64,000 nucleotides of DNA from Ampullaceana balthica. Lineage: Eukaryota > Mollusca > Gastropoda > Lymnaeidae. Shown in pieces: positions 1-64,000 of this stretch. The notes beneath the pieces are model-generated. The model did no database searches. It had not been told where the DNA came from and saw nothing but the letters and a program-made list of their open reading frames with translations. Both the position numbers and the translations under genes were made by a program. Every line of letters begins with the position of its first letter. Position 1 is the stretch's first letter. The stretch spans positions 186,001-250,000 of the forward strand of contig CALYLW010000168.1 of the NCBI GenBank assembly GCA_944989445.1. Direction: 5' to 3'.

Positions 1-578
1 ATGTAATACATTCCAGCCAGACATGCGTGAAGATCCCAAGACATTGAGTGAAGACATTCTTGTGTTTTTTACACGAATGTAACTTTATACGTCAAAGAAT
101 TCCAATACACCCTGTTCTTGAAAAATACCGGCCCCACAGTCAGAAAACAGCAATAATATATCCTTATTTAAATTGCTTTCTGTTTCCAATTTAAGTATTA
201 CCGCAAATAGGCAATAACATAATATGTTGGTTTAATGTCAGTCTTTGGTAAAATATAATTTTGCATAAAATTAACTCGATTTTTTTATATTTAAAATTAA
301 GTTGAATGAAATCGAATGCTCAATTAAATTAAATTAAATTACATGCGCTAAAACTGATTTATTACACTAAAGCTCGTTTAATTTTAACCTGTATATAAAC
401 TATTGTGTTGCAATTTCTCAATAACATGAAGTAGTTTGAATGTCATGTGCGTCAAACATTTTTATAAATTTTGAACTGGTACATCTGACCCAAATAATAA
501 TTATTTTTTTTAAATTTCATTTAATTTTCTTTTAAACTCTGACATTTCATCAACATACTGTTGTAAAAATTCAGTCTT
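1..578. other. AT-rich intergenic DNA, no gene seen
   Basis: No coding region, RNA gene or recognisable transposon terminus is visible. The stretch is AT-rich, with short homopolymers and a small ATTAA-type run near 310-340. Confidence 0.5.
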
Positions 579-1160
579 GAATGAACCAATGAAATGAACT
601 GTGTTGAATGAACCAATGAAATGAACTGTTTCTTTTCTTTTTTTTTCTTTGAATGAACCAATGAAATGAACAGTTGTTTTGAATGAACCAATGAAATGAA
701 CTGTTGTTTTGAATGAACCAATGAAATGAACTGTTGTTTTGAATGAACCAATGAAATGAACTGTTGTTTTGAATGAACCAATGAAATGAACTGTTGTTTT
801 GAATGAACCAATGAAATGAACTGTTGTTTTGAATGAACCAATGAAATGAACTGTTGTTTTGAATGAACCAATGAAATGAACTGTTGTTTTGAATGAACCA
901 ATGAAATGAACTGTTGTTTTGAATGAACCAATGAAATGAACTGTTGTTTTGAATGAACCAATGAAATGAACTGTTGTTTTGAATGAACCAATGAAATGAA
1001 CTGTTGTTTTGAATGAACCAATGAAATGAACAGTTGTTTTGAATGAACCAATGAAATGAACTGTTGTTTTGAATGAACCAATGAAATGAACTGTTGTTTT
1101 GAATGAACCAATGAAATGAACTGTTGTTTTGAATGAACCAATGAAATGAACTGTTGTTTT
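579..1160. repeat. Minisatellite, 30 bp unit, about 19 copies
   Basis: A 30 bp unit (GAATGAACCAATGAAATGAA followed by CTGTTGTTTT) repeats head to tail with only a few substitutions. The left edge is imperfect and carries a T-rich insertion around 628-648. Because 30 is a multiple of three, the - strand stays open for 220 codons as a decapeptide repeat. That frame is a by-product of the unit length, not a gene. Confidence 0.97.
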
Positions 1161-2224
1161 GGATGATGGGGCAATGAAGTCAATTTTTGTTGTAGACTAG
1201 AATGGGGCGATCATGTCAAGTCAACTTTTGAATGAGGCAGTGAGCTTCAAGTTAAGATCTTTCCAATAATTGGAGATTAAGAGTTCCCATTAGATAAGAA
1301 TCAAATTTTGTTAACCCGAGCCACCTCATTTACCGTGAGCCCCAGACCCCTACACCAGCACAGATAAACACCTGGTAAAAGTAGCTTTACACCCACTCCA
1401 ACCATGGCCCGATGAATTAAAGTATTGCAGCAACGTCGAGGCTCACATATGTAATAATCGTACTAGAAGGTTCTAGAATTAATGCAAGTATCTGTGATAA
1501 AACCACGTTTTTATTAATGATTATATCAAATTTTAATATAATTTCAGAGGTGTATTAATACTGTTATATCAGTATATCTATTTTGACAAAAAACTGCGAT
1601 GAATCTTGATTAAAGTGGTTATTATAATCGATGTCACGAGCTATATATATGTATATATATATATATGTATTTCATTGTTTTCTATTTTGAAGGAACTTTG
1701 AAACAATATTGATCGTAGCACATTTGATATTTCCCGATAAACCTGCTTCCTGAGGTAAATGATTTATTCGGTCTCGTTTGTTGGGATTTTTTGAATGTGC
1801 TTCGAAATGCGTTTTTATGTTAATATTTACAACACATTTCTTTTTGTAATTACTTCTAAAGTCCTTTTTAATTACTTCAACGTTCAATTTACTGTTACAT
1901 TCCATTTTACGTTACTTTTATTTACTTCAACATTCTATAACTACTATGACATTCCACGTGATTCTTTAGAAATATTAAAATCTCTACATGTTTTACGAAA
2001 CGAACTCTTGTTAATACATTTCACAATTAAAAACAAAGTTCTGCAGCAATCTCTTGAGGATATCTCTACAGTAACATTGGCTTACAAAAAAAAATTTTTT
2101 TTTAAATCTGCATTTACCTAGACAGAGCCCCATGAATGACGATGAAAAGATAATCATACAACATCCCATTGGTGAAATGATTTGGGTTTGGGACAATCCC
2201 CTTGTTTGAGATGTTTGTTCTTGC
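1161..2224. other. Intergenic DNA with a short TA-rich run
   Basis: No gene is recognised. A short TA/TG run lies near 1640-1668. Open frames at 1672-1905 (-) and 1795-2121 (+) are AT-biased and resemble no family I know. Confidence 0.5.
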
Positions 2225-2400
2225 CCTGGGTCGTGTTTTTCTCTGCTCTTGTCGTGGTTTATGTTACTCTCTCGTCCTGTCTTGTGTCATGTTATTCTCT
2301 CGTCCTGTCTTGGCTCATGTTATTTTCCCGCCCTGTCTTGTGGCACGTTATTTTCTCGTCTTGTCTTGGCTCATGTTATTCTTTTGTCCAGGAGATGTTC
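2225..2400. repeat. Degenerate tandem repeat, unit about 30 bp, ~5 copies
   Basis: Loose copies of a C/T-rich unit containing TCTCGTCCTGTCTTG and CATGTTATT follow each other with small length changes. All three + frames stay open over it, which is a composition effect. Confidence 0.7.
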
Positions 2401-3030
2401 GTATCCAGTAGTACCAGTAGCTTTGTTATTCATTGAATGAAAACTTTTTGTTCAAATAAAGGCCTCTACAGAATGCCCTTTTACAGAACATTTTTATACC
2501 GTTAACAATAAGTTTTTTAAAAAAAACAGGTCCGTTTGATGTCATTAATAATTTTTGGCCTCACTATTCCACCTGGTAGAGGACAGTAAGCCGTTTGTTA
2601 CTGTTACACCTAAAATCTCCGCTCATCGTTCACAATCTCTGCTCATTGATCACAATAAACATAATAATATACATTAATATGACAAATGACTTTATCATGA
2701 ATATCAGTCATGTTTTTAATGTCTTCTCTGCATGATAATCATTTCTCATCTCAAATGCTAAATTTTATGATTTTTTAAAAAAAGTAATCAAGTGTAAACG
2801 TTTTGGATTACATGAATGATTAACTTCAACGACTGTTTGATTGCTGTGTTTAATTTGTAGCTTATGTGTACATCTACATATTTTGAACCTGGACTTTGTA
2901 AGGTATTGCATTTTAATGATCGATTTTTTGATCTGTTATTGAATTTGGTCAGAGCATCTTCATATTTAAATCCCTGACATATTTTAGAACATCAATGATC
3001 TGGTACAATCATGTTATATAATTATGGCTT
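2401..3030. other. Intergenic DNA, nothing recognised
   Basis: AT-rich sequence with no gene, RNA or repeat that I can identify. Confidence 0.5.
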
Positions 3031-3945
3031 GAGTTAACAAGACTTTGAAGTTGACAAGACTGTGAAGTTAACAAGACTGTGAAGTTGACAAGACTGTGAA
3101 GTTAACAAGACTGTGAAGTTGACAAGACTGTGAAGTTAACAAGACTGTGAAGTTGACAAGACTGTGAAGTTAACAAGACTGTGAAGTTGACAAGACTGTG
3201 AAGTTGACAAGACTGTGAAGTTGACAAGACTGTGAAGTTAACAAGACTTTGAAGTTGACAAGACTGTGAAGTTGACAAGACTGTGAAGTTGACAAGACTT
3301 TGAAGTTGACGAGACTGTGAAGTTGACGAGACTGTGAAGTTGACGAGACTGTGAAGTTGACGAGACTGTGAAGTTGACGAGACTGTGAAGTTGACGAGAC
3401 TGTGAAGTTGACGAGACTGTGAAGTTGACGAGACTTTGAAGTTGACGAGACTGTGAAGTTGATGAGACTGTGAAGTTATCGAGACTGTGAATTTGACAAG
3501 ACTGTGAAGTTGACAAGACTGTGAAGTTGACAAGACTGTGAAGTTGACAAGACTTTGAAGTTGACGAGACTGTGAAGTTGACGAGACTGTGAAGTTGACG
3601 AGACTGTGAAGTTGACGAGACTGTGAAGTTGACGAGACTGTGAAGTTGACGAGACTGTGAAGTTGACGAGACTTTGAAGTTGACGAGACTGTGAAGTTGA
3701 TGAGACTGTGAAGTTAACGAGACTGTGAAGTTGATGAGACTGTGAATTTGATGAGACTGTGAAATTGATGAGACTGAATTTGACAAGACTGTGAAGTTGA
3801 TGAGACTGTGAATTTGATGAGACTGTGAAGTTGACGAGACTGTGAAGTTGATGAGACTGTGATGTTGACAAGACTGTGAAGTTGACAAGAAAAGACTGTG
3901 AAGTTGACGAGACTGTGAAGTTATCGAGACTGTGAAGTTGACGAG
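3031..3945. repeat. Minisatellite, 17 bp unit, about 53 copies
   Basis: The unit GTGAAGTTGACAAGACT repeats over about 0.9 kb. Variants AACAAG, GACAAG, GACGAG and GATGAG occur in blocks: GACAAG mostly before 3300, GACGAG in 3309-3470 and 3560-3710, GATGAG around 3730-3860. Block-wise variants indicate local homogenisation. Three copies make 51 bp, so overlapping - frames show a 17-residue peptide periodicity; these are not genes. Confidence 0.97.
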
Positions 3946-4194
3946 ATGGTTTTGTTAACAAAACTATGACGATAAGGAGACGGACGATCACGAGGCTCTG
4001 TCTTGCTGTATCTATTGTCTGTAGACTTAACATCTATACATTTTTAACAGAAATAAATTTCTCAGGATAATTCATGTGGTTTTTGTATATCATTACTGCA
4101 AGGGATGCTTATTGTCATCGTTTGTGTAAAAAAAAATGTCAGTTATTTTCAAATTATAATTGCATGTAAGAGCGATCCCGCTGAATGATTGATG

Positions 4195-4500
4195 GCAACG
4201 ATGCACACGCCTCGCTGAGACCTGGTTTATGTCAATGATATATCCGCCTCACTGAAACTGAGACCTGAATAAGTCAATGATACACGCGCCTCACTGAGAT
4301 CTGAATGATGGCAATGATAAACGCGCCTCACTGAGCCCTGGATGTCAATGATAAACTCGCCTCACTTAGCCCTGAATGTCAATGATAAACACGCCTCACT
4401 GAGCCATGAATGATGTCAATGATAAACACGCCTCACTGAGACCATGATGGTGTCGACGGCACACGCACCTCAATAAAACTGAGACCTAGAGCATGTCAAT
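4195..4500. repeat. Degenerate tandem repeat, unit about 45 bp, ~7 copies
   Basis: Repeated blocks with the core CGCCTCACTGAG and a following GTCAATGATAAAC recur with variable spacing. This is an older, more diverged array than its neighbours. Confidence 0.75.
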
Positions 4501-4770
4501 TTTACAAAAGAAGCATTAAAACTGAGCCTGTATGCTGCCAGTCTCATCCCCGCAGTTTTCCCCATGCTTATCTACAAAGTGTCAATCTTAACCCTGCACC
4601 ATCCTGTGGAGTTTTTCCCTTTACTTTTACAGATGCTCAAATCGATCCCAGCCGCCCTAATCACACACATTAATTCCTTGGGGAAAACTATTTCCATCAG
4701 CTGTGTTAACGTTTCGCTTGGGTTTTCTCGATACGCCACAATTTTTGAGATTGTACGGATGTTATGATGT

Positions 4771-5030
4771 ATGGTGGTGTGGTCAGAACAGGGTGGTGTG
4801 GTCAGAACAGGGTGGTGTGGTCAGAACAGGGTGGTGTGGTCAGAACAGGTTGGTGTGGTCAGAACAGGGTGGTGTGGTCAGAACAGGATGGTGTGGTCAG
4901 AACAGGGTGATGTGGTCAGAACAGGGTGGTGTGGTCAGAACAGGGTGGTGTGGTCAGAACAGGGTGGTGTGGTCAGAACAGGGTGGTGTGGTCAGAACAG
5001 GGTGGTGTGGTCAGAACAGGATGGTGTTAT
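4771..5030. repeat. Minisatellite, 18 bp unit, about 14 copies
   Basis: The unit GGTGGTGTGGTCAGAACA repeats almost perfectly, with rare changes (GTTGGT, GATGGT, GTGATG). Its length is a multiple of three, so two + frames remain open as six-residue repeats. No start context or flanking exon supports a protein. Confidence 0.97.
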
Positions 5031-5149
5031 ATCAGGGCATAGATTCGTGATGTCAGGGCATAAACAAGTGATTTGCCCAATAACATCTCACCAGGAACAA
5101 ATGTTAGGTTATTTGCTGATTATTGAATAACTAGAGATAACCCGCCAAA

Positions 5150-5640
5150 AATGACGGAATCTTTTTTGGTTCAAACAGCATTATAAAACAAAATCGATCG
5201 CATCGCCACCTAACAACACTACATCCATACAGACAACGGGAATCGATAACAGAAGTAACTTATCCTTGTTTGATAAATACGAAATATTAAACTTGCTGAA
5301 ATGTACACAAAGTATTTCATAATTATAAATCCTCAAATCCTATTTTTACATCGTTCCCTTTTCAAAAATTAAAATATAAGCTAAAACAATGACGTCATAT
5401 ATATTTATTTTTTTTTAACAGCGCGCCTTTAATTTATAATTATTTTGAATACCTTTTTGCGCGCCTTCCGATGCACGCCTTGTATTAAAATATAAGCTGA
5501 AACTTTTATAATAAAGGCGAAAAGGAATTTAATGGGTAAGCCCGAAAAAAAAACATCAAGAGAATAAAACAAAATCGATCGCAGCGCCACCTGACAGCAT
5601 TACAATTACATACATACAGACAACGGGAATTATGTATATT
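5150..5640. repeat. Dispersed repeat, shared with 58480-58830
   Basis: A segment beginning near TTTGATAAATACGAAATATT and running through the TTTTACATCGTTCCCTTTTC and CAATGACGTCATAT blocks is repeated with substitutions at 58580-58800. Inside it a second module (AAAACAAAATCGATCGCA, then CGCCACCT and ACAGACAACGGGAAT) occurs twice, at about 5188-5242 and 5568-5630. Class unknown. Confidence 0.65.
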
Positions 5641-5669
5641 GATATACAGAACAATTACGCCAGAAAATA

Positions 5670-5965
5670 TAACGTAATCTTACAAAAAGACCTAGATGAA
5701 TTGTGAAACTAATACGAGTATGTCTATCCTCCATAATGTATGGGGCACATCCACCAAAGAAAACATATGGAAATTAGAACAAGATCGAAAAAAGCTACAT
5801 GAGTTATTACTGGTGAATACTAAAAAAACAAAAACAAAAAATAACAACAACAAAAAAACAAGAGGAACTCCATTGATAAAATTACCGTACACTACAGGAT
5901 AGAAGAGCAAAGCAGTTATAATACACAAGGCATTATATTCTAACATGGAAATAAAACGCAACAAC
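5670..5965 (+). pseudogene. Decayed, internally deleted LINE reverse transcriptase fragment
   Basis: Two stretches match the LINE at 53137-55643. The first (5672-5731) corresponds to the part just after the FADD motif. The second (5738-5950) corresponds to the C-terminal part with the DPSTKEN motif; here CATCCACCAAAGAAAACAT is conserved. About 250 bp present in the longer copy are missing between them, and many stops and an A-rich insertion (5820-5862) break the frame. It is clearly non-functional. Confidence 0.8.
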
Positions 5966-6652
5966 TAACTAACTAATACTTGACTCTTTGATTTGGCTTC
6001 CGTGTTTGGTTTGGTGTGATTACTTTAATAAGGGTGTCATGGTGAAAATAAGCATCTCTAAGGCTCCTACCCCTCAAGGGGAAGATATATTTATATTTCG
6101 ATTGTTTTTAAAAAAAGGAAGAAAAAAAAAGGTCAATGAAGATGTCGGTACATCAATATTTAAAACTGAAAAGATACACATCACTTATCTCAGTGAGATC
6201 GACCGTAGTTTCTTTGACCTGCGCTGCACAAAGACTGATTTTAAGCCTCAGATGACCTTGAAAGAACCAGGACAAGAAGGCACATCTCAAATTGTACTTT
6301 TTTTTTCTATTTGGAAACATTCCTAATCAGCTGCATCTCTGATCATCGATTTATTTCAACGACTCGTTTAAAAAGAAAAAAAAACTTTTTCTTTTTGTGT
6401 GTGGTATCTCTGGTATCTGTGATGCAAGAAGCGATGAGGTAAAGATAAGAACTCTCAGACCGGACTGACAGAATACACGATTTTATCGTGTCTCTGTCTT
6501 AAGTTTGAGGTGAAACTCAATGGACAACACGTCAGTGAAGTTAACCGGTGCATCGAAGTGAAGCTTTCAACAAGCGCACGCTTAATAAATCAATTTTTTC
6601 AAACCATTTCAAGCGAGTCACTTTTTACATGATGAAAGAGCAGTAATAAGCA
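5966..6652. other. Intergenic DNA, no gene recognised
   Basis: A 112-codon + frame at 5988-6326 is open but resembles no known family and has no splice or promoter context I can defend. The rest is AT-rich. Confidence 0.4.
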
Positions 6653-7252
6653 GAGTCGTCACCAGGGTTTGTGTCACCCAGTGCGGAAAGTCACTTACCA
6701 CGGAGACCTTTTTCGAGTCTGCCAGTGCCAAATAATGGGACCATGCAGAGTTATATACTTTGGTATCAGAGGCCGTCCATAAATGACGTCACGCAATTTT
6801 GGCCGATTTTGACCCCCCTCGTCACACGTCGTCACAAAACCGTAGACCCTCCTTCCAATATGACGTCACAAAGTGTTGACACCCCCCCCCTAACAGCGGC
6901 ATTTTCTATTTGAAAATGAGCATGTTTCAAATCACTTTTTTGTCATTTAAGTATGAATTTGGTGTTAGGCTGCACTCTAATATCGCTACACGCGTGAAGC
7001 TCATGTAAAATGCCGTTAAATAAATTATAAACAATCAAATATTTAAGTGGAACTTTTATTTAAATTTGCGCGTTTTGATGTGACGTCACATTTCTTATAC
7101 ACCCCACTCCCCCTCGTCACACTTCGTCACAAATGGTCGACACCCCCCCCCCTAAGTGCGTGACGTCATTTATGGACGGCCGCTCACCCCTTGTGATGGT
7201 ATCCCCCAGTGCAGTCCGCACCTCCTGCAACACCTTGTGACGTCTCTGGAAC
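6653..7252. mobile_element. MITE of the GGCGTCAC-end family, split by a second MITE
   Basis: The outer sequence (6653-6768 and 7184-7252) matches the reverse complement of the intact copy at 8875-9041, including TCACCCCTTG and CAGTGCAGTCCGCACC. Its ends are imperfect inverted repeats (AGTCGTCACC and TTGTGACGTCTCTG). A different 415 bp MITE interrupts it. Confidence 0.75.
6769..7183. mobile_element. CRE-ended MITE, copy 1 (PIF/Harbinger-like)
   Basis: Long terminal inverted repeats read GGCCGTCCATAAATGACG on the left and TCATTTATGGACGGCC on the right. It sits inside another MITE, so the site can be read directly: TCA at 6766-6768 is repeated at 7184-7186, a 3 bp duplication. No transposase frame is present. 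The interior shares the block around CTATTTGAAAATGAGCAT with the copies at 9700, 34979 and 46393. The superfamily is inferred from the 3 bp T-N-A duplication only. Confidence 0.85.
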
Positions 7253-8874
7253 AAATCTCACAAATATCGTGCGTGACGAGAGGAGTGAAGTGTTTTTAAA
7301 TTTAAAAAAAAATGTATTCTATCCATTCCCATGAGATCAAAATTTAGGAGGCGTTTCGAATCCTTTCAAACGACACTTAAAAATATTTTTTTTTATTAAA
7401 GCTTTTAAAATTATTTTATTATCAGTTTAGCGTCAAATTTCAACGAAAACATGAATGTATCCGATATTTTAGGCAAATTTATAAACGAGAAGTCGCTGAA
7501 CTTTTAAATAAGTTTTGTTTAGTCCAAACGGACAGAGCTTGGAAGTGTAATACAATAGAAAAATAACAATAATATAATAAGTGGCAAATAAAAATGTTTT
7601 GAAAATATTTTTTGAACGATTTTCTTTCAAAGAAAATTTTAAATGTAGTAAAAAGGGAGAATACATTAATATTTCTTTAAATACACCATGTAAAGTAAGT
7701 TTGCGCAACCAGTATTTTTTTAATTTTTTTTTGGTTGATTTTTTAAAAACATCATCAACTTTCTTCTAATTCAATTATTCATATTCCAAGGCTTTGGTTA
7801 AAAAATTGTTGCTCGTATCCACTTCTGCTTTGGCCTTTCTATTGCGTTTTCAAGAAGTTTCTGGAATATTTTTTCACTATGCGAAATACTGGAATATAAT
7901 AGTTAGTATTTTTATGAACTTTGTCAGTGGAGTGATTTATTTGGAAGATTTAGTGAACACGTCAGAGCGCCAAAAGTTGTATTTAAAATCGATAAAAACA
8001 TAAATAAAGTATTAATGAAAATAAGCTCTAAATAGTAGGCTTTACCAAAAAAACAACAACAAACAAACAACACTGCAACATACATTATTTTCTGGCAGTC
8101 ACCTCCAGGGGCGTAATCGTAGATGTGAGCCGTGGGTCACACACAATGGCACCGCCTCTCAACAAAATGAATTTCATAGGAAAATATTTTAAGACTGCAT
8201 AAATTTCACGGAGAAGCAAACTTAAATTGACATGAACAGGTTTTGCTGTTGAAATTATGAAATTATTAAAAGTCAATGTGCATACATTACAATATTTTTC
8301 TTCTAACCATGTTGGAGTTCTCTCTTCATTATGAGCGTTTAACTTTGTGTAACCTTCAAAAATGTCAATACGAGGTCTCAATTTTGTTTCATAACATAAC
8401 CAAAACTAAATCCAAGAGAAAAGTTTAACCACAGGACAATACATCAAAAACAAGTTGCCTACAGTGGGGGGAGTCGCTACAGAAGTGGGGAACATTTTTC
8501 AAGGTGAAAGGTCAGTGAAGACCAGTGATGGACGCATCAGTGGGTCATAAAACGTCAAAGGACAGAATAAGAAGATCTGCAACAACAGCCTTAGTTCAGA
8601 CCCATGCAAGCGGACTTTAACAAAAATGTATTGATTTTTTTTCCTGATTTTATGAAGGCTTTCGAGGACAGCAAGGATCACCATATGTGACCTGCAGGCC
8701 GCGTGTTGCCAAATATCCCAAGGGAATATCATATGTAAAATTTTATATTCATTTAAAAGCTCGTCTTTTAACATAGAAATGAACGTCTTTTTCGGAAATA
8801 TAAATGTGTTAAATTTTAAAATATCGCTTCGCCTATCATTACACGAAATCGTTTGTTCTTGACTCCTGTCTTCA
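7253..8874. other. AT-rich intergenic DNA, no gene recognised
   Basis: Several short open frames exist on both strands (for example 8085-8381 on -) but all are AT-biased and unlike known proteins. No RNA gene or transposon end was found. Confidence 0.45.
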
Positions 8875-9041
8875 GAGGCGTCACTAGAGGGGGTGCGGAC
8901 TGCACCGGGTGACACCATCAAGGGGTGACACCAAAAATTCTGTATGTTCCCGTTCTTTGGCACTGGCAAGCTCGGAGGGGTCTGTGGAGTGGGTGACACC
9001 ATGAGCCACCACACTGGGTGACACCAACCGTAGTGACGCCT
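8875..9041. mobile_element. Short MITE with GGCGTCACTA termini, intact copy
   Basis: About 167 bp bounded by AGGCGTCACTA and TAGTGACGCCT, which are perfect inverted repeats. The interior contains repeated GGGTGACACCA motifs in both directions. It has no coding capacity. A second copy, split by another insertion, is at 6653-7252. Confidence 0.8.
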
Positions 9042-9699
9042 ATGGCTGTCTGTGTTTGAAGCCGAATGAGCTTCAGTAAAAGGAGGATAGAACTCACAAC
9101 TCAGTCAACATCTTGCAATCAATATCGCGTTTGCTGGGAAAATAATCGGAGATAATTTTTTACCCTGCGACTGAAGCAGTTTGTTATACGAATCAATGAT
9201 ACGAAGGAAAAGAGAGCAGGGCATATTATATTATTAGATGACGAATTTCAGCATATATGTAGAGTGTCTCTTGAATACTTGTGAAAATCGCCCCAACAAT
9301 CCCAGGAGTTTGAAATATTTAGGAGATGGTACCTGGAAAACACATAAAGTACCAAAAAATGTGTTTTGTTGGCTGTTATTGATTTCTAACTTTATTCAGC
9401 AGTTATTATTGAGGATAATAAAAAGTGTCCGAACGGTTTTTCAAATTTTTTCAAGAAATCTGAATATTAATTGGTAGGTTCTTATCAGAATTACGCAGAA
9501 AAATCTGTTGACAGTAATTCAAAAAATTGCTGCATAAGTGATTTTTTTTTAGAATTACACAAAATTTATGAATTTTTATGTTTGCATTCGTTGCTCGATG
9601 ATCAAAGATTACTTGCCTTGGAAACGAAGGAGACATTTTTTAAAAAAAAATTGACGTTTTTATGGGTGTTTTTAATTGAAAAGATTTCTATTCTGCTTA

Positions 9700-10134
9700 A
9701 GGGCCGTCCATAAATGACGTCACGCACCTAGGGGGGGGGTCCCCACATTTGTGACAATGTGTGACGAGGGGGGGAGAGGGTGAGTTTAAGAATTGTGACG
9801 TCACGTCAAAACAAGCTTCATAAAATCAAAGGTTCTTTTCAATATTTGATTTCTAACCATTTATTTTATGATGTTTTACATGGATTCACGCGTGTGAAGA
9901 TATTAGAGTGCAGCCTTACACTAAATACAGACAAAAATGACAAGAAACTGATTTTAAACATGCTCATTTTCAAATAGAAAATACTGCTATTGGTGGGTGG
10001 GGGGGTGGTGTCATAGCTTTGTTACTTCATATTGGAACAGGGGGGGGGGTAGACGTTTTTGTGACGAAGTGTGACAAGTAGAGATGGGGTTAAAAATTGA
10101 ACAAAATCGCGTGACGTCATTTAAGGACGGCCCC
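9700..10134. mobile_element. CRE-ended MITE, copy 2
   Basis: Termini GGGCCGTCCATAAATGACG and CGTCATTTAAGGACGGCCCC are inverted repeats. TTA flanks both sides (9697-9699 and 10135-10137), a 3 bp duplication of the T-N-A type seen for copy 1. The interior is in the opposite orientation to copy 1 and contains G-runs instead of C-runs. Confidence 0.85.
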
Positions 10135-10335
10135 TTATTCATATCAACTCATTAAGCCAAAAATTATTTCTCACAAACTTCTTCATATGTGCCCCTTACG
10201 TAAGATTAAGAAACGTGTAAAAAGTAATTATCGATCTCAAATGAAACAACGCGGCCTGTTTGATCATGTGCTTTTCACAGTTAAATTTTGATAGAGTTGA
10301 TAGAGCTAACTTTAATGTGAGGTTTCACAGGTTTG

Positions 10336-10810
10336 TGTTGCGTTCTGGGTTCTGGATAAAAGAAGACTAAGTCTCGACTCTTGTTCACGTATACGTCAAG
10401 CCTTTATTATTCCTCAATATATGTACAGCACTGATTCAGGTACATGACGTACTCCATTCAACAATGACCACTCTCTTTAAGTGCATACATGGACCCTCTG
10501 TCCCTAATACCCTGGACACTCGAGCCACCTCGATGTGTCAACAGCTATCCAGAGCCAACGCTCTATACTCAATGTCTAGCCCTAACAAGGGCTATGGACC
10601 TCTGCACTGGTTAGTCTTCCTACGTCTCTCTTTTCCAGTCTCACACACCCTATTTATCCACGACACGGCTCTCTAACTTGCATACCGGGTGAATACAATT
10701 AACATCCTTATTCACAAGTGAACTCTTGTCACGCACGCCTTGAGCCGACTCACACACTGGCTCACAACAATCTCACAACAATCATTCGCAGTGATTCTCA
10801 TACCCTGACA
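10336..10810 (-). mobile_element. Solo LTR related to the 15576-22755 element
   Basis: Read on the - strand it starts TGTCAGGGTATGAGAATCAC like the intact LTR; the first ~75 bp are close to the 550 bp LTR and the rest is diverged. It ends in ACA. A TATA-like GATAAATAGG (- strand, near 10650) and an AATAAAGG (near 10405) fit U3 and R landmarks. GTTTG occurs at 10331-10335 and again at 10811-10815, a perfect 5 bp duplication. No internal retroelement sequence remains, so it is a recombination product. It belongs to a related subfamily, not the same one. Confidence 0.88.
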
Positions 10811-11440
10811 GTTTGCATCTTTGATGTGAGGGTTGACAGGTTTGCATCTTTGATGTGAGGGTTGACATGTTTGCATATTTGATGTGAGGGTTGACAGGTT
10901 TGCATCTTTGATGTGAGGGTTGACAGGTTTGCATCTTTGATGTGAGGGTTGACAGGTTTGCATCTTTGATGTGAGGGTTGACAGGTGTGCATCTTTGATG
11001 TGAGGGTTGACAGGTTTGCATCTTTGATGTGAGGGTTGACAGGTTTGCATCTTTGATGTGAGGGTTGACAGGTTTGCATCTTTGATGTGAAGGTTGACAG
11101 GTTTGCATCTTTGATGTGAGGGTTGACAGGTTTGCATCTTTGATGTTAGTGTTGACAGGTTTGCATCTTTGATGTTAGTGTTGACAGGTTTGCATCTTTG
11201 ATGTTAGTGTTGACAGGTTTGCATCTTTGATGTTAGTGTTGACAGGTTTGCATCTTTGATGTTAGTGTTGACAGGTTTGCATCTTTGATGTTAGTGTTGA
11301 CAGGTTTGCATCTTTGATGTTAGTGTTGACAGGTTTGCATCTTTGATGTTAGTGTTGACAGGTTTGCATCTTTGATGTTAGTGTTGACAGGTTTGCATCT
11401 TTTATGTTAGTGTTGACAGGTTTGCATCTTTGAAGACCAA
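10811..11440. repeat. Minisatellite, 29 bp unit, about 21 copies
   Basis: The unit GTTTGCATCTTTGATGTGAG plus GGTTGACAG repeats head to tail. Copies before about 11140 carry GTGAGGG and copies after it carry GTTAGTG, so two subtypes are cleanly separated. A diverged unit remnant is left of the solo LTR (about 10305-10335), which shows that the LTR landed in this array. Confidence 0.97.
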
Positions 11441-11485
11441 AGGAATGAAACGTTTCAACTTCTTTTTTTTAAAAAATATAGAGAT

Positions 11486-11673
11486 CAGTGCTTCTCAAAC
11501 TTTTTAGTTTTGCGGACCAGTAGGAATTTTTTCCATTGCACCAGGAACCTGTGAACTATTTTCCCTGTACTGACGTAGTAGCGAAATGTCCTTTCTTGAT
11601 AACTTCCGCGGACCGGCATCGGATGACCCACGGACCGGCACTTGTCCGCGGACCACCAATGTGAGAAGCACTG
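11486..11673. mobile_element. Non-autonomous hAT element with CAGTGCTTCTCA end
   Basis: Starts CAGTGCTTCTCAAACTTTTT and ends GAGAAGCACTG, inverted repeats typical of hAT elements. Flanks ATAGAGAT (11478-11485) and ATATAGAT (11674-11681) match at 7 of 8 positions, the duplication length expected for hAT. The interior repeats CGGACCGGCA and GCGGACCA motifs. No transposase frame. Confidence 0.88.
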
Positions 11674-11679
11674 ATATAG

Positions 11680-11681
<2 letters not shown>

Positions 11682-11748
<67 letters not shown>
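11682..11748. repeat. (TA)n microsatellite
   Basis: About 33 TA dinucleotides directly beside the right flank of the hAT element. Confidence 0.97.
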
Positions 11749-11749
<1 letters not shown>

Positions 11750-12590
11750 CAATTTAGAAACATTTTTTAAAAAAAACATGGTAACTAATCAATATATTTC
11801 TATTTTCTCTTCTTATGTCTTCTGATATCAGTGTATAACGATTTAGTCTTAAATGACGTGCAATCCATTAAGAGGAAATATTTCATCTGTTTAACAATTT
11901 AAGGGGGCCGGTGATTTAAACAAAGGCGAGGAAGAGGGTGGCAGCATGTTCACCGCAATGGGTGTGTCATCAAGTGCAATGTCCGAAGCATTCGGGTAAA
12001 TTTATTGTCAATCGAAGTGTTCACTGTTTATGTATATGAATTTGTTAGGAATTTTAAATAGGAAAATAATCATAACCCCTGAGTGTAATGGAATGATAGT
12101 TTTTTCTATATCCACCGAAAATAGACCATCGTAATACATAATTCATTGAACTGACATGTTAAAGGGTATGGGCGAACCTAAAGATTGGGCAAAAACAAAA
12201 CCATGAACGACAAAATTATACCAAACCAAACCAACTTATCAACTACTTATTCAAACACTTTTATCATTTTTTAAAAATCCGTGGCTATGAATAAATAAAT
12301 TTATTAAGAAAAAAAAAGAAAAAAAAGTTATGTTTTTATTACTTGTATATAAGAATAAGAGACTGTTGTTTTGATTTACTTATTGTTGCGATAGTTGTGA
12401 TAGTTGTGTTAAAATATGGTAAACTCAATTGATTGAATCGACAGGAAGTGGCTGACGTTGCCCAGCTAGCTATACATAAAATATTAACGCCAGTGTTGAA
12501 TAGTAGCTGCCGCTTTGATTCCACAAACATTAGCAGTGACAGCCATGATGGATCCGGAATTTGTTGTAATCCGTTATTCTGTTACGCCAA
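11749..12590. other. Intergenic DNA, nothing recognised
   Basis: No gene, RNA or transposon end was found. A-rich near 12300-12330. Confidence 0.5.
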
Positions 12591-14402
12591 ACGATACTCT
12601 TAGTGGCTAAATGGCGTTACGATACTCTTAGTGGCTAAATGGCGTTACGATACTCTTAGTGGCTAATTGGCGTTACGATACTCTTAGTGGCTAATTGGCG
12701 TTACGATACTCTTAGTGGCTAAATGGCGTTACGATACTCTTAGTGGCTAATTGGCGTTACGATACTCTTAGTGGCTAAATGGCGTTACGATACTCTTAGT
12801 GGCTAAATGGCGTTACGATACTCTTAGTGGCTAATTGGCGTTACGATACTCTTAGTGGCTAAATGGCGTTACGATACTCTTAGTGGCTCAAAGGCGTTAC
12901 GAAACTCTTAGTGGCTCAATGGCGTTACGATACTCTTAGTGGCTCAATGGCGTTACGAAACTCTTAGTGGCTCAATGGCGTTACGATACTCTTAGTGGCT
13001 AAATGGCGTTACGAAACTCTTAGTGGCTAAATGGCGTTACGATACTCTTAGTGGCTAAATGGCGTTACGATACTCTTAGTGGCTAAATGGCGTTACGATA
13101 CTCTTAGTGGCTCAATGGCGTTACGATACTCTTAGTGGCTCAATGGCGTTACGATACTCTTAGTGGCTAATTGGCGTTACGATACTCTTAGTGGCTAAAT
13201 GGCGTTACGATACTCTTAGTGGCTAATTGGCGTTACGAAACTCTTAGTGGCTAAATGGCGTTACGAAACTCTTAGTGTCTCAATGGCGTTACGATACTCT
13301 TAGTGGCTAATTGGCGTTACGAAACTCTTAGTGGCTAAATGGCGTTACGAAACTCTTAGTGGCTAAATGGCGTTACGATACTCTTAGTGGCTAAATGGCG
13401 TTACGATACTCTTAGTGGCTAAATGGCGTTACGATACTCTTAGTGGCTAATTGGCGTTACGATACTCTTAGTGGCTAAATGGCGTTACGATACTCTTAGT
13501 GGCTCAAAGGCGTTACGAAACTCTTAGTGGCTCAATGGCGTTACGATACTCTTAGTGGCTCAATGGCGTTACGAAACTCTTAGTGGCTCAATGGCGTTAC
13601 GATACTCTTAGTGGCTAAATGGCGTTACGAAACTCTTAGTGGCTAAATGGCGTTACGATACTCTTAGTGGCTAAATGGCGTTACGATACTCTTAGTGGCT
13701 AAATGGCGTTACGATACTCTTAGTGGCTCAATGGCGTTACGATACTCTTAGTGGCTAATTGGCGTTACGATACTCTTAGTGGCTAAATGGCGTTACGATA
13801 CTCTTAGTGGCTAATTGGCGTTACGAAACTCTTAGTGGCTAAATGGCGTTACGAAACTCTTAGTGTCTCAATGGCGTTACGAAACTCTTAGTGGCTCAAT
13901 GGCGTTACGATACTCTTAGTGGCTAAATGGCGTTACGAAACTCTTAGTGGCTAAATGGCGTTACGAAACTCTTAGTGTCTCAATGGCGTTACGAAACTCT
14001 TAGTGGCTCAATGGCGTTACGATACTCTTAGTGGCTAAATGGCGTTACGATACTCTTAGTGGCTAAATGGCGTTACGAAACTCTTAGTGTCTCAATGGCG
14101 TTACGAAACTCTTAGTGGCTCAATGGCGTTACGATACTCTTAGTGGCTAAATGGCGTTACGATACTCTTAGTGGCTAAATGGCGTTACGAAACTCTTAGT
14201 GTCTCAATGGCGTTACGAAACTCTTAGTGGCTCAATGGCGTTACGATACTCTTAGTGGCTAAATGGCGTTACGATACTCTTAGTGGCTAAATGGCGTTAC
14301 GAAACTCTTAGTGTCTCAATGGCGTTACGATACTCTTAGTGGCTAAATGGCGTTACGATACTCTTAGTGGCTAAATGGCGTTACGATACTCTTAGTGGCT
14401 AA
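12591..14402. repeat. 28 bp satellite with higher-order structure, ~65 copies
   Basis: The monomer is CGATACTCTTAGTGGCTAAA plus TGGCGTTA. Variants at three sites (GATAC or GAAAC; GGCT or GTCT; AAAT, AATT, CAAT or CAAA) are not random. The rare CTCAAAGG variant occurs at 12887 and 13503, exactly 616 bp (22 monomers) apart with matching neighbours. GTGTCT occurs at 13863, 13975, 14087, 14199 and 14311, each 112 bp (4 monomers) apart. This is a two-level higher-order repeat like those of centromeric satellites, in a short array. No frame stays open. Confidence 0.97.
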
Positions 14403-14494
14403 ACCTGTGTACAACCAACGGGCTGTTTGGCGGATTGAAAGATAATATGACAATAGTGGCAAAAGTGACAATTTCAATCGTGGAATAAGAAGTA

Positions 14495-15017
14495 CCGTAT
14501 ATACTCGTTCGCAAGCCGACCTTTTTTGGACAAAATCTAGGGGGAAAAGTGTTTGTGTGGTGGGGGGGTGTCTGCTTATGAGCGGGTCATAGGTGATTTC
14601 GGCATGGATATTGGATATCGGTGTTGTTATTGTAGATTATCAATGTCCTTTTCTACATTCTACAAGATTCGATTGCTCTATCAGAAGCTATAATATATTA
14701 TTAAAAATCAGCACTTACCTTATTTAATCATTTTACTTATTTTTGTGAACGTTTTATTATTTTTTTTAAATACTGGTAACTCTTGCTTAACAGAGAGCAG
14801 AAAGACAAACATAGGTAGTACAAAGTAAATAATCATAATGACCGATTTAGCTAGTAGTTTTTAAAAAAATATGTACCATTTTTTTAAGCTGTGCTATTAT
14901 TTTTGGGGGGTCGGCTTGCGATCGGGTTATACACTTTTAATACTTTTCCCTTCCAAAAGTGTGTGTGGGGGGGGGGTCGGCTTATGAACGAACGGGCTAT
15001 AGAACGAGTATATACGG
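14495..15017. mobile_element. TA-flanked MITE (Tc1/mariner or pogo type)
   Basis: Ends CCGTATATACTCGTTC and GAACGAGTATATACGG are perfect 16 bp inverted repeats, each beside a TA (14493-14494 and 15018-15019), as expected for a TA duplication. GCAAGCCGACC and GGTCGGCTT form a subterminal inverted pair. The interior is AT-rich without a transposase. It starts about 90 bp after the 28 bp satellite. Confidence 0.88.
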
Positions 15018-15099
15018 TAAATGGTGGGAGGGTAAATTGTAATATGGAGATTTATGGTCTTTATGCTAAATGTATGTATTCATGCTTTTAAGGGGAAAA

Positions 15100-15575
15100 T
15101 AAAATATAAACGTAAAAAACCAAGTTTTTAACTTTAATCCTTTATGTACGAGACGTAACTAAAAGAATGTTCATTATAATACGCAGCGCAAGACCATCCA
15201 AAAATACAAAATTGCAGTTGTGTCGTAAAACATTTTTAATATAATGCGCACCGATCAGGAATATGTTTATAAAAAGCATTCTCAACAAAATACGCATCTT
15301 ATTGCGCGACAGAGAGGTTGTTCAATATAATACACACCGCGACAATCTTATCTAAAAAAAAATAACGTGATACATAGAAATAAAAAAAGGAATCTAAAAA
15401 TTCAATAATTTAGTTACAGTACATGCGATCGATCTGAAATTTTGATACATCGTTTTTATCATCGGCACAAAACTACCTGCACAATTTCAGCTCGCTAGCT
15501 TACAGGGAAGTGGGTTAAAAATCGATCCAAAGTTTTGGCAACAAGCAAATACACAAGCAGACCCCACGAGTTAAT
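15100..15575 (+). repeat. 470 bp repeat family, unit 1, cut by the LTR element
   Basis: Begins with the A-rich AACCAAGTTTTT block and the terminal motif AATCCTTTATGTACGAGAC, contains ATAATACGCAGCGCAAGACC, and stops at CCACGAGTTAAT where the retrotransposon begins. The missing end (ATAAAGGATTTAAT) resumes at 22761 after the element. Confidence 0.88.
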
Positions 15576-16125
15576 TGTCAGGGTATGAGAATCACTGCGA
15601 ATGATTGTGGTGAGATTGTTGTGAGCCAGTGTTGGAGTCGGGTCAAGGCGTTGTTGACGGGTATGAACTCCTATCACGGGAATAATGTCTAGTGATGTCT
15701 GAGTGAACTTCTGGTCACACGGGATATGTCAGGGACATGACCAGAGGACACGCCAGGGTCAGTTGAGACCAGTTGGGGGGTATATAAGAGAGTAGTCGAG
15801 ACGAGTGCGGGGTGTTGCAGAGAGTTGTGTACTTCGCACAGTGTTGTGCGGTCAGACCGGTCAGGATAGACCGGGGAGCTGCAGGGTTGCAGTAAAACAG
15901 AGTTGAGTTTAACGTCGCCCAGAAGCGGTCGGGTCGGACCGAGGGCATGCTTGAGCATACAGCCGTTATATATAGATGTATTTTATGTCAAGGCAAGACA
16001 GCCAGTTGTACAGTTGTTTATAGTAGAATAAACATTGCATCGTTACACAGACTTGTGTCATCTCTTGTGTATGTTGTGTGTAGCGGAGAGCAAGGCACAA
16101 TCCACCTAAACATAGAGACTTAACA
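15576..16125 (+). repeat. 5' LTR
   Basis: Begins TGTCAGGGTATGAG and ends GACTTAACA. A TATA box (TATATAAG, 15781-15788) and a poly(A) signal (AATAAA, 16027-16032) place U3, R and U5 in the usual order. The start motif GATATGTCAGGG also occurs inside the LTR at about 15713. Confidence 0.96.
15781..15788 (+). promoter_or_regulatory. TATA box of the 5' LTR
   Basis: TATATAAG, about 205 bp into the LTR, preceded by a G-run and followed by AGAGTAGTCG. It is the likely core promoter of the genomic transcript. Confidence 0.7.
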
Positions 16126-16143
16126 TGGGGGCCCGAATTGTCT
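16126..16143 (+). other. Primer-binding-site candidate
   Basis: The bases right after the LTR start TGGGGGCCCGAA. TGG is the expected complement of a tRNA CCA end. I could not assign the tRNA from memory. Confidence 0.5.
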
Positions 16144-16928
16144 CTGGATTGCCAAGCACCGCCAAACACTACGAGAGATGGGACGGAACCACATCAGCAC
16201 AGCGGTATGTGCGCCTGTACTTTTCAGTACAGCACCTCTGATACAGACTACTGTATCCATCGTAGGGCATACGTCTTACAACAGCACAACGACGATCAAC
16301 CAGCGACGAACACGGGCAGACAGGGCAACGATCAGCGGATTTCTGATAGACGAGGCCTAGCAAGTCCCAGTACGGAACATTACCAGCCAGAAGACCAACT
16401 ACAAGAGATACCTCGAACCAGAACCAGCAAAACAACGACGTCGGAACCAGCACAGCAACGACGTCTGAACCAGACGGTGCCAACTACGAGAGAAGACGAT
16501 TACAAACGGTACCGGGAGGTCAAGTTGCAGAACCAACCATCCCGCCCCAGCTACAGTGGGACCCTGAGGAGCCGAGACGACCCACAGCACCACAGTTCAA
16601 ATCGGGACAAGTTCGAGAAGATATTCAAGGTGGAGAAAAACATTAATAAGTGACAAGGAAACTGCAAAAAGTGTGACTTTGTGAACTTCTTACGAATGGA
16701 TATTTATTGTGTAATGGGACTTTCATTGTATATGGATATTATGTCTGAAATATAACCCACAGTAAGTACGTACTTAATTACTTATAAAATAGTGTTAAAT
16801 TGGGGAAGTGTGCTATAGCAAGATTGATCTGTTAGATAATATATATAGATATAGCATACCTGTCAGATATAAACGGACAATAAGGGAAGCTAGATTATAA
16901 GTAAGTTGTAAGTTATTGTAGAAGTAGA
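16144..16928 (+). other. Leader region of the LTR element
   Basis: Nearly 800 bp between primer site and the first gag ATG. A + frame at 16138-16653 is open for 171 codons, but it lacks an ATG at its head, is rich in Q, T, P and R, and has no domain. I treat it as untranslated leader. A short TATATATAGATATAG run is near 16840. Confidence 0.55.
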
Positions 16929-17991
16929 ATGGAAACTAGAAGCAGTAGTAAGGGTATAAACATGGACGAGAAATTAGAGTCGTTTAAAAAACAAGGGGAA
17001 AAACTCGCACTCAGAGGGGAGGAACTAGACGAATATGTGAGAGAGCAATGGAAAGATTTTCAAACACAGGAAAGGTTAAGGGAACAGAGAGAGTATGACG
17101 AGAAACAGAGACAGAAAGAAAGGGAGCACGAATTGAAATTGGCAGAAATTAAAAGGAAAGACGTAACTGAACTGGACATGACAGGCCACTCGAGAGAAAA
17201 CAAAGACCTTCGACAAATATTTAAAAAATTTGCAAAAATTCGACGGGTCCCAAGAACTCGACGAATATGTGGCGACATTCGAACATGTAGTGGCTCAGGC
17301 GAAAGTGCCAAAAAGTCAATGGCTGATAGAGCTACAAGTAAGGCTAACGGTTGAGTTACAATCATTCTTAATGACGGAAGACGTTAGGACAAAACTGCAT
17401 GATTATGACACTGTCAAGCGACTCCTTTTGCAACATGCAGGATTTAATGGGGAGAAGTACAGGGAAGCGTGGAATCGTCTAGCACCGGAGAGTAATAATT
17501 TTAGATTATTTCACTCAAAATTGGTTAGAAGTTTAGACAATTGGGTGGCCAGTACAAAAACAGAGAGAACATTTGAGGGGTTGAGGGATTTATTATGTAG
17601 AAACAAGTTATTATTGAACATGAATGAAGAGGCTGTTAAATGCATCCTAATGAATAATGCCCCCAAATGTGAGGACGTACTGACACAAATTGACCATATA
17701 AAGTCGGCAGGACAAGGACAATTAAGTCGGAAAGTCAATACACAGTCACTGGTAGGGGGTGTGGCGGAATATAGGGGTGAATATGGAGGCAAGTCTAGAA
17801 GTCGCTCGACGGAGGGCCGAGTAATGGGTACATGCTTTAACTGTGGTCAGAGGGGTCACATAATGGCCAACTGTCGACAGAAATGGGCCAATAATAGGAT
17901 GCCTGCAAATGCGAAGGGAAATCAGTATAAAAGCTCAGACCAGAAATATAACTATGGAAATAAGTATCCATGGTACAGCCAGGATAGGTGA
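16929..17991 (+). CDS. gag: Gag, in two overlapping frames
   Basis: The N-terminal part (ATG at 16929) is a charged, probably coiled-coil segment rich in E, K, R and Q, ending at 17354. A second frame, open from 17182 to 17991, begins with a KFDGSQELDEY segment typical of Gag of Gypsy elements and carries one zinc knuckle, C202-x2-C205-x4-H210-x4-C215 when counted from 17230. Moving between them needs a one-base shift between about 17182 and 17235, where an A6 run lies. The stop is TGA followed by CTA, a known leaky context, and the same frame stays open for 37 more codons. Either the shift is programmed or the copy (or assembly) has an extra base. Confidence 0.85.
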
Positions 17992-18088
17992 CTAAGCAAA
18001 GATTGCAAACAGGGCCGTACTATACAGTGGCAGGGGTATAAACCTAGAAAAGGGTGGCAGTTTCGCAATACACAATGGGGGGGGAAGT

Positions 18089-21000
18089 ATGAGCGATATT
18101 TTTAGAAAGTCCACGGGTAGGTTAAATGTCGAAAAATGCTTGTTGTTAGGGAAGGAAGCTTCTCTTCTTAGAGACACCGGCTGTACAATCGTAGGGTGCA
18201 GAAAGAGTTTAATACCAAAAAAATACATGACTGATCAGACCTTTACAGTTAAACTTATCGATGGGACAATAAAAACGTTTGAAACTGCTATAGTAGACAT
18301 TAAAACCCCTTATCTCTGCGGTAGATTTTTGTCCGCCCTTTTTGAAGATCCGGTAACAGATGTGATTTTAGGAAATGTTAGATCAGACGAGGACCCACCA
18401 TTCCATCACGGTAACGTAGTTACCAGGGCCCAGAATAAACGAGATAAAGGGGGAGGACCACAAATGAAAACTGTGATTAGTACAATTCCAAAAATATTTG
18501 AACACATCAATTTAGCTGAGGAGCAGGCAAAGGATGGTGGATTAAATAAACTATGGCAAAAAGCTAAAAGTCAGAGGGTGGAAAACACCAAACAAGGAAT
18601 AATAACGTTTGAAATAAACAATAATATACTATACAGGATATTTATTTCTAAAATAGATAACAGTGTTGAAAAAAAATTGGTGATTCCGAAACCATACCGA
18701 CGATTAGTCTTAGAAACGGCTCATACAACAGCATTAGCCGGACACATGTCAGTCAGAAGAACCAAATACAGAATTTTTTCTCAGTATTTCTGGCCACGTA
18801 TGAGCATAGATATCAAGGAATTCATTAAGTCTTGCCCTATTTGCCAAAAAGCACGTCCACCGGGGAGCATAAAACCCATAGAGTTAGGTCAAATGGAAGT
18901 GATCGGAACACCATTTCAGAAGGTTGCTATTGATATCGTAGGGCCATTACAATTAAGTGATAATAAGAATAGATATATCCTTACGTTGGTAGATATGGCT
19001 ACTCGTTGGCCTGAAGCTATTGCGCTAAAAAATATAACAACACAAGACGTTTATGAGGCCCTATTAACAATATTCTCTAGAATGGGATTCCCGGAAGAGA
19101 TCTTGTCAGATAACGGGCCCCAGTTCTCCTCCGATATGTACAAACAGGTGTGTGAATTGTTTAACATAAAATCCAGTCACTCTTCTATTTACCACCCACA
19201 GTCTAACGGGATGGTGGAAAGATTAAATGGCACCCTAAAAAGCATGTTAAGAAAAGTGGCAGATGAGGAACCCAACAATTGGGATAGATTTTTGCCGGCA
19301 ATTTTGTTTGCATATCGGGAAGTTCCGAACGAGACAACGGCAATGTCTCCTTATGAACTCCTCTTCGGGCGAAAAGTGAGAGGACCAATGTCAATTTTAA
19401 GGAAAATACTGACAAATGAAAATACGACAGAGGAAGGTAAAACAACATATGAATATATAATAGACCTCAAAAACAGAATAAAATCAGGGTTATATAAAAC
19501 AGAGGCAATCACGAAAGGAAAGGCAAATAAATATAAACAATATTATGATCAAAGGGCTAGAGAGAAAGATATACAAATTGGTGACAAAGTGCTCGTGTTG
19601 AAACCTAAAAAAGGAAATAAACTCGCTCTGTATTCAGAAGGTCCATTCACCGTCACGAGAAAATTATCGAAATTTAATGTAGAGATTGCGAAGGGACATA
19701 AGCGTATAGTTTATCACCTCAACAGATTAACAAAATTTGTCGAAAATAACATGGATAACACAGATGCGAACTTATCGGCAGCAGAGAAAAATGAAAAGAC
19801 AATTAATGGTGCCAGTGCCACAGTGATAGCCGAAGAAGAAGAGGAAGATGTAAATAGTGAAGACATTAAGCAAATTCCGTTAATCAACGTCAAGGTTAAT
19901 TCAGGCATTGACATTAATAAGGAACTAACGGAGACACAGAAAAGACAAGTTGACGATATGGTGCAAGAGTACAAAGAAATCATTTCAGATATCCCAGGGA
20001 AAACATCGGCGGGTACGCACAAAATAGAATTATTAGACTCTAAGCCCATTAACGTAAAACCTTATGCAATACCTATACATATGATTCAAAGTCTAAAAGA
20101 AGAGATTAGTATGATGTTAGAACTAGGTATAATCGAGGAATCACAGTCACCATATTGCTCTCCCTTAGTTTTAATTAAGAAAAAAGATGGATCGATTCGG
20201 ACTTGCGTGGATTATAGAAAATTGAACGCAATTACAAAAAAAGTAGCAGAAGTTATACCTAACCAGGATAAACTTCTAGAACACATGAATAAAGCCAAAT
20301 ACTTTACGAAACTAGACTTAACAAAGGGATATTGGCAAATACCTCTTGAGGAGAAAAGCAAAGAATACACAGCTTTTCAAGGCCCAGACGGGGCATATCA
20401 ATATAACTTTATGCCATTCGGATTGGCAACCGCACCGGCAACGTTCAATAAAATTGTTAAGAAATTATTCAAAGGAGTAAAAGAGGTAGTTACTTATTTT
20501 GACGATATCTGTGTATACACAGACGACTGGGAGTCACATATACGAGTTACTCGAGAGGTTTTAGAGATTTTGAAAAAGGCAGGGTTCACCATTAAACCAT
20601 CTAAGTTAGAAATAGGTAAAGAATCAATCGAATTTCTGGGACATAGAATTGGAGCAGGCATCTTAAAACCAGACATGAACAATATAAACAAAGTGTTGGA
20701 AATAGAACGACCCAAAAATAAGAGACAAGTAAGGGGACTAGTTGGCCTAATAGCGTATTACAATAAATTTATACCTAATTTTTCAACGATAACAGCCCCA
20801 TTGACGGACCTTACAAAGAAAGGTAAACCTAATAATATATGTTGGACTAAGGAATGCCAACAAGCATTGGATACAATCCAAAACTATTTAACAAATAACC
20901 CCATTTTGGTTCTGCCCGACATTAAGGAACCCTTTATAGTTCGTACAGATGCGTCAACGAAGGGATTGGGGGCATGTTTGATGCAGAAGAGAGACAATAT

Positions 21001-21313
21001 GCTCCACCCGGTTAAATATATTAGTCGTAAACTGGTTGACAGGGAAACTAGATACTCAACAATAGAGAGGGAATGCTTGGCAATAATATGGGGAATTCAG
21101 AAATTATCCTACTATTTAATGGGGGCAAGATTTACGCTCCAGTGTGACCACCAAGCGTTAAAATATTTGAACACGACTAAATTTGAAAATTCAAGAGTTT
21201 CCAGGTGGTCTTTGATGTTACAGGAATACGATTTCAACGTGGAATACATTAAAGGTGAAGATAACATTATTGCAGATTTTTTTATCTCGGCAATAAGCAG
21301 ATATGGCAGCTGA
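18089..21313 (+). CDS. pol: Pol: protease, integrase, reverse transcriptase, RNase H
   Basis: 1,074 codons from the ATG; the frame is open back to 17996. Protease: D29-T-G and a VILG motif at 92-95. Integrase: zinc motif H212, H219, C249, C252; catalytic D282, D341, E377 (35 residues between the last two); then a GPF module at 518-520. An acidic linker lies near 582-592. RT: first aspartate D743 in LDLTKGYW, then Y803-F-D-D806. RNase H: D954, E993, D1020. All key residues are present. In ordinary Gypsy elements integrase follows RNase H; here it precedes RT, as in Copia and Gmr1-like elements. No chromodomain is seen. The pol frame is one base off the gag frame, with a G8 run at 18077-18084 in the overlap. 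Confidence 0.96.
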   Translation: MSDIFRKSTGRLNVEKCLLLGKEASLLRDTGCTIVGCRKSLIPKKYMTDQTFTVKLIDGTIKTFETAIVDIKTPYLCGRFLSALFEDPVTDVILGNVRSDEDPPFHHGNVVTRAQNKRDKGGGPQMKTVISTIPKIFEHINLAEEQAKDGGLNKLWQKAKSQRVENTKQGIITFEINNNILYRIFISKIDNSVEKKLVIPKPYRRLVLETAHTTALAGHMSVRRTKYRIFSQYFWPRMSIDIKEFIKSCPICQKARPPGSIKPIELGQMEVIGTPFQKVAIDIVGPLQLSDNKNRYILTLVDMATRWPEAIALKNITTQDVYEALLTIFSRMGFPEEILSDNGPQFSSDMYKQVCELFNIKSSHSSIYHPQSNGMVERLNGTLKSMLRKVADEEPNNWDRFLPAILFAYREVPNETTAMSPYELLFGRKVRGPMSILRKILTNENTTEEGKTTYEYIIDLKNRIKSGLYKTEAITKGKANKYKQYYDQRAREKDIQIGDKVLVLKPKKGNKLALYSEGPFTVTRKLSKFNVEIAKGHKRIVYHLNRLTKFVENNMDNTDANLSAAEKNEKTINGASATVIAEEEEEDVNSEDIKQIPLINVKVNSGIDINKELTETQKRQVDDMVQEYKEIISDIPGKTSAGTHKIELLDSKPINVKPYAIPIHMIQSLKEEISMMLELGIIEESQSPYCSPLVLIKKKDGSIRTCVDYRKLNAITKKVAEVIPNQDKLLEHMNKAKYFTKLDLTKGYWQIPLEEKSKEYTAFQGPDGAYQYNFMPFGLATAPATFNKIVKKLFKGVKEVVTYFDDICVYTDDWESHIRVTREVLEILKKAGFTIKPSKLEIGKESIEFLGHRIGAGILKPDMNNINKVLEIERPKNKRQVRGLVGLIAYYNKFIPNFSTITAPLTDLTKKGKPNNICWTKECQQALDTIQNYLTNNPILVLPDIKEPFIVRTDASTKGLGACLMQKRDNMLHPVKYISRKLVDRETRYSTIERECLAIIWGIQKLSYYLMGARFTLQCDHQALKYLNTTKFENSRVSRWSLMLQEYDFNVEYIKGEDNIIADFFISAISRYGS

Positions 21314-22190
21314 TTGGTTAGATATTTACATCAAAATTCGGTCGAGTTACGGCGACCAGGGGATAGAGGGGGGACTAATTTGGGTAGAAATTGAGGTCTG
21401 AGTCACCTCGGGCCAGTATTATTATTATATGAACATGATTGTAAGGTTTCATAGCGATTATGTACTTATGTTAGTTAGTACTTACGGATGGTTGTAAATA
21501 AATATGAGATGGTTGTATTTTCGTGCTGATGTTTTTTATTATAATTTTTGGCCCCGGGTGACCTCGGGCAAAATTTCATTATAAGGAGATGTAATTATTT
21601 ATATATATATATATATATTTATGAAATTATGAGATATGATGATAATGATTTTGTTCATGATTATGAGTATTATGATGCATTATGTTGATTACGACTACTA
21701 TATGCACATGATTGTTATATAATTGATTGTAATGGGTTAAATACAATCAGGCTGAAATGTCTATAGTTGGGATAAGTAGTTATCCCTATAACATTATCTC
21801 ATGCTGGAGGTAATCCTGGAATAAATATCTTAAGGAATTTATATGAGGAACCAGTAGAGTCAGTTGGTAAATAGAAAACAATCTAGCGTAAAAATTGTCA
21901 ATTGTTGGATACTAATATGTGAGGTGTTATGACCAGTAGTAGGTCGAAGGTTGGTTCTTGATAATGATAACGTACGAGTTGCGGGTTAGTGAAGTCGTAT
22001 AAAGGTACGACCAAGTGGATTTATGCTCTGTGTTGTATATACTAGTGTTTTTTTCCTGCAATGTTGTGTATAAAATTATTTTGAAAGATATTATTTCATT
22101 ATGTATTATATTATTGTAATTGTAATGTGCAGTGATTCCATGCCCTGACTTTGTTGTATTGTGAGATTCTACCCGTAAGTAGAATCTAAC
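21314..22190 (+). other. Non-coding 3' region of the LTR element
   Basis: About 880 bp between pol and the polypurine tract, with a (TA)n run at 21600-21619 and two CTCGGG-containing segments near 21405 and 21565. No env-like frame with signal peptide or membrane segment was found. Confidence 0.7.
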
Positions 22191-22203
22191 GGAAGAGGGG
22201 GGA
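22191..22203 (+). other. Polypurine tract
   Basis: GGAAGAGGGGGGA ends two bases before the 3' LTR, the expected place for plus-strand priming. Confidence 0.85.
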
Positions 22204-22205
22204 TA

Positions 22206-22755
22206 TGTCAGGGTATGAGAATCACTGCGAATGATTGTGGTGAGATTGTTGTGAGCCAGTGTTGGAGTCGGGTCAAGGCGTTGTTGACGGGTATGAACTC
22301 CTATCACGGGAATAATGTCTAGTGATGTCTGAGTGAACTTCTGGTCACACGGGATATGTCAGGGACATGACCAGAGGACACGCCAGGGTCAGTTGAGACC
22401 AGTTGGGGGGTATATAAGAGAGTAGTCGAGACGAGTGCGGGGTGTTGCAGAGAGTTGTGTACTTCGCACAGTGTTGTGCGGTCAGACCGGTCAGGATAGA
22501 CCGGGGAGCTGCAGGGTTGCAGTAAAACAGAGTTGAGTTTAACGTCGCCCAGAAGCGGTCGGGTCGGACCGAGGGCATGCTTGAGCATACAGCCGTTATA
22601 TATAGATGTATTTTATGTCAAGGCAAGACAGCCAGTTGTACAGTTGTTTATAGTAGAATAAACATTGCATCGTTACACAGACTTGTGTCATCTCTTGTGT
22701 ATGTTGTGTGTAGCGGAGAGCAAGGCACAATCCACCTAAACATAGAGACTTAACA
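22206..22755 (+). repeat. 3' LTR
   Basis: Same 550 bp length as the 5' LTR, offset by 6,630 bases; I see no substitution. TATA box at 22411-22418 and AATAAA at 22657-22662. Followed by the TTAAT duplication. Confidence 0.96.
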
Positions 22756-24220
22756 TTAATATAAAGGATTTAATAATTTTTTTTTAAAAACGTAAAATAA
22801 AAAAACCCTTAAAAAACCAAGTTTTTCACTATAAATCCTTTATGTACTAGACGTAACTAAAAGAATAATCATTATAATACGCAGCGCAAGACCATCCACA
22901 AATACAAAATTGCAGTTGTGTCGTAAAACATGTTTAACATAATGCACACCGATCAGGAATATGTTTATAAAAAGAGTTGACAATAAAATACGCCCCTAAT
23001 TGCGCGACAGAAAGGTTGTTCAATATAATACGCACCGCGACACTCTGTCTCAAAAAATAACATGATACATAGGAATAAATAAAATAATCTAAAAATTCAA
23101 AAATTTAATTACGGTACATGCGATCGATCTGAAATTTTGATACATAGTTTTTATCATCGCCACGAAACTGCCTGCTAAACTTCAGCTCGCTAGATTACGA
23201 GAAAGTGGGTTAAAAATCTATCAAAAGTTTTGGCGACAAGGGCGCAGACACCACGAGTTAATATAAAGGATTTAAAAACAAGTTTTTGACTTTAATCCTT
23301 TATGTACGAAACATAACTAAAAGAATGTTCATTATAATACGCAGCGCAAGACCACCCTAAAATACAAAATTGCAGTTGTGTCGTAAAACATGTTTAATAT
23401 AATGTGCACCGATCAGGAATATATTTATAAAAAGTGTTGTCAATAAAATACGCACCTTATTGCGCGACAGAAAGGTCGTTCAATATAATACGCACCGCGA
23501 CACAATAGCAATAAAATTGAACATGATACATAGAGATAAAATAAAATAATCTAAAAATTCAATAATTTAATTACAGTACATGCGATCGATCTAAAATTTT
23601 GATACATTGTTGCTATCATCGGTACGAAACTGTCTGCAAAATTTCAACTCGCTAGCTTACAAGAAAGTGGGTTAAAAATCGATCCAAAATTTTGGCGACA
23701 AGCAAGGGCGCAAGGAGACACCAAGACTTAATATAAAGGATTTTTTTTTAAACTTAAAAAACCAAGTTTTTTACTATAAATCGTTTATGTACGAGACGTA
23801 TCTAAAAGAATGTTCATTATAATACGCAGCGCAAGACCATCCAAAAATACAAAATTGCAGTTGCGTCGTAAAACATGTTTAATATAATGCGCACCGATCA
23901 GAAATATGTTTATAAAAAGCATTCTCAATAAAATACGCACCTTATTGCGCGACAGAAAGGCTGTTCAATATGATACGCACCGCGACACTCTATCTCAAAA
24001 AATAACATGATACATAGAGATAAATAAAATAATCTAAAAATTCAATAATTTAATTACGGTACATGCGATCGATCTGAAATTTTGATACACCGTTTTTATC
24101 ATCGGTACGAAATTTTAGCTCCCTAGCTTACGAGAAAGTGGGTTAAAATCGATCCAAAGTTTTGGCGACAAGCAAGCAAACAATCAACCAAACAGAAACC
24201 ACGAGTTAATATAAAGGATG
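22756..24220 (+). repeat. 470 bp repeat family, tandem units 2-4
   Basis: The end of unit 1 (22756-22775) is followed by three units at about 22776-23274, 23275-23741 and 23742-24220. Each runs from an AATCCTTTATGTACGA start (AATCGTTTATG in unit 4) to a TTAATATAAAGGAT end. Shared internal blocks are ATACGCAGCGCAAGACCA, ACATGCGATCGATCT and GTGGGTTAAAA. Start and end motifs are inverted copies of each other. No coding frame. Confidence 0.88.
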
Positions 24221-24840
24221 TTTAAAAAAAAGACAAAAGTGTTTTTAAAATGAATAACGTAAAGTGTAAGACATAATGTGAACGTTCTCAATTTTAGGCT
24301 ATTTTTCTCATCTAATGTTGTTGTTTTTTTTAATTTGGGGTGGGGGTGGGGGGATGGAGTGGAGCGCTGGTATTGTATTTCCATCCGCCTTTGATGGGCG
24401 GTCTGGCCTCTCTCTAGTGTACATATAATTTGAGTGGTACGTTCCGATCTCTGATATTGTCATTGATTCGCTCTACTAAAACATTCTCAAACAAGTTTCT
24501 CTTTCAACATAAGTCGCCACAAATATATTATGTAACACACGTTTTCAACGATAGCGTAACCACTAGAATTCAAACGTTGTCTGCAGCGATTGTGATGGCT
24601 CACTTAAATGTCTCAAGGAAATGCCGGAAAACTACTTGTCGATTCTGATAATTTTCTGGCATTGTACAGTAAACTGGTGAGTCTCATGGTAATAGCGAAA
24701 AAAAGAAAAGAAGAAAAAAACTGCTCTGAATGCGACCCTTAAAAAATAGCACAAGTCTGTTCGGGGGGGGGGCGGGTGTCATAATTTTCTTTTTTGTTCT
24801 ACGAAGTATGTCAAAATTTAATCATGGTGCAATAAATCTT
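24221..24840. other. Intergenic DNA, no gene recognised
   Basis: Contains a G-rich stretch at 24340-24360 and another at 24764-24776. Short open frames on both strands resemble nothing known. Confidence 0.45.
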
Positions 24841-25394
24841 AGAATTTGAATATAATTCAGTCGAAGGGCATTGGTCTTTGAAATATACGGGGTTTGACAA
24901 ATGCGTGACGTGAATGCATGCATTGTCAAAAATAACTTTAGTAGATGGGAAGTTTAAAAAAAAGGGAAGTTCAACAAAGTTTAGTTGATGGGAACTTTAA
25001 CAAAGCTTTAGTAAGTAGGAACTTTAACAAGTTTTAGTAGATGGGAAGTTCAACAAGTTTTCAATCAGTAATTTGTAAACGGTAAAGAAAAGTTAAATTA
25101 ATTTAAATATAAAGAATTTTAGAATTTGAATATAATTCAGTCGAAGGGCATTGGTCTTTGAAATATACGGGGTTTGACAAATGCGTGACGTGAATGCATG
25201 CATTGTCAAAAATAACTTTAGTAGATGGGAAGTTTAAAAAAAAGGGAAGTTCAACAAAGTTTAGTTGATGGGAACTTTAACAAAGCTTTAGTAAGTAGGA
25301 ACTTTAACAAGTTTTAGTAGATGGGAAGTTCAACAAGTTTTCAATCAGTAATTTGTAAACGGTAAAGAAAAGTTAAATTAATTTAAATATAAAG
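24841..25394 (+). repeat. Perfect 280 bp tandem duplication
   Basis: The block from 24841 is repeated from 25121 with no difference seen until AAAGAATT against AAAGGATT at the end. Inside it, a shorter unit (TAGTAGATGGGAAGTT, ACTTTAACAA) is itself loosely repeated. It is a very recent duplication or an assembly artefact. Confidence 0.92.
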
Positions 25395-25472
25395 GATTAC
25401 ATTCGACTGGCTTTTCGAGCTGCACAATCACAATAGTTGTAAGCAGAAGAATGTGAGATTCTTAGTAACAAG

Positions 25473-25639
25473 CATTACTCCCTATTGGTTGCGTTGGTTC
25501 TTGTGCGAAAATTAAACTCGTGTGCTAATCAACCATTTTTATGAGCAAAACTTTACAACCCACACATTATCCTTATCAAAATTTGGTGCGCAGTATCTGG
25601 CAGAGATCTGCGCAGCCACGCAGCCTAGAGGGAACATTG
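25473..25639. mobile_element. Non-autonomous hAT element, GTTCCCTCTAA family, copy 1
   Basis: Right end GAGGGAACATTG; left end is diverged (CATTACTCCCTATTGG). Flanks GTAACAAG (25465-25472) and TTAACAAG (25640-25647) agree at 7 of 8. The interior block GCGCAGTATCTGGCAGAGAT and GCGCAGCCACGCAGC is shared with the copies at 26923 and 39660. Confidence 0.8.
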
Positions 25640-26774
25640 TTAACAAGAGATCAACCCCCCAACAAACCTTATCTGGTTGATTTTTCATCAAATTATTTTT
25701 GTTTGCTATTTTAATAATGTTATTCCTTCTAATTGAAAAAAGTATTAACCGCCATTCTATAATCCCCGAGATCCATGTTTTTAGGTACCATTAAATGTTA
25801 TAGATGGTCTACTGTAATACATTACTTATGTTATTGATTTTTTAAAACCAAGACACGCAACTTTTACAGCTGAATCCAGTAGAATGCCAAATGAAACGAT
25901 TACAGATTACAAACCAATTTGGGTGCATCTGAGCTTGGGCTGATATCGATGCAGCTCCCATCTGAACTTTGGTTGGCATCGATTCGTTTGTAACTGGGCT
26001 TAGGATAGCATCGATACTGTTTCAAATGTTTGTGATGGATGATTGAAACCTCGGCTGCAGACGATAATGTGTCTGACATAGTCGGCAGCCAGAAAGTTGC
26101 TGCGATCAATACCTTCTTCAAAAGATCAAGGAGCTTAGCGTTCTGATACAAACTTTTTTTCTGCTGAACTGAATAACTTGTTCTACTTACTCTACTGACC
26201 AAAAGAACTTGTTCTTCTTTTCTGTACAACTTGTTCTAATTAAAGAAATAACTTTTACTTCTGATCTGAATAACTTAATCTACTTCTCTGTGCATCTTAT
26301 TCTAAACTTTAACTACTTATCCGGTACACTAATTGTCACGCGAGAATCACGGATTAGTGACAGAGAGGTCACATGGGTGAAAGCGCGCGAAAGGAGTTTG
26401 GAGAGTAATGGCGAATGTGTGGCTGATGTCTCCACGTTGTGAAACCTCAAAGTTATATTTCTGTATATGGTGTGCATATTAAAGTTATTTTGTTGACAAC
26501 AGTATTTCAAGGATTTATTGCACGAAAGTTTGTATTGTGAGAACGCCTACAAAACACATTAACAAGTAATACGTCACAAGACGTTACACTCATCGGCACT
26601 TATTCCCTCTATTAATCCGGTAAACGAATTCATTCTACGGATATCGTGCAATGAACGGTGACAAATTTCCTTTGTCTTTACCTTTTTTTTTACGAATCAT
26701 CCTGGCAAATAAGAAAATATAAACAGTTAAAACAACTAACGAAGCAACAATAGAGTAGTTTAAATTTCAACACA
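25640..26774. other. Intergenic DNA, no gene recognised
   Basis: A 109-codon - frame at 25900-26229 is open over loosely repeated CATCGAT-containing sequence. A T-rich stretch with repeated CTTGTTCT and ACTTCTC words lies at 26150-26320. I see no known family. Confidence 0.4.
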
Positions 26775-26922
26775 TATCTTACAATTGATAGTTGTAAGAA
26801 CAAACACATACAAGTTCTCGTTCTTCCCGTCTGGAATTCTGGCGTGAAATGGGTTGCCTGATCAATCCAGGAAAACCAACACTCTATCAACATTTAAAAC
26901 ACTAATAATAAAAGTTCAAGAC
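26775..26922 (+). pseudogene. LINE ORF 3' fragment, left part
   Basis: Matches the last ~130 bp of the coding region of the LINE at 53137-55643 (AGAACAAACACATACAAGTT then TTCTTCCCGTC and TGGGTTGCCTGA). The match stops where a hAT element begins and resumes at 27102 after it. Confidence 0.85.
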
Positions 26923-27093
26923 CAACATTCCCCCTAAGGTTCGTTGGTCCGTGAGTTAAGTGAAAAAACTCGTGTGCAAGTGTACAACATCCATTTTTGT
27001 GTGCAATACTTTGAAAAATTTGATGCGTGGTAATTCTTAACTACTGCGCGGCGTCTGTCAGATATCTGCGCAGCTTGATTAAAGGGAACATTG
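26923..27093. mobile_element. Non-autonomous hAT element, GTTCCCTCTAA family, copy 2
   Basis: Ends CAACATTCCCCCTAAGG and AAAGGGAACATTG are inverted repeats. Flanks TTCAAGAC (26915-26922) and TTCAAGCC (27094-27101) agree at 7 of 8. The interrupted sequence is a LINE 3' end, so it is a clean secondary insertion. Confidence 0.9.
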
Positions 27094-27101
27094 TTCAAGC
27101 C

Positions 27102-27140
27102 TAGACAAAAATCAAGGATAAGCGTTGGATGCAATAACCT
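27102..27140 (+). pseudogene. LINE 3' tail fragment, right part
   Basis: GGATAAGCGTTGGATGCAAT and CCTTCTGTAT correspond to the 3' untranslated end of the LINE at 55580-55615. The AGATAA tail is lost. Confidence 0.8.
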
Positions 27141-27170
27141 TCTGTATGTTGCGTGTACGCATCAGAGTTT

Positions 27171-27465
27171 AACGCGGTGGTCGAGTGGCAGCGCACTGGA
27201 CTGTCGTACCGATGGTAACGGGTTCGAATCCGTGTGAAGGCAAGGGTTTGTTCCCGGGGCCTAGGGCGTCCCTGAGTCACCCCGCTCCGAATGGGTACCT
27301 AACACTACATGTAGTTAGGCGGCTGGGTAATGCGTGGAACCCACAAAGCCGTGGCCTGTGATTGCTGCATCACTTGCCAACAGATCATCTGTCATGGTCT
27401 GTGGACGCAACTATCTTCTGCATAGAAGGAGCGTCTGTATAGATAAGATAAGATAAGATAGTGTC
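27171..27465 (+). mobile_element. tRNA-derived SINE with LINE-like tail
   Basis: An A box (GTGGTCGAGTGG, about 27177-27188) and B box (GGTTCGAATCC, 27221-27231) form a tRNA-like head. A conserved body follows. The last ~65 bp (GGACGCAACTATCTTCTGCA then AGAAGGAGCGTCTGTA and an AGATA run) match the 3' end of the LINE at 55590-55643, so it is probably mobilised by that LINE. Another copy is antisense at 47503-47768. Confidence 0.92.
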
Positions 27466-27595
27466 ATTCTGTTATTTGATGGGGTTCCACCTGTATTTAA
27501 AGTTTGACCAATCGTGAATTTATCAGTTCACAGGAAGAAGTAATGAACTTAAGATATTAACAAAATAATACAGTAAAACCAAAGCTTGTGAACTT

Positions 27596-27597
<2 letters not shown>

Positions 27598-27659
<62 letters not shown>
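27598..27659. repeat. (TA)n microsatellite
   Basis: About 30 TA dinucleotides. Confidence 0.97.
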
Positions 27660-27665
<6 letters not shown>

Positions 27666-28697
27666 CACAATACATAATACGAAATTCTCAAATAAACATC
27701 CAATGTCTATTACTAAACAACACCTTTGTAATGCGTGCGTTTTGTATGTATTTTTAAAATATTTTTATTATTATCATCATTTTTAGTTGTTTAACAAAAA
27801 TTTAATTTAAGCATTCAATTAATGAGCATTGTTCGAATGATCGGATGCTTTCACACGTTAATGTAGTTCAGAGCCGTGGAAACGGTGTGCGGTGGTGTTC
27901 TAAAGAGGTGAGCATGGTGTTGGGTGATGGGTGCGCACACTAATTGTGATTCATTGTTTGGCACATCTATTTCGATCCATATTCATCTATTTATTTCTTT
28001 ATATAGGGAGATGACCTGCCAGGGACGAGTGGATAGGATAACCCCCCCCCCGCCCACCATACACACACATACGCGCGCGCGGACACACCTACACCGAACC
28101 AACAATAAATAATTATAATAATAATGATGATAATAATTTTAATATTTGTGCTTTAAAAAAAAACTTTCTTACATATTTTTGCATAACTGTTTAGAGATTA
28201 AGTGATGGCAATCACTTCAAAACCCCGAGGCCCAAACCCCAAAAAAAAACAAGCACACTTTTTTTTCCTCTTGTTGGCTACCAAACTTCTTCACGTCCCT
28301 GAAATTATTATTTTTTTACCACCCTCTTTTTATTTCTACACTTCAGCTGTTGTTGTTTTTTTAAGGGAAATAATTACGTACGACATACGCTTGTGGAACT
28401 TGCAAGACTCATCTGGGACATACACAGGGGAATAAGATTATTTTTTTAAAAACCATATCAGGCAGCACTTAACGTAGTTAACAATATATCAAGAGGTGGC
28501 ATATTTGTCCACTGGCCCATACTCAACAACTAGACACCACGCCACCACCATGTTGAAATGCTCAGTCGCAAAAGCAGGGCGTAGCAACACAGCGTCAGTG
28601 TGATAAATCAAACATTTTTATTGGGAAATTGCACTAGTATTTACTTTAGACCGTAAACCTGTTCCACGACCCCTTTTTCTTCACGAAGGTAGGGGAC
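27660..28697. other. Intergenic DNA with short simple repeats
   Basis: Contains a C-run at 28040-28050 with a following CACACATACGCGCGCGCGG stretch. No gene or RNA recognised. Confidence 0.45.
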
Positions 28698-28885
28698 CAG
28701 TGTTCCCTTTAAGCTGATAGACACCGCGCAGTAGTTAAGAGTTACCGCGAAGCAAATTTTGATAAATATAATGTATGTGTTAGTGGGATGTAAAATTTTG
28801 AATAAAAAAATAGATGATGTACAATTTTCCACACAAGTTTTTTTTTGTTTTGCTCATGAAACAGCGAAAATTACAGGGAACATTG
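28698..28885. mobile_element. Non-autonomous hAT element, GTTCCCTCTAA family, copy 3 (reversed)
   Basis: Left end CAGTGTTCCCTTTAAG, right end CAGGGAACATTG. The interior GACACCGCGCAGTAGTTAAG reads as the reverse complement of the block in copy 2. Flanks TAGGGGAC and TAAGGGGC are similar, allowing for one shift. Confidence 0.82.
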
Positions 28886-29809
28886 TAAGGGGCCCCATAT
28901 TTTATTCATAGCGCTTGTTCACTGTTTAAGTATACAAGTGGAGGCCGAATGTAGTTGAAAGAATCATATAAATGTATAATACTGAATATTTTTAGGCGCT
29001 AATTTAAAATAATAAAAAAATATTAATAATTTTTTTATTTAAAAATGGGCTAAGATACTGAAAAATTGCGACCGATGAGATATTTTAACCACCATTTCAA
29101 GATCGACCTGTCTTCGCTCTAACAAATAATTATTTCAAAGATATCAAGTCCTACAAAAAAAGATAAAAAAATTCCCGTTCAACCTTCTCATGTCTACATT
29201 TTCATCTCTAGAAAGGCCGGATTTGACCAGCTGGTCGTAGTTTGATGACACGTGCCATAGGTAATGTAAGAAATACTACACCGACCATGTGTTCCCTAAG
29301 GAACGTAACCAACACTTTTACGCGTGACCTGCTATTATACCACCTAAACTTACAGTTCTTGACCCCAGCTATAACTTTTTTTAAAAATAATTTTAATTTT
29401 ACCCCCACCCCCTGATTTTAAACCAACTACGAACCCGACACCAGCCCAACCCACCCAGTTCTCCACTCCACATGTTCAAGAATGGTCCTAAAAGGTTTGC
29501 CTATAGATAAGACCAGCACTCATTCCTTCCATAGTTTATGGGCTTTGTTCCTATTGCCGCGGGCAGGCCAGGGGCAGTAAGACACACACTACCATTCAAT
29601 TTTTAGAGACGAGACGACTGCTACAAGTTGGCGTTCAGTCCACTCGAGTAATTCCAAAAACGACGAGGTCAGAATGAACCAGAACGTTTGAAAATACGTC
29701 AAACAAACTCAGATCAATATTAATCAAAACTTTTTCTCATGAAAATATGAGTTTCATATAAATAAAGGGGGAATGGAAGGCTATTTCACCTGGAGCTTGT
29801 GTCGTTTAG
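28886..29809. other. Intergenic DNA, nothing recognised
   Basis: AT-rich, no gene or repeat identified. Confidence 0.45.
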
Positions 29810-29957
29810 AGTCTATGACACTGAGAGCTGATATGTTGTATGATCTCTGACACGGAGAGCTGATATGTTGTATGATCTCTGACACTGAGAGCTGATATGT
29901 TGTATGATCTCTGACACGGAGAGCTGATATGTTGTATGATCTCTGACACGGAGAGTA
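29810..29957. repeat. Short tandem repeat, 32 bp unit, ~4.5 copies
   Basis: GACACGGAGAGCTGATATGT plus TGTATGATCTCT, with ACTG and ACGG variants alternating. Confidence 0.93.
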
Positions 29958-30699
29958 GGTGTCTTGCACGTGCTACTTGAAGGCTATAGCTCTGATTGGA
30001 AAAGATTCAAAAGAATAATCTTATGATTATCTGATTATCTGAATCAGCCTCCTGATTAACTTTATCACAGCTCCCTGGTCAAATGCATTACAACTTTAAC
30101 ACCCAGTTTTCTGGTCAACTATAAGAACTGGTCTTCTGATCTACTTTAAACCCAGTCTTCTGGTAGACAGAATGACATCAAAGGACTTGATTAGGAAAAG
30201 ACATATTCTTTTAATTAATTACCCAGAATTGGGACTAAACCCACGCATACAATATTTGAGAATCATCGCTGTGGTTCGTGAAGATAACATAACATAAACA
30301 AGCTCAATAACATCTCAACTTGACTGATGACGACATGAAGCACTCGGGGGGGGGGATTTCTGCTCCACTGTACTCTCAGAGCTGATCAGTCATTTGACTT
30401 ACCATAAGACCAATGTAGTGGAAAGATTTAAAAATAAATTAACTAATTATAAAAAACAGCTGACGAGCTAAGCACGCAACCTCATGCGTAAATATTTCAA
30501 ACTCTGTAGGAAACGTTTGACGTTTGTTTTACGTGAAACTTGTCAACCTGTCCGAGTTCTCGAGTGTTTCTGTTTGAGGCGGTGACATCTGATTCTCCAG
30601 TCTTGTGTCTGTGGATGAGAGAATCTTGTGATAACATTTTTTACAATTTGCCAAGACTGAAATGACGTACTTGTTTTTGGACACAATTCCGTTGTTATA
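29958..30699. other. Intergenic DNA, nothing recognised
   Basis: A loosely repeated CTGGTC/CTTCTGGT pattern at 30070-30170 is the only structure noticed. Confidence 0.4.
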
Positions 30700-30897
30700 A
30701 CGTGATGGTCTAAGTGGTAGCGCTTTGTGGACTATTGATCCGAGGCAGATCCCGAGTCGCGGGTTCGAGCCCAGTTACTGGCAAGGCCCCTGGGGCATTG
30801 TGCTGGTGACACATTCCCCTGCTCGTTAGTGGTGGCTAAAACCTTGTGAACGCTACATCACTTGCCCCATAGTCCGTCATGGACTGGAAAGGGGGTC
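30700..30897 (+). mobile_element. tRNA-derived SINE, second subfamily
   Basis: A box GATGGTCTAAGTGG (from 30703) and B box GGGTTCGAGCCC (30761-30772). The body word CATCACTTGCC and the GTCATGG block are shared with the SINE at 27171, but the LINE-like tail is absent. Confidence 0.82.
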
Positions 30898-31659
30898 ATT
30901 TAATATCCAAATTAAGAGGTTAATTATGTGCTGATGTAGCCTTAAGTTAATGAGTAACTAGATGTTCATTATTGTTAACGTTGTGAGCTGAGACTAGAAA
31001 AGTTTAAGTCGAGACAATTTCAACGGAAACGAAAAAGAATCGAAGTTGAAATGAGGGTATGTATTCGACTACATAAAATTATGTAATCAAGATCAAGGAT
31101 ATATGCGCGTTTACTAACAAACAATCGGCTACAAATGAGGGTTTGTAATCATAAAGTATTCGACTACATTATATTACGTAATCAAGTACTAGGCTATATG
31201 AGCCAACACTAGACATCATATGAAGGTATGTAATAAAGTAACTAAATGAGAAATTAAAATGAGCGCCTTCCTATAATATCACATTTAGTGTTAGGTCATT
31301 TTGATATTTTTGAGGAGGGAAACATTTTTAAGGTAACTTAAACGCAAAATATAATTTTTTTAAAACAGTTAATATATGTAAACAGCGTATATATATAACG
31401 TATACAAAAGCTTTCAAGTACAAGAAGTCAACACGTTTCAATAACTGCGCATAGCGTGAACTTAATACACCTATGAGTAAAAGAAATGGACTGTTGAATT
31501 TCACGTGGTACGACCAAACTGTCTTTTCAGACACTTCGACCGGTTAACACTTACACGGCCAATCCCGTGTGTCTGTAACATGTCTCGACTTGAATGACAG
31601 AACAGATTTTGAAAGTAAAGAAAGGAACGCTACTCCTGAAATTAGGAAGGTGAAATTTT
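30898..31659. other. Intergenic DNA with a weak repeat
   Basis: A phrase around ATTCGACTACATAAAATTAT and TTACGTAATCAAG appears twice between 31060 and 31200. No gene recognised. Confidence 0.4.
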
Positions 31660-32127
31660 AAAAAACCGTTAAAAAAAACAAGTTTTTGACTATTATATAT
31701 GAGACAAAATAAAAGAATGTTTACTATTATACTCAGCGAACGACAATCCAAAAATCCAAAATTTTAGTTATGTCACGTATCGGGAATATATTTTTAAAAA
31801 TTATCGTCCATATAATACGCACCGAATCGCACAACAGGAAAGTATTAAAAAGGTCGTTCATTATATTACGCACCACGACACTCTATCTCAAAATAAAATA
31901 ACATGATACATAGAGATAAATAAAATAATCTAAAAATTCAATAATTTAATGACAGTACATGCGATCGATCTGAAATTTTGATGCATCTTTTTTATCATCG
32001 GCACAAAACTGCCTGCAAAATTTTAGCTCGCTAGCTTACGAGAAAGGGGTTAAAAATCTATCCAAAAGTTTTTTCGACAAACAAGCAAGCAACCAAACAG
32101 ACACCACGGGTTAATATAGAGGATTTA
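31660..32127 (+). repeat. 470 bp repeat family, dispersed copy
   Basis: Shares ACATGCGATCGATCTGAAAT and AGCTCGCTAGCTTACGAGAA with the array at 15100-24220 and ends GTTAATATAGAGGATTTAAT. The start motif is decayed. Confidence 0.85.
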
Positions 32128-32795
32128 ATAACACAATGTTGCACAAACAAATCATTGATATTAAGCGAACTACCATCATCCTGTACAAAGATTCACTGAA
32201 AAGCAACACAGCAAGGGCCTATTGCTGAAGACATCCTATGCAATTGGGTTTGAATAAAAATGTAAATGGACTGATTGTAATATTGCTGAAGACATCCTAT
32301 TTAATTTTAATTGGGTTAGAATAAAAAATGTAAATGCATTGATTATAATTTACCTGTTCTTTCCAGGTTCTTGAAATATTCATATTAATTGATGATGAAA
32401 TAAAATTACACTAAGCTTAGTTTAACTAATAATCATCTCTCTTTCCTTGTGTTTGGCCAAGAATGTCAATAATAAAGAATACTAGATACGCTCCGCGGCG
32501 TAGCATACGCCACAGACTTGCTCATGCATAGTGCAAAGAAAGAGTTGAAAGAACGGACACAAGCTACAGCTAGCAGAAATATATAAAAAAACGCGAGTGA
32601 ACGTCGGTGGGGGGTCACCACCGATGCATTGTTGGTCTCGAGACATTCGCACTGCGATTATCTACCTGCCCACCACCCTTCACCACCCTAGCTTGCCAAC
32701 CATAAACTGTGATTGGCCGACCCTAGCGACCCATGTTTGCAAAAAAGGGGAGGAAAGAATGGGCACAAACACACATTAAAAAAAATGTTTTTAAA
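32128..32795. other. Intergenic DNA, no gene recognised
   Basis: A block near 32229-32345 (TGCTGAAGACATCCTAT, then GGGTTTGAATAAAAATG) is present twice about 58 bp apart. ATTGTTGGTCTCGAG occurs at about 32628 and again at 32895, on either side of the tRNA-like sequence. Confidence 0.45.
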
Positions 32796-32868
32796 TGTTT
32801 TCGCTGGGGCTTGAACCCAGGACCTTCCGCGTGTAAGGCGGACGTTATAACTAGTACACTACGAATCT
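32796..32868 (-). pseudogene. tRNA-Val (TAC) pseudogene
   Basis: On the - strand the anticodon arm is TCCGC-CTTACAC-GCGGA and the T arm is CTGGG-TTCAAGC-CCCAG, both perfectly paired; the anticodon is TAC. The acceptor stem pairs at only four of seven positions (outer three mismatch), so it is probably a pseudogene or a young tRNA-derived repeat. B box GGTTCAAGCCC is intact. Confidence 0.8.
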
Positions 32869-33572
32869 CGTATTATCTTGTGAACGCAAGGGCCATTGTT
32901 GGTCTCGAGGCAATGGTCGAGGCCTGCGAGGGTCATTCGTCATGCTCATTTGCACATACTCGCTTTGGTGAATTATATTATTAAGGAATATAAGCTCCGT
33001 TGTGGTCGACTGCTCAACCCTCTGTACGCCACTTGGACTACTCCTGGTCTCATGTATAAACGTTGGGTGTCATGTATAAACATCAGGTATCATGTATACA
33101 CTACAGTTGACATGAATAAACTCCAGGACTCTTGTGCGCATTCTATCTCCTACTGAGTCCCAGTCCATCGAAAGTACTTTCTTTGGAGATGTATTTTTTG
33201 TTGGTGAAATCTTCACTTCACTCTAAAATATAATTTGTTACATTTTTCTGAATGATATTGTTTATATTAGTTTCTATGGTAACATAGTTGATGGGGTTCT
33301 ATTGTAAGAATGGATACCTGAAGCTATTTCCGGTTTAACCAAAACACCAGCTAAGCCAATAGCTTAACGTCCAGCTGGTTGTGGTACATCCAGGAAAGTG
33401 AGAGGAAATTGATATCTAAGCTGATGGAATTAGTTTACCTTAATGGTATGAAAAAGGTAACGTAGACAGAAGTGCGTGCTAAAAAAAGAGTCTCCACATC
33501 GCTCCTGTCAGGGTGATCAGATTTCAGTTTCGCATCTCGGATAGTTTTAAGGATTCAGTGTTGTAGTTGTAG
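32869..33572. other. Intergenic DNA, no gene recognised
   Basis: Apart from the repeated ATTGTTGGTCTCGAG word and a CATGTATAAAC repeat at 33050-33100, nothing stands out. Confidence 0.4.
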
Positions 33573-34647
33573 GATCAGACTTGCATCAAGTGAAACACAT
33601 TCAAGTCTCCATCAGACTTGCATCAAGTGAAACACATTCAAGTCTCCATCAGACTTGCATCAAGTGAAACACATTCAAGTCTCCATCAGACTTGCATCAA
33701 GTGAAACACATTCAAGTCTCCATCAGACTTGCATCAAGTGAAACACATTCAAGTCTCCATCAGACTTGCATCAAGTGAAACACATTCAAGTCTCCATCAG
33801 ACTTGCATCAAGTGAAACACATTCAAGTCTCCATCAGACTTGCATCAAGTGAAACACATTCAAGTCTCCATCAGACTTGCATCAAGTGAAACACATTCAA
33901 GTCTCCATCAGACTTGCATCAAGTGAAACACATTCAAGTCTCCATCAGACTTGCATCAAGTGAAACACATTCAAGTCTCCATCAGACTTGCATCAAGTGA
34001 AACACATTCAAGTCTCCATCAGACTTGCATCAAGTGAAACACATTCAAGTCTCAATCAGACTTGCATCAAGTGAAACACATTCAAGTCTCCATCAGACTT
34101 GCATCAAGTGAAACACATCCAAGTCTCCATCAGACTTGCATCAAGTGAAACACATTCAAGTCTCCATCAGACTTGCATCAAGTGAAACACATCCAAGTCT
34201 CCATCAGACTTGCATCAAGTGAAACACATCCAAGTCTCCATCAGACTTGCATCAAGTGAAACACATCCAAGTCTCCATCAGACTTGCATCAAGTGAAACA
34301 CATTCAAGTCTCCATCAGACTTGCATCAAGTGAAACACATCCAAGTCTCCATCAGACTTGCATCAAGTGAAACACATTCAAGTCTCCATCAGACTTGCAT
34401 CAAGTGAAACACATTCAAGTCTCCATCAGACTTGCATCAAGTGAAACACATTCAAGTCTCCATCAGACTTGCATCAAGTGAAACACATTCAAGTCTCCAT
34501 CAGACTTGCATCAAGTGAAACACATCCAAGTCTCCATCAGACTTGCATCAAGTGAAACACATTCAAGTCTCCATCAGACTTGCATCAAGTGAAACACATT
34601 CAAGTCTCCATCAGACTTGCATCAAGTGAAACACATTCAAGTCTCCA
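33573..34647. repeat. Minisatellite, 37 bp unit, 29 copies, near identical
   Basis: The unit is CATCAGACTTGCATCAAGTG plus AAACACATTCAAGTCTC. Almost the only variant is CATCC for CATTC; it is absent from the first ~14 units and clustered between about 34110 and 34530. Confidence 0.98.
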
Positions 34648-34978
34648 CCCATTGGGAAAGCTAACTTTTGGGTTAAAAACCATATGACGTTAAAGCTTCA
34701 GAAAATGTTTTTTAAAACCAGTTGCTAATATTTTACAAGTTTATTTATTTTAAATGAGACTAATAAAAAATAATTTTAAGACGTAAAAGTGTACAAAAAT
34801 ACATTATTTTATATTTTAAAGACGCCTCTTCTGGCCTTCCATAGAGAAGATTATTGCTATATAAAATTCTCTAAATATTTTCTTCAGACATCAAATAGAG
34901 CTACTACTATATCACTCTGGCTACGTCCATCAGAGTTACCTACCTCATCACACTTGGGAATTCTCCGACCTTTGGGTT

Positions 34979-35405
34979 AGTACATAAATGACGTCACGCG
35001 ATATTTTCCAATTTTTACCCCCTCCCCGTTGTCACACGTCCTCACAAAAAGTTAGGCCACCCCTCGAATGTGACGTCATAAAGTTTTGCCCCCACCCCTT
35101 TAAAAGCCGTATTTCCTATTTGAAAATGAGCATTTTTTAAATCACTTTATTTAAGTATGTATTTAGTGTAAGGCTGAACTCTAATATCATAAGAAGCGTG
35201 AGGCCATTTAAAATGTCATTAAATAAATAATAAGCAATCAAATATTTAAGTGGAACTTTTATTTAATTAAAGTTCCCCGTTTTGATGTGACGTAACAGCT
35301 CTAAAACACCACTCTCCCTCTTCTAACAGATCGTCACAAATGCGTGCCACCCCCAACCCCCATTTTTTCTTTTAAAGGTGCGTGAAGTCATTTAAGGACG
35401 CCCCG
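34979..35405. mobile_element. CRE-ended MITE, copy 3 (diverged)
   Basis: Left part GTACATAAATGACGTCACGC and right part TCATTTAAGGACGCCCC match the other copies; the outermost left bases are decayed. The interior keeps CTATTTGAAAATGAGCAT and AATATTTAAGTGGAACTTT. Confidence 0.82.
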
Positions 35406-35589
35406 TTCTAGACGTAGATATCAACCTCTTTCAGAATATATCATTCTGACACTGTGTACAAAAGATGGGGAAACATTTGAACATCATCGGATTTTTCAAA
35501 ACATGTTAAAGACTTAACATACGAAAATTATTTGCGTTTGCTATTGGCTATAGACAATAGGTCATGTATAACACATCCTGCTAGTTGTT

Positions 35590-36575
35590 ACATTCCATGT
35601 AGTCGATATTCCACTCTCTGTAATCGATATCCCACTCCAAGTAGTCAATATCCCCCTCCCTGTAATCGATACCCCACTCCCTGTAATCAATACCCCCACA
35701 CCCTGTAGTCGATATCTCACTCCATGTAGTCGATACCCCACTCCATGTAGTCGATATCACACTACATGTAGTCGATATCCCACTCCCTGTAATCGATACC
35801 CCACTCCCTGTAATCGATACCCCCACGCCCTGTAGTCGATATCTCACTCCATGTAGTCGATACCCCACTCCATGTAGTCGATACCCCACTCCACGTAGTC
35901 GATATCACACTCCATGTAGTCGATATCCCACTCCATGTAGTCGATATCCCACTCCATGTAATCGATACCCCACTCCCTGTAATCAATACCCCTACGCCCT
36001 GTAGTCGATATCTCACTCCATGTAGTCGATACCCCACTCCATGCAGTCGATATCACACTCCATGTAGTCGATATCACACTCCATGTAGTCGATACCCCAC
36101 TCCATGTAGTCGATATCACACTCCATGTAGTCGATATCCCACTCCATGTAGTCGATACCCCACTCCGTGTAGTCGATATCACACCCCATGTTGTCGATAC
36201 CCCACTCCATGTAGTCGATATCCCACTCCTTGTAGTCGATACCCCACTCCATGTAGTCGATACCCCCACGCCCTGTAGTCGATACCCCACTCCATGTAGT
36301 CGATATCCCACTCCATGTAGTCGATATCACACTCCATGTAGTCGATATCCCACTCCTTGTAGTTGATACCCCACTCCATGTAGTCGATACCCCCACGCCC
36401 TGTAGTCGATACCCACTCCATGTAGTCGATATCCCACTCCATGAAGTCGATATCCCACTCCATGTAGTCGATACCCCACTCCATGTAGTCGATACCCCAC
36501 TCCATGTAGTCGATATCCCACTCCATGTAGTCCGATACCCCACTCCATGTAGTCCGATACCCCACCATGCTAGAA
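35590..36575. repeat. Minisatellite, 21 bp unit, about 46 copies
   Basis: The unit CACTCCATGTAGTCGATATC plus C (or ACC) repeats, with interspersed CCACGCCCTGTAGTCGATA variants about every 130-250 bp. As 21 is a multiple of three, up to three - frames stay open for 70-176 codons with a seven-residue period. They are not genes. Confidence 0.97.
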
Positions 36576-38049
36576 CGCCTACCTCTTTGGTTAGGCATGC
36601 AATTGACAGGTTGACATCAGATCTAGGTCAACCGTTCCAGGTTGTGTAACAGTACGTTGTTAGGGACAACAGTTGCCAAACATTTTGTTTGCGTGTTACG
36701 GTCCGACAGTTTTATTGATGTGTGCTATTTTCTTTTTGGGAAGTGTTACATTCTGAGCATCCACCACATTAAATTGTGTGTTGCAACTAAGTAAACGGGT
36801 AAGATTAATCATTTCTTTTTTCAATTCCAAAATGTCTCTGGTTTTCCTCCTTTAAGCGTATAATTTTTTTTTAACTTTAAAGTCGGTGTTTAAAAGTTTG
36901 CCTAGAGATTTAGGCCTACGTTGCTAAGGAACGCAACAACGAAACAAAAATTAAAACAACTGTTAAGTTGATGAATGTAATTAATTTATTTTCGTATCAT
37001 CATTTCCCATTAAAGGAAAATTAATTTGAATTTAATCAGAAACATTTTTTAAAATACAATCCCGTTCTCATAACACATTCCGATCGATAGGATATTGGGC
37101 CGAGTGTCAGTGCGTTGGTAAAGGCAAAGTTACCCAGCCGTATTAAAATTGGAACAAATCCCAGATCTTTAGAAGTTTAGGTCCATATAAAATCAACTGA
37201 TATGCGCAAAATATTTGTCAAGTTGGTCTATCTTTCTAAAGCGAACGCTAACTATTCGTGCCAGCCTTTTACTTACATATATGCACAAACGGGGTGGGAA
37301 AGTGTGTGTGTGAAGGGGGGTAGGATTTCAAAAGGATTTTAAAAATAACTACCTTTAAGGGGTAAAAAAACATGCAATTTCTTCCCCACCCCTACCCCGA
37401 ATTGGCTCGATTTCTGCCAGTAGGCCTGCGCTCTAAGCCAAACAATCAAAATAGCAATAGTCAACTCTACTAGTCCGTCTCTCTCTTTTGTCTTGTACGC
37501 ATGACCGGGTTTTTACACAGCGCAGATAGGGAGCAACGCCAATTTTGAAATCGACCATATCAATAGGCTATTGATTTACAACTATTCTATCAATACATCT
37601 TTCCATACTCTTAAAATTTTGTCATTCACGTAGAGCGAATCTCTGGGGGCCTTTTGAAAGACTGGAAACGTGATTATTTGGCGGAAACTTGAGACAGTTT
37701 GAGGGGGGGGGTAACGAGTAGTAACGACTGGATTCAATAGCGAGAGTTGTCAATGGTGGCCTTAGATTTGAACAGAAGGTATCAGTCAGACATTTTTAAA
37801 TTTAAGCCATACAGGCATACAGGTTCGATAAATATATTGGACAAATCTATACAAGTTTTGTTTTTTTCAACTCACTGTAAAATATTTAGCTGCTATTGTT
37901 TTCAGAAAAATACAAACTTTTAGAAACATGTAAATGAAGGTCTCACAGACTATAACCCCAGACATCTTTGTTGTAGATCAAACAGTTCCCACTGAACTAC
38001 CAAAAAACATCTTTGTTATAGATCAAATAGTAACCTTTGAACTTGGGGT
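36576..38049. other. Intergenic DNA, no gene recognised
   Basis: No exon, RNA or transposon terminus seen. Near 37960-38040 a phrase with CATCTTTGTT and TAGATCAAA is present twice. Confidence 0.45.
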
Positions 38050-38820
38050 GGTTTCAAGATGGGATAATTTCAAGATAGGATAGTTTCAAGATAGGATAGT
38101 TTCAAGATGGGATAATTTCAAGATAGGATAGTTTCAAGATGGGATAGTTTCAAGATGGGATAATTTCAAGATAGGATAGTTTCAAGATAGGATAGTTTCA
38201 AGATAGGATAGTTTCAAGATGGGATAGTTTCAAGATGGGATAGTTTCAAGATGGGATAGTTTCAAGATGGGATAGTTTCAAGATGGGATAATTTGAAGAT
38301 GGGATAGTTTCAAGATGGGATAGTTTCAAGATGGGATAATTTCAAGATGGGATAGTTTCAAGATGGGATAGTTTCAAGATGGGATAATTTCAAGATGGGA
38401 TAGTTTCAAGATGGGATAGTTTCAAGATGGGATAATTTCAAGATGGGATAGTTTCAAGATGGGATAATTTCAAGATGGGATAGTTTCAAGATGGGATAAT
38501 TTGAAGATGGGATAGTTTCAAGATGGGATAGTTTCAAGATGGGATAATTTCAAGATGGGATAGTTTCAAGATAGGATAGTTTCAAGATGGGATAGTTTCA
38601 AGATGGGATAATTTCAAGATGGGATAGTTTCAAGATGGGATAGTTTCAAGATGGGATAATTTCAAGATGGGATAGTTTCAAGATGGGATAATTTCAAGAT
38701 GGGATAGTTTCAAGATGGGATAATTTCAAGATGGGATAGTTTCAAGATGGGAGAGTTTCAAGATGCGATAGTTTCAAGATGGGATAGTTTCAAGATGGGA
38801 TAGTTTCAAAATGGGTTAGT
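38050..38820. repeat. Minisatellite, 16 bp unit, about 48 copies
   Basis: The unit GTTTCAAGATGGGATA repeats, with ATAGT and ATAAT junction variants in mixed order and AGATAGG variants concentrated before 38215. Confidence 0.97.
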
Positions 38821-39659
38821 TTCAAAATTTGTTGTTTTCAATTAAGATGCGTATGCCTGACGCAAAAAACAAACAAAAACATGCTAAGATTAGGCAGGTA
38901 ACATTTTCTTTTAAAGCAAATTTCAAACATTTCACTCCAGTTGAACTGTGTCAACAAAAGTTATCAACGTCTCTGCTGTTTCTGCAAGTAACACTGTACT
39001 TTACTGTAAGAACCGGTTTGCACTCGCAAAGTGGTGAAAATATAATTAGGAAAAAGAAGAAGAAACTAGGAAGCTAAATGCAGTGAAAATTGAGATTAGA
39101 ACACATTCGACCAAGAAGTAAATAGAAAGCCTCAAAATCGCAAAATTAACGTATTCGATTTTGTATTTTAACAAATGGATTCGGATCATGTACGCAAGTT
39201 CTTACTGGAAACATTGGATGAAACACGTCAGATTTATACAAGATGTCGGGAACATTAGAGGCGGTGCCCCGGGGATTTCCCCACCTCTAAACAACACAAA
39301 AGATTCCTGAAAGTGGACAACTAAAGGTCACGGGTCAAAGGGAAATTTTGAGATGCCATAAGGCAGATACCAGGAGCGTAGCCACGTGTTTCGGAGCCCG
39401 TTTGATGTTTTGACGCCCTCTCAATAAAATTCCTTCCCCACTCCCTCAAGTCAACCTTGATAACCCATTGCAAGTACTCTGTTACCAGGCGGTTGAGAGC
39501 CTGGCTGATAGCTTGTTGTTGATAGTCGAATGAGCAAAAACACTACAGACTCTCGTGAAGTTGGTCAAAGCGGAAAATCTTTCTTTTTTTTAAAAACATA
39601 CTTTTTTAAATTATTGATCGGGTGTAGAGATTAACATGTTTAAAATAACCCATGGACCG
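38821..39659. other. Intergenic DNA, no gene recognised
   Basis: An 82-codon + frame at 38829-39077 has no recognisable domain. Confidence 0.4.
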
Positions 39660-39887
39660 CACTGTTCCCTCTAAGGTTCATTGGTCAGTGCGCGTGCAAA
39701 ATAAGAAGCTCGTGTGCAAAGCTGCACGGCATCACATTTTCGTGCAAGATATTACACCCCACAAGAACAGAGATTAATACACGTATTGTATTTATGAAAA
39801 CTTGATGCGCGGCAATTCTAAACTACTGCACGGCGTCGGTTAGATATCTGCACGGCCACGCAGCCAAGTAGTTTAAAGAGAACGTTG
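39660..39887. mobile_element. Non-autonomous hAT element, GTTCCCTCTAA family, copy 4
   Basis: Left end CACTGTTCCCTCTAAGG, right end AAAGAGAACGTTG. The interior GCGGCAATTCTAAACTACTG and CACGGCCACGCAGCC match copies 1 and 2. CCCAT occurs near both ends, but no clean 8 bp duplication is visible. It lies 145 bp upstream of the TMEM45-like start codon. Confidence 0.82.
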
Positions 39888-40032
39888 CCCATTGGTTATG
39901 TTAAATCACATAAGACCATGAACGTTGACCATTTTCATTTATTGAATGTATTTCTTAATTTTCCCCCCAAAACAGTTGCGTGGTGCAAGGAGCTAGTAAA
40001 CCACACTTAATGGTTTGACACAAGCCAGCACC

Positions 40033-40294
40033 ATGGGGGACTTGAAAGGACACGCCATTCCCGGAAGCTTCTTCATTTTTCTTGGAATTTGGTGGGCTGT
40101 GGGCTGCCTCAGAAATTTTCTTTGGGCCAGGAAAAATGGACGCAGCTTCAAGTCGTCAGCCACTTATGGATTTACTTGTTTCCAGGGGCGCATCGGTCGA
40201 ATTCCCATTGAAGGATTCGTTAAGATTATTGTCTCTGCTGGGGGGTTGCTGGGAGAGCTGTTGGCCCACCTGCCTGTTCCGCCCATGGGAATCG
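40033..40294 (+). CDS. TMEM45: TMEM45-like exon 1
   Basis: ATG to donor G|GTAAGT, 262 bases, ends in phase 1. Encodes the first membrane segment and the conserved GHAIPG motif. A splice-acceptor-like CCAAAACAG at 39967-39975 suggests an upstream non-coding exon. Confidence 0.9.
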
Positions 40295-43200
40295 GTAAGT
40301 TCTCTTTTTATTTTTTTTATGTCATGAAAAAATAATTTTTTGAATGTTGTTAAGATTTTCTTTTATAATGGATATTAATACTAATTTATGTATAACGTTA
40401 GTTGGACCTGTGCAATGAGCTGTACAAAGTATGGATAATGAACTGTACAAAGTATGGATAATGAACTGTACAAAGTATGGATAATGAGCTGTACAAAGTA
40501 TGGACAATGAACTGTACAAAGTATGGATAATGAACTGTACAAAGTATGGATAATGAGCTGTACAAAGTATGGATAATGAGCTGTACAAGTGCAAAAAATT
40601 AACCATGAGCTGTACAAAGAAAGAACAATTAGCTGTACAAATTATGGATGATGAACTGTACAAAGTATGGATAATGAACTGTACAAAGTATGGATAATGA
40701 ACTGTACAAAATGTATGGATAATGAACTGTATAAATTTTGGATAATGAACTATACAAAGTATGGATAATGAACTGTACAAATTATGGATAATGAGCTGTA
40801 CAAATTATGGATAGTGAGCTGTACAAGTGCAAAAAATGAACCATAAGCTGTACAAAGAAAGAACCATGAGCTGTACAAAGTTACTTAATGAGCTTTAATT
40901 TACTATAATACCCCCCCCCACCTTTTACACACAGACCCAGAAGACTAAGCTCAAACTGATAGATGCATGTCATGGTTCCCGTGTGAAAGCTAAGATAACT
41001 GAAGTCTCGGGTGTCTAATTCATGGTGTGCGAAAAGTTGCCTTTATCTTTCAACATTTAAGGGTTTTGGCTATAAATATAATTTTCTACGGCTTAACCTC
41101 CGGCGGTGTTTTTGTTTGTTGCAGATTTTTTTCTCCCTAACCGAAATGACCGGTAAAAGTGTGGCGTCAGACGAAGACTTAACAGTCTATAATGAGCAGT
41201 CTCAGAATATGTGGCTTTTGAGATCAGATAATTGTTTCTTTGACACATCGTGCATCGCGGAGTCATTATTGATTCAAGTGTTTGAAGTGAATTTTTCTGT
41301 TTCTTTCGCAAGAGACAACACAAACCGATACTTCCTATACGTCAGCAGGACTGTCAAACCGATACTTCCCCATACGTCTGCAGGACTGTCAAACCGATAC
41401 TTCCTATAAGTCTGCTGGACTGTCAAACCGATAATTCCTATACGTCAGCAGGACTGTCAAGCCGATAATTCCTATAAATCAGCAGGACTGTCAAACCGAT
41501 ACTTCCTATGCGTCAGCAGGACTGTCAAACCGATGCTTCCTATCCGTCTGCTGGACTGTCGGAAACCTGTAAAATTCCTTCGATGGACTCCCAGTACCGC
41601 TTTCATTGGTCATTTGTGCTACATAGATAATACATTATGATACAAGTACAACATGGGTAATAAATTTCAGAGTTGTGTCCAGGGCCGCTTTAGAATTTAT
41701 CTGAACTACTAGCTAAACTACAGTTGTACGTATGAACTACTAGCTAAGCTACAGTTGTACGTATGACCTAGTAGCTAAACTACAGTTGTACGTATGAACT
41801 AGTAGCTAAACCATTGTTGTACGTATGAACAATTAGCTAAACCATTGTTGTACGTATGAACTAGTAGCTAAACTACTGTTGTACGTATGAACTAGTATAA
41901 AACCATTGTTGTACGTATGAACTAGTAGCTAAACTACTGTTGTACGTATGAACTAGTAGCTAAACCATTGTTGTACGTATGAACTAGTAGCTAAACCATT
42001 GTTGTACGTATGAACTAGTAGCTAAACCATTGTTGTACGTATGAACTAGTAGCTAAACTACTGTTGTACGTATGAACTAATAGCTAAACCATTGTTGTAC
42101 GTATGAACTAGTAGCTAAACTACTGTTGTACGTATGAACTAGTAGCTAAACTACTGTTGTACGTATGAACTAGTAGCTAAACTACTGTTGTACGTATGAA
42201 CTAGTAGCTAAACTACTGTTGTACGTATATCAAGTATGAATCTTTATTCCACTGATTATTATGTGCCAGGTACAGCTCCTACTCCTAACTCAACAAAGTT
42301 TCTGTCTTTCTTCAGTTCAACACGCAACAATGTACCTGTTCTTCTTCCTGTCCGGTGTAGTGGACGTGTCCCTCCACTACGGCCTGCCGCTACCCCACGG
42401 GGCGGATTACGTCTCGCTGGTTCTGGCTCTGGTCGTTGAGGGCCTTTTGTTTCTGAGTCACGTCCATGGACGGACGCTACTAGACATTCATGTCCACATG
42501 CTTTTGGTCTACGTCATCTTCGCTACGGCCATCGTCATTGCTTTAGAGATCAGGTAAGAAGAATCCATTTCAACTGCGTTAAGAAATGTGACCTAAGGAT
42601 CAGACAAGGAATGTACGTTCCATGTCCACCAAGAGTTGTCTCTAGGAAAGTTCAGGTGTTACATAAATTGCCAAATTATTCTCTCTTTTTTTCTTCTTCT
42701 TTTTTTTTAACGTCGAAATGTATGTTTCTACTTCAGGATAAATCTTTTCTATGCGCCGTTTGTTAAGTACCAATGAATAAAAACCACCCACATACCTGTT
42801 TCACACCTGCACACACATCTCAATGTCTTGTACGTACCAGGGATAACAGTATAATTTGAGTGAATTAACGTTATTTAAATAAAACAAACCCGTAAAAACA
42901 AAGTTTTTGACTATATATCCCTTATATATGAGACATAACTAAAAGTATTGATTATGTTCAAACGCGACAAACTTTTACAGACTGAATCTGTCTTAACTCC
43001 CCTTTGCTTTATAACCCCGGGGGCGGAAGGGAGAGGGGAAAGGTCTGGTCACCGATCGCTGGACCGAGCTCAGCGGAACACGTAAAATGTAAAAAAAAAG
43101 CACGCCGGTACATCGACGGATGGCGTCAACGCGCGAACTGAACTGTCACATGAAAAAAAAACAATAACAAACTATGAAATTTAATTACATACGTTGTATA

Positions 43201-46200
43201 GAGATAAACTAAAAATGCATTAATTTAATTACGGTACGTTTGATCGATCTGAAATTTTGATACAATGCATTGTTAGGTGACACGAGTCTATGTGCCAAAT
43301 TTCAGCTCGATGGCATCACGGGAAGTGGGTTATTTTTTTCAACTTTTGTTGACAACGAACGACAGAGAGAGAGACTGCGGGGAAGTTAATATAAGGGATG
43401 TAATAAAAGATGTGACTGAACATATAACCGAAACTGTCTTGTGTTTGTCGTAAACACGTGAGATATGCATGATTTCTCCGTGGGTGAATGTCGTCATGTA
43501 GTCTGGTAGTAGTGGTATTAAATTATGGAGACCTATAAAGTTATAAAGTCATTTCTTATACAGCCTATACAGCTCACGGCCTTGATTGTTGAATAGGCTT
43601 ATTTTATCTTATCTATTACAAGCGCTTCTTCTACACAGAAAATTAATGCACCGTACGCTTATTCGTGGTTTATGTACTGTCTTGAATTTTTATTAGTCAG
43701 TTAAATGTTGATACGACAGTGTGTTGCTTTTCCTGGTTGATCCGTCGAGAAGGGGTGGCCTCTACGGGGCTCGGGGGACGAGTAGGGTCGCGGACCTGAC
43801 CGCGACCCGAAACCGACAACTCCTGGCAAGCCATTCCGAAGTCCGATATGTTAGGTGTTAGGTGCTAGTCACATATGATTACAGTTGCTGTACGGATCTT
43901 AGGCAAAGCATCTTAAATGCTATGTCGATGATGAAAACCAAAGTACCCGTTGGGGGTCGGGTTACTCCGAAGCATCCGGTCCGTCCCCCTTATTTTTTTT
44001 ACTAGCAACGCCATTGAGCGGTGCCGGTTTAGGGCCAGGAGCGCCGGTACGGATTAGCAAAAGGTACCGCGAAGAACGCAGCGGACGCCAGCTCTGAGGA
44101 AACCTTCCAGCGGGGGTCACACCCTAGGTAGGTCACTGATGATCCCCCGCACTGCGGCAGTCGGTCCTAACTATTTGAGACTCGTGTGCTTTGCCGGGGT
44201 GGCGCCAAAGTGGTAGCGGGTCGATGTAGGGCGTAGGGAATTCCACACCTCCTTGTGAGGTCAATTTAGTGGGAGGCTTTTTTCGACTTTCGACCGCTCC
44301 GGGGGGATGGTTCCTCAGCTGCAGACAGCTGAGGGGATCTTTCGGGAAGAGCGCAGGCTCGGGACTGCTGATTTTCTTCCACATGTAGGATTACGGTTGA
44401 TCAGGCAACTCACTCCATGCCCAAATTCCAGGCGGGAAGAACGAGAATTTGTATGTATTTGTTCTTGCATATACGGAATCAGAAAAGTGTTTTATCCCTA
44501 TGTCTAACAGAGGGTTGTAATAGATTATCTTTGTGTTGTATTTCCAAGAGTATTGTTGTAATCAATTTTCCAAGAAAGTCATAGCTCTGAAAATCTTTTA
44601 AATTTACGAGAATCAATTTAACATTTCCTCTTTGTCCAAACAGGTTCAGCCATTCATCGATTCTCGGCATGGCCAGAGCTTATCTCACAATGCTACAAGG
44701 AAGCTGGTTTTGGGCCGTGGGCGTTATCTTATACGGACACGGGCTGCCAAATACGGCGTGGGAACTAGATGGCCACGAGGTGCAGATGCAAGCGACTATT
44801 TATTTTAGGTGACGTCTGCATTAAATTTATTTTAATTAACGAGTGGGTTGAAGGTGGGCGGTTCGGGGTGGGACATAAGCTTTATAGTCTTGTGGGGTTT
44901 TATATTCTGGCTTCCTCCAACTTTAATAAGCCTATTATTCTTCCCAGTGATGCATAGTTCCATTATTTTTCCTATAGTCTAGCAACTTATACATAATGTA
45001 AACTTTAAAAAAACAAACAAACAAACAAAACAAACAAGCAAACAAACAAATAAACAAACAAGTAACAAAAACTCGAATGAGTATTTAAACGCAATTTCCA
45101 ACAAAGAATTTCCGATTTTTTTAATTCAAGGGGAATCATTCTAGATTACATTTAAAGTCGATTCAAATAAGTAATTCTGAAACTAAACACAATATGACGT
45201 CATATCCCCTCATGCTGCGTCACACCAAGAATGTGTCAATATTATGCGCACCACATAACAGTCTAACATTAGCATTCACAATGCGGGAAAACCCCATTAA
45301 CTATCAGTCTAGATGACATTAAAAGTCATTTCAAATCAATAATTCTGAAACTAAACAAAACAATTGCTTTCTATAAATTGCTTGTAAAATTAAAGGAGTC
45401 TAACGCATTATTAATCTTAGAAATATTCGTTCTCCAACATTGTTCTAAATATTATTAGCTATTGCTTGGCATTTGTTTCAACCCGATGTTATGGTTGGCG
45501 AGAAATTGACAAAATACTGATATTTTTTAGTTGTTTTTTTTTAATAATATTTTTTAAAATAAATTTTTCAGGAAATCCAGTAAACCTTTTCGTTATTTGT
45601 TTTTGGCCGTTGCACATCGTTGGGACCTCCTTAGCATATTTGCAAAAGACCCGAATGATCTGGTATGGTTCAGGAGGAGTCGCATGTGCAAACTCGAAGA
45701 GTGCACAGACATTTCAAATGTATAAACGCAGTTCCCAAGGGAAATATCGTTTAAAAGCCGTAGCATGCACGTGACGCCACTTTATCTATATAAGTTTTAA
45801 AATGCTTGATTCAAGTACAGCATACATGAAATCTAAACACCCTATAATAAAGCTTAGACAGAACATACACTCCTTCATAATACAGTGTACACAAAACGTA
45901 CACTGTTGCATAATACAGCGTATATTAATACAACCTCATAATACAGAGTCACATCCAATACTATACTCTCATTTTAGAGACCCCCCTGTACTGGGGACTC
46001 GTAAAAAGGGAGTGCCAAAGTTGTATCGATTTAGCAGCGTAACATTAATAAAATAACTTTACACGAATCTTACAGTCAAGAGTAAAGATACGCGATAATT
46101 AAATTCCAAGGGAGGTAGGCGTGAATTCTGTTTAATCTTAAGCCTGGAAGAGTAGGCTCCCGCAATTTTCATGGATATTTTCAAAAGTCAAATATACTAT

Positions 46201-47196
46201 AAATGTTCACTCATGACGCAGGAGTTTTACTCTTTGTGGATAATTAATTTTATCCATCGGACATGAATCTAGTGCTGAAATGGATGACACTAAACTAATC
46301 AACTGTTTCTCTAACCGAAAAGCGTGCAGGGTTCGAATTGAAAAGAATCGTTAGATAATCTGAAATGTGCAAATTGTATTTTTATTTGTTATAGGGCTGT
46401 CCATAAGTGAAGTCACGCAACTAGTCACGCATTTGCGACGATGTGGAAGGGTGTGTTTTAAAAATGTGACGTCATATCAAAAACGCGAAACTTTAAATAA
46501 AAGTTCCACTAAAATATTTGATTGCTTAAAATTGATTTAAGGACATTTTGAATGGCTTCACACATGTTACGATATTATGGTGCAGACTTACACTAAATAC
46601 ATATTTAAATGACAAAAATAGTAATTTGCAACATGCTTATTGTCAATTAGAAAATACGGCTTTAACGGGGGAGGGGGGGTCAAGGCTTTGTGGTGTCATA
46701 TTGGGGGATGGGTCTAAGGTTTTGTGATGAGGGGGTGTTAAAAATCAGCCAAAATCGCGTGACGTCATTTATGGACGGGCCCCCTAACAAATTTAGACAA
46801 TATATTCTTTATAATCCCCAATAATTTTTAAAGAAGGGCTTATTTTTTTTAGGCCCTGAAATATTTCAATACATACAGTTACACCAATACAGTCATTGGA
46901 ATTGTGCAATTAGCTATGCTCAAAAATGTATTCAATAAGTTGATCAATCAATAATGTTTTTTTAAATATTTTTTTACAGCTGGCACTGTGGTGTACATAT
47001 GGTTCTCCTTTTACTGCTTACCTTGATCTTGTCCTGCTTCTATCGAAGATCCGGAACTTTGGTTGCTGTAGAAAAGATAGGACACAATTATCTCAACAGC
47101 GATGGGGGCGAACAGCTGTATAGCATTTTACCTAAAGAAGACAAAGAAATCCTAGAAAGCGATGATGAATTTGAGACAGATTTAAGAACTCACTGA
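40033..47196 (+). CDS. TMEM45: TMEM45-family membrane protein, four coding exons
   Basis: Joined exons 40033-40294, 42316-42553, 44644-44808 and 46980-47196 give 882 bases, 293 residues plus stop. The N-terminus (GDLKGHAIPGSFFIFLGIWW) and the segments QHATMYLFF, HVHGR, LLDIHVHMLL, LQGSWFWAVG and SWHCG are typical of the TMEM45/DUF716 family; vertebrate members are about 275 residues. Several hydrophobic segments predict a multi-pass membrane protein; the tail is acidic (EILESDDEFE). The start has a good context (ACCATGG). The three introns are about 2.0, 2.1 and 2.2 kb and full of repeats. Function in this organism cannot be read from the sequence. Confidence 0.93.
40414..40890. repeat. Minisatellite in intron 1, 23 bp unit, ~20 copies
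   Basis: GAACTGTACAAAGTATGGAT plus AAT repeats with AATTATGG and GAGCTG variants and one diverged internal unit (GTGCAAAAAATTAACCATGA) that itself occurs twice. Confidence 0.95.
41326..41565. repeat. Minisatellite in intron 1, 34 bp unit, ~7 copies
   Basis: CGATACTTCCTATACGTCAG plus CAGGACTGTCAAAC, with AATTCC and GTCTGC variants. Confidence 0.93.
41695..42230. repeat. Minisatellite in intron 1, 31 bp unit, ~17 copies
   Basis: GTATGAACTAGTAGCTAAAC plus CATTGTTGTAC, with ACTACTG and ACCATTG subtypes. It ends only 86 bp before the exon 2 acceptor. Confidence 0.96.
42316..42553 (+). CDS. TMEM45: TMEM45-like exon 2
   Basis: Acceptor CTTTCTTCAG, donor AG|GTAAGA, 238 bases. The first codon is completed by the last G of exon 1. 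Encodes the QHATMYLFF and HVHGR motifs and about three membrane segments. Confidence 0.93.
42875..43403 (+). repeat. 470 bp repeat family, copy in intron 2
   Basis: Starts with AAAGTTTTTGACTATATATC then CCTTATATATGAGACATAAC and ends GTTAATATAAGGGATGTAAT. Compared with the array copies both ends carry the matching change CCCTTATA/TATAAGGG instead of CCTTTAT/ATAAAGG. The middle contains a C/G-rich stretch not found in the other copies (about 43010-43100). Confidence 0.85.
43597..43650 (-). pseudogene. Antisense LINE/SINE 3' tail remnant
   Basis: TTATTTTATCTTATCTA and CGCTTCTTCTACACAGAA are the reverse complement of the AGATAA tail and GAAGGAGCG segment shared by the LINE and SINE. Confidence 0.65.
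43735..44387. other. GC-rich segment of unknown origin in intron 2
   Basis: About 650 bp clearly richer in G and C than everything around it, with CTCCTGGCAAGCCATTCCGA, CAGCTGCAGACAGCTG and C/G-runs. A - frame of 83 codons is open at 44133-44384, but I recognise no protein. It adjoins an antisense LINE fragment and may be a retroelement 5' or 3' region. Confidence 0.5.
44388..44570 (-). pseudogene. Antisense LINE ORF 3' fragment in intron 2
   Basis: The reverse complement matches positions 55340-55510 of the LINE, including AATACAACACAAAGATAA and GCAAGAACAAA, with point changes and small indels. It ends about 75 bp before exon 3. Confidence 0.88.
44644..44808 (+). CDS. TMEM45: TMEM45-like exon 3
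   Basis: Acceptor TTGTCCAAACAG, donor AG|GTGACG (weaker but GT), 165 bases. Encodes MLQGSWFWAVG, one of the best conserved family motifs. Confidence 0.9.
   Translation, partial: VQPFIDSRHGQSLSHNATRKLVLGRGRYLIRTRAAKYGVGTRWPRGADASDYLF
45008..45068. repeat. (AAAC)n-rich simple repeat in intron 3
   Basis: Runs of AAAC and AAACAAAC with AAGC and AAAT variants. Confidence 0.9.
46393..46784. mobile_element. CRE-ended MITE, copy 4, in intron 3
   Basis: Left AGGGCTGTCCATAAGTGAAG, right TGACGTCATTTATGGACGGG plus CCCCC. The interior matches copy 2 (G-run orientation). It ends 195 bp before exon 4. The 3 bp duplication is not clear here. Confidence 0.83.
46980..47196 (+). CDS. TMEM45: TMEM45-like exon 4, with stop
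   Basis: Acceptor TTTTTTTACAG, 217 bases, stop TGA at 47194-47196. Encodes the last membrane segment (MVLLLLLTLILSCFY) and a 45-residue hydrophilic tail. Confidence 0.92.
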
Positions 47197-47423
47197 TCTC
47201 AATATTTCATCTCCGTTCTTCAAGTTAAAGACTTTGTTAATAAGCTCAAGTTCAAACTAATTTCACTGACTGAAAGAAAGGTCGTTCTTTTGCTTTAATT
47301 TAACTTGCCAGAGCCACTTGGTCAACATGACTTCTTCCGATTCTGGTTATCTTTGTTTTATTGTGACTCGTTCCACCTTTTTTTTTCATTTTAATGTAAA
47401 TTTCGGATAAATGGGTACAGTAA

Positions 47424-48815
47424 TTAGGGGTCTGGCCGATATATCGACACCGATATCTGGATATCGGTAGCATGTAACGGTCCCGTATTGACGTCACCGA
47501 TATTATCTTATCAATACAGACGCTCCCATGCAGAAGATTATTGCGTCCACGGACCATGACAGATGATCTGTTGGCAAGTGATGCAGCGTTCACAGGCCAC
47601 GGCTTTGTGGGTTCCACGCATTACCCAGCCGCCTAACTAGTGTTAGGTACCCATTCGGAGCTGGGTGACTCAGGGACGCCCTAGGCCCCGGGAACAAATC
47701 CTTGCCTTGACATGGATTCGAACCCGTGACCATCGGTACGCCAGCCGAGCGCGCTGCCACTCGACCATTTCATATTAAGTGACATGTTGACCCTAAAAAA
47801 AATATTTTTTTAAAATAAAATATAAAAAAACTATCATTTAGATTTACAATATCACGATAAATTAATATATCGACCCCGATAACGGTATTGAAATAGTCAA
47901 AAGAGTCCTAGTAATATACATGTAGTATTAATATGCACAGCCACGATACTGTGTGCCATGTGCTATGATATTGTTTAGGTATCGGCCGATTTTCATATAC
48001 TCAGAAATACTGTGTAAATAGTGCCGATGCCAAGTATACCGCAATTGCTTTAATAAATGGAAAACATGTAAACATTATGTTCACGTAATTGCTCTAATAG
48101 CACTGCAGCAAAGATGCACGCAGAATCGCAGATGTCTAAAGCATTTCGTTTCGTATGGATTAACAAAATGTACCGTTTGCAGACTTGTTGTCATTGGCAA
48201 TCATTCATCCTTCAACCTCATTTTCACTCTATTACTATTACTTTGTTCTCATTGTTTCATTCATAAAAGGTGGCCGTGTGCAAACGCCATTAAACTATTG
48301 GTAGGAATTAATAATTATGAGTCAAAGTTGAAGTTGTCAAAAGCAGTTCCTAATTTTGCTTGTACATATATTTTTATAAACGACGGTTCATTTTGTCATG
48401 AGTCCTATGTAGGTCATGATCTGGAACTTGTAAACACATCAGAAACTTTGTTTCGGCAACAACAAAAAATCGTTAATATCGGCAAAACTGCATATCGGTA
48501 GACCCCTAAATTATAAAAAATTACGAGTGATAAATGTAAGAATGACGTCATTAAATATGACCGCCATTATTTGTGTCTTTTGTCCTAACAAATACTCATA
48601 TCGGCACTCATATCGGAAAAAAATATCGGTAATATCGGCAAAAATGCATATCGGTAGACCCCTATTATAAAAGATTAAATAATTACGAGTGATAAATTTA
48701 AGAATGACGTCATCAAATAAGACCGCTGGTTTTTGTCCTAACAAATACTCATATCGGCAAAAAAAATATCGGTAATATCGGTATCGGCAAAATTACTTAT
48801 CGGTAGACCCCCTAA
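47424..48815. mobile_element. TIR element with ATATCGG subrepeats, copy 1
   Basis: Starts TTAGGGGTCTGGCCGATAT and has three successive right ends CATATCGGTAGACCCCTA, at 48509, about 48664 and 48815. The last ~150 bp are therefore triplicated with their ATATCGG iterations. A second copy at 61854 aligns along its length. A SINE at 47503-47768 interrupts it. No transposase frame; superfamily unknown. Confidence 0.82.
47503..47768 (-). mobile_element. tRNA-derived SINE, antisense
   Basis: On the - strand: B box GGGTTCGAATCC (+ coordinates 47714-47725), a body matching the SINE at 27171, and the LINE-like tail with GGAGCGTCTGTATTGATAAG. Copy 2 of the host element (61920-61960) shows the uninterrupted site. 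Confidence 0.9.
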
Positions 48816-48954
48816 CAGTAACTCAAAGATTCTATTTCATTCAAATTTAACGTCTATGCTGGTTCAATATGTACCTTATGAACTTTGTCAATATTGTAGA
48901 TACTCAACATCTGTCAAAAGTTAAACTGTCTCATACTCAAAGGTCATCTCAGCC

Positions 48955-50340
48955 AACACTGTGTCTAACACTAACACCACCACATCTCAGCCAACACTGT
49001 GTCTAACACTAACACCACCACACCTCAGTCAACACTAACACCAGCACACCCCAGTCAACACTGTGTCTAACACTAACACCAGCACACCCCAGTCAACACT
49101 GTGTCTAACACTAACACCACCACACCCCAGTCAACACTGTGTCTAACACTAACACCACAGCCAACATTGTGTCTAACACTAACACCAGCACACCCCAGTC
49201 AACACTGTGTCTAACACTAACACCACCACACCCCAGTCAACACTGTGCCTAACACTAACACCACCACACCACAGCCAACACTGTGTCTAACACTAACACC
49301 ACCACACCCCAGCCAACACTGTGTCTAACACTAACACCACCATACCCCAGCCAACACTGTATCTAACACTAACACCACCACACCCCAGCCAACACTGTGT
49401 CTAACACTAACACCCCCACACCCCAGTCAACACTGTGTCTAACACTAACACCACCACACCTCAGTCAACACTCTGTCTAACACTAACACCACCACACCCC
49501 AGCCAACACTGTGTCTAACACCACCACACAACAACACCTCAGCCAACACTGTGTCTAACACTAACACCACCACACCCCAGCCAACACTGTGTCTAACACT
49601 AACACCACCACACCCCAGCCAACACTGTGTCTAACACTAACACCACCACACCCCAGCCAACACTGTGTCTAACACTAACACCACCACACCCCAGCCAACA
49701 CTGTGTCTAACACTAACACCACCACACCCCAGCCAACACTGTGTCTAACACCACCACAAAACAACACCTCAGCCAACACTGTGTCTAACACTAACACCAC
49801 CACACCCCAGCCAACACTGTGTCTAACACTAACACCACCACACCCCATCCAACACTGTGTCTAACACTAACACCACCACACCCCAGCCAACACTGTTTCT
49901 AACACTAACACCACCACATCCCAGCCAACACTGTATCTAACACTAACACCACCACACCCCAGCCAACACTGTGTCTAACACTAACACCCCAGTCAACACT
50001 GTGTCTAACACTAACACCACCACACCTCAGTCAACACTGTGTCTAACACTAACACCACCACACCCCAGCCAACACTGTGTCTAGCACCACCACACAACAA
50101 CACCTCAGCCAACACTGTGTCTAACACTTACACCACCACACCCCAGCCAACACTGTCTAACACCACCACCTCAGCCAACACTGTGTCTAACATTAACACC
50201 TCCACACCCCAGCCAACACTGTGTCTAACACTAACACCACCACACCCCAGCCAACACTGTGTCTAACACTAACACCACCACACCCCAGCCAACACTGTGT
50301 CTAACACCACCACACAACATCACCTGAGTCAAGAGTGTCT
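48955..50340. repeat. Minisatellite, 38 bp unit, about 36 copies
   Basis: CCAGCCAACACTGTGTCTAA plus CACTAACACCACCACACC. Shortened units (CACCACCACACAACAACACC) recur at about 49519, 49750, 50080 and 50305, so a longer block was probably duplicated. One strand is almost free of G outside GTGTC. Confidence 0.97.
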
Positions 50341-51174
50341 AACACTACCACAAAATATCACTTCGGCCAACAGTGTGTTTGACACATCATCACCTCAACC
50401 AACAGTGTGTTTAACACTACCACACATTACCTCATCTTTTCCTTGTCTGGAAAGTTTATGACAAAATCTTTGTACATTACTGCAATACATATTTGAATAA
50501 TTTATAATTACATTGTTTGTTACAATTTTTTAATTTTTTTTTACAAACTAGAAATATGTAATGGACTCCTTAAAAAGATTTGCAATTTTGCCAAAGATTA
50601 TTTACAAACCATTCATTATACAGACTTTATTTAAAGTGTTATTTGTACAGATTTGTTTTTCTCATTTCATTTCTTCATGATGTGAAGATTGACCTCTTCA
50701 TTTATCAACAATTTAAGTCAATATTACCTACAATTTCAATTACAATTTACTTTCAGTTTTGACCACTTTTAAAGTGGAATAAATTTTGGTCCCTTTTTCA
50801 TAAGTCATTTATTGTTGATCTTAGAGGTTGTTTTCTTATGTGCATACATGATATAATAGAAGTGTTTTCTGATTTTTTAAATTGAAATACCTTTTTAAAT
50901 TTTAATGTTATTTAGAATCATTTGGAATTTGTACTTTGATCCTGGTGCCTTTGCTTACAGTTTGATTTAATTCACTTTCAAAGCTGTAATGTGATTTTTG
51001 AGGGTTGTACAATTCTTCATTAATTGAATGTGCTTACAATGTAATATTAAAATTGATTTCTATTCATCAATACAACTTCTACATTTAAAAAAAAATTTTT
51101 TATTTAATTATTAACCAAACTGTTGAAGACAATATTCATATGTACACTAACTAGTTGCATTCCTGACTCTGACA
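50341..51174. other. AT-rich intergenic DNA, nothing recognised
   Basis: No gene or repeat found. Confidence 0.45.
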
Positions 51175-51625
51175 CAGATGTACATTAACTAGTTATAGAC
51201 CAGGTGTAGATGTACATTAACTAGTTATAGACCAGGTGTAGATGTACATTAACTAGTCATAGACCAGGTGTAGATGTACATTAACTAGTTATAGACCAGG
51301 TGTAGATGTACATTAACTAGTCATAGACCAGGTGTAGATGAGCATTAACTAGTCATAGACCAGGTGTAGATGTACATTAACTAGTCATAGACCAGGTGTA
51401 GATGAGCATTAACTAGTCATAGACCAGGTGTAGATGTACATTAACTAGTCATAGACCAGGTGTAGATGAGCATTAACTAGTCATAGACCAGGTGTAGATG
51501 TACATTAACTAGTCATAGACCAGGTGTAGATGTACATTAACTAGTCATAGACCAGGTGTAGATGTACATTAACTAGTCATAGACCAGGTGTAGATGTACA
51601 TTAACTAGTCATAGACCAGGCGTAG
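51175..51625. repeat. Minisatellite, 32 bp unit, about 14 copies
   Basis: GATGTACATTAACTAGTCAT plus AGACCAGGTGTA. GATGTACATT and GATGAGCATT units alternate between 51330 and 51500, giving a local 64 bp period. Confidence 0.96.
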
Positions 51626-52227
51626 AAGAACCCTTACTACACTAAAGAAACCCTTTTAATAATGATGAAAATTAATTTACTAACAGTTACACATGCAACA
51701 CTTCAATTTTTAATGTTTCCGCATTTAGTCCACCCCCTATCAAATCAGTATCTTGAAATCTTTTCATACTCTTTTTTGAACAACAATGTTTGTTATGCTT
51801 TAAAAACATAAAAGTTAAAGCAATTTTTTCTTCTTCTTTTATCACTTTTTTCTCATAACCTTGTCTACTAAAGATTTGTTCAATATGGCTTAATTTTAAT
51901 ACAGAGTTTTCATTATACCTTAGCATTAGAATGAAAATGTATAAATCTTTACCTTAGTTTTCATCATTATCAAACGGATTTGGAATTTTTTAGAGTTGTA
52001 GACTGGCATAGATGTACCCTAACTATTTGCAGAACTGATGTGGGTCCATAAACTAGTTGCACACTTATAAAACATAGGGGAGGGATTTGTAGAACAAAAT
52101 AGCTTTAACCAAACCTCATAAACACTTTAGTTTACTGACACATCAACTATGTCAAAATACACAGCACAGCATATGTCAACACATAGAATTAAAAGAGAAG
52201 ACTCAAGCTTTAGAGTTAATATTAAGT
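51626..52227. other. Intergenic DNA downstream of NDUFB4
   Basis: AT-rich. The - frame at 51687-51926 has no recognisable domain. Confidence 0.4.
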
Positions 52228-52233
52228 TTTATT
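52228..52233 (-). promoter_or_regulatory. Candidate poly(A) signal of NDUFB4
   Basis: AATAAA on the - strand about 280 bases after the NDUFB4 stop codon. Confidence 0.5.
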
Positions 52234-52510
52234 CAATTTACATTGATTCTCCAACAAGATATGATTCCAATCTTCCAAGTGTATCTTTGATTTCAAAGTG
52301 CATTTTTTAAAGAAACTAATTTGATTTAATTTGAAATATTTAAAGTGGAGAAACTTTTTTTTAAAGGCTAATAACAACTAAACAAAAAGCTGACAGTAGC
52401 CAGAAGAAACAGGTTTTTGTTTTTACAAACCAATCATTCATCTCATCAGCAAAAGTTGTAGGAGAAAATCTCATTCACAACATCTCATCACAACTGATCA
52501 TTCTTATAAA

Positions 52511-52582
52511 CTAATAGAAAAATTTATCTTCTCTATCTTTGTACATCACTTCTCCATTTCTGTAACGTTTTTCATCATAATC
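52511..52582 (-). CDS. NDUFB4: NDUFB4 last exon
   Basis: Acceptor TTTTTCAACAG, 72 bases, stop TAG at 52513-52511. Encodes the charged matrix tail DYDEKRYRNGEVMYKDRE and ends DKFFY. Confidence 0.82.
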   Translation of the reverse strand, partial: DYDEKRYRNGEVMYKDREDKFFY

Positions 52583-55500
52583 CTGTTGAAAAATAAAGCT
52601 ACAATTAATTTTAGAATAATTTTGTTTTTAATATAACACATGCAGGGGCTTAGCAGAGTATCAACTGGTCTTGCCTAAAGATTACTAATATTTTAAAATA
52701 TAATTAAGCTTTTTTTTTAAATAACTTTTTAAAATCATAAATACTCTTTTGTACTTAACACTTTCCCCATATGCTTGACAAACTAATAAAACTAGTTAAA
52801 AGTTTGTAAAATTGATAAACTATATGTAAGTAAACAAATTATATTTGTTGAAAAACACTAAATATATTTAATGTCACATTGTTAAGACCGCTCATATTTG
52901 AGGACCGGTTGACTGTTTTAAAAAACGCTGGTTAACCAGTATTTGTTTCTACTATTAGCATTAGCCAACACACTCGCACACTCCCGCTGCAGGTGGCATA
53001 TCAAAGGTGCTTTGATGTACGCCACACTTGTTAGCTCTTGTACCCAATGGTCAGCAACCAATGTTCCCTCTAATTACTCTAATGGTCAGCAACCAATGTT
53101 CCCTCTAATTACATGAACAATGTTCCCTCTAATTACATGAACAATCTTTGTAGTCAATTAACTTTCATAAAAGAGAATAATAGAAATGCAGTTCTATGGA
53201 TTATGGGGGACTTTAATCTTCCAGATATAAATTGGAAAAATTATACAATTGATAACCATCAAACTAACAAAGAAATTAATGAACACTTCCTAGACACTAT
53301 AAACAACATAAACCTAGAACAGATAGTAAAAAACAGCAACAAGGAAAAATAAAACACTAGATTTATTCCTAACAAATAGACCAGGACTAGTGTTAGACTA
53401 TAAAATAATTCCAGGACTGTCCGACCATGATATTGTTAGGGTCACCAATACAATAAAAACTAAAATTAATAAGGTACCTAGAAGAATAATCTATCTTTGG
53501 AATAAATGTAATTCAATAAAACTACACCAATCAGCGGCTAACTTCCAACAAACTTTCCTAAGTAAATTTAACACAAATAGCCCAGTAGAAGAAATTTGGA
53601 AAGATATAAAAACAAATCTAAAAACTATAATGGATGAGAATGTTCCAACAAAACTAACATCAAATAAAATTAACAAATGCTGGTTCAATTCTAGATTGAA
53701 AAAGCTATGCAAACTAAAAGAGAACTTATTTAAGAAATATAAAGCTACCAATTCATATAGGATACACAAAAAATACTTAAAGATTAAACACTTGACACAA
53801 AAACTTAGTCGGAACCTCCAAAATGAATATATAAACAATGTAATTACCAAAGATAACAATAAAAACTTATGGTCCTTTATCAAATCTAAAAAAATGGAAC
53901 CTTCAGGAATAGCCACACTAAAAGGCTCAAATAATAAAACCTATAATGATAATGAAACTAAAGCTAATATCCTTAACACATATTTTGCATCATCTTTTTC
54001 TGCCTCAGGCGACAAGGAAGTTTTAATAAATTTAAATAAAATGGAGGAAATAGGTAACATAACTGTAGATGAGATAGGTATACATTCACTCCTAAAAAAC
54101 TTAAAAATAAACAAAGCTACTGGCCCAGATGATTTGCCTGCAAGATTATTAAAAGAACTAAGCAATGAACTGTCCCCAATCCTTGTAGTTCTCTTTCAAG
54201 CCTCTCTAAACCAGGGTAAAGTGCCCCAGGATTGGAAATTAGCTAATGTAAGTCCACTCTTTAAGAAAGGGGATAAATCAGACCCTGGTAATTACAGGCC
54301 TGTATCACTTACTAGTATCACCTGTAAATTACTAGAACACATAATATATAGTAGAATAGTTAATAACCTTGACAAATATAATGCCCTATGCCCACATCAA
54401 CACGGCTTTAGAAAAAACAGATCATGTGAAACACAATTAATAGGTTTAATAGATGAACTATCAAAAGGCTTGGACAAAAATGACCAAATAGATACAATAT
54501 TACTAGACTTCTCAAAAGCATTTGACAAAGTTCACCACCTTAGTTTACTTAAAAAAACTTAACTACTTTGGAATCTCAGGTTCCTTACATCACTGGATCC
54601 AAGACTTCCTTTTGGGCAGGGAGCAAACTGTAATAATTAATGGATCTAAATCTGCACCAATAAAGGTTAACTCAGGAGTTCCACAAGGAACTGTGCTAGG
54701 TCCCTTACTCTTTTTAATTTATATAAATGATTTACCCAACAACATCTCAACAGGTACAAAAGTTAGGCTATTTGCTGATGATTGTATAATCTATAGAACA
54801 ATTAAATCAGAACAAGATAGCAAAATTTTACAAAAAGACTTAGATGAATTGATAAAATGGGAAACTAACTGGAGTATGTCTTTCCATCCAGAAAAGTGTC
54901 AACTGTTAAGAGTAACAAAGAAAAAGAAACAAATAAATTCAAAATATTACATTCATGGAAAAGAACTGACCCAAACTAAAGATGCAAAATACTTAGGAGT
55001 CTTAATAAATGAGAAACTATCATGGAATCCCCATGTCAATGAAGTTATTAAAAAATCAAACAAAACCTTAGGCTTTATAAAAAGGAACTTTAACAAATGT
55101 AATAGAGATATAAAACTAAAATGCTACCTCACTTTGGTGAGACCTGCACTAGAATATGCATCTTCTGTATGGGACCCATCCACCAAAGAAAACATTGATA
55201 AACTAGAACAAATTCAAAAAAGAGCTGCCAGATTCATTACTGGAGAATATTCGAAACTGACAAGAGTAACACCATTAGTTAAATCATTAAACCTTGAAAC
55301 ACTAGAGGATAGAAGAACCAAGAGCAAAGTAGTAATCATACATAAAGCAATTAATTCTAATTTAGAAATACAACACAAAGATAACTTAATACAACCCTCA
55401 GATAGACATAAGGATAAAAACACCTTTCTTATTCCGTATGCAAGAACAAACACATACAAGTTTTCCTTCTTCCCGTCCGGAATTCGGGCGTGGAATGGGT

Positions 55501-56950
55501 TGCCTGAAGAATCCAGGAAAACCAACACTTTATCAACATTTAAATCTCTGATAAAAATGCAGGACTAAACACAAACCATAGATAAGCGTAGGACGCAATA
55601 ATCTTCTGTATAGAAGGAGCGTCTGTAAACAGATAAGATAAGATAATTACTCTAATGGTCAGCAACCAATGTTCCCTCTAATTACTCTAATGGTCAGCAA
55701 CCAATGTTCCCTCTAGTTACTCTAATGGTCAGCAACCAATGTTCCCTCTAATTACTCTAATGGTCAGCAACCAATGTTCCCTCTAATTACTCTAATGGTC
55801 AGCAACCAATGTTCCCTCTAATTATTCTAATGGTCAGCAACCAATGTTCCCTCTAATTACTCTACTTTAAAAAATTTGAACGTTTAAATTATTTTTTAAC
55901 GATTAATCGACCCATCACTTACAAATTATTGGAAGTCAAAAAGTAAAAAAATAATAAAAAATAGCGGCCGATAAATAATAAATTTCCTGACAATTACACG
56001 AACATTTTGGTTTTTAAACTATTGACTGATGGGAATGTTCAAAATGTTGATAAAGTTTGCCTACCATGGTTCGTCTACTTATCAAACCAAATGAAAAGCG
56101 CATTAAGCTAATGAACTAATGGCAGTTATGGAGTCAGATTCAGAGACAGAAAATGACGACAGCTCTTCTGATGAATTACTGCGTTACAAAATGGAGATGA
56201 AAGTTCCTGAATCCATTATCATTAACTCTGTACAATGGTGGAAACTTAATGAACACCAATATCCGATAATGCCATTCCTTGTCAAGACCGTATTGTGCAT
56301 ACCAGTTACCTCAGTTCCATGTGAATGATTGTTCAGCTGGCTGGTTATATTGTCAATTTGACCCAGTCATCACTTGAACCAAATAAAGTTAACACACTTG
56401 TCTTTTTGCGTAGTTGGTTAAAAGATGACATATAAAGGAGACATTCCAGTGTTATTTATATTTCAACAAGAACGTTTAATCAGTGTTACTTATGACATCA
56501 TAAATTTTAATCTTTGGCTTTAATCGAAAATAAACTATTAATTGTTAATTTTTCAAAAGTTAACTATTAAATTTAAATTAACTGTTAACAGCCCTAATTT
56601 ATGAACATTACTTTATTTTGTATATAGATGGGGATATCAACAGTAGAGCAGAACAAGTTTTGACTTTGAAACTTACAGTGAAAACAAAAACAAACTTAAA
56701 CTTGGCACTTTTTAAATGTCAATTATTTTTTACTATGATTTTTTAAAAATTTATTATAATTTAAAATATAGTTATTTTTTTAAAATTTTAATATTATAAG
56801 ACTCACCCTTTTTTTGATAGACACATATGTAAGAAAAGAAACTGGCAAGACCAACAAAGAAAATGCAATTGCTGCAGATTTAAATGTTCCTTTGAATCGT
56901 TCAGCTTGGGTAGCTTTTAATGCAATAAACCTTTGTACAGCTGGATCAAA
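52511..56950 (-). CDS. NDUFB4: NDUFB4 (complex I B15 subunit), last two exons, partial
   Basis: Exons 56950-56807 (48 codons) and 52582-52511 (23 codons plus stop) join in phase 0 to the last 71 residues. The order FDPAVQRF, a region with FKGTFKSA, a hydrophobic membrane segment (FSLLVLPVSFLTYVSI), then KKRDYDEKRYRNGEVMYKDR follows NDUFB4 of animals (a VFD-x3-QRF start, one membrane helix, then a charged K-R-E-rich C-terminus). NDUFB4 is an accessory subunit of the proton-pumping arm of mitochondrial complex I. Splice sites are TTTTTTCAG / GTGAGT and TTTTTCAACAG. The N-terminal exon(s) should lie at higher coordinates; I could not find them. The intron has taken in a LINE, a minisatellite and a dead hAT gene. 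Confidence 0.82.
52600..53039. other. NDUFB4 intron, left part
   Basis: AT-rich intronic sequence with no further feature recognised. Confidence 0.45.
53040..53136. repeat. 35 bp minisatellite, part left of the LINE
   Basis: Units of ATGGTCAGCAACCAATGTTC plus CCTCTAATTACTCTA. The last two units before the LINE are shortened to CATGAACAATGTTCCCTCTA plus ATTA. The array continues at 55644 after the LINE. Confidence 0.9.
53137..55568 (+). pseudogene. LINE ORF2-type protein: endonuclease end and reverse transcriptase
   Basis: Read in three consecutive frames. Frame 1 (to 53351) has the end of an APE-type endonuclease, GDFNLPDINW. Frame 2 (to 54562) has SDHD from the endonuclease end, then RT motifs ATGPDDLPARLL, NYRPVSLTS, QHGFRKNRS and LLDFSKAFDKV. 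Frame 3 (from 54545) has GVPQGTVLGPLLF, the catalytic FADD (from 54771), a C-terminal LVRPALEYASSVWDP segment and GLPEESR. Each frame change is explained by one extra A in a run (A5 near 53345, A7 at 54549-54555). The 5' part, ORF1 and most of the endonuclease are missing. Confidence 0.93.
53137..55643 (+). mobile_element. 5'-truncated LINE (CR1/Jockey-like) in a minisatellite
   Basis: 2.5 kb, beginning inside the endonuclease domain and ending in a short AGATAA tail. TAATTAC lies on both sides (53130-53136 and 55644-55650), a 7 bp duplication, although the array itself contains this word. The 3' untranslated part is about 75 bp. Fragments of the same family are at 5670, 26775 and 44388 in this window. 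Confidence 0.92.
55644..55862. repeat. 35 bp minisatellite, part right of the LINE
   Basis: About six further units, nearly identical, each containing CAATGTTCCCTCTAATTA, which resembles the terminus of the hAT family at 25473-39887. Confidence 0.93.
56119..56435 (+). pseudogene. Decayed hAT transposase, C-terminal dimerisation region
   Basis: The frame from 56119 reads through an acidic stretch into WWKLNEHQYPIMPFLVKTVL and TSVPCE, matching the hAT dimerisation motif (WW-x-yP-x-la, then TSvp-ER-FS). The expected arginine codon is TGA here (56326-56328), then LFSW follows, and after a frame change NLTQSSLEPNKVNTLVFL completes the domain up to TAA at 56435. The catalytic part is absent. A possible right terminus (TTAACAGCCCTAA) lies near 56588-56600. 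Confidence 0.83.
56807..56950 (-). CDS. NDUFB4: NDUFB4 penultimate exon
   Basis: Acceptor CATTTTTTCAG, donor AGG|GTGAGT, 144 bases, phase 0 at both ends. Encodes FDPAVQRFIALKATQAERF and the membrane segment. Confidence 0.84.
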
Positions 56951-56999
56951 CTGAAAAAATGAAACAAATGAACTGTTTAGATTCCTAACAATAAAAAAA

Positions 57000-58479
57000 G
57001 TACATGATTATCTTACCTAATGCAACATGTAAACTGAGCTTACAAGAACATATCCTTGAGCACCAGTAGAGCACCTCCTGGCTTAAGAGCATTTAAACTA
57101 AAATACAATTATTTTTTTTTGGTATTTGAAATTAGTATGGAGTCAAGCCCAAATGTAAAAAAAAATTAATATTTATTTACTCTTTAAGAAATTTTTTAGT
57201 CGTAATCTAAATTTTACACACCAGGATAGTAGAAAAACTTTAATGGATTTAGGCTATTATTGGACTATTAGTCGTTATTCCTAAAACAACAAATCAGTGA
57301 GAAGTGTTACATTACTTTTCCATGTATTATTTTATTCCCCCTGGTAACATCCAATCAAAACTATAATACACTATAATATATCTGCATAGTACACAGACTT
57401 TTTTTTTAAAACAACTTTTATCAGGACATTTGCCATCAGTATGAGGAAAACTGAGGTTGGAAGTGGACATCAACTCCATTAATTTGTTCTATGGCAGACT
57501 TACATAGTTAAATATACTTAAATTTAATTCACATTGAAGACAATTTAACGTAAACTCTAAATTATAATAAAGTACAGAGTGGTGCAGAGAAAGACAAAAA
57601 GCTGAACTATTGGTCAAATAATAAAAGCGTTGAGATTAGCTTCTCTCAATTCCATCTCATCTCCTCTAGGTTGTACTGGCACCTTCCATTGCTTATTTCT
57701 AATGTTATGCTATGTCAAAGAAATGTTATTGTTTTGAAGGTTTTTGTTAAAGGAGTGATTATTCACACAGATGTGGGAATATTGTCTAGCTTTATTCTCA
57801 CAGTGATGCATGCGCATTGGTGTCCATTTAAACACTAAATAGACACAACTTTTTAAAATCACAAGATTTCATGAGCATTTCTAGACGAGTGTTTAGGCGG
57901 AAGATATCTGTATTAGTTTTTATTGGCGGATCGAATCCCATTGCTGTCGCTTATTTTAAAAAAAATTTTATTTATTTTATTTTTATTTATTTATAATTAT
58001 TATTTTTTTTAAACCACAATGAGGGTGCTGGCGGTTTGTATTACATATTCTATGAGCATTCAAGCAGGCTCAAAGTTCCATGAAACTTTTTATTATTTTT
58101 CCCCATGTCTGCGTAATGACTAATGTTATCTGTTCTGTTACAGACTCTCCCTCTTTTTCTATACAGAGTAGTCTTACGCTTTTGCATGCTTTAATTAACT
58201 GAAATTGCTATTGGGAAGAAAAATAATTAGCCTATTATGAATTAGTACAGAGTTTGGACCATCTATAGTCTATAGTAAAATTCTGGTATGCAGGTCCGCT
58301 CATGTTCTTGTTAAAATTGATAAAAACATTACATTCCAGTCACTTGAAAGACATTTAATACCAATTTGAATTATTTTTATACCCTCCACACCAATAGATG
58401 TCAATAAGCAATGCTATATAAATAATTAGCAGTAATAAGAAATTAGATATTATTAACATACTAGCGTATCAAACGTCAA
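57000..58479. other. AT-rich DNA upstream of the NDUFB4 exon, no exon confirmed
   Basis: The NDUFB4 N-terminal exon was looked for here on the - strand but none fits in frame before the exon at 56950. A short - strand open stretch at 57055-57105 was considered and rejected. Confidence 0.4.
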
Positions 58480-58830
58480 AAATGACAGAAGTTTTCAGCT
58501 GAAATCTATTTATTTTATAAAAAATGCACTTTTTTTAAGGGCGCCTACGGCGCCGACCTTTTCAAAAGCCCAACTAACTTGTCCTTGTTTGATAAATATG
58601 AAATATTAAACTTTCTGAAATGTACACAAAGTATTTTATAATAGGGGTTGTAGGGCGCCTACGGCGCCCCCTTTGTTTTTTATTTTATAAGTAACCATCA
58701 TCAAATCCTCTTTTTACATTGATCCCTTTTCCAAAATTAAAATATATGTATGAGCAAAAACAATGACGTCACATAATATTTTTTTAAAGCGCATCTTTAA
58801 TTTGCACACCTTTTGATGCATTGGTGCAGT
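58480..58830. repeat. Dispersed repeat, copy related to 5150-5500
   Basis: Shares TTTGATAAATATGAAATATT, GAAATGTACACAAAGTATTT and AACAATGACGTCA. Here it also carries two copies of the palindromic word GGGCGCCTACGGCGCC (near 58541 and 58657), absent at 5150. Confidence 0.65.
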
Positions 58831-59191
58831 AATTTGGTTTTCCCTGCTTTCTAAAATTAATAGCGTCACGGACAGGCATTGCAAATTATATTGTTTAATA
58901 AATATATTTCATTACCATTATCAAACGGGGAGGAGGGGATGGCTAGAAAATGTCAAGTCATTTTATGACTGACTTCAACAGATAGGAAAATGACAGGTAC
59001 TAAGATTGGACATAATAACTACATACCACTTCAGTAATGGAATATTTTATCTCAAAAGGTTAACACTAAGAGAGGTTAAAAACAATCTATTATTAAAACT
59101 ACATGTATTAGTAATACTTTAAATGCCCCCATTCTTCTGGGAAATTATTTTGATAATCATAATGAAAATGGTGTTCATGTATAGGCTATAT

Positions 59192-60039
59192 CAACGGTGG
59201 CCAAACTGCGGCTCTTCTGCGTTCACATTGCGGCTCCCGAACAATTTATGAATTTTGAACCTTGAAATGTATACTATTTTAATGAAAGTTTTTTTTAATT
59301 GACTGAAACAGGACAATATATGAAAAATATTGGGCTTGATTTATATTTTCAACGTTGAAGGAAGAGATTGGTTTCTGGTTGATTAGTGATATAAACTATT
59401 AAATTTGTGGTTCCTATTTTGGTCAAATTCGCATTTGTTCCTACTAAAATTAGTAACTTATAATTTAAAATTTTACATGAAAATATAAAAATTCTGCAAG
59501 AATGGGAACAGGACTTTGCATTTATCGATAAAGACGATAAGCCAATTTTAATTCTTTTGTGAAATGCTACTAGCAAATTTAAAAGCTAGCAATTTGATGC
59601 CAACTATAAAAAATTCATGACGTTCAAAAAAATCAAAGAATCGAGACGTAACAAGTTACAAGTATCTGGCAGAATCTCGTTGAATTACAACTACTTTATA
59701 CCAACCAGATTTAAAGACAGTTGATAGTTCAAAGGCTACTCAGAAGAATCATAACACTTAATGTGCACTATAATTATGAGTTTAAATGCATTTTACATTT
59801 TTAAATGTTTGTTAATTTTGGAACTGAAATTACTTCAACATAAGGTTAGGGTTAAAACAAGCAAAAAATTTTAATGATTAAATTTGAATAAACAATATAA
59901 TAATTGTTAAAAAAAATAAATCACTGAAGCAATGTTTAATTGCGAATTGGGCCGTGAACCTTAATGCTTCAATGCGGCTCTCAACAATTTTTAAAATTAT
60001 CAAAATGACTCTCAGATATTACAAGTCTGGCCACCCCTG
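59192..60039 (+). mobile_element. hAT element with perfect 8 bp duplication, transposase remnant
   Basis: Ends CAACGGTGGCCAAACTGCGG and GTCTGGCCACCCCTG are imperfect inverted repeats. GGCTATAT flanks both sides exactly (59184-59191, 60040-60047). CTGCGGCTCTTC at the left and ATGCGGCTCTCAACAATTT at the right are subterminal repeats. The interior keeps part of a hAT transposase N-terminus. Confidence 0.93.
59500..59690 (+). pseudogene. hAT transposase N-terminal remnant
   Basis: The + strand reads WEQDFAFIDKDDKP, a gap with a stop, then NATSKFKSSNL, which resembles the zinc-finger-like start of hAT transposases of the GTF2IRD2/ZBED-like type (a CxxC, then K-x-x-NLxRH). The cysteines are lost and several stops interrupt it. 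Confidence 0.65.
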
Positions 60040-60047
60040 GGCTATAT

Positions 60048-61240
60048 TAATAATTATTAATAAGCCTATTTAAAAATTATGGATTCAATACAAAAGTCAT
60101 TAGCTATTAATAGTCTAACGACCTTTAGCCTATAAATAAGTATTCTTCTAATTTAAAGTCAGTATAACTGAAACATTTTTTTGGATGTGGGAATAACGCT
60201 AGGCAATATTCCCACAGCTGTGTGAATAACGCTAGACATTATTCCCACAGCTGTGTGAATAATGCTAGCCTTTTGTTAAAACCTTACTTGGTGATAATGT
60301 TGTCAGTTTCCACTGCTCATACTTTCAATTTACAAATGACTGGGAGAAGAAATAAGTTGATTTCCTCATTGAATGAAGAAAGATAGGGGGGTTATAAAGA
60401 GTCAAAGATGGTAGAGTATTGCTTTGTAGAGCAATAAAATATCATATGTGTTGAATGAAAAGTTTATAATCTCTTTTTTAAAAAAATATCTAAATTATTA
60501 GGCTAAAGAGGGGTAATAGGCCCCACCTACTGGGTCATTGACTAAAATGTTTGGTGCTATTTGTTAAAGAAAGAGGGGCATTAAGCTCTACATGGTAGAA
60601 AGAATCTAAATAATCAGGGAAAAATTTACAACCATGTTTGGGTTTCTAGACTATGGCATTGATTATAACTTTGCATCTTTGTATGAGTGATTTTTTTCTT
60701 CAGTTTCCTGTTTCATTCAAACGTGTCTTAAAATTTTTTGCTCAGTCAGTTCATCTTTGTTTTGATGATGAAACAATATTTTTAAGCTAAGATTTTCAAA
60801 CTTCCCTCTAGTTACAAGTACATCTCTACTAAGTAAGTACCATTTTTCAATTTTAACAATCTGTGTATGTCATTTTTGGGTTAAAAACTTATATTTGTAG
60901 GCCATCTACTGCTAGTGAGTTAAGCGAGGAAGCCATTCGTTTTTGCAAAATAAAGTTGATGAATGATTTGATATTGTTTTTAAAGAGCTCTAATATTAAC
61001 ATAAATGTAAAACTTTCCTGTATTATTTTGAATGGAGAGGATTTGTGAGAGCCCTTTGGTCAAGTTGCTCATTAATTAGTTTGTTTAAATTTATTTATGA
61101 AAATGCCTCAATCTTTAAAAAAATGTGAAAACCACTAAAAATATTGATAAAATAAAGAAATTTCATGTTTTAAACTAATTAGCAATATTTAAGAAATGCT
61201 TCAAAATAAAAAATTTTTTTTTAATGATTTATGGAAATAA
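60048..61240. other. AT-rich DNA with one small tandem repeat
   Basis: At 60185-60270 a ~33 bp unit (GTGTGAATAACGCTAGACAT, then TATTCCCACAGCT) is repeated about 2.5 times. A + frame at 60863-61048 follows an acceptor-like TTTGTAG and reads SELSEEAIRFCK; I recognise no family. Confidence 0.4.
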
Positions 61241-61432
61241 TTTTTTTATATTTGCTTTTGCATTTTTGATAATATATCTATTAGTCACAAATCATGGATC
61301 GTGGACCTAGTCTTGACTAGTTGTGAGGCTTTCCAAGGCACCATCCCAAGAAAAACAGAGTACTATGCAAGGGCTAAAGCTGGGGGCCGTTGGGCTATTG
61401 AAAAATTGTTTGAACTACACAAGAATACTTAA
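61241..61432 (+). other. Unassigned 63-codon open segment
   Basis: Open on + from a stop at 61238 to TAA at 61430. The part from 61295 (WIVDLVLTSCEAFQGTIPRK, then YYARAKAGG and AIEKLFELHK) looks protein-like in composition, unlike its surroundings, but has no ATG and matches no family I recognise. It could be an exon, a gene fragment or chance. Confidence 0.3.
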
Positions 61433-61853
61433 CAGGATGTGAAAATTATGTGGTTACCCCAGTCAGAAATTTATCTGTGATGAAACAGACTTCTTCACTG
61501 ACAACAAGACACACAAAAAAGGTGAACCAAAGCATTTGGTACCATGTTAAATGGATAGAAATCCAAGAAGAGGCTTATATTTTTAAGACTAGCAAAATAC
61601 CCGCGCTCTGCTGCGGAAGTTAGGATTTTAGTAAGCATTGAAAACCCGTTTCACACCAATTCAAAACACCAATAGAATTCAGTCTGGATCATGATTGATA
61701 TACTTGTTTGTCAATGTCGTGTAAAATAAAATGGGTACTAAAATGACATTAGGGGCCCACGTGCAAAATGGATGCAGGATGTGCATATCTCATAAGGTCT
61801 GAGAATTTCAATCTCGGCCATGATAAGGATATGTGTCTATATTTATTTTAATT
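61433..61853. other. Intergenic DNA with a CCCGCGC motif repeat end
   Basis: CTAGCAAAATACCCGCGCTC at 61589-61608 resembles the start of short repeats common in invertebrate genomes. No other end was found. Confidence 0.35.
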
Positions 61854-62865
61854 TAGGGGTCTACCGATATAGCCGATATATTGGCACCGATATCTGGATA
61901 TCGGTAACATGTAAAGATCCCGATATTGACGTCACCGATATTTTTTTTTACGTCAAAAAAAAATACAATAAAAAAAAACGAAAAAAACCTATCATTTAGA
62001 TTTACAATATCTCGACAAATTAATAAAATTAATATATCGACCCCGATACCGGTATTGAAATAGCCAAAAGAGTCCTAGTATTAATATGTACAGTCACGAT
62101 ACAGTGTGACATGTGCTATGATATTGTTTAGGTATCGGCCAATTTTCGTATACTCGGAAATACTGTGTAACTAGTGCCGATACCAAGTATACCGTAATTG
62201 CTCTAATAAATGGATAACATGTAAACAATATGTTGACGTAATTGCTATAATAGCAAAGATGCACGCAGAATCGCAGATGTCTAAAACATTTCGTTTCGTA
62301 TGGAATAACAAAATGTACCGTGTGCAGACTTGTTGTCATTGGCAACCATTGATCCTTCAACCTCATTTTCACTCTATTACAAATACGTTGTTCTCATTGT
62401 TTCATTCATAATAAAAGGTGGCCGTGTGCAAAAGCCATTAAACTATTGGTTAGAATTAATAATTATGAGTTTAAGTTAAAGTTTCAAAAGGAGTTCCTAA
62501 TTTTGCTTGTACATTTTTATAAAGGACGGTTCGTTTTGTCATGAGTCTTATATAGGTCATGAATTGGAACTTGTAAACATATCAGAAACTTGGTTTCGGC
62601 CAACAACAAAAAAATCGGTAATATCGGCAAAACTGCATATCGGCAGACCCCTAAATTATAAAATATAAATAATGTCAAGTGATAAATTTAAGAATGACGT
62701 CATCAAATATGACCACTGTTATTATATGTCCTAACAAATACTCATATTGGCACTCATATCGGGAAAAAATATAGGTCATATCGGCCAAAATACATATCGG
62801 TAGACCCCTAATATAAAATATAAATAATTAGGAGTGATAAATTTAAGAATGACGTCATCAAATAA
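61854..62865. mobile_element. TIR element with ATATCGG subrepeats, copy 2, interrupted
   Basis: Starts TAGGGGTCTACCGATAT; right ends CATATCGG(C/T)AGACCCCTA occur near 62650 and 62810. A third terminal module begins as in copy 1 but is cut at 62865, after GACGTCATCAAATAA, by the hAT-like element. Confidence 0.82.
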
Positions 62866-64000
62866 CAGGGTGTCCACCCAAATCTGGTCCAAAAAAATCC
62901 TACCAGCCACCAAAAAATCCTACCATCCAACCGACAAGTAAAAGTTATTATTCGGACAAGTAAAAGTATATATTCGACAAGTAAAAATTTAACTTGCAGT
63001 ATTGTATGTTTTTTTGTTAACATATTTTGTAAAAAATAACCTAAAAACTGACAAGAACACAACTACATACCTTCATTCTACTTCAGCAATGTATTCATTT
63101 AGACTAGAGGATCACATCTGTACTACGTACTTGATATCCGTATAGTCAAATTATTCATCCTTAAAGAACTTATCATTGTACTTAAATTGTTCATTGGTAA
63201 AGTTGATTTATAAAACAAATAATTTCAAATCATTTACACTATATATACAGTTTATAAACAATTTACAATAGACAGCTGCCTTTTAAAGCTTCAGCTCAGC
63301 CTCCCTCTCATTGATGAGAGCAGCTAGAACCTTTACCTCCTCTTTCTTCTTTGTGGCATCACTCTTAAAAGCTAAGCTTTTTACAATTGAAGCATGTACA
63401 TCTTTTCCTGTTTCCTTCACTGCCTTTTCTATAATTTCATCAGCAGATTTGATTAAAAGATCAATATCAAGCTCTATCTTCCTCTTCTTTGCTTTCATGT
63501 CTGTGATTTCTTCTGCCTTTCTCTTCCTTTTCCCAGTCTGCTCACTTTCTTCTTTATCTTTCTTCTTCTTATCTATAGCATCAATGTAGGTTTTGTGGGC
63601 CTTACTAGAGTAGTCTAACATTTTTTTGTTGATAGGAATCTCAGCCAAAGGCCCGTTGTCCTTGACATACTGACATATCAGTCTCTTAGCTACTAAACTT
63701 TCTTCCAACAGGTTCTCTACAGTTGCTTCTTTGTTGGTTGAGAAACCCCTCTCAACATCAGCATTGCCATGGCTTAGCAGCAGGACCATCTGGATTACCT
63801 TTTTCAATGCAGGTGAACTATCCAACTGACCATGTTCAATGAAGAACTCATCTAGGCGCTCACCATTGTACCTCACTGTTGATTGAGACAGCCTATCTAC
63901 CAGGGTCTCAAAGTCATATAACACCTGATCCACCTCATCACCCTGGATCCATTTCGTAAGGCTGAGATGCTCTGTCACTTTCTTGAACAGTTTCTTGGCT
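62866..64000 (-). mobile_element. hAT-like element, 3' part, runs off the window
   Basis: CAGGGTGTCCACCC at 62866 is a hAT-style terminus and lies exactly where copy 2 of the ATATCGG element departs from copy 1. The 8 bases before it (TCAAATAA) would be the target duplication. The transposase-like gene inside is on the - strand, so this is its 3' end. Confidence 0.7.
63283..64000 (-). CDS. hAT-type transposase-like protein, C-terminal part
   Basis: Open from the window edge to TAA at 63283, at least 239 residues of the C-terminus, no stop or frameshift. LLLSHGNADVERGFS corresponds to the hAT dimerisation motif (a serine/glycine turn, then ERxFS). The preceding part is acidic and leucine-rich. 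The second half is strongly charged, with KRKRKAEE and MKAKKRKIE as a likely bipartite nuclear signal and a probable coiled coil. No ATG lies within the visible frame. The intact frame contrasts with the dead hAT copies at 56119 and 59500. Either a live or recent transposon or a domesticated copy. Confidence 0.72.
   Translation of the reverse strand, partial: AKKLFKKVTEHLSLTKWIQGDEVDQVLYDFETLVDRLSQSTVRYNGERLDEFFIEHGQLDSSPALKKVIQMVLLLSHGNADVERGFSTNKEATVENLLEESLVAKRLICQYVKDNGPLAEIPINKKMLDYSSKAHKTYIDAIDKKKKDKEESEQTGKRKRKAEEITDMKAKKRKIELDIDLLIKSADEIIEKAVKETGKDVHASIVKSLAFKSDATKKKEEVKVLAALINEREAELKL

What the first reader, a model, noticed from the sequence alone, without database searches (positions are those of the whole stretch)
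18089..21313. Gypsy-type pol with integrase placed before reverse transcriptase
The single frame carries D29-T-G protease, HHCC and D282-D341-E377 integrase with a GPF module, then YFDD reverse transcriptase and an RNase H with D954, E993, D1020. RT and integrase motifs are Gypsy-like (GPF module, YFDD), but the order is that of Copia. Established knowledge: only the small Gmr1-like group is known for this, first described in deuterostomes. A copy in what looks like a mollusc would extend or reinforce its range. That this is a mollusc is inference.
Basis: partly seen in the sequence, partly recalled or inferred. Interest (0 to 1): 0.85.

Follow-up and report, generated by a model that had tools for sequence, protein, structure and literature searches.

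The report
Integrase-first Gypsy retrotransposon in snail-like genome
This is a young, complete copy of a jumping gene of the Gypsy type whose enzymes are encoded in an unusual order (integrase before reverse transcriptase); the order is real, but it most likely belongs to an already described lineage that is found in many invertebrates.

Summary
Window 15576-22755 is one complete LTR retrotransposon insertion: two identical 550-bp LTRs, a 5-bp target duplication, and a pol ORF that reads protease - integrase - reverse transcriptase - RNase H. RT and integrase are Ty3/Gypsy-type; the best solved structure, Ty3 Gag-Pol, matches in two blocks in swapped order. It is no assembly join: 42 further pol matches at 99-100% identity were scored elsewhere in the genome, and a second, distant integrase-first family gave 118 scored matches. 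All 120 listed homologues (of 1178 found) have this order. In separate RT and integrase trees the integrase-first rows lie on one side of one branch, the window near Physella and Biomphalaria proteins. The family's Gag is homologous to the SCAN-bearing Gags of that group. So it works like, and most likely is, a Gmr1-like element, although Gmr1 itself was not compared. The group is neither small nor confined to deuterostomes. A less usual detail: in this family gag and pol are split by UGA-CUA, a readthrough context. New member of a known kind.

The parts
15571..15575 (.). target-site duplication TTAAT, left
   Evidence: same five bases at 22756-22760
15576..16125 (+). 5' LTR, 550 bp, TG...CA
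   Evidence: 100% identical to 22206-22755
16126..16136 (+). putative primer-binding site (starts TGGGGG directly after the LTR); primer tRNA not identified
   Evidence: position only
16929..17354 (+). first part of gag in this copy (N-terminal)
   Evidence: gag is split over two frames in this copy and lies in one frame in other copies
17182..17991 (+). second part of gag: capsid region and one CCHC zinc knuckle (about 17827-17880)
   Evidence: matches Gags of integrase-first relatives by tblastn
17989..17994 (+). gag stop UGA followed by CUA, a known readthrough context
   Evidence: context from PMC4973966
17996..21313 (+). pol open frame (first ATG 18089)
18170..18184 (+). protease motif RDTGC
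18722..18844 (+). integrase zinc finger H212-H219-C249-C252
18932..19219 (+). integrase catalytic D282, D341, E377
19640..19648 (+). integrase C-terminal GPF motif
20087..20656 (+). reverse transcriptase (YFDD)
20840..21235 (+). RNase H
21314..22205 (+). 3' untranslated region; no env-like frame (longest stop-to-stop stretch 47 codons on +, 92 on -)
22191..22205 (+). polypurine tract directly before the 3' LTR
   Evidence: position and composition
22206..22755 (+). 3' LTR, 550 bp
22756..22760 (.). target-site duplication TTAAT, right

Best explanation
A recently inserted LTR retrotransposon of the Ty3/Gypsy superfamily, of the integrase-first (Gmr1-like) lineage, in a probably gastropod genome. 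Shown from sequence: paired LTRs, target duplication, polypurine tract, Gag with zinc knuckle, and Pol ordered protease - integrase - RT - RNase H, in many near-identical copies. Inferred: transcription from the LTR; Gag made from the first frame; Gag-Pol made by occasional readthrough of the UGA-CUA stop between gag and pol; cleavage by the protease; tRNA-primed reverse transcription; and insertion by the integrase with 5-bp staggered cuts. The order of enzymes in the polyprotein differs from ordinary Gypsy, but the life cycle should be the same. This particular copy has gag split over two frames and pol displaced from it, and is probably not autonomous; copies with gag open and in frame with pol exist in the genome.
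For: Identical LTRs and TSD. Domain order by Pfam, by own HMMs and by PDB: Ty3 Gag-Pol 7q5b matches as query 625-1068 to Ty3 561-1009 and query 194-551 to Ty3 1086-1445, i.e. swapped. 43 pol matches at 99-100% identity in the genome, the window's included, 40 of 43 without a stop inside (only 43 of 4763 first-look candidates were scored). Of the 21 copies examined, 9 have both LTRs aligned from base 1 and free flanks: 8 of 9 have a perfect 5-bp TSD, 1 shares 4 bases. LTR pairs of 18 of 21 copies differ by 0-0.94% in substitutions, median 0.19%, 5 with none (two of these 5 have gap columns). Order: 120 of 120 listed homologues integrase-first; control set from a Ty3 query 116 of 120 RT-first. 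Trees: 31 integrase-first against 37 RT-first rows, one branch, support 97/84 (integrase) and 100/100 (RT-RNase H); holding the window with the RT-first rows is rejected (p-AU 2.5e-10 and 3e-73). Second integrase-first family in the same genome. Gag of copy L015 matches a profile of 88 Gags of the group, and the window's own second gag piece matches such Gags by tblastn, best 2.5e-11.
Against: Gmr1 and the named animal Gypsy clades (Mag, Mdg1, CsRn1) were not compared by sequence, so the clade name rests on papers, domain order and deuterostome proxies. The RT-first rows are fungal, plant, algal and unnamed proteins and unnamed eukaryote-like contigs in bacterial records. The family's Gag has no Pfam SCAN hit. 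No RNA structure supports readthrough (z +0.80). The UGA-CUA is present in 20 of 21 copies, but these copies are too young for that to show selection. One protein inside the gastropod branch, P0020 of Biomphalaria, is a 1360-residue model with Gag (SCAN) and Pol fused, so the split is not seen throughout that branch. With all 87 rows the support of the integrase branch was 87 (SH-aLRT).
Confidence: 0.93

Rival explanations
1. The order is a local rearrangement or an assembly join.
For: None found; the flanks are repetitive, which is where assemblies can fail.
Against: 42 further pol matches at 99-100% identity on other contigs, a single open frame, TSDs on both sides, a second family with the same order, and 120 of 120 listed relatives.
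Confidence: 0.01
2. A Copia element, or a chimera with a Copia integrase and a Gypsy RT.
For: The gene order is that of Copia.
Against: RVT_1, RT_RNaseH and Integrase_H2C2 match; no Copia-type model is among the 8 families listed. Integrase and RT both match Ty3 best among solved structures. Both trees put the window among the same integrase-first relatives. No Copia rows were in the trees.
Confidence: 0.01
3. An integrase-first Gypsy lineage of protostomes that rearranged independently of Gmr1.
For: Gmr1 itself could not be placed; the second family in this genome is the first to branch off among the integrase-first rows of the integrase tree and has no close sister in the RT tree.
Against: Deuterostome integrase-first proteins (Patiria, Lytechinus, Diadema, Holothuria) fall inside the same clade in both trees. 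SCAN-bearing Gags are common in the group (66 of 120 listed homologues carry PF02023, my count), and papers tie SCAN to Gmr1-like Gag (PMC4592553; PMC4131045).
Confidence: 0.06

Closest known systems
Gmr1-like Ty3/Gypsy elements (Goodwin and Poulter 2002, seen only as a reference entry; content as cited in passages of PMC6238403, PMC3587641 and PMC8220671)
   Same: Gypsy-type RT and integrase, integrase upstream of RT, Gag related to SCAN-bearing Gags
   Different: host probably a gastropod; gag and pol split by a UGA stop in this family; Gmr1 itself was not compared by sequence
Ty3 of yeast (PDB 7q5b, 4ol8)
   Same: homologous RT-RNase H and integrase
   Different: integrase lies after RNase H
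Copia elements
   Same: order protease - integrase - RT - RNase H (recalled, and as stated in PMC6238403)
   Different: domain families are Gypsy-type, not Copia-type
Biomphalaria glabrata and Physella acuta proteins P0013-P0015, P0017, P0020, P0044
   Same: same order, 44-50% identity over 87-98% of the query
   Different: other families; named only as uncharacterized or K02A2.6-like proteins; P0020 has Gag fused to Pol

Membership tests
LTR retrotransposon | paired LTRs with TG...CA ends, target duplication, polypurine tract | tested here: met
LTR retrotransposon | primer-binding site matching a host tRNA | tested here: inconclusive
   a TGGGGG start follows the 5' LTR, but no tRNA was matched or searched for in the genome
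Ty3/Gypsy superfamily | Gypsy-type RT, RNase H and integrase | tested here: met
Gmr1-like group | integrase upstream of RT in one pol frame | tested here: met
Gmr1-like group | RT and integrase each in one clade with other integrase-first elements | tested here: met
   proxies only, with deuterostome rows inside the clade
Gmr1-like group | groups with Gmr1 itself | not tested
   no Gmr1 sequence was at hand; none appeared under that name in the lists
Gmr1-like group | Gag homologous to the SCAN-bearing Gags of the group | tested here: met
   Gag of copy L015 against a profile of 88 Gags, E 1e-46 for one target; BLASTP down to 2e-22
Gmr1-like group | recognisable SCAN domain in Gag | tested here: inconclusive
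Ty1/Copia superfamily | Copia-type RT and integrase families | tested here: not met

The most novel reading that the evidence does not exclude
Integrase-first Gypsy elements are one old and abundant lineage of bilaterian animals rather than a small deuterostome group. Within it some gastropod families have turned a fused Gag-Pol into Gag - UGA-CUA - Pol, so that Pol is made by stop-codon readthrough.
Probability: 0.42. Interest if true: 0.45.

Novelty: new member of a known kind. Interest (0 to 1): 0.32.

Why it matters
It shows a well-preserved, recently multiplied integrase-first Gypsy family in what is probably a snail, plus a second such family in the same genome. I found no paper in the open-access library that states this order for molluscs. 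It gives material for asking when the domain order changed, whether it changed once, and how Gag:Pol ratios are set when integrase comes first.

Tried and rejected
Assembly join, Copia identity and Gypsy/Copia chimera were tested and rejected (see rivals). An RNA structure after the gag stop that might help readthrough was not found. In viral contigs no relatives were found with the pol protein or an RT alignment; a full-length alignment gave 7 weak integrase-core matches of 25-32% identity, not pursued. A first Gag model with 5 rows was poor (pLDDT 54) and was not searched. In the window's gag and leader pieces Pfam found only the zinc knuckle at a significant E-value. ARAGORN found no tRNA in the window. 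Host identity was not tested with a host gene.

Rows dropped before counts. The first tree had 87 rows: the window, the second family, 30 of the 120 homologues picked by hand for named or spread hosts, 11 of the 120, and 44 of the 68 loci. The later trees had 68 of these 87; 19 were dropped by hand as near-duplicates or long branches after the first tree was seen. Of the 68 loci, 55 have integrase after RT (two of them composite), 11 show no integrase, L087 has only a weak distant piece before RT, and L095 is integrase-first. Of the Ty3-query set 4 of 120 were not RT-RH-IN (2 without integrase, 1 RT-IN-RH, 1 RH-RT).

Papers: 11 were opened, all as passages; in addition section 6 of PMC6238403, the discussion of PMC8220671 and the abstract of PMC12440569. 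Other listed papers were not opened.

Full report
What is there. The window element runs from 15576 to 22755. Its two LTRs are 550 bp long, identical, and begin TG and end CA; TTAAT flanks it on both sides. A TGGGGG stretch follows the 5' LTR and a purine-rich tract precedes the 3' LTR. Between them lie gag, then pol, then 892 bp without an env-like frame.

Domain order. Pfam gives Integrase_H2C2, rve, then RVT_1 and RNase H. Against solved structures the best sequence is Ty3 Gag-Pol (7q5b), which matches in two blocks in swapped order. A home-made order caller found integrase - RT - RNase H in 120 of 120 listed homologues of the window protein (1178 were found, only the best 120 are listed), and RT - RNase H - integrase in 116 of 120 listed homologues of Ty3, so the caller is not biased to one answer. 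The first set was ranked by similarity over the whole protein and so favours the same order; the count shows how widespread the order is, not its frequency among all Gypsy elements.

Not a join. The genome holding the window (1.1 Gb, 3363 contigs) gave 43 scored pol matches at 99-100% identity, the window's own included, 40 of 43 without an internal stop. Among these 20 and the window, 18 have two LTRs over 500 bp, with 0-0.94% substitutions. Eight of the nine copies whose LTR ends could be read with free flanks have perfect 5-bp duplications. In L013 the element has inserted into another Gypsy element, whose integrase lies on one side and RT on the other. That second family gave 118 scored matches and, in L036, one 1512-residue Gag-Pol frame with the same order.

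Trees. Integrase and RT-RNase H were treed apart with 31 integrase-first and 37 RT-first rows. In both, the two orders are split by one branch (97/84 and 100/100). The window sits with P0002, P0003 and P0005 and then in a branch with Physella and Biomphalaria proteins (drawings). Echinoderm, tick, shrimp, brachiopod and bivalve rows lie in the same clade. One contig in a bacterial record, L095 (a Thiodubiliella assembly; another record of that genus names a Bathymodiolus mussel symbiont), is integrase-first and groups with bivalve rows, so it is probably host DNA. The RT-first rows do not include named animal clades, because the request that would have listed other Gypsy elements of this genome did not complete.

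How Pol may be made. In 13 of 21 copies the stop of gag is a UGA in the pol frame, 99 bases before the pol ATG; in 11 of 21 gag is open over 288 codons or more in that same frame. UGA CUA AGC is present in 20 of 21 copies. In 7 of 21 copies, the window's among them, gag and pol are in displaced frames; L017 shows neither the junction nor a Gag match. UGA CUA is a known readthrough context (PMC4973966, passages). A split seems older than this family: P0001-P0019 all start within, after or shortly before the protease, though some may be truncated models, while 88 of the 117 homologues with a recognised protease have over 280 residues before it. The Gag search found P0243 (51% identity), on a contig of the same length and source as the pol P0002, so probably the same contig. 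Against this, P0020 of Biomphalaria lies in the same branch and is a fused Gag-Pol model; whether that model skips a stop is unknown. I infer readthrough. Restart at the pol ATG or splicing is not excluded, and no helper structure was seen.

What is known. Gmr1-like elements are described as Gypsy elements with integrase upstream of RT. They are reported from deuterostomes, from four crustacean elements called the first in protostomes (PMC3587641) and from one annelid family (PMC8220671). The background of an annelid study counts Gmr1 among five clades found in several phyla (PMC8556966, passages). The large mollusc survey mentions the order but lists no Gmr1 clade; it lists Cigr-1 and 16 new MolGy clades, some of which may be integrase-first (PMC6238403, passages and section 6). 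I found no paper that states integrase-first Gypsy elements in molluscs, by the searches in an open-access library only; most listed papers were not opened.

Verdict. It is a good new member of a known lineage, with a gag-pol stop codon as the most interesting detail.

Noticed in passing
window 10336-10810 (-): A solo LTR with a 5-bp duplication (CAAAC) inserted in a 29-bp minisatellite; it matches the LTRs of copy L028 at 94%.
   Followed up: partly
L028 against window 15576-22755: L028 has a pol 99.6% identical to the window's but LTRs that share only the first 76 bp with it: two LTR types on nearly the same interior, which suggests LTR exchange between families.
   Followed up: partly
L010: Looks like a tandem arrangement LTR - interior - LTR - interior - LTR.
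   Followed up: no
L013 1-795 and 7990-9605; L036 123-4661 (-): A second integrase-first family in the same genome with one fused Gag-Pol frame and 118 scored matches.
   Followed up: yes
window 15103-15575 and 22809-24176: The element sits in a tandem-like repeat of about 460 bp, copies 86-93% alike.
   Followed up: no
window 53330-55568 (+): A reverse transcriptase of RVT_1 type split over two frames, probably a decayed LINE.
   Followed up: no
window, 12591-14403, 33574-34647, 48950-50351 and others: Many long tandem arrays (16 rows with score 300 or more).
   Followed up: no
window 32800-32865 (-): tRNA-like match of 39.9 bits in Rfam, not called by ARAGORN.
   Followed up: no
L037-L104: 68 contigs in bacterial and archaeal genome records hold Gypsy-type RT, probably eukaryotic contamination.
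   Followed up: partly
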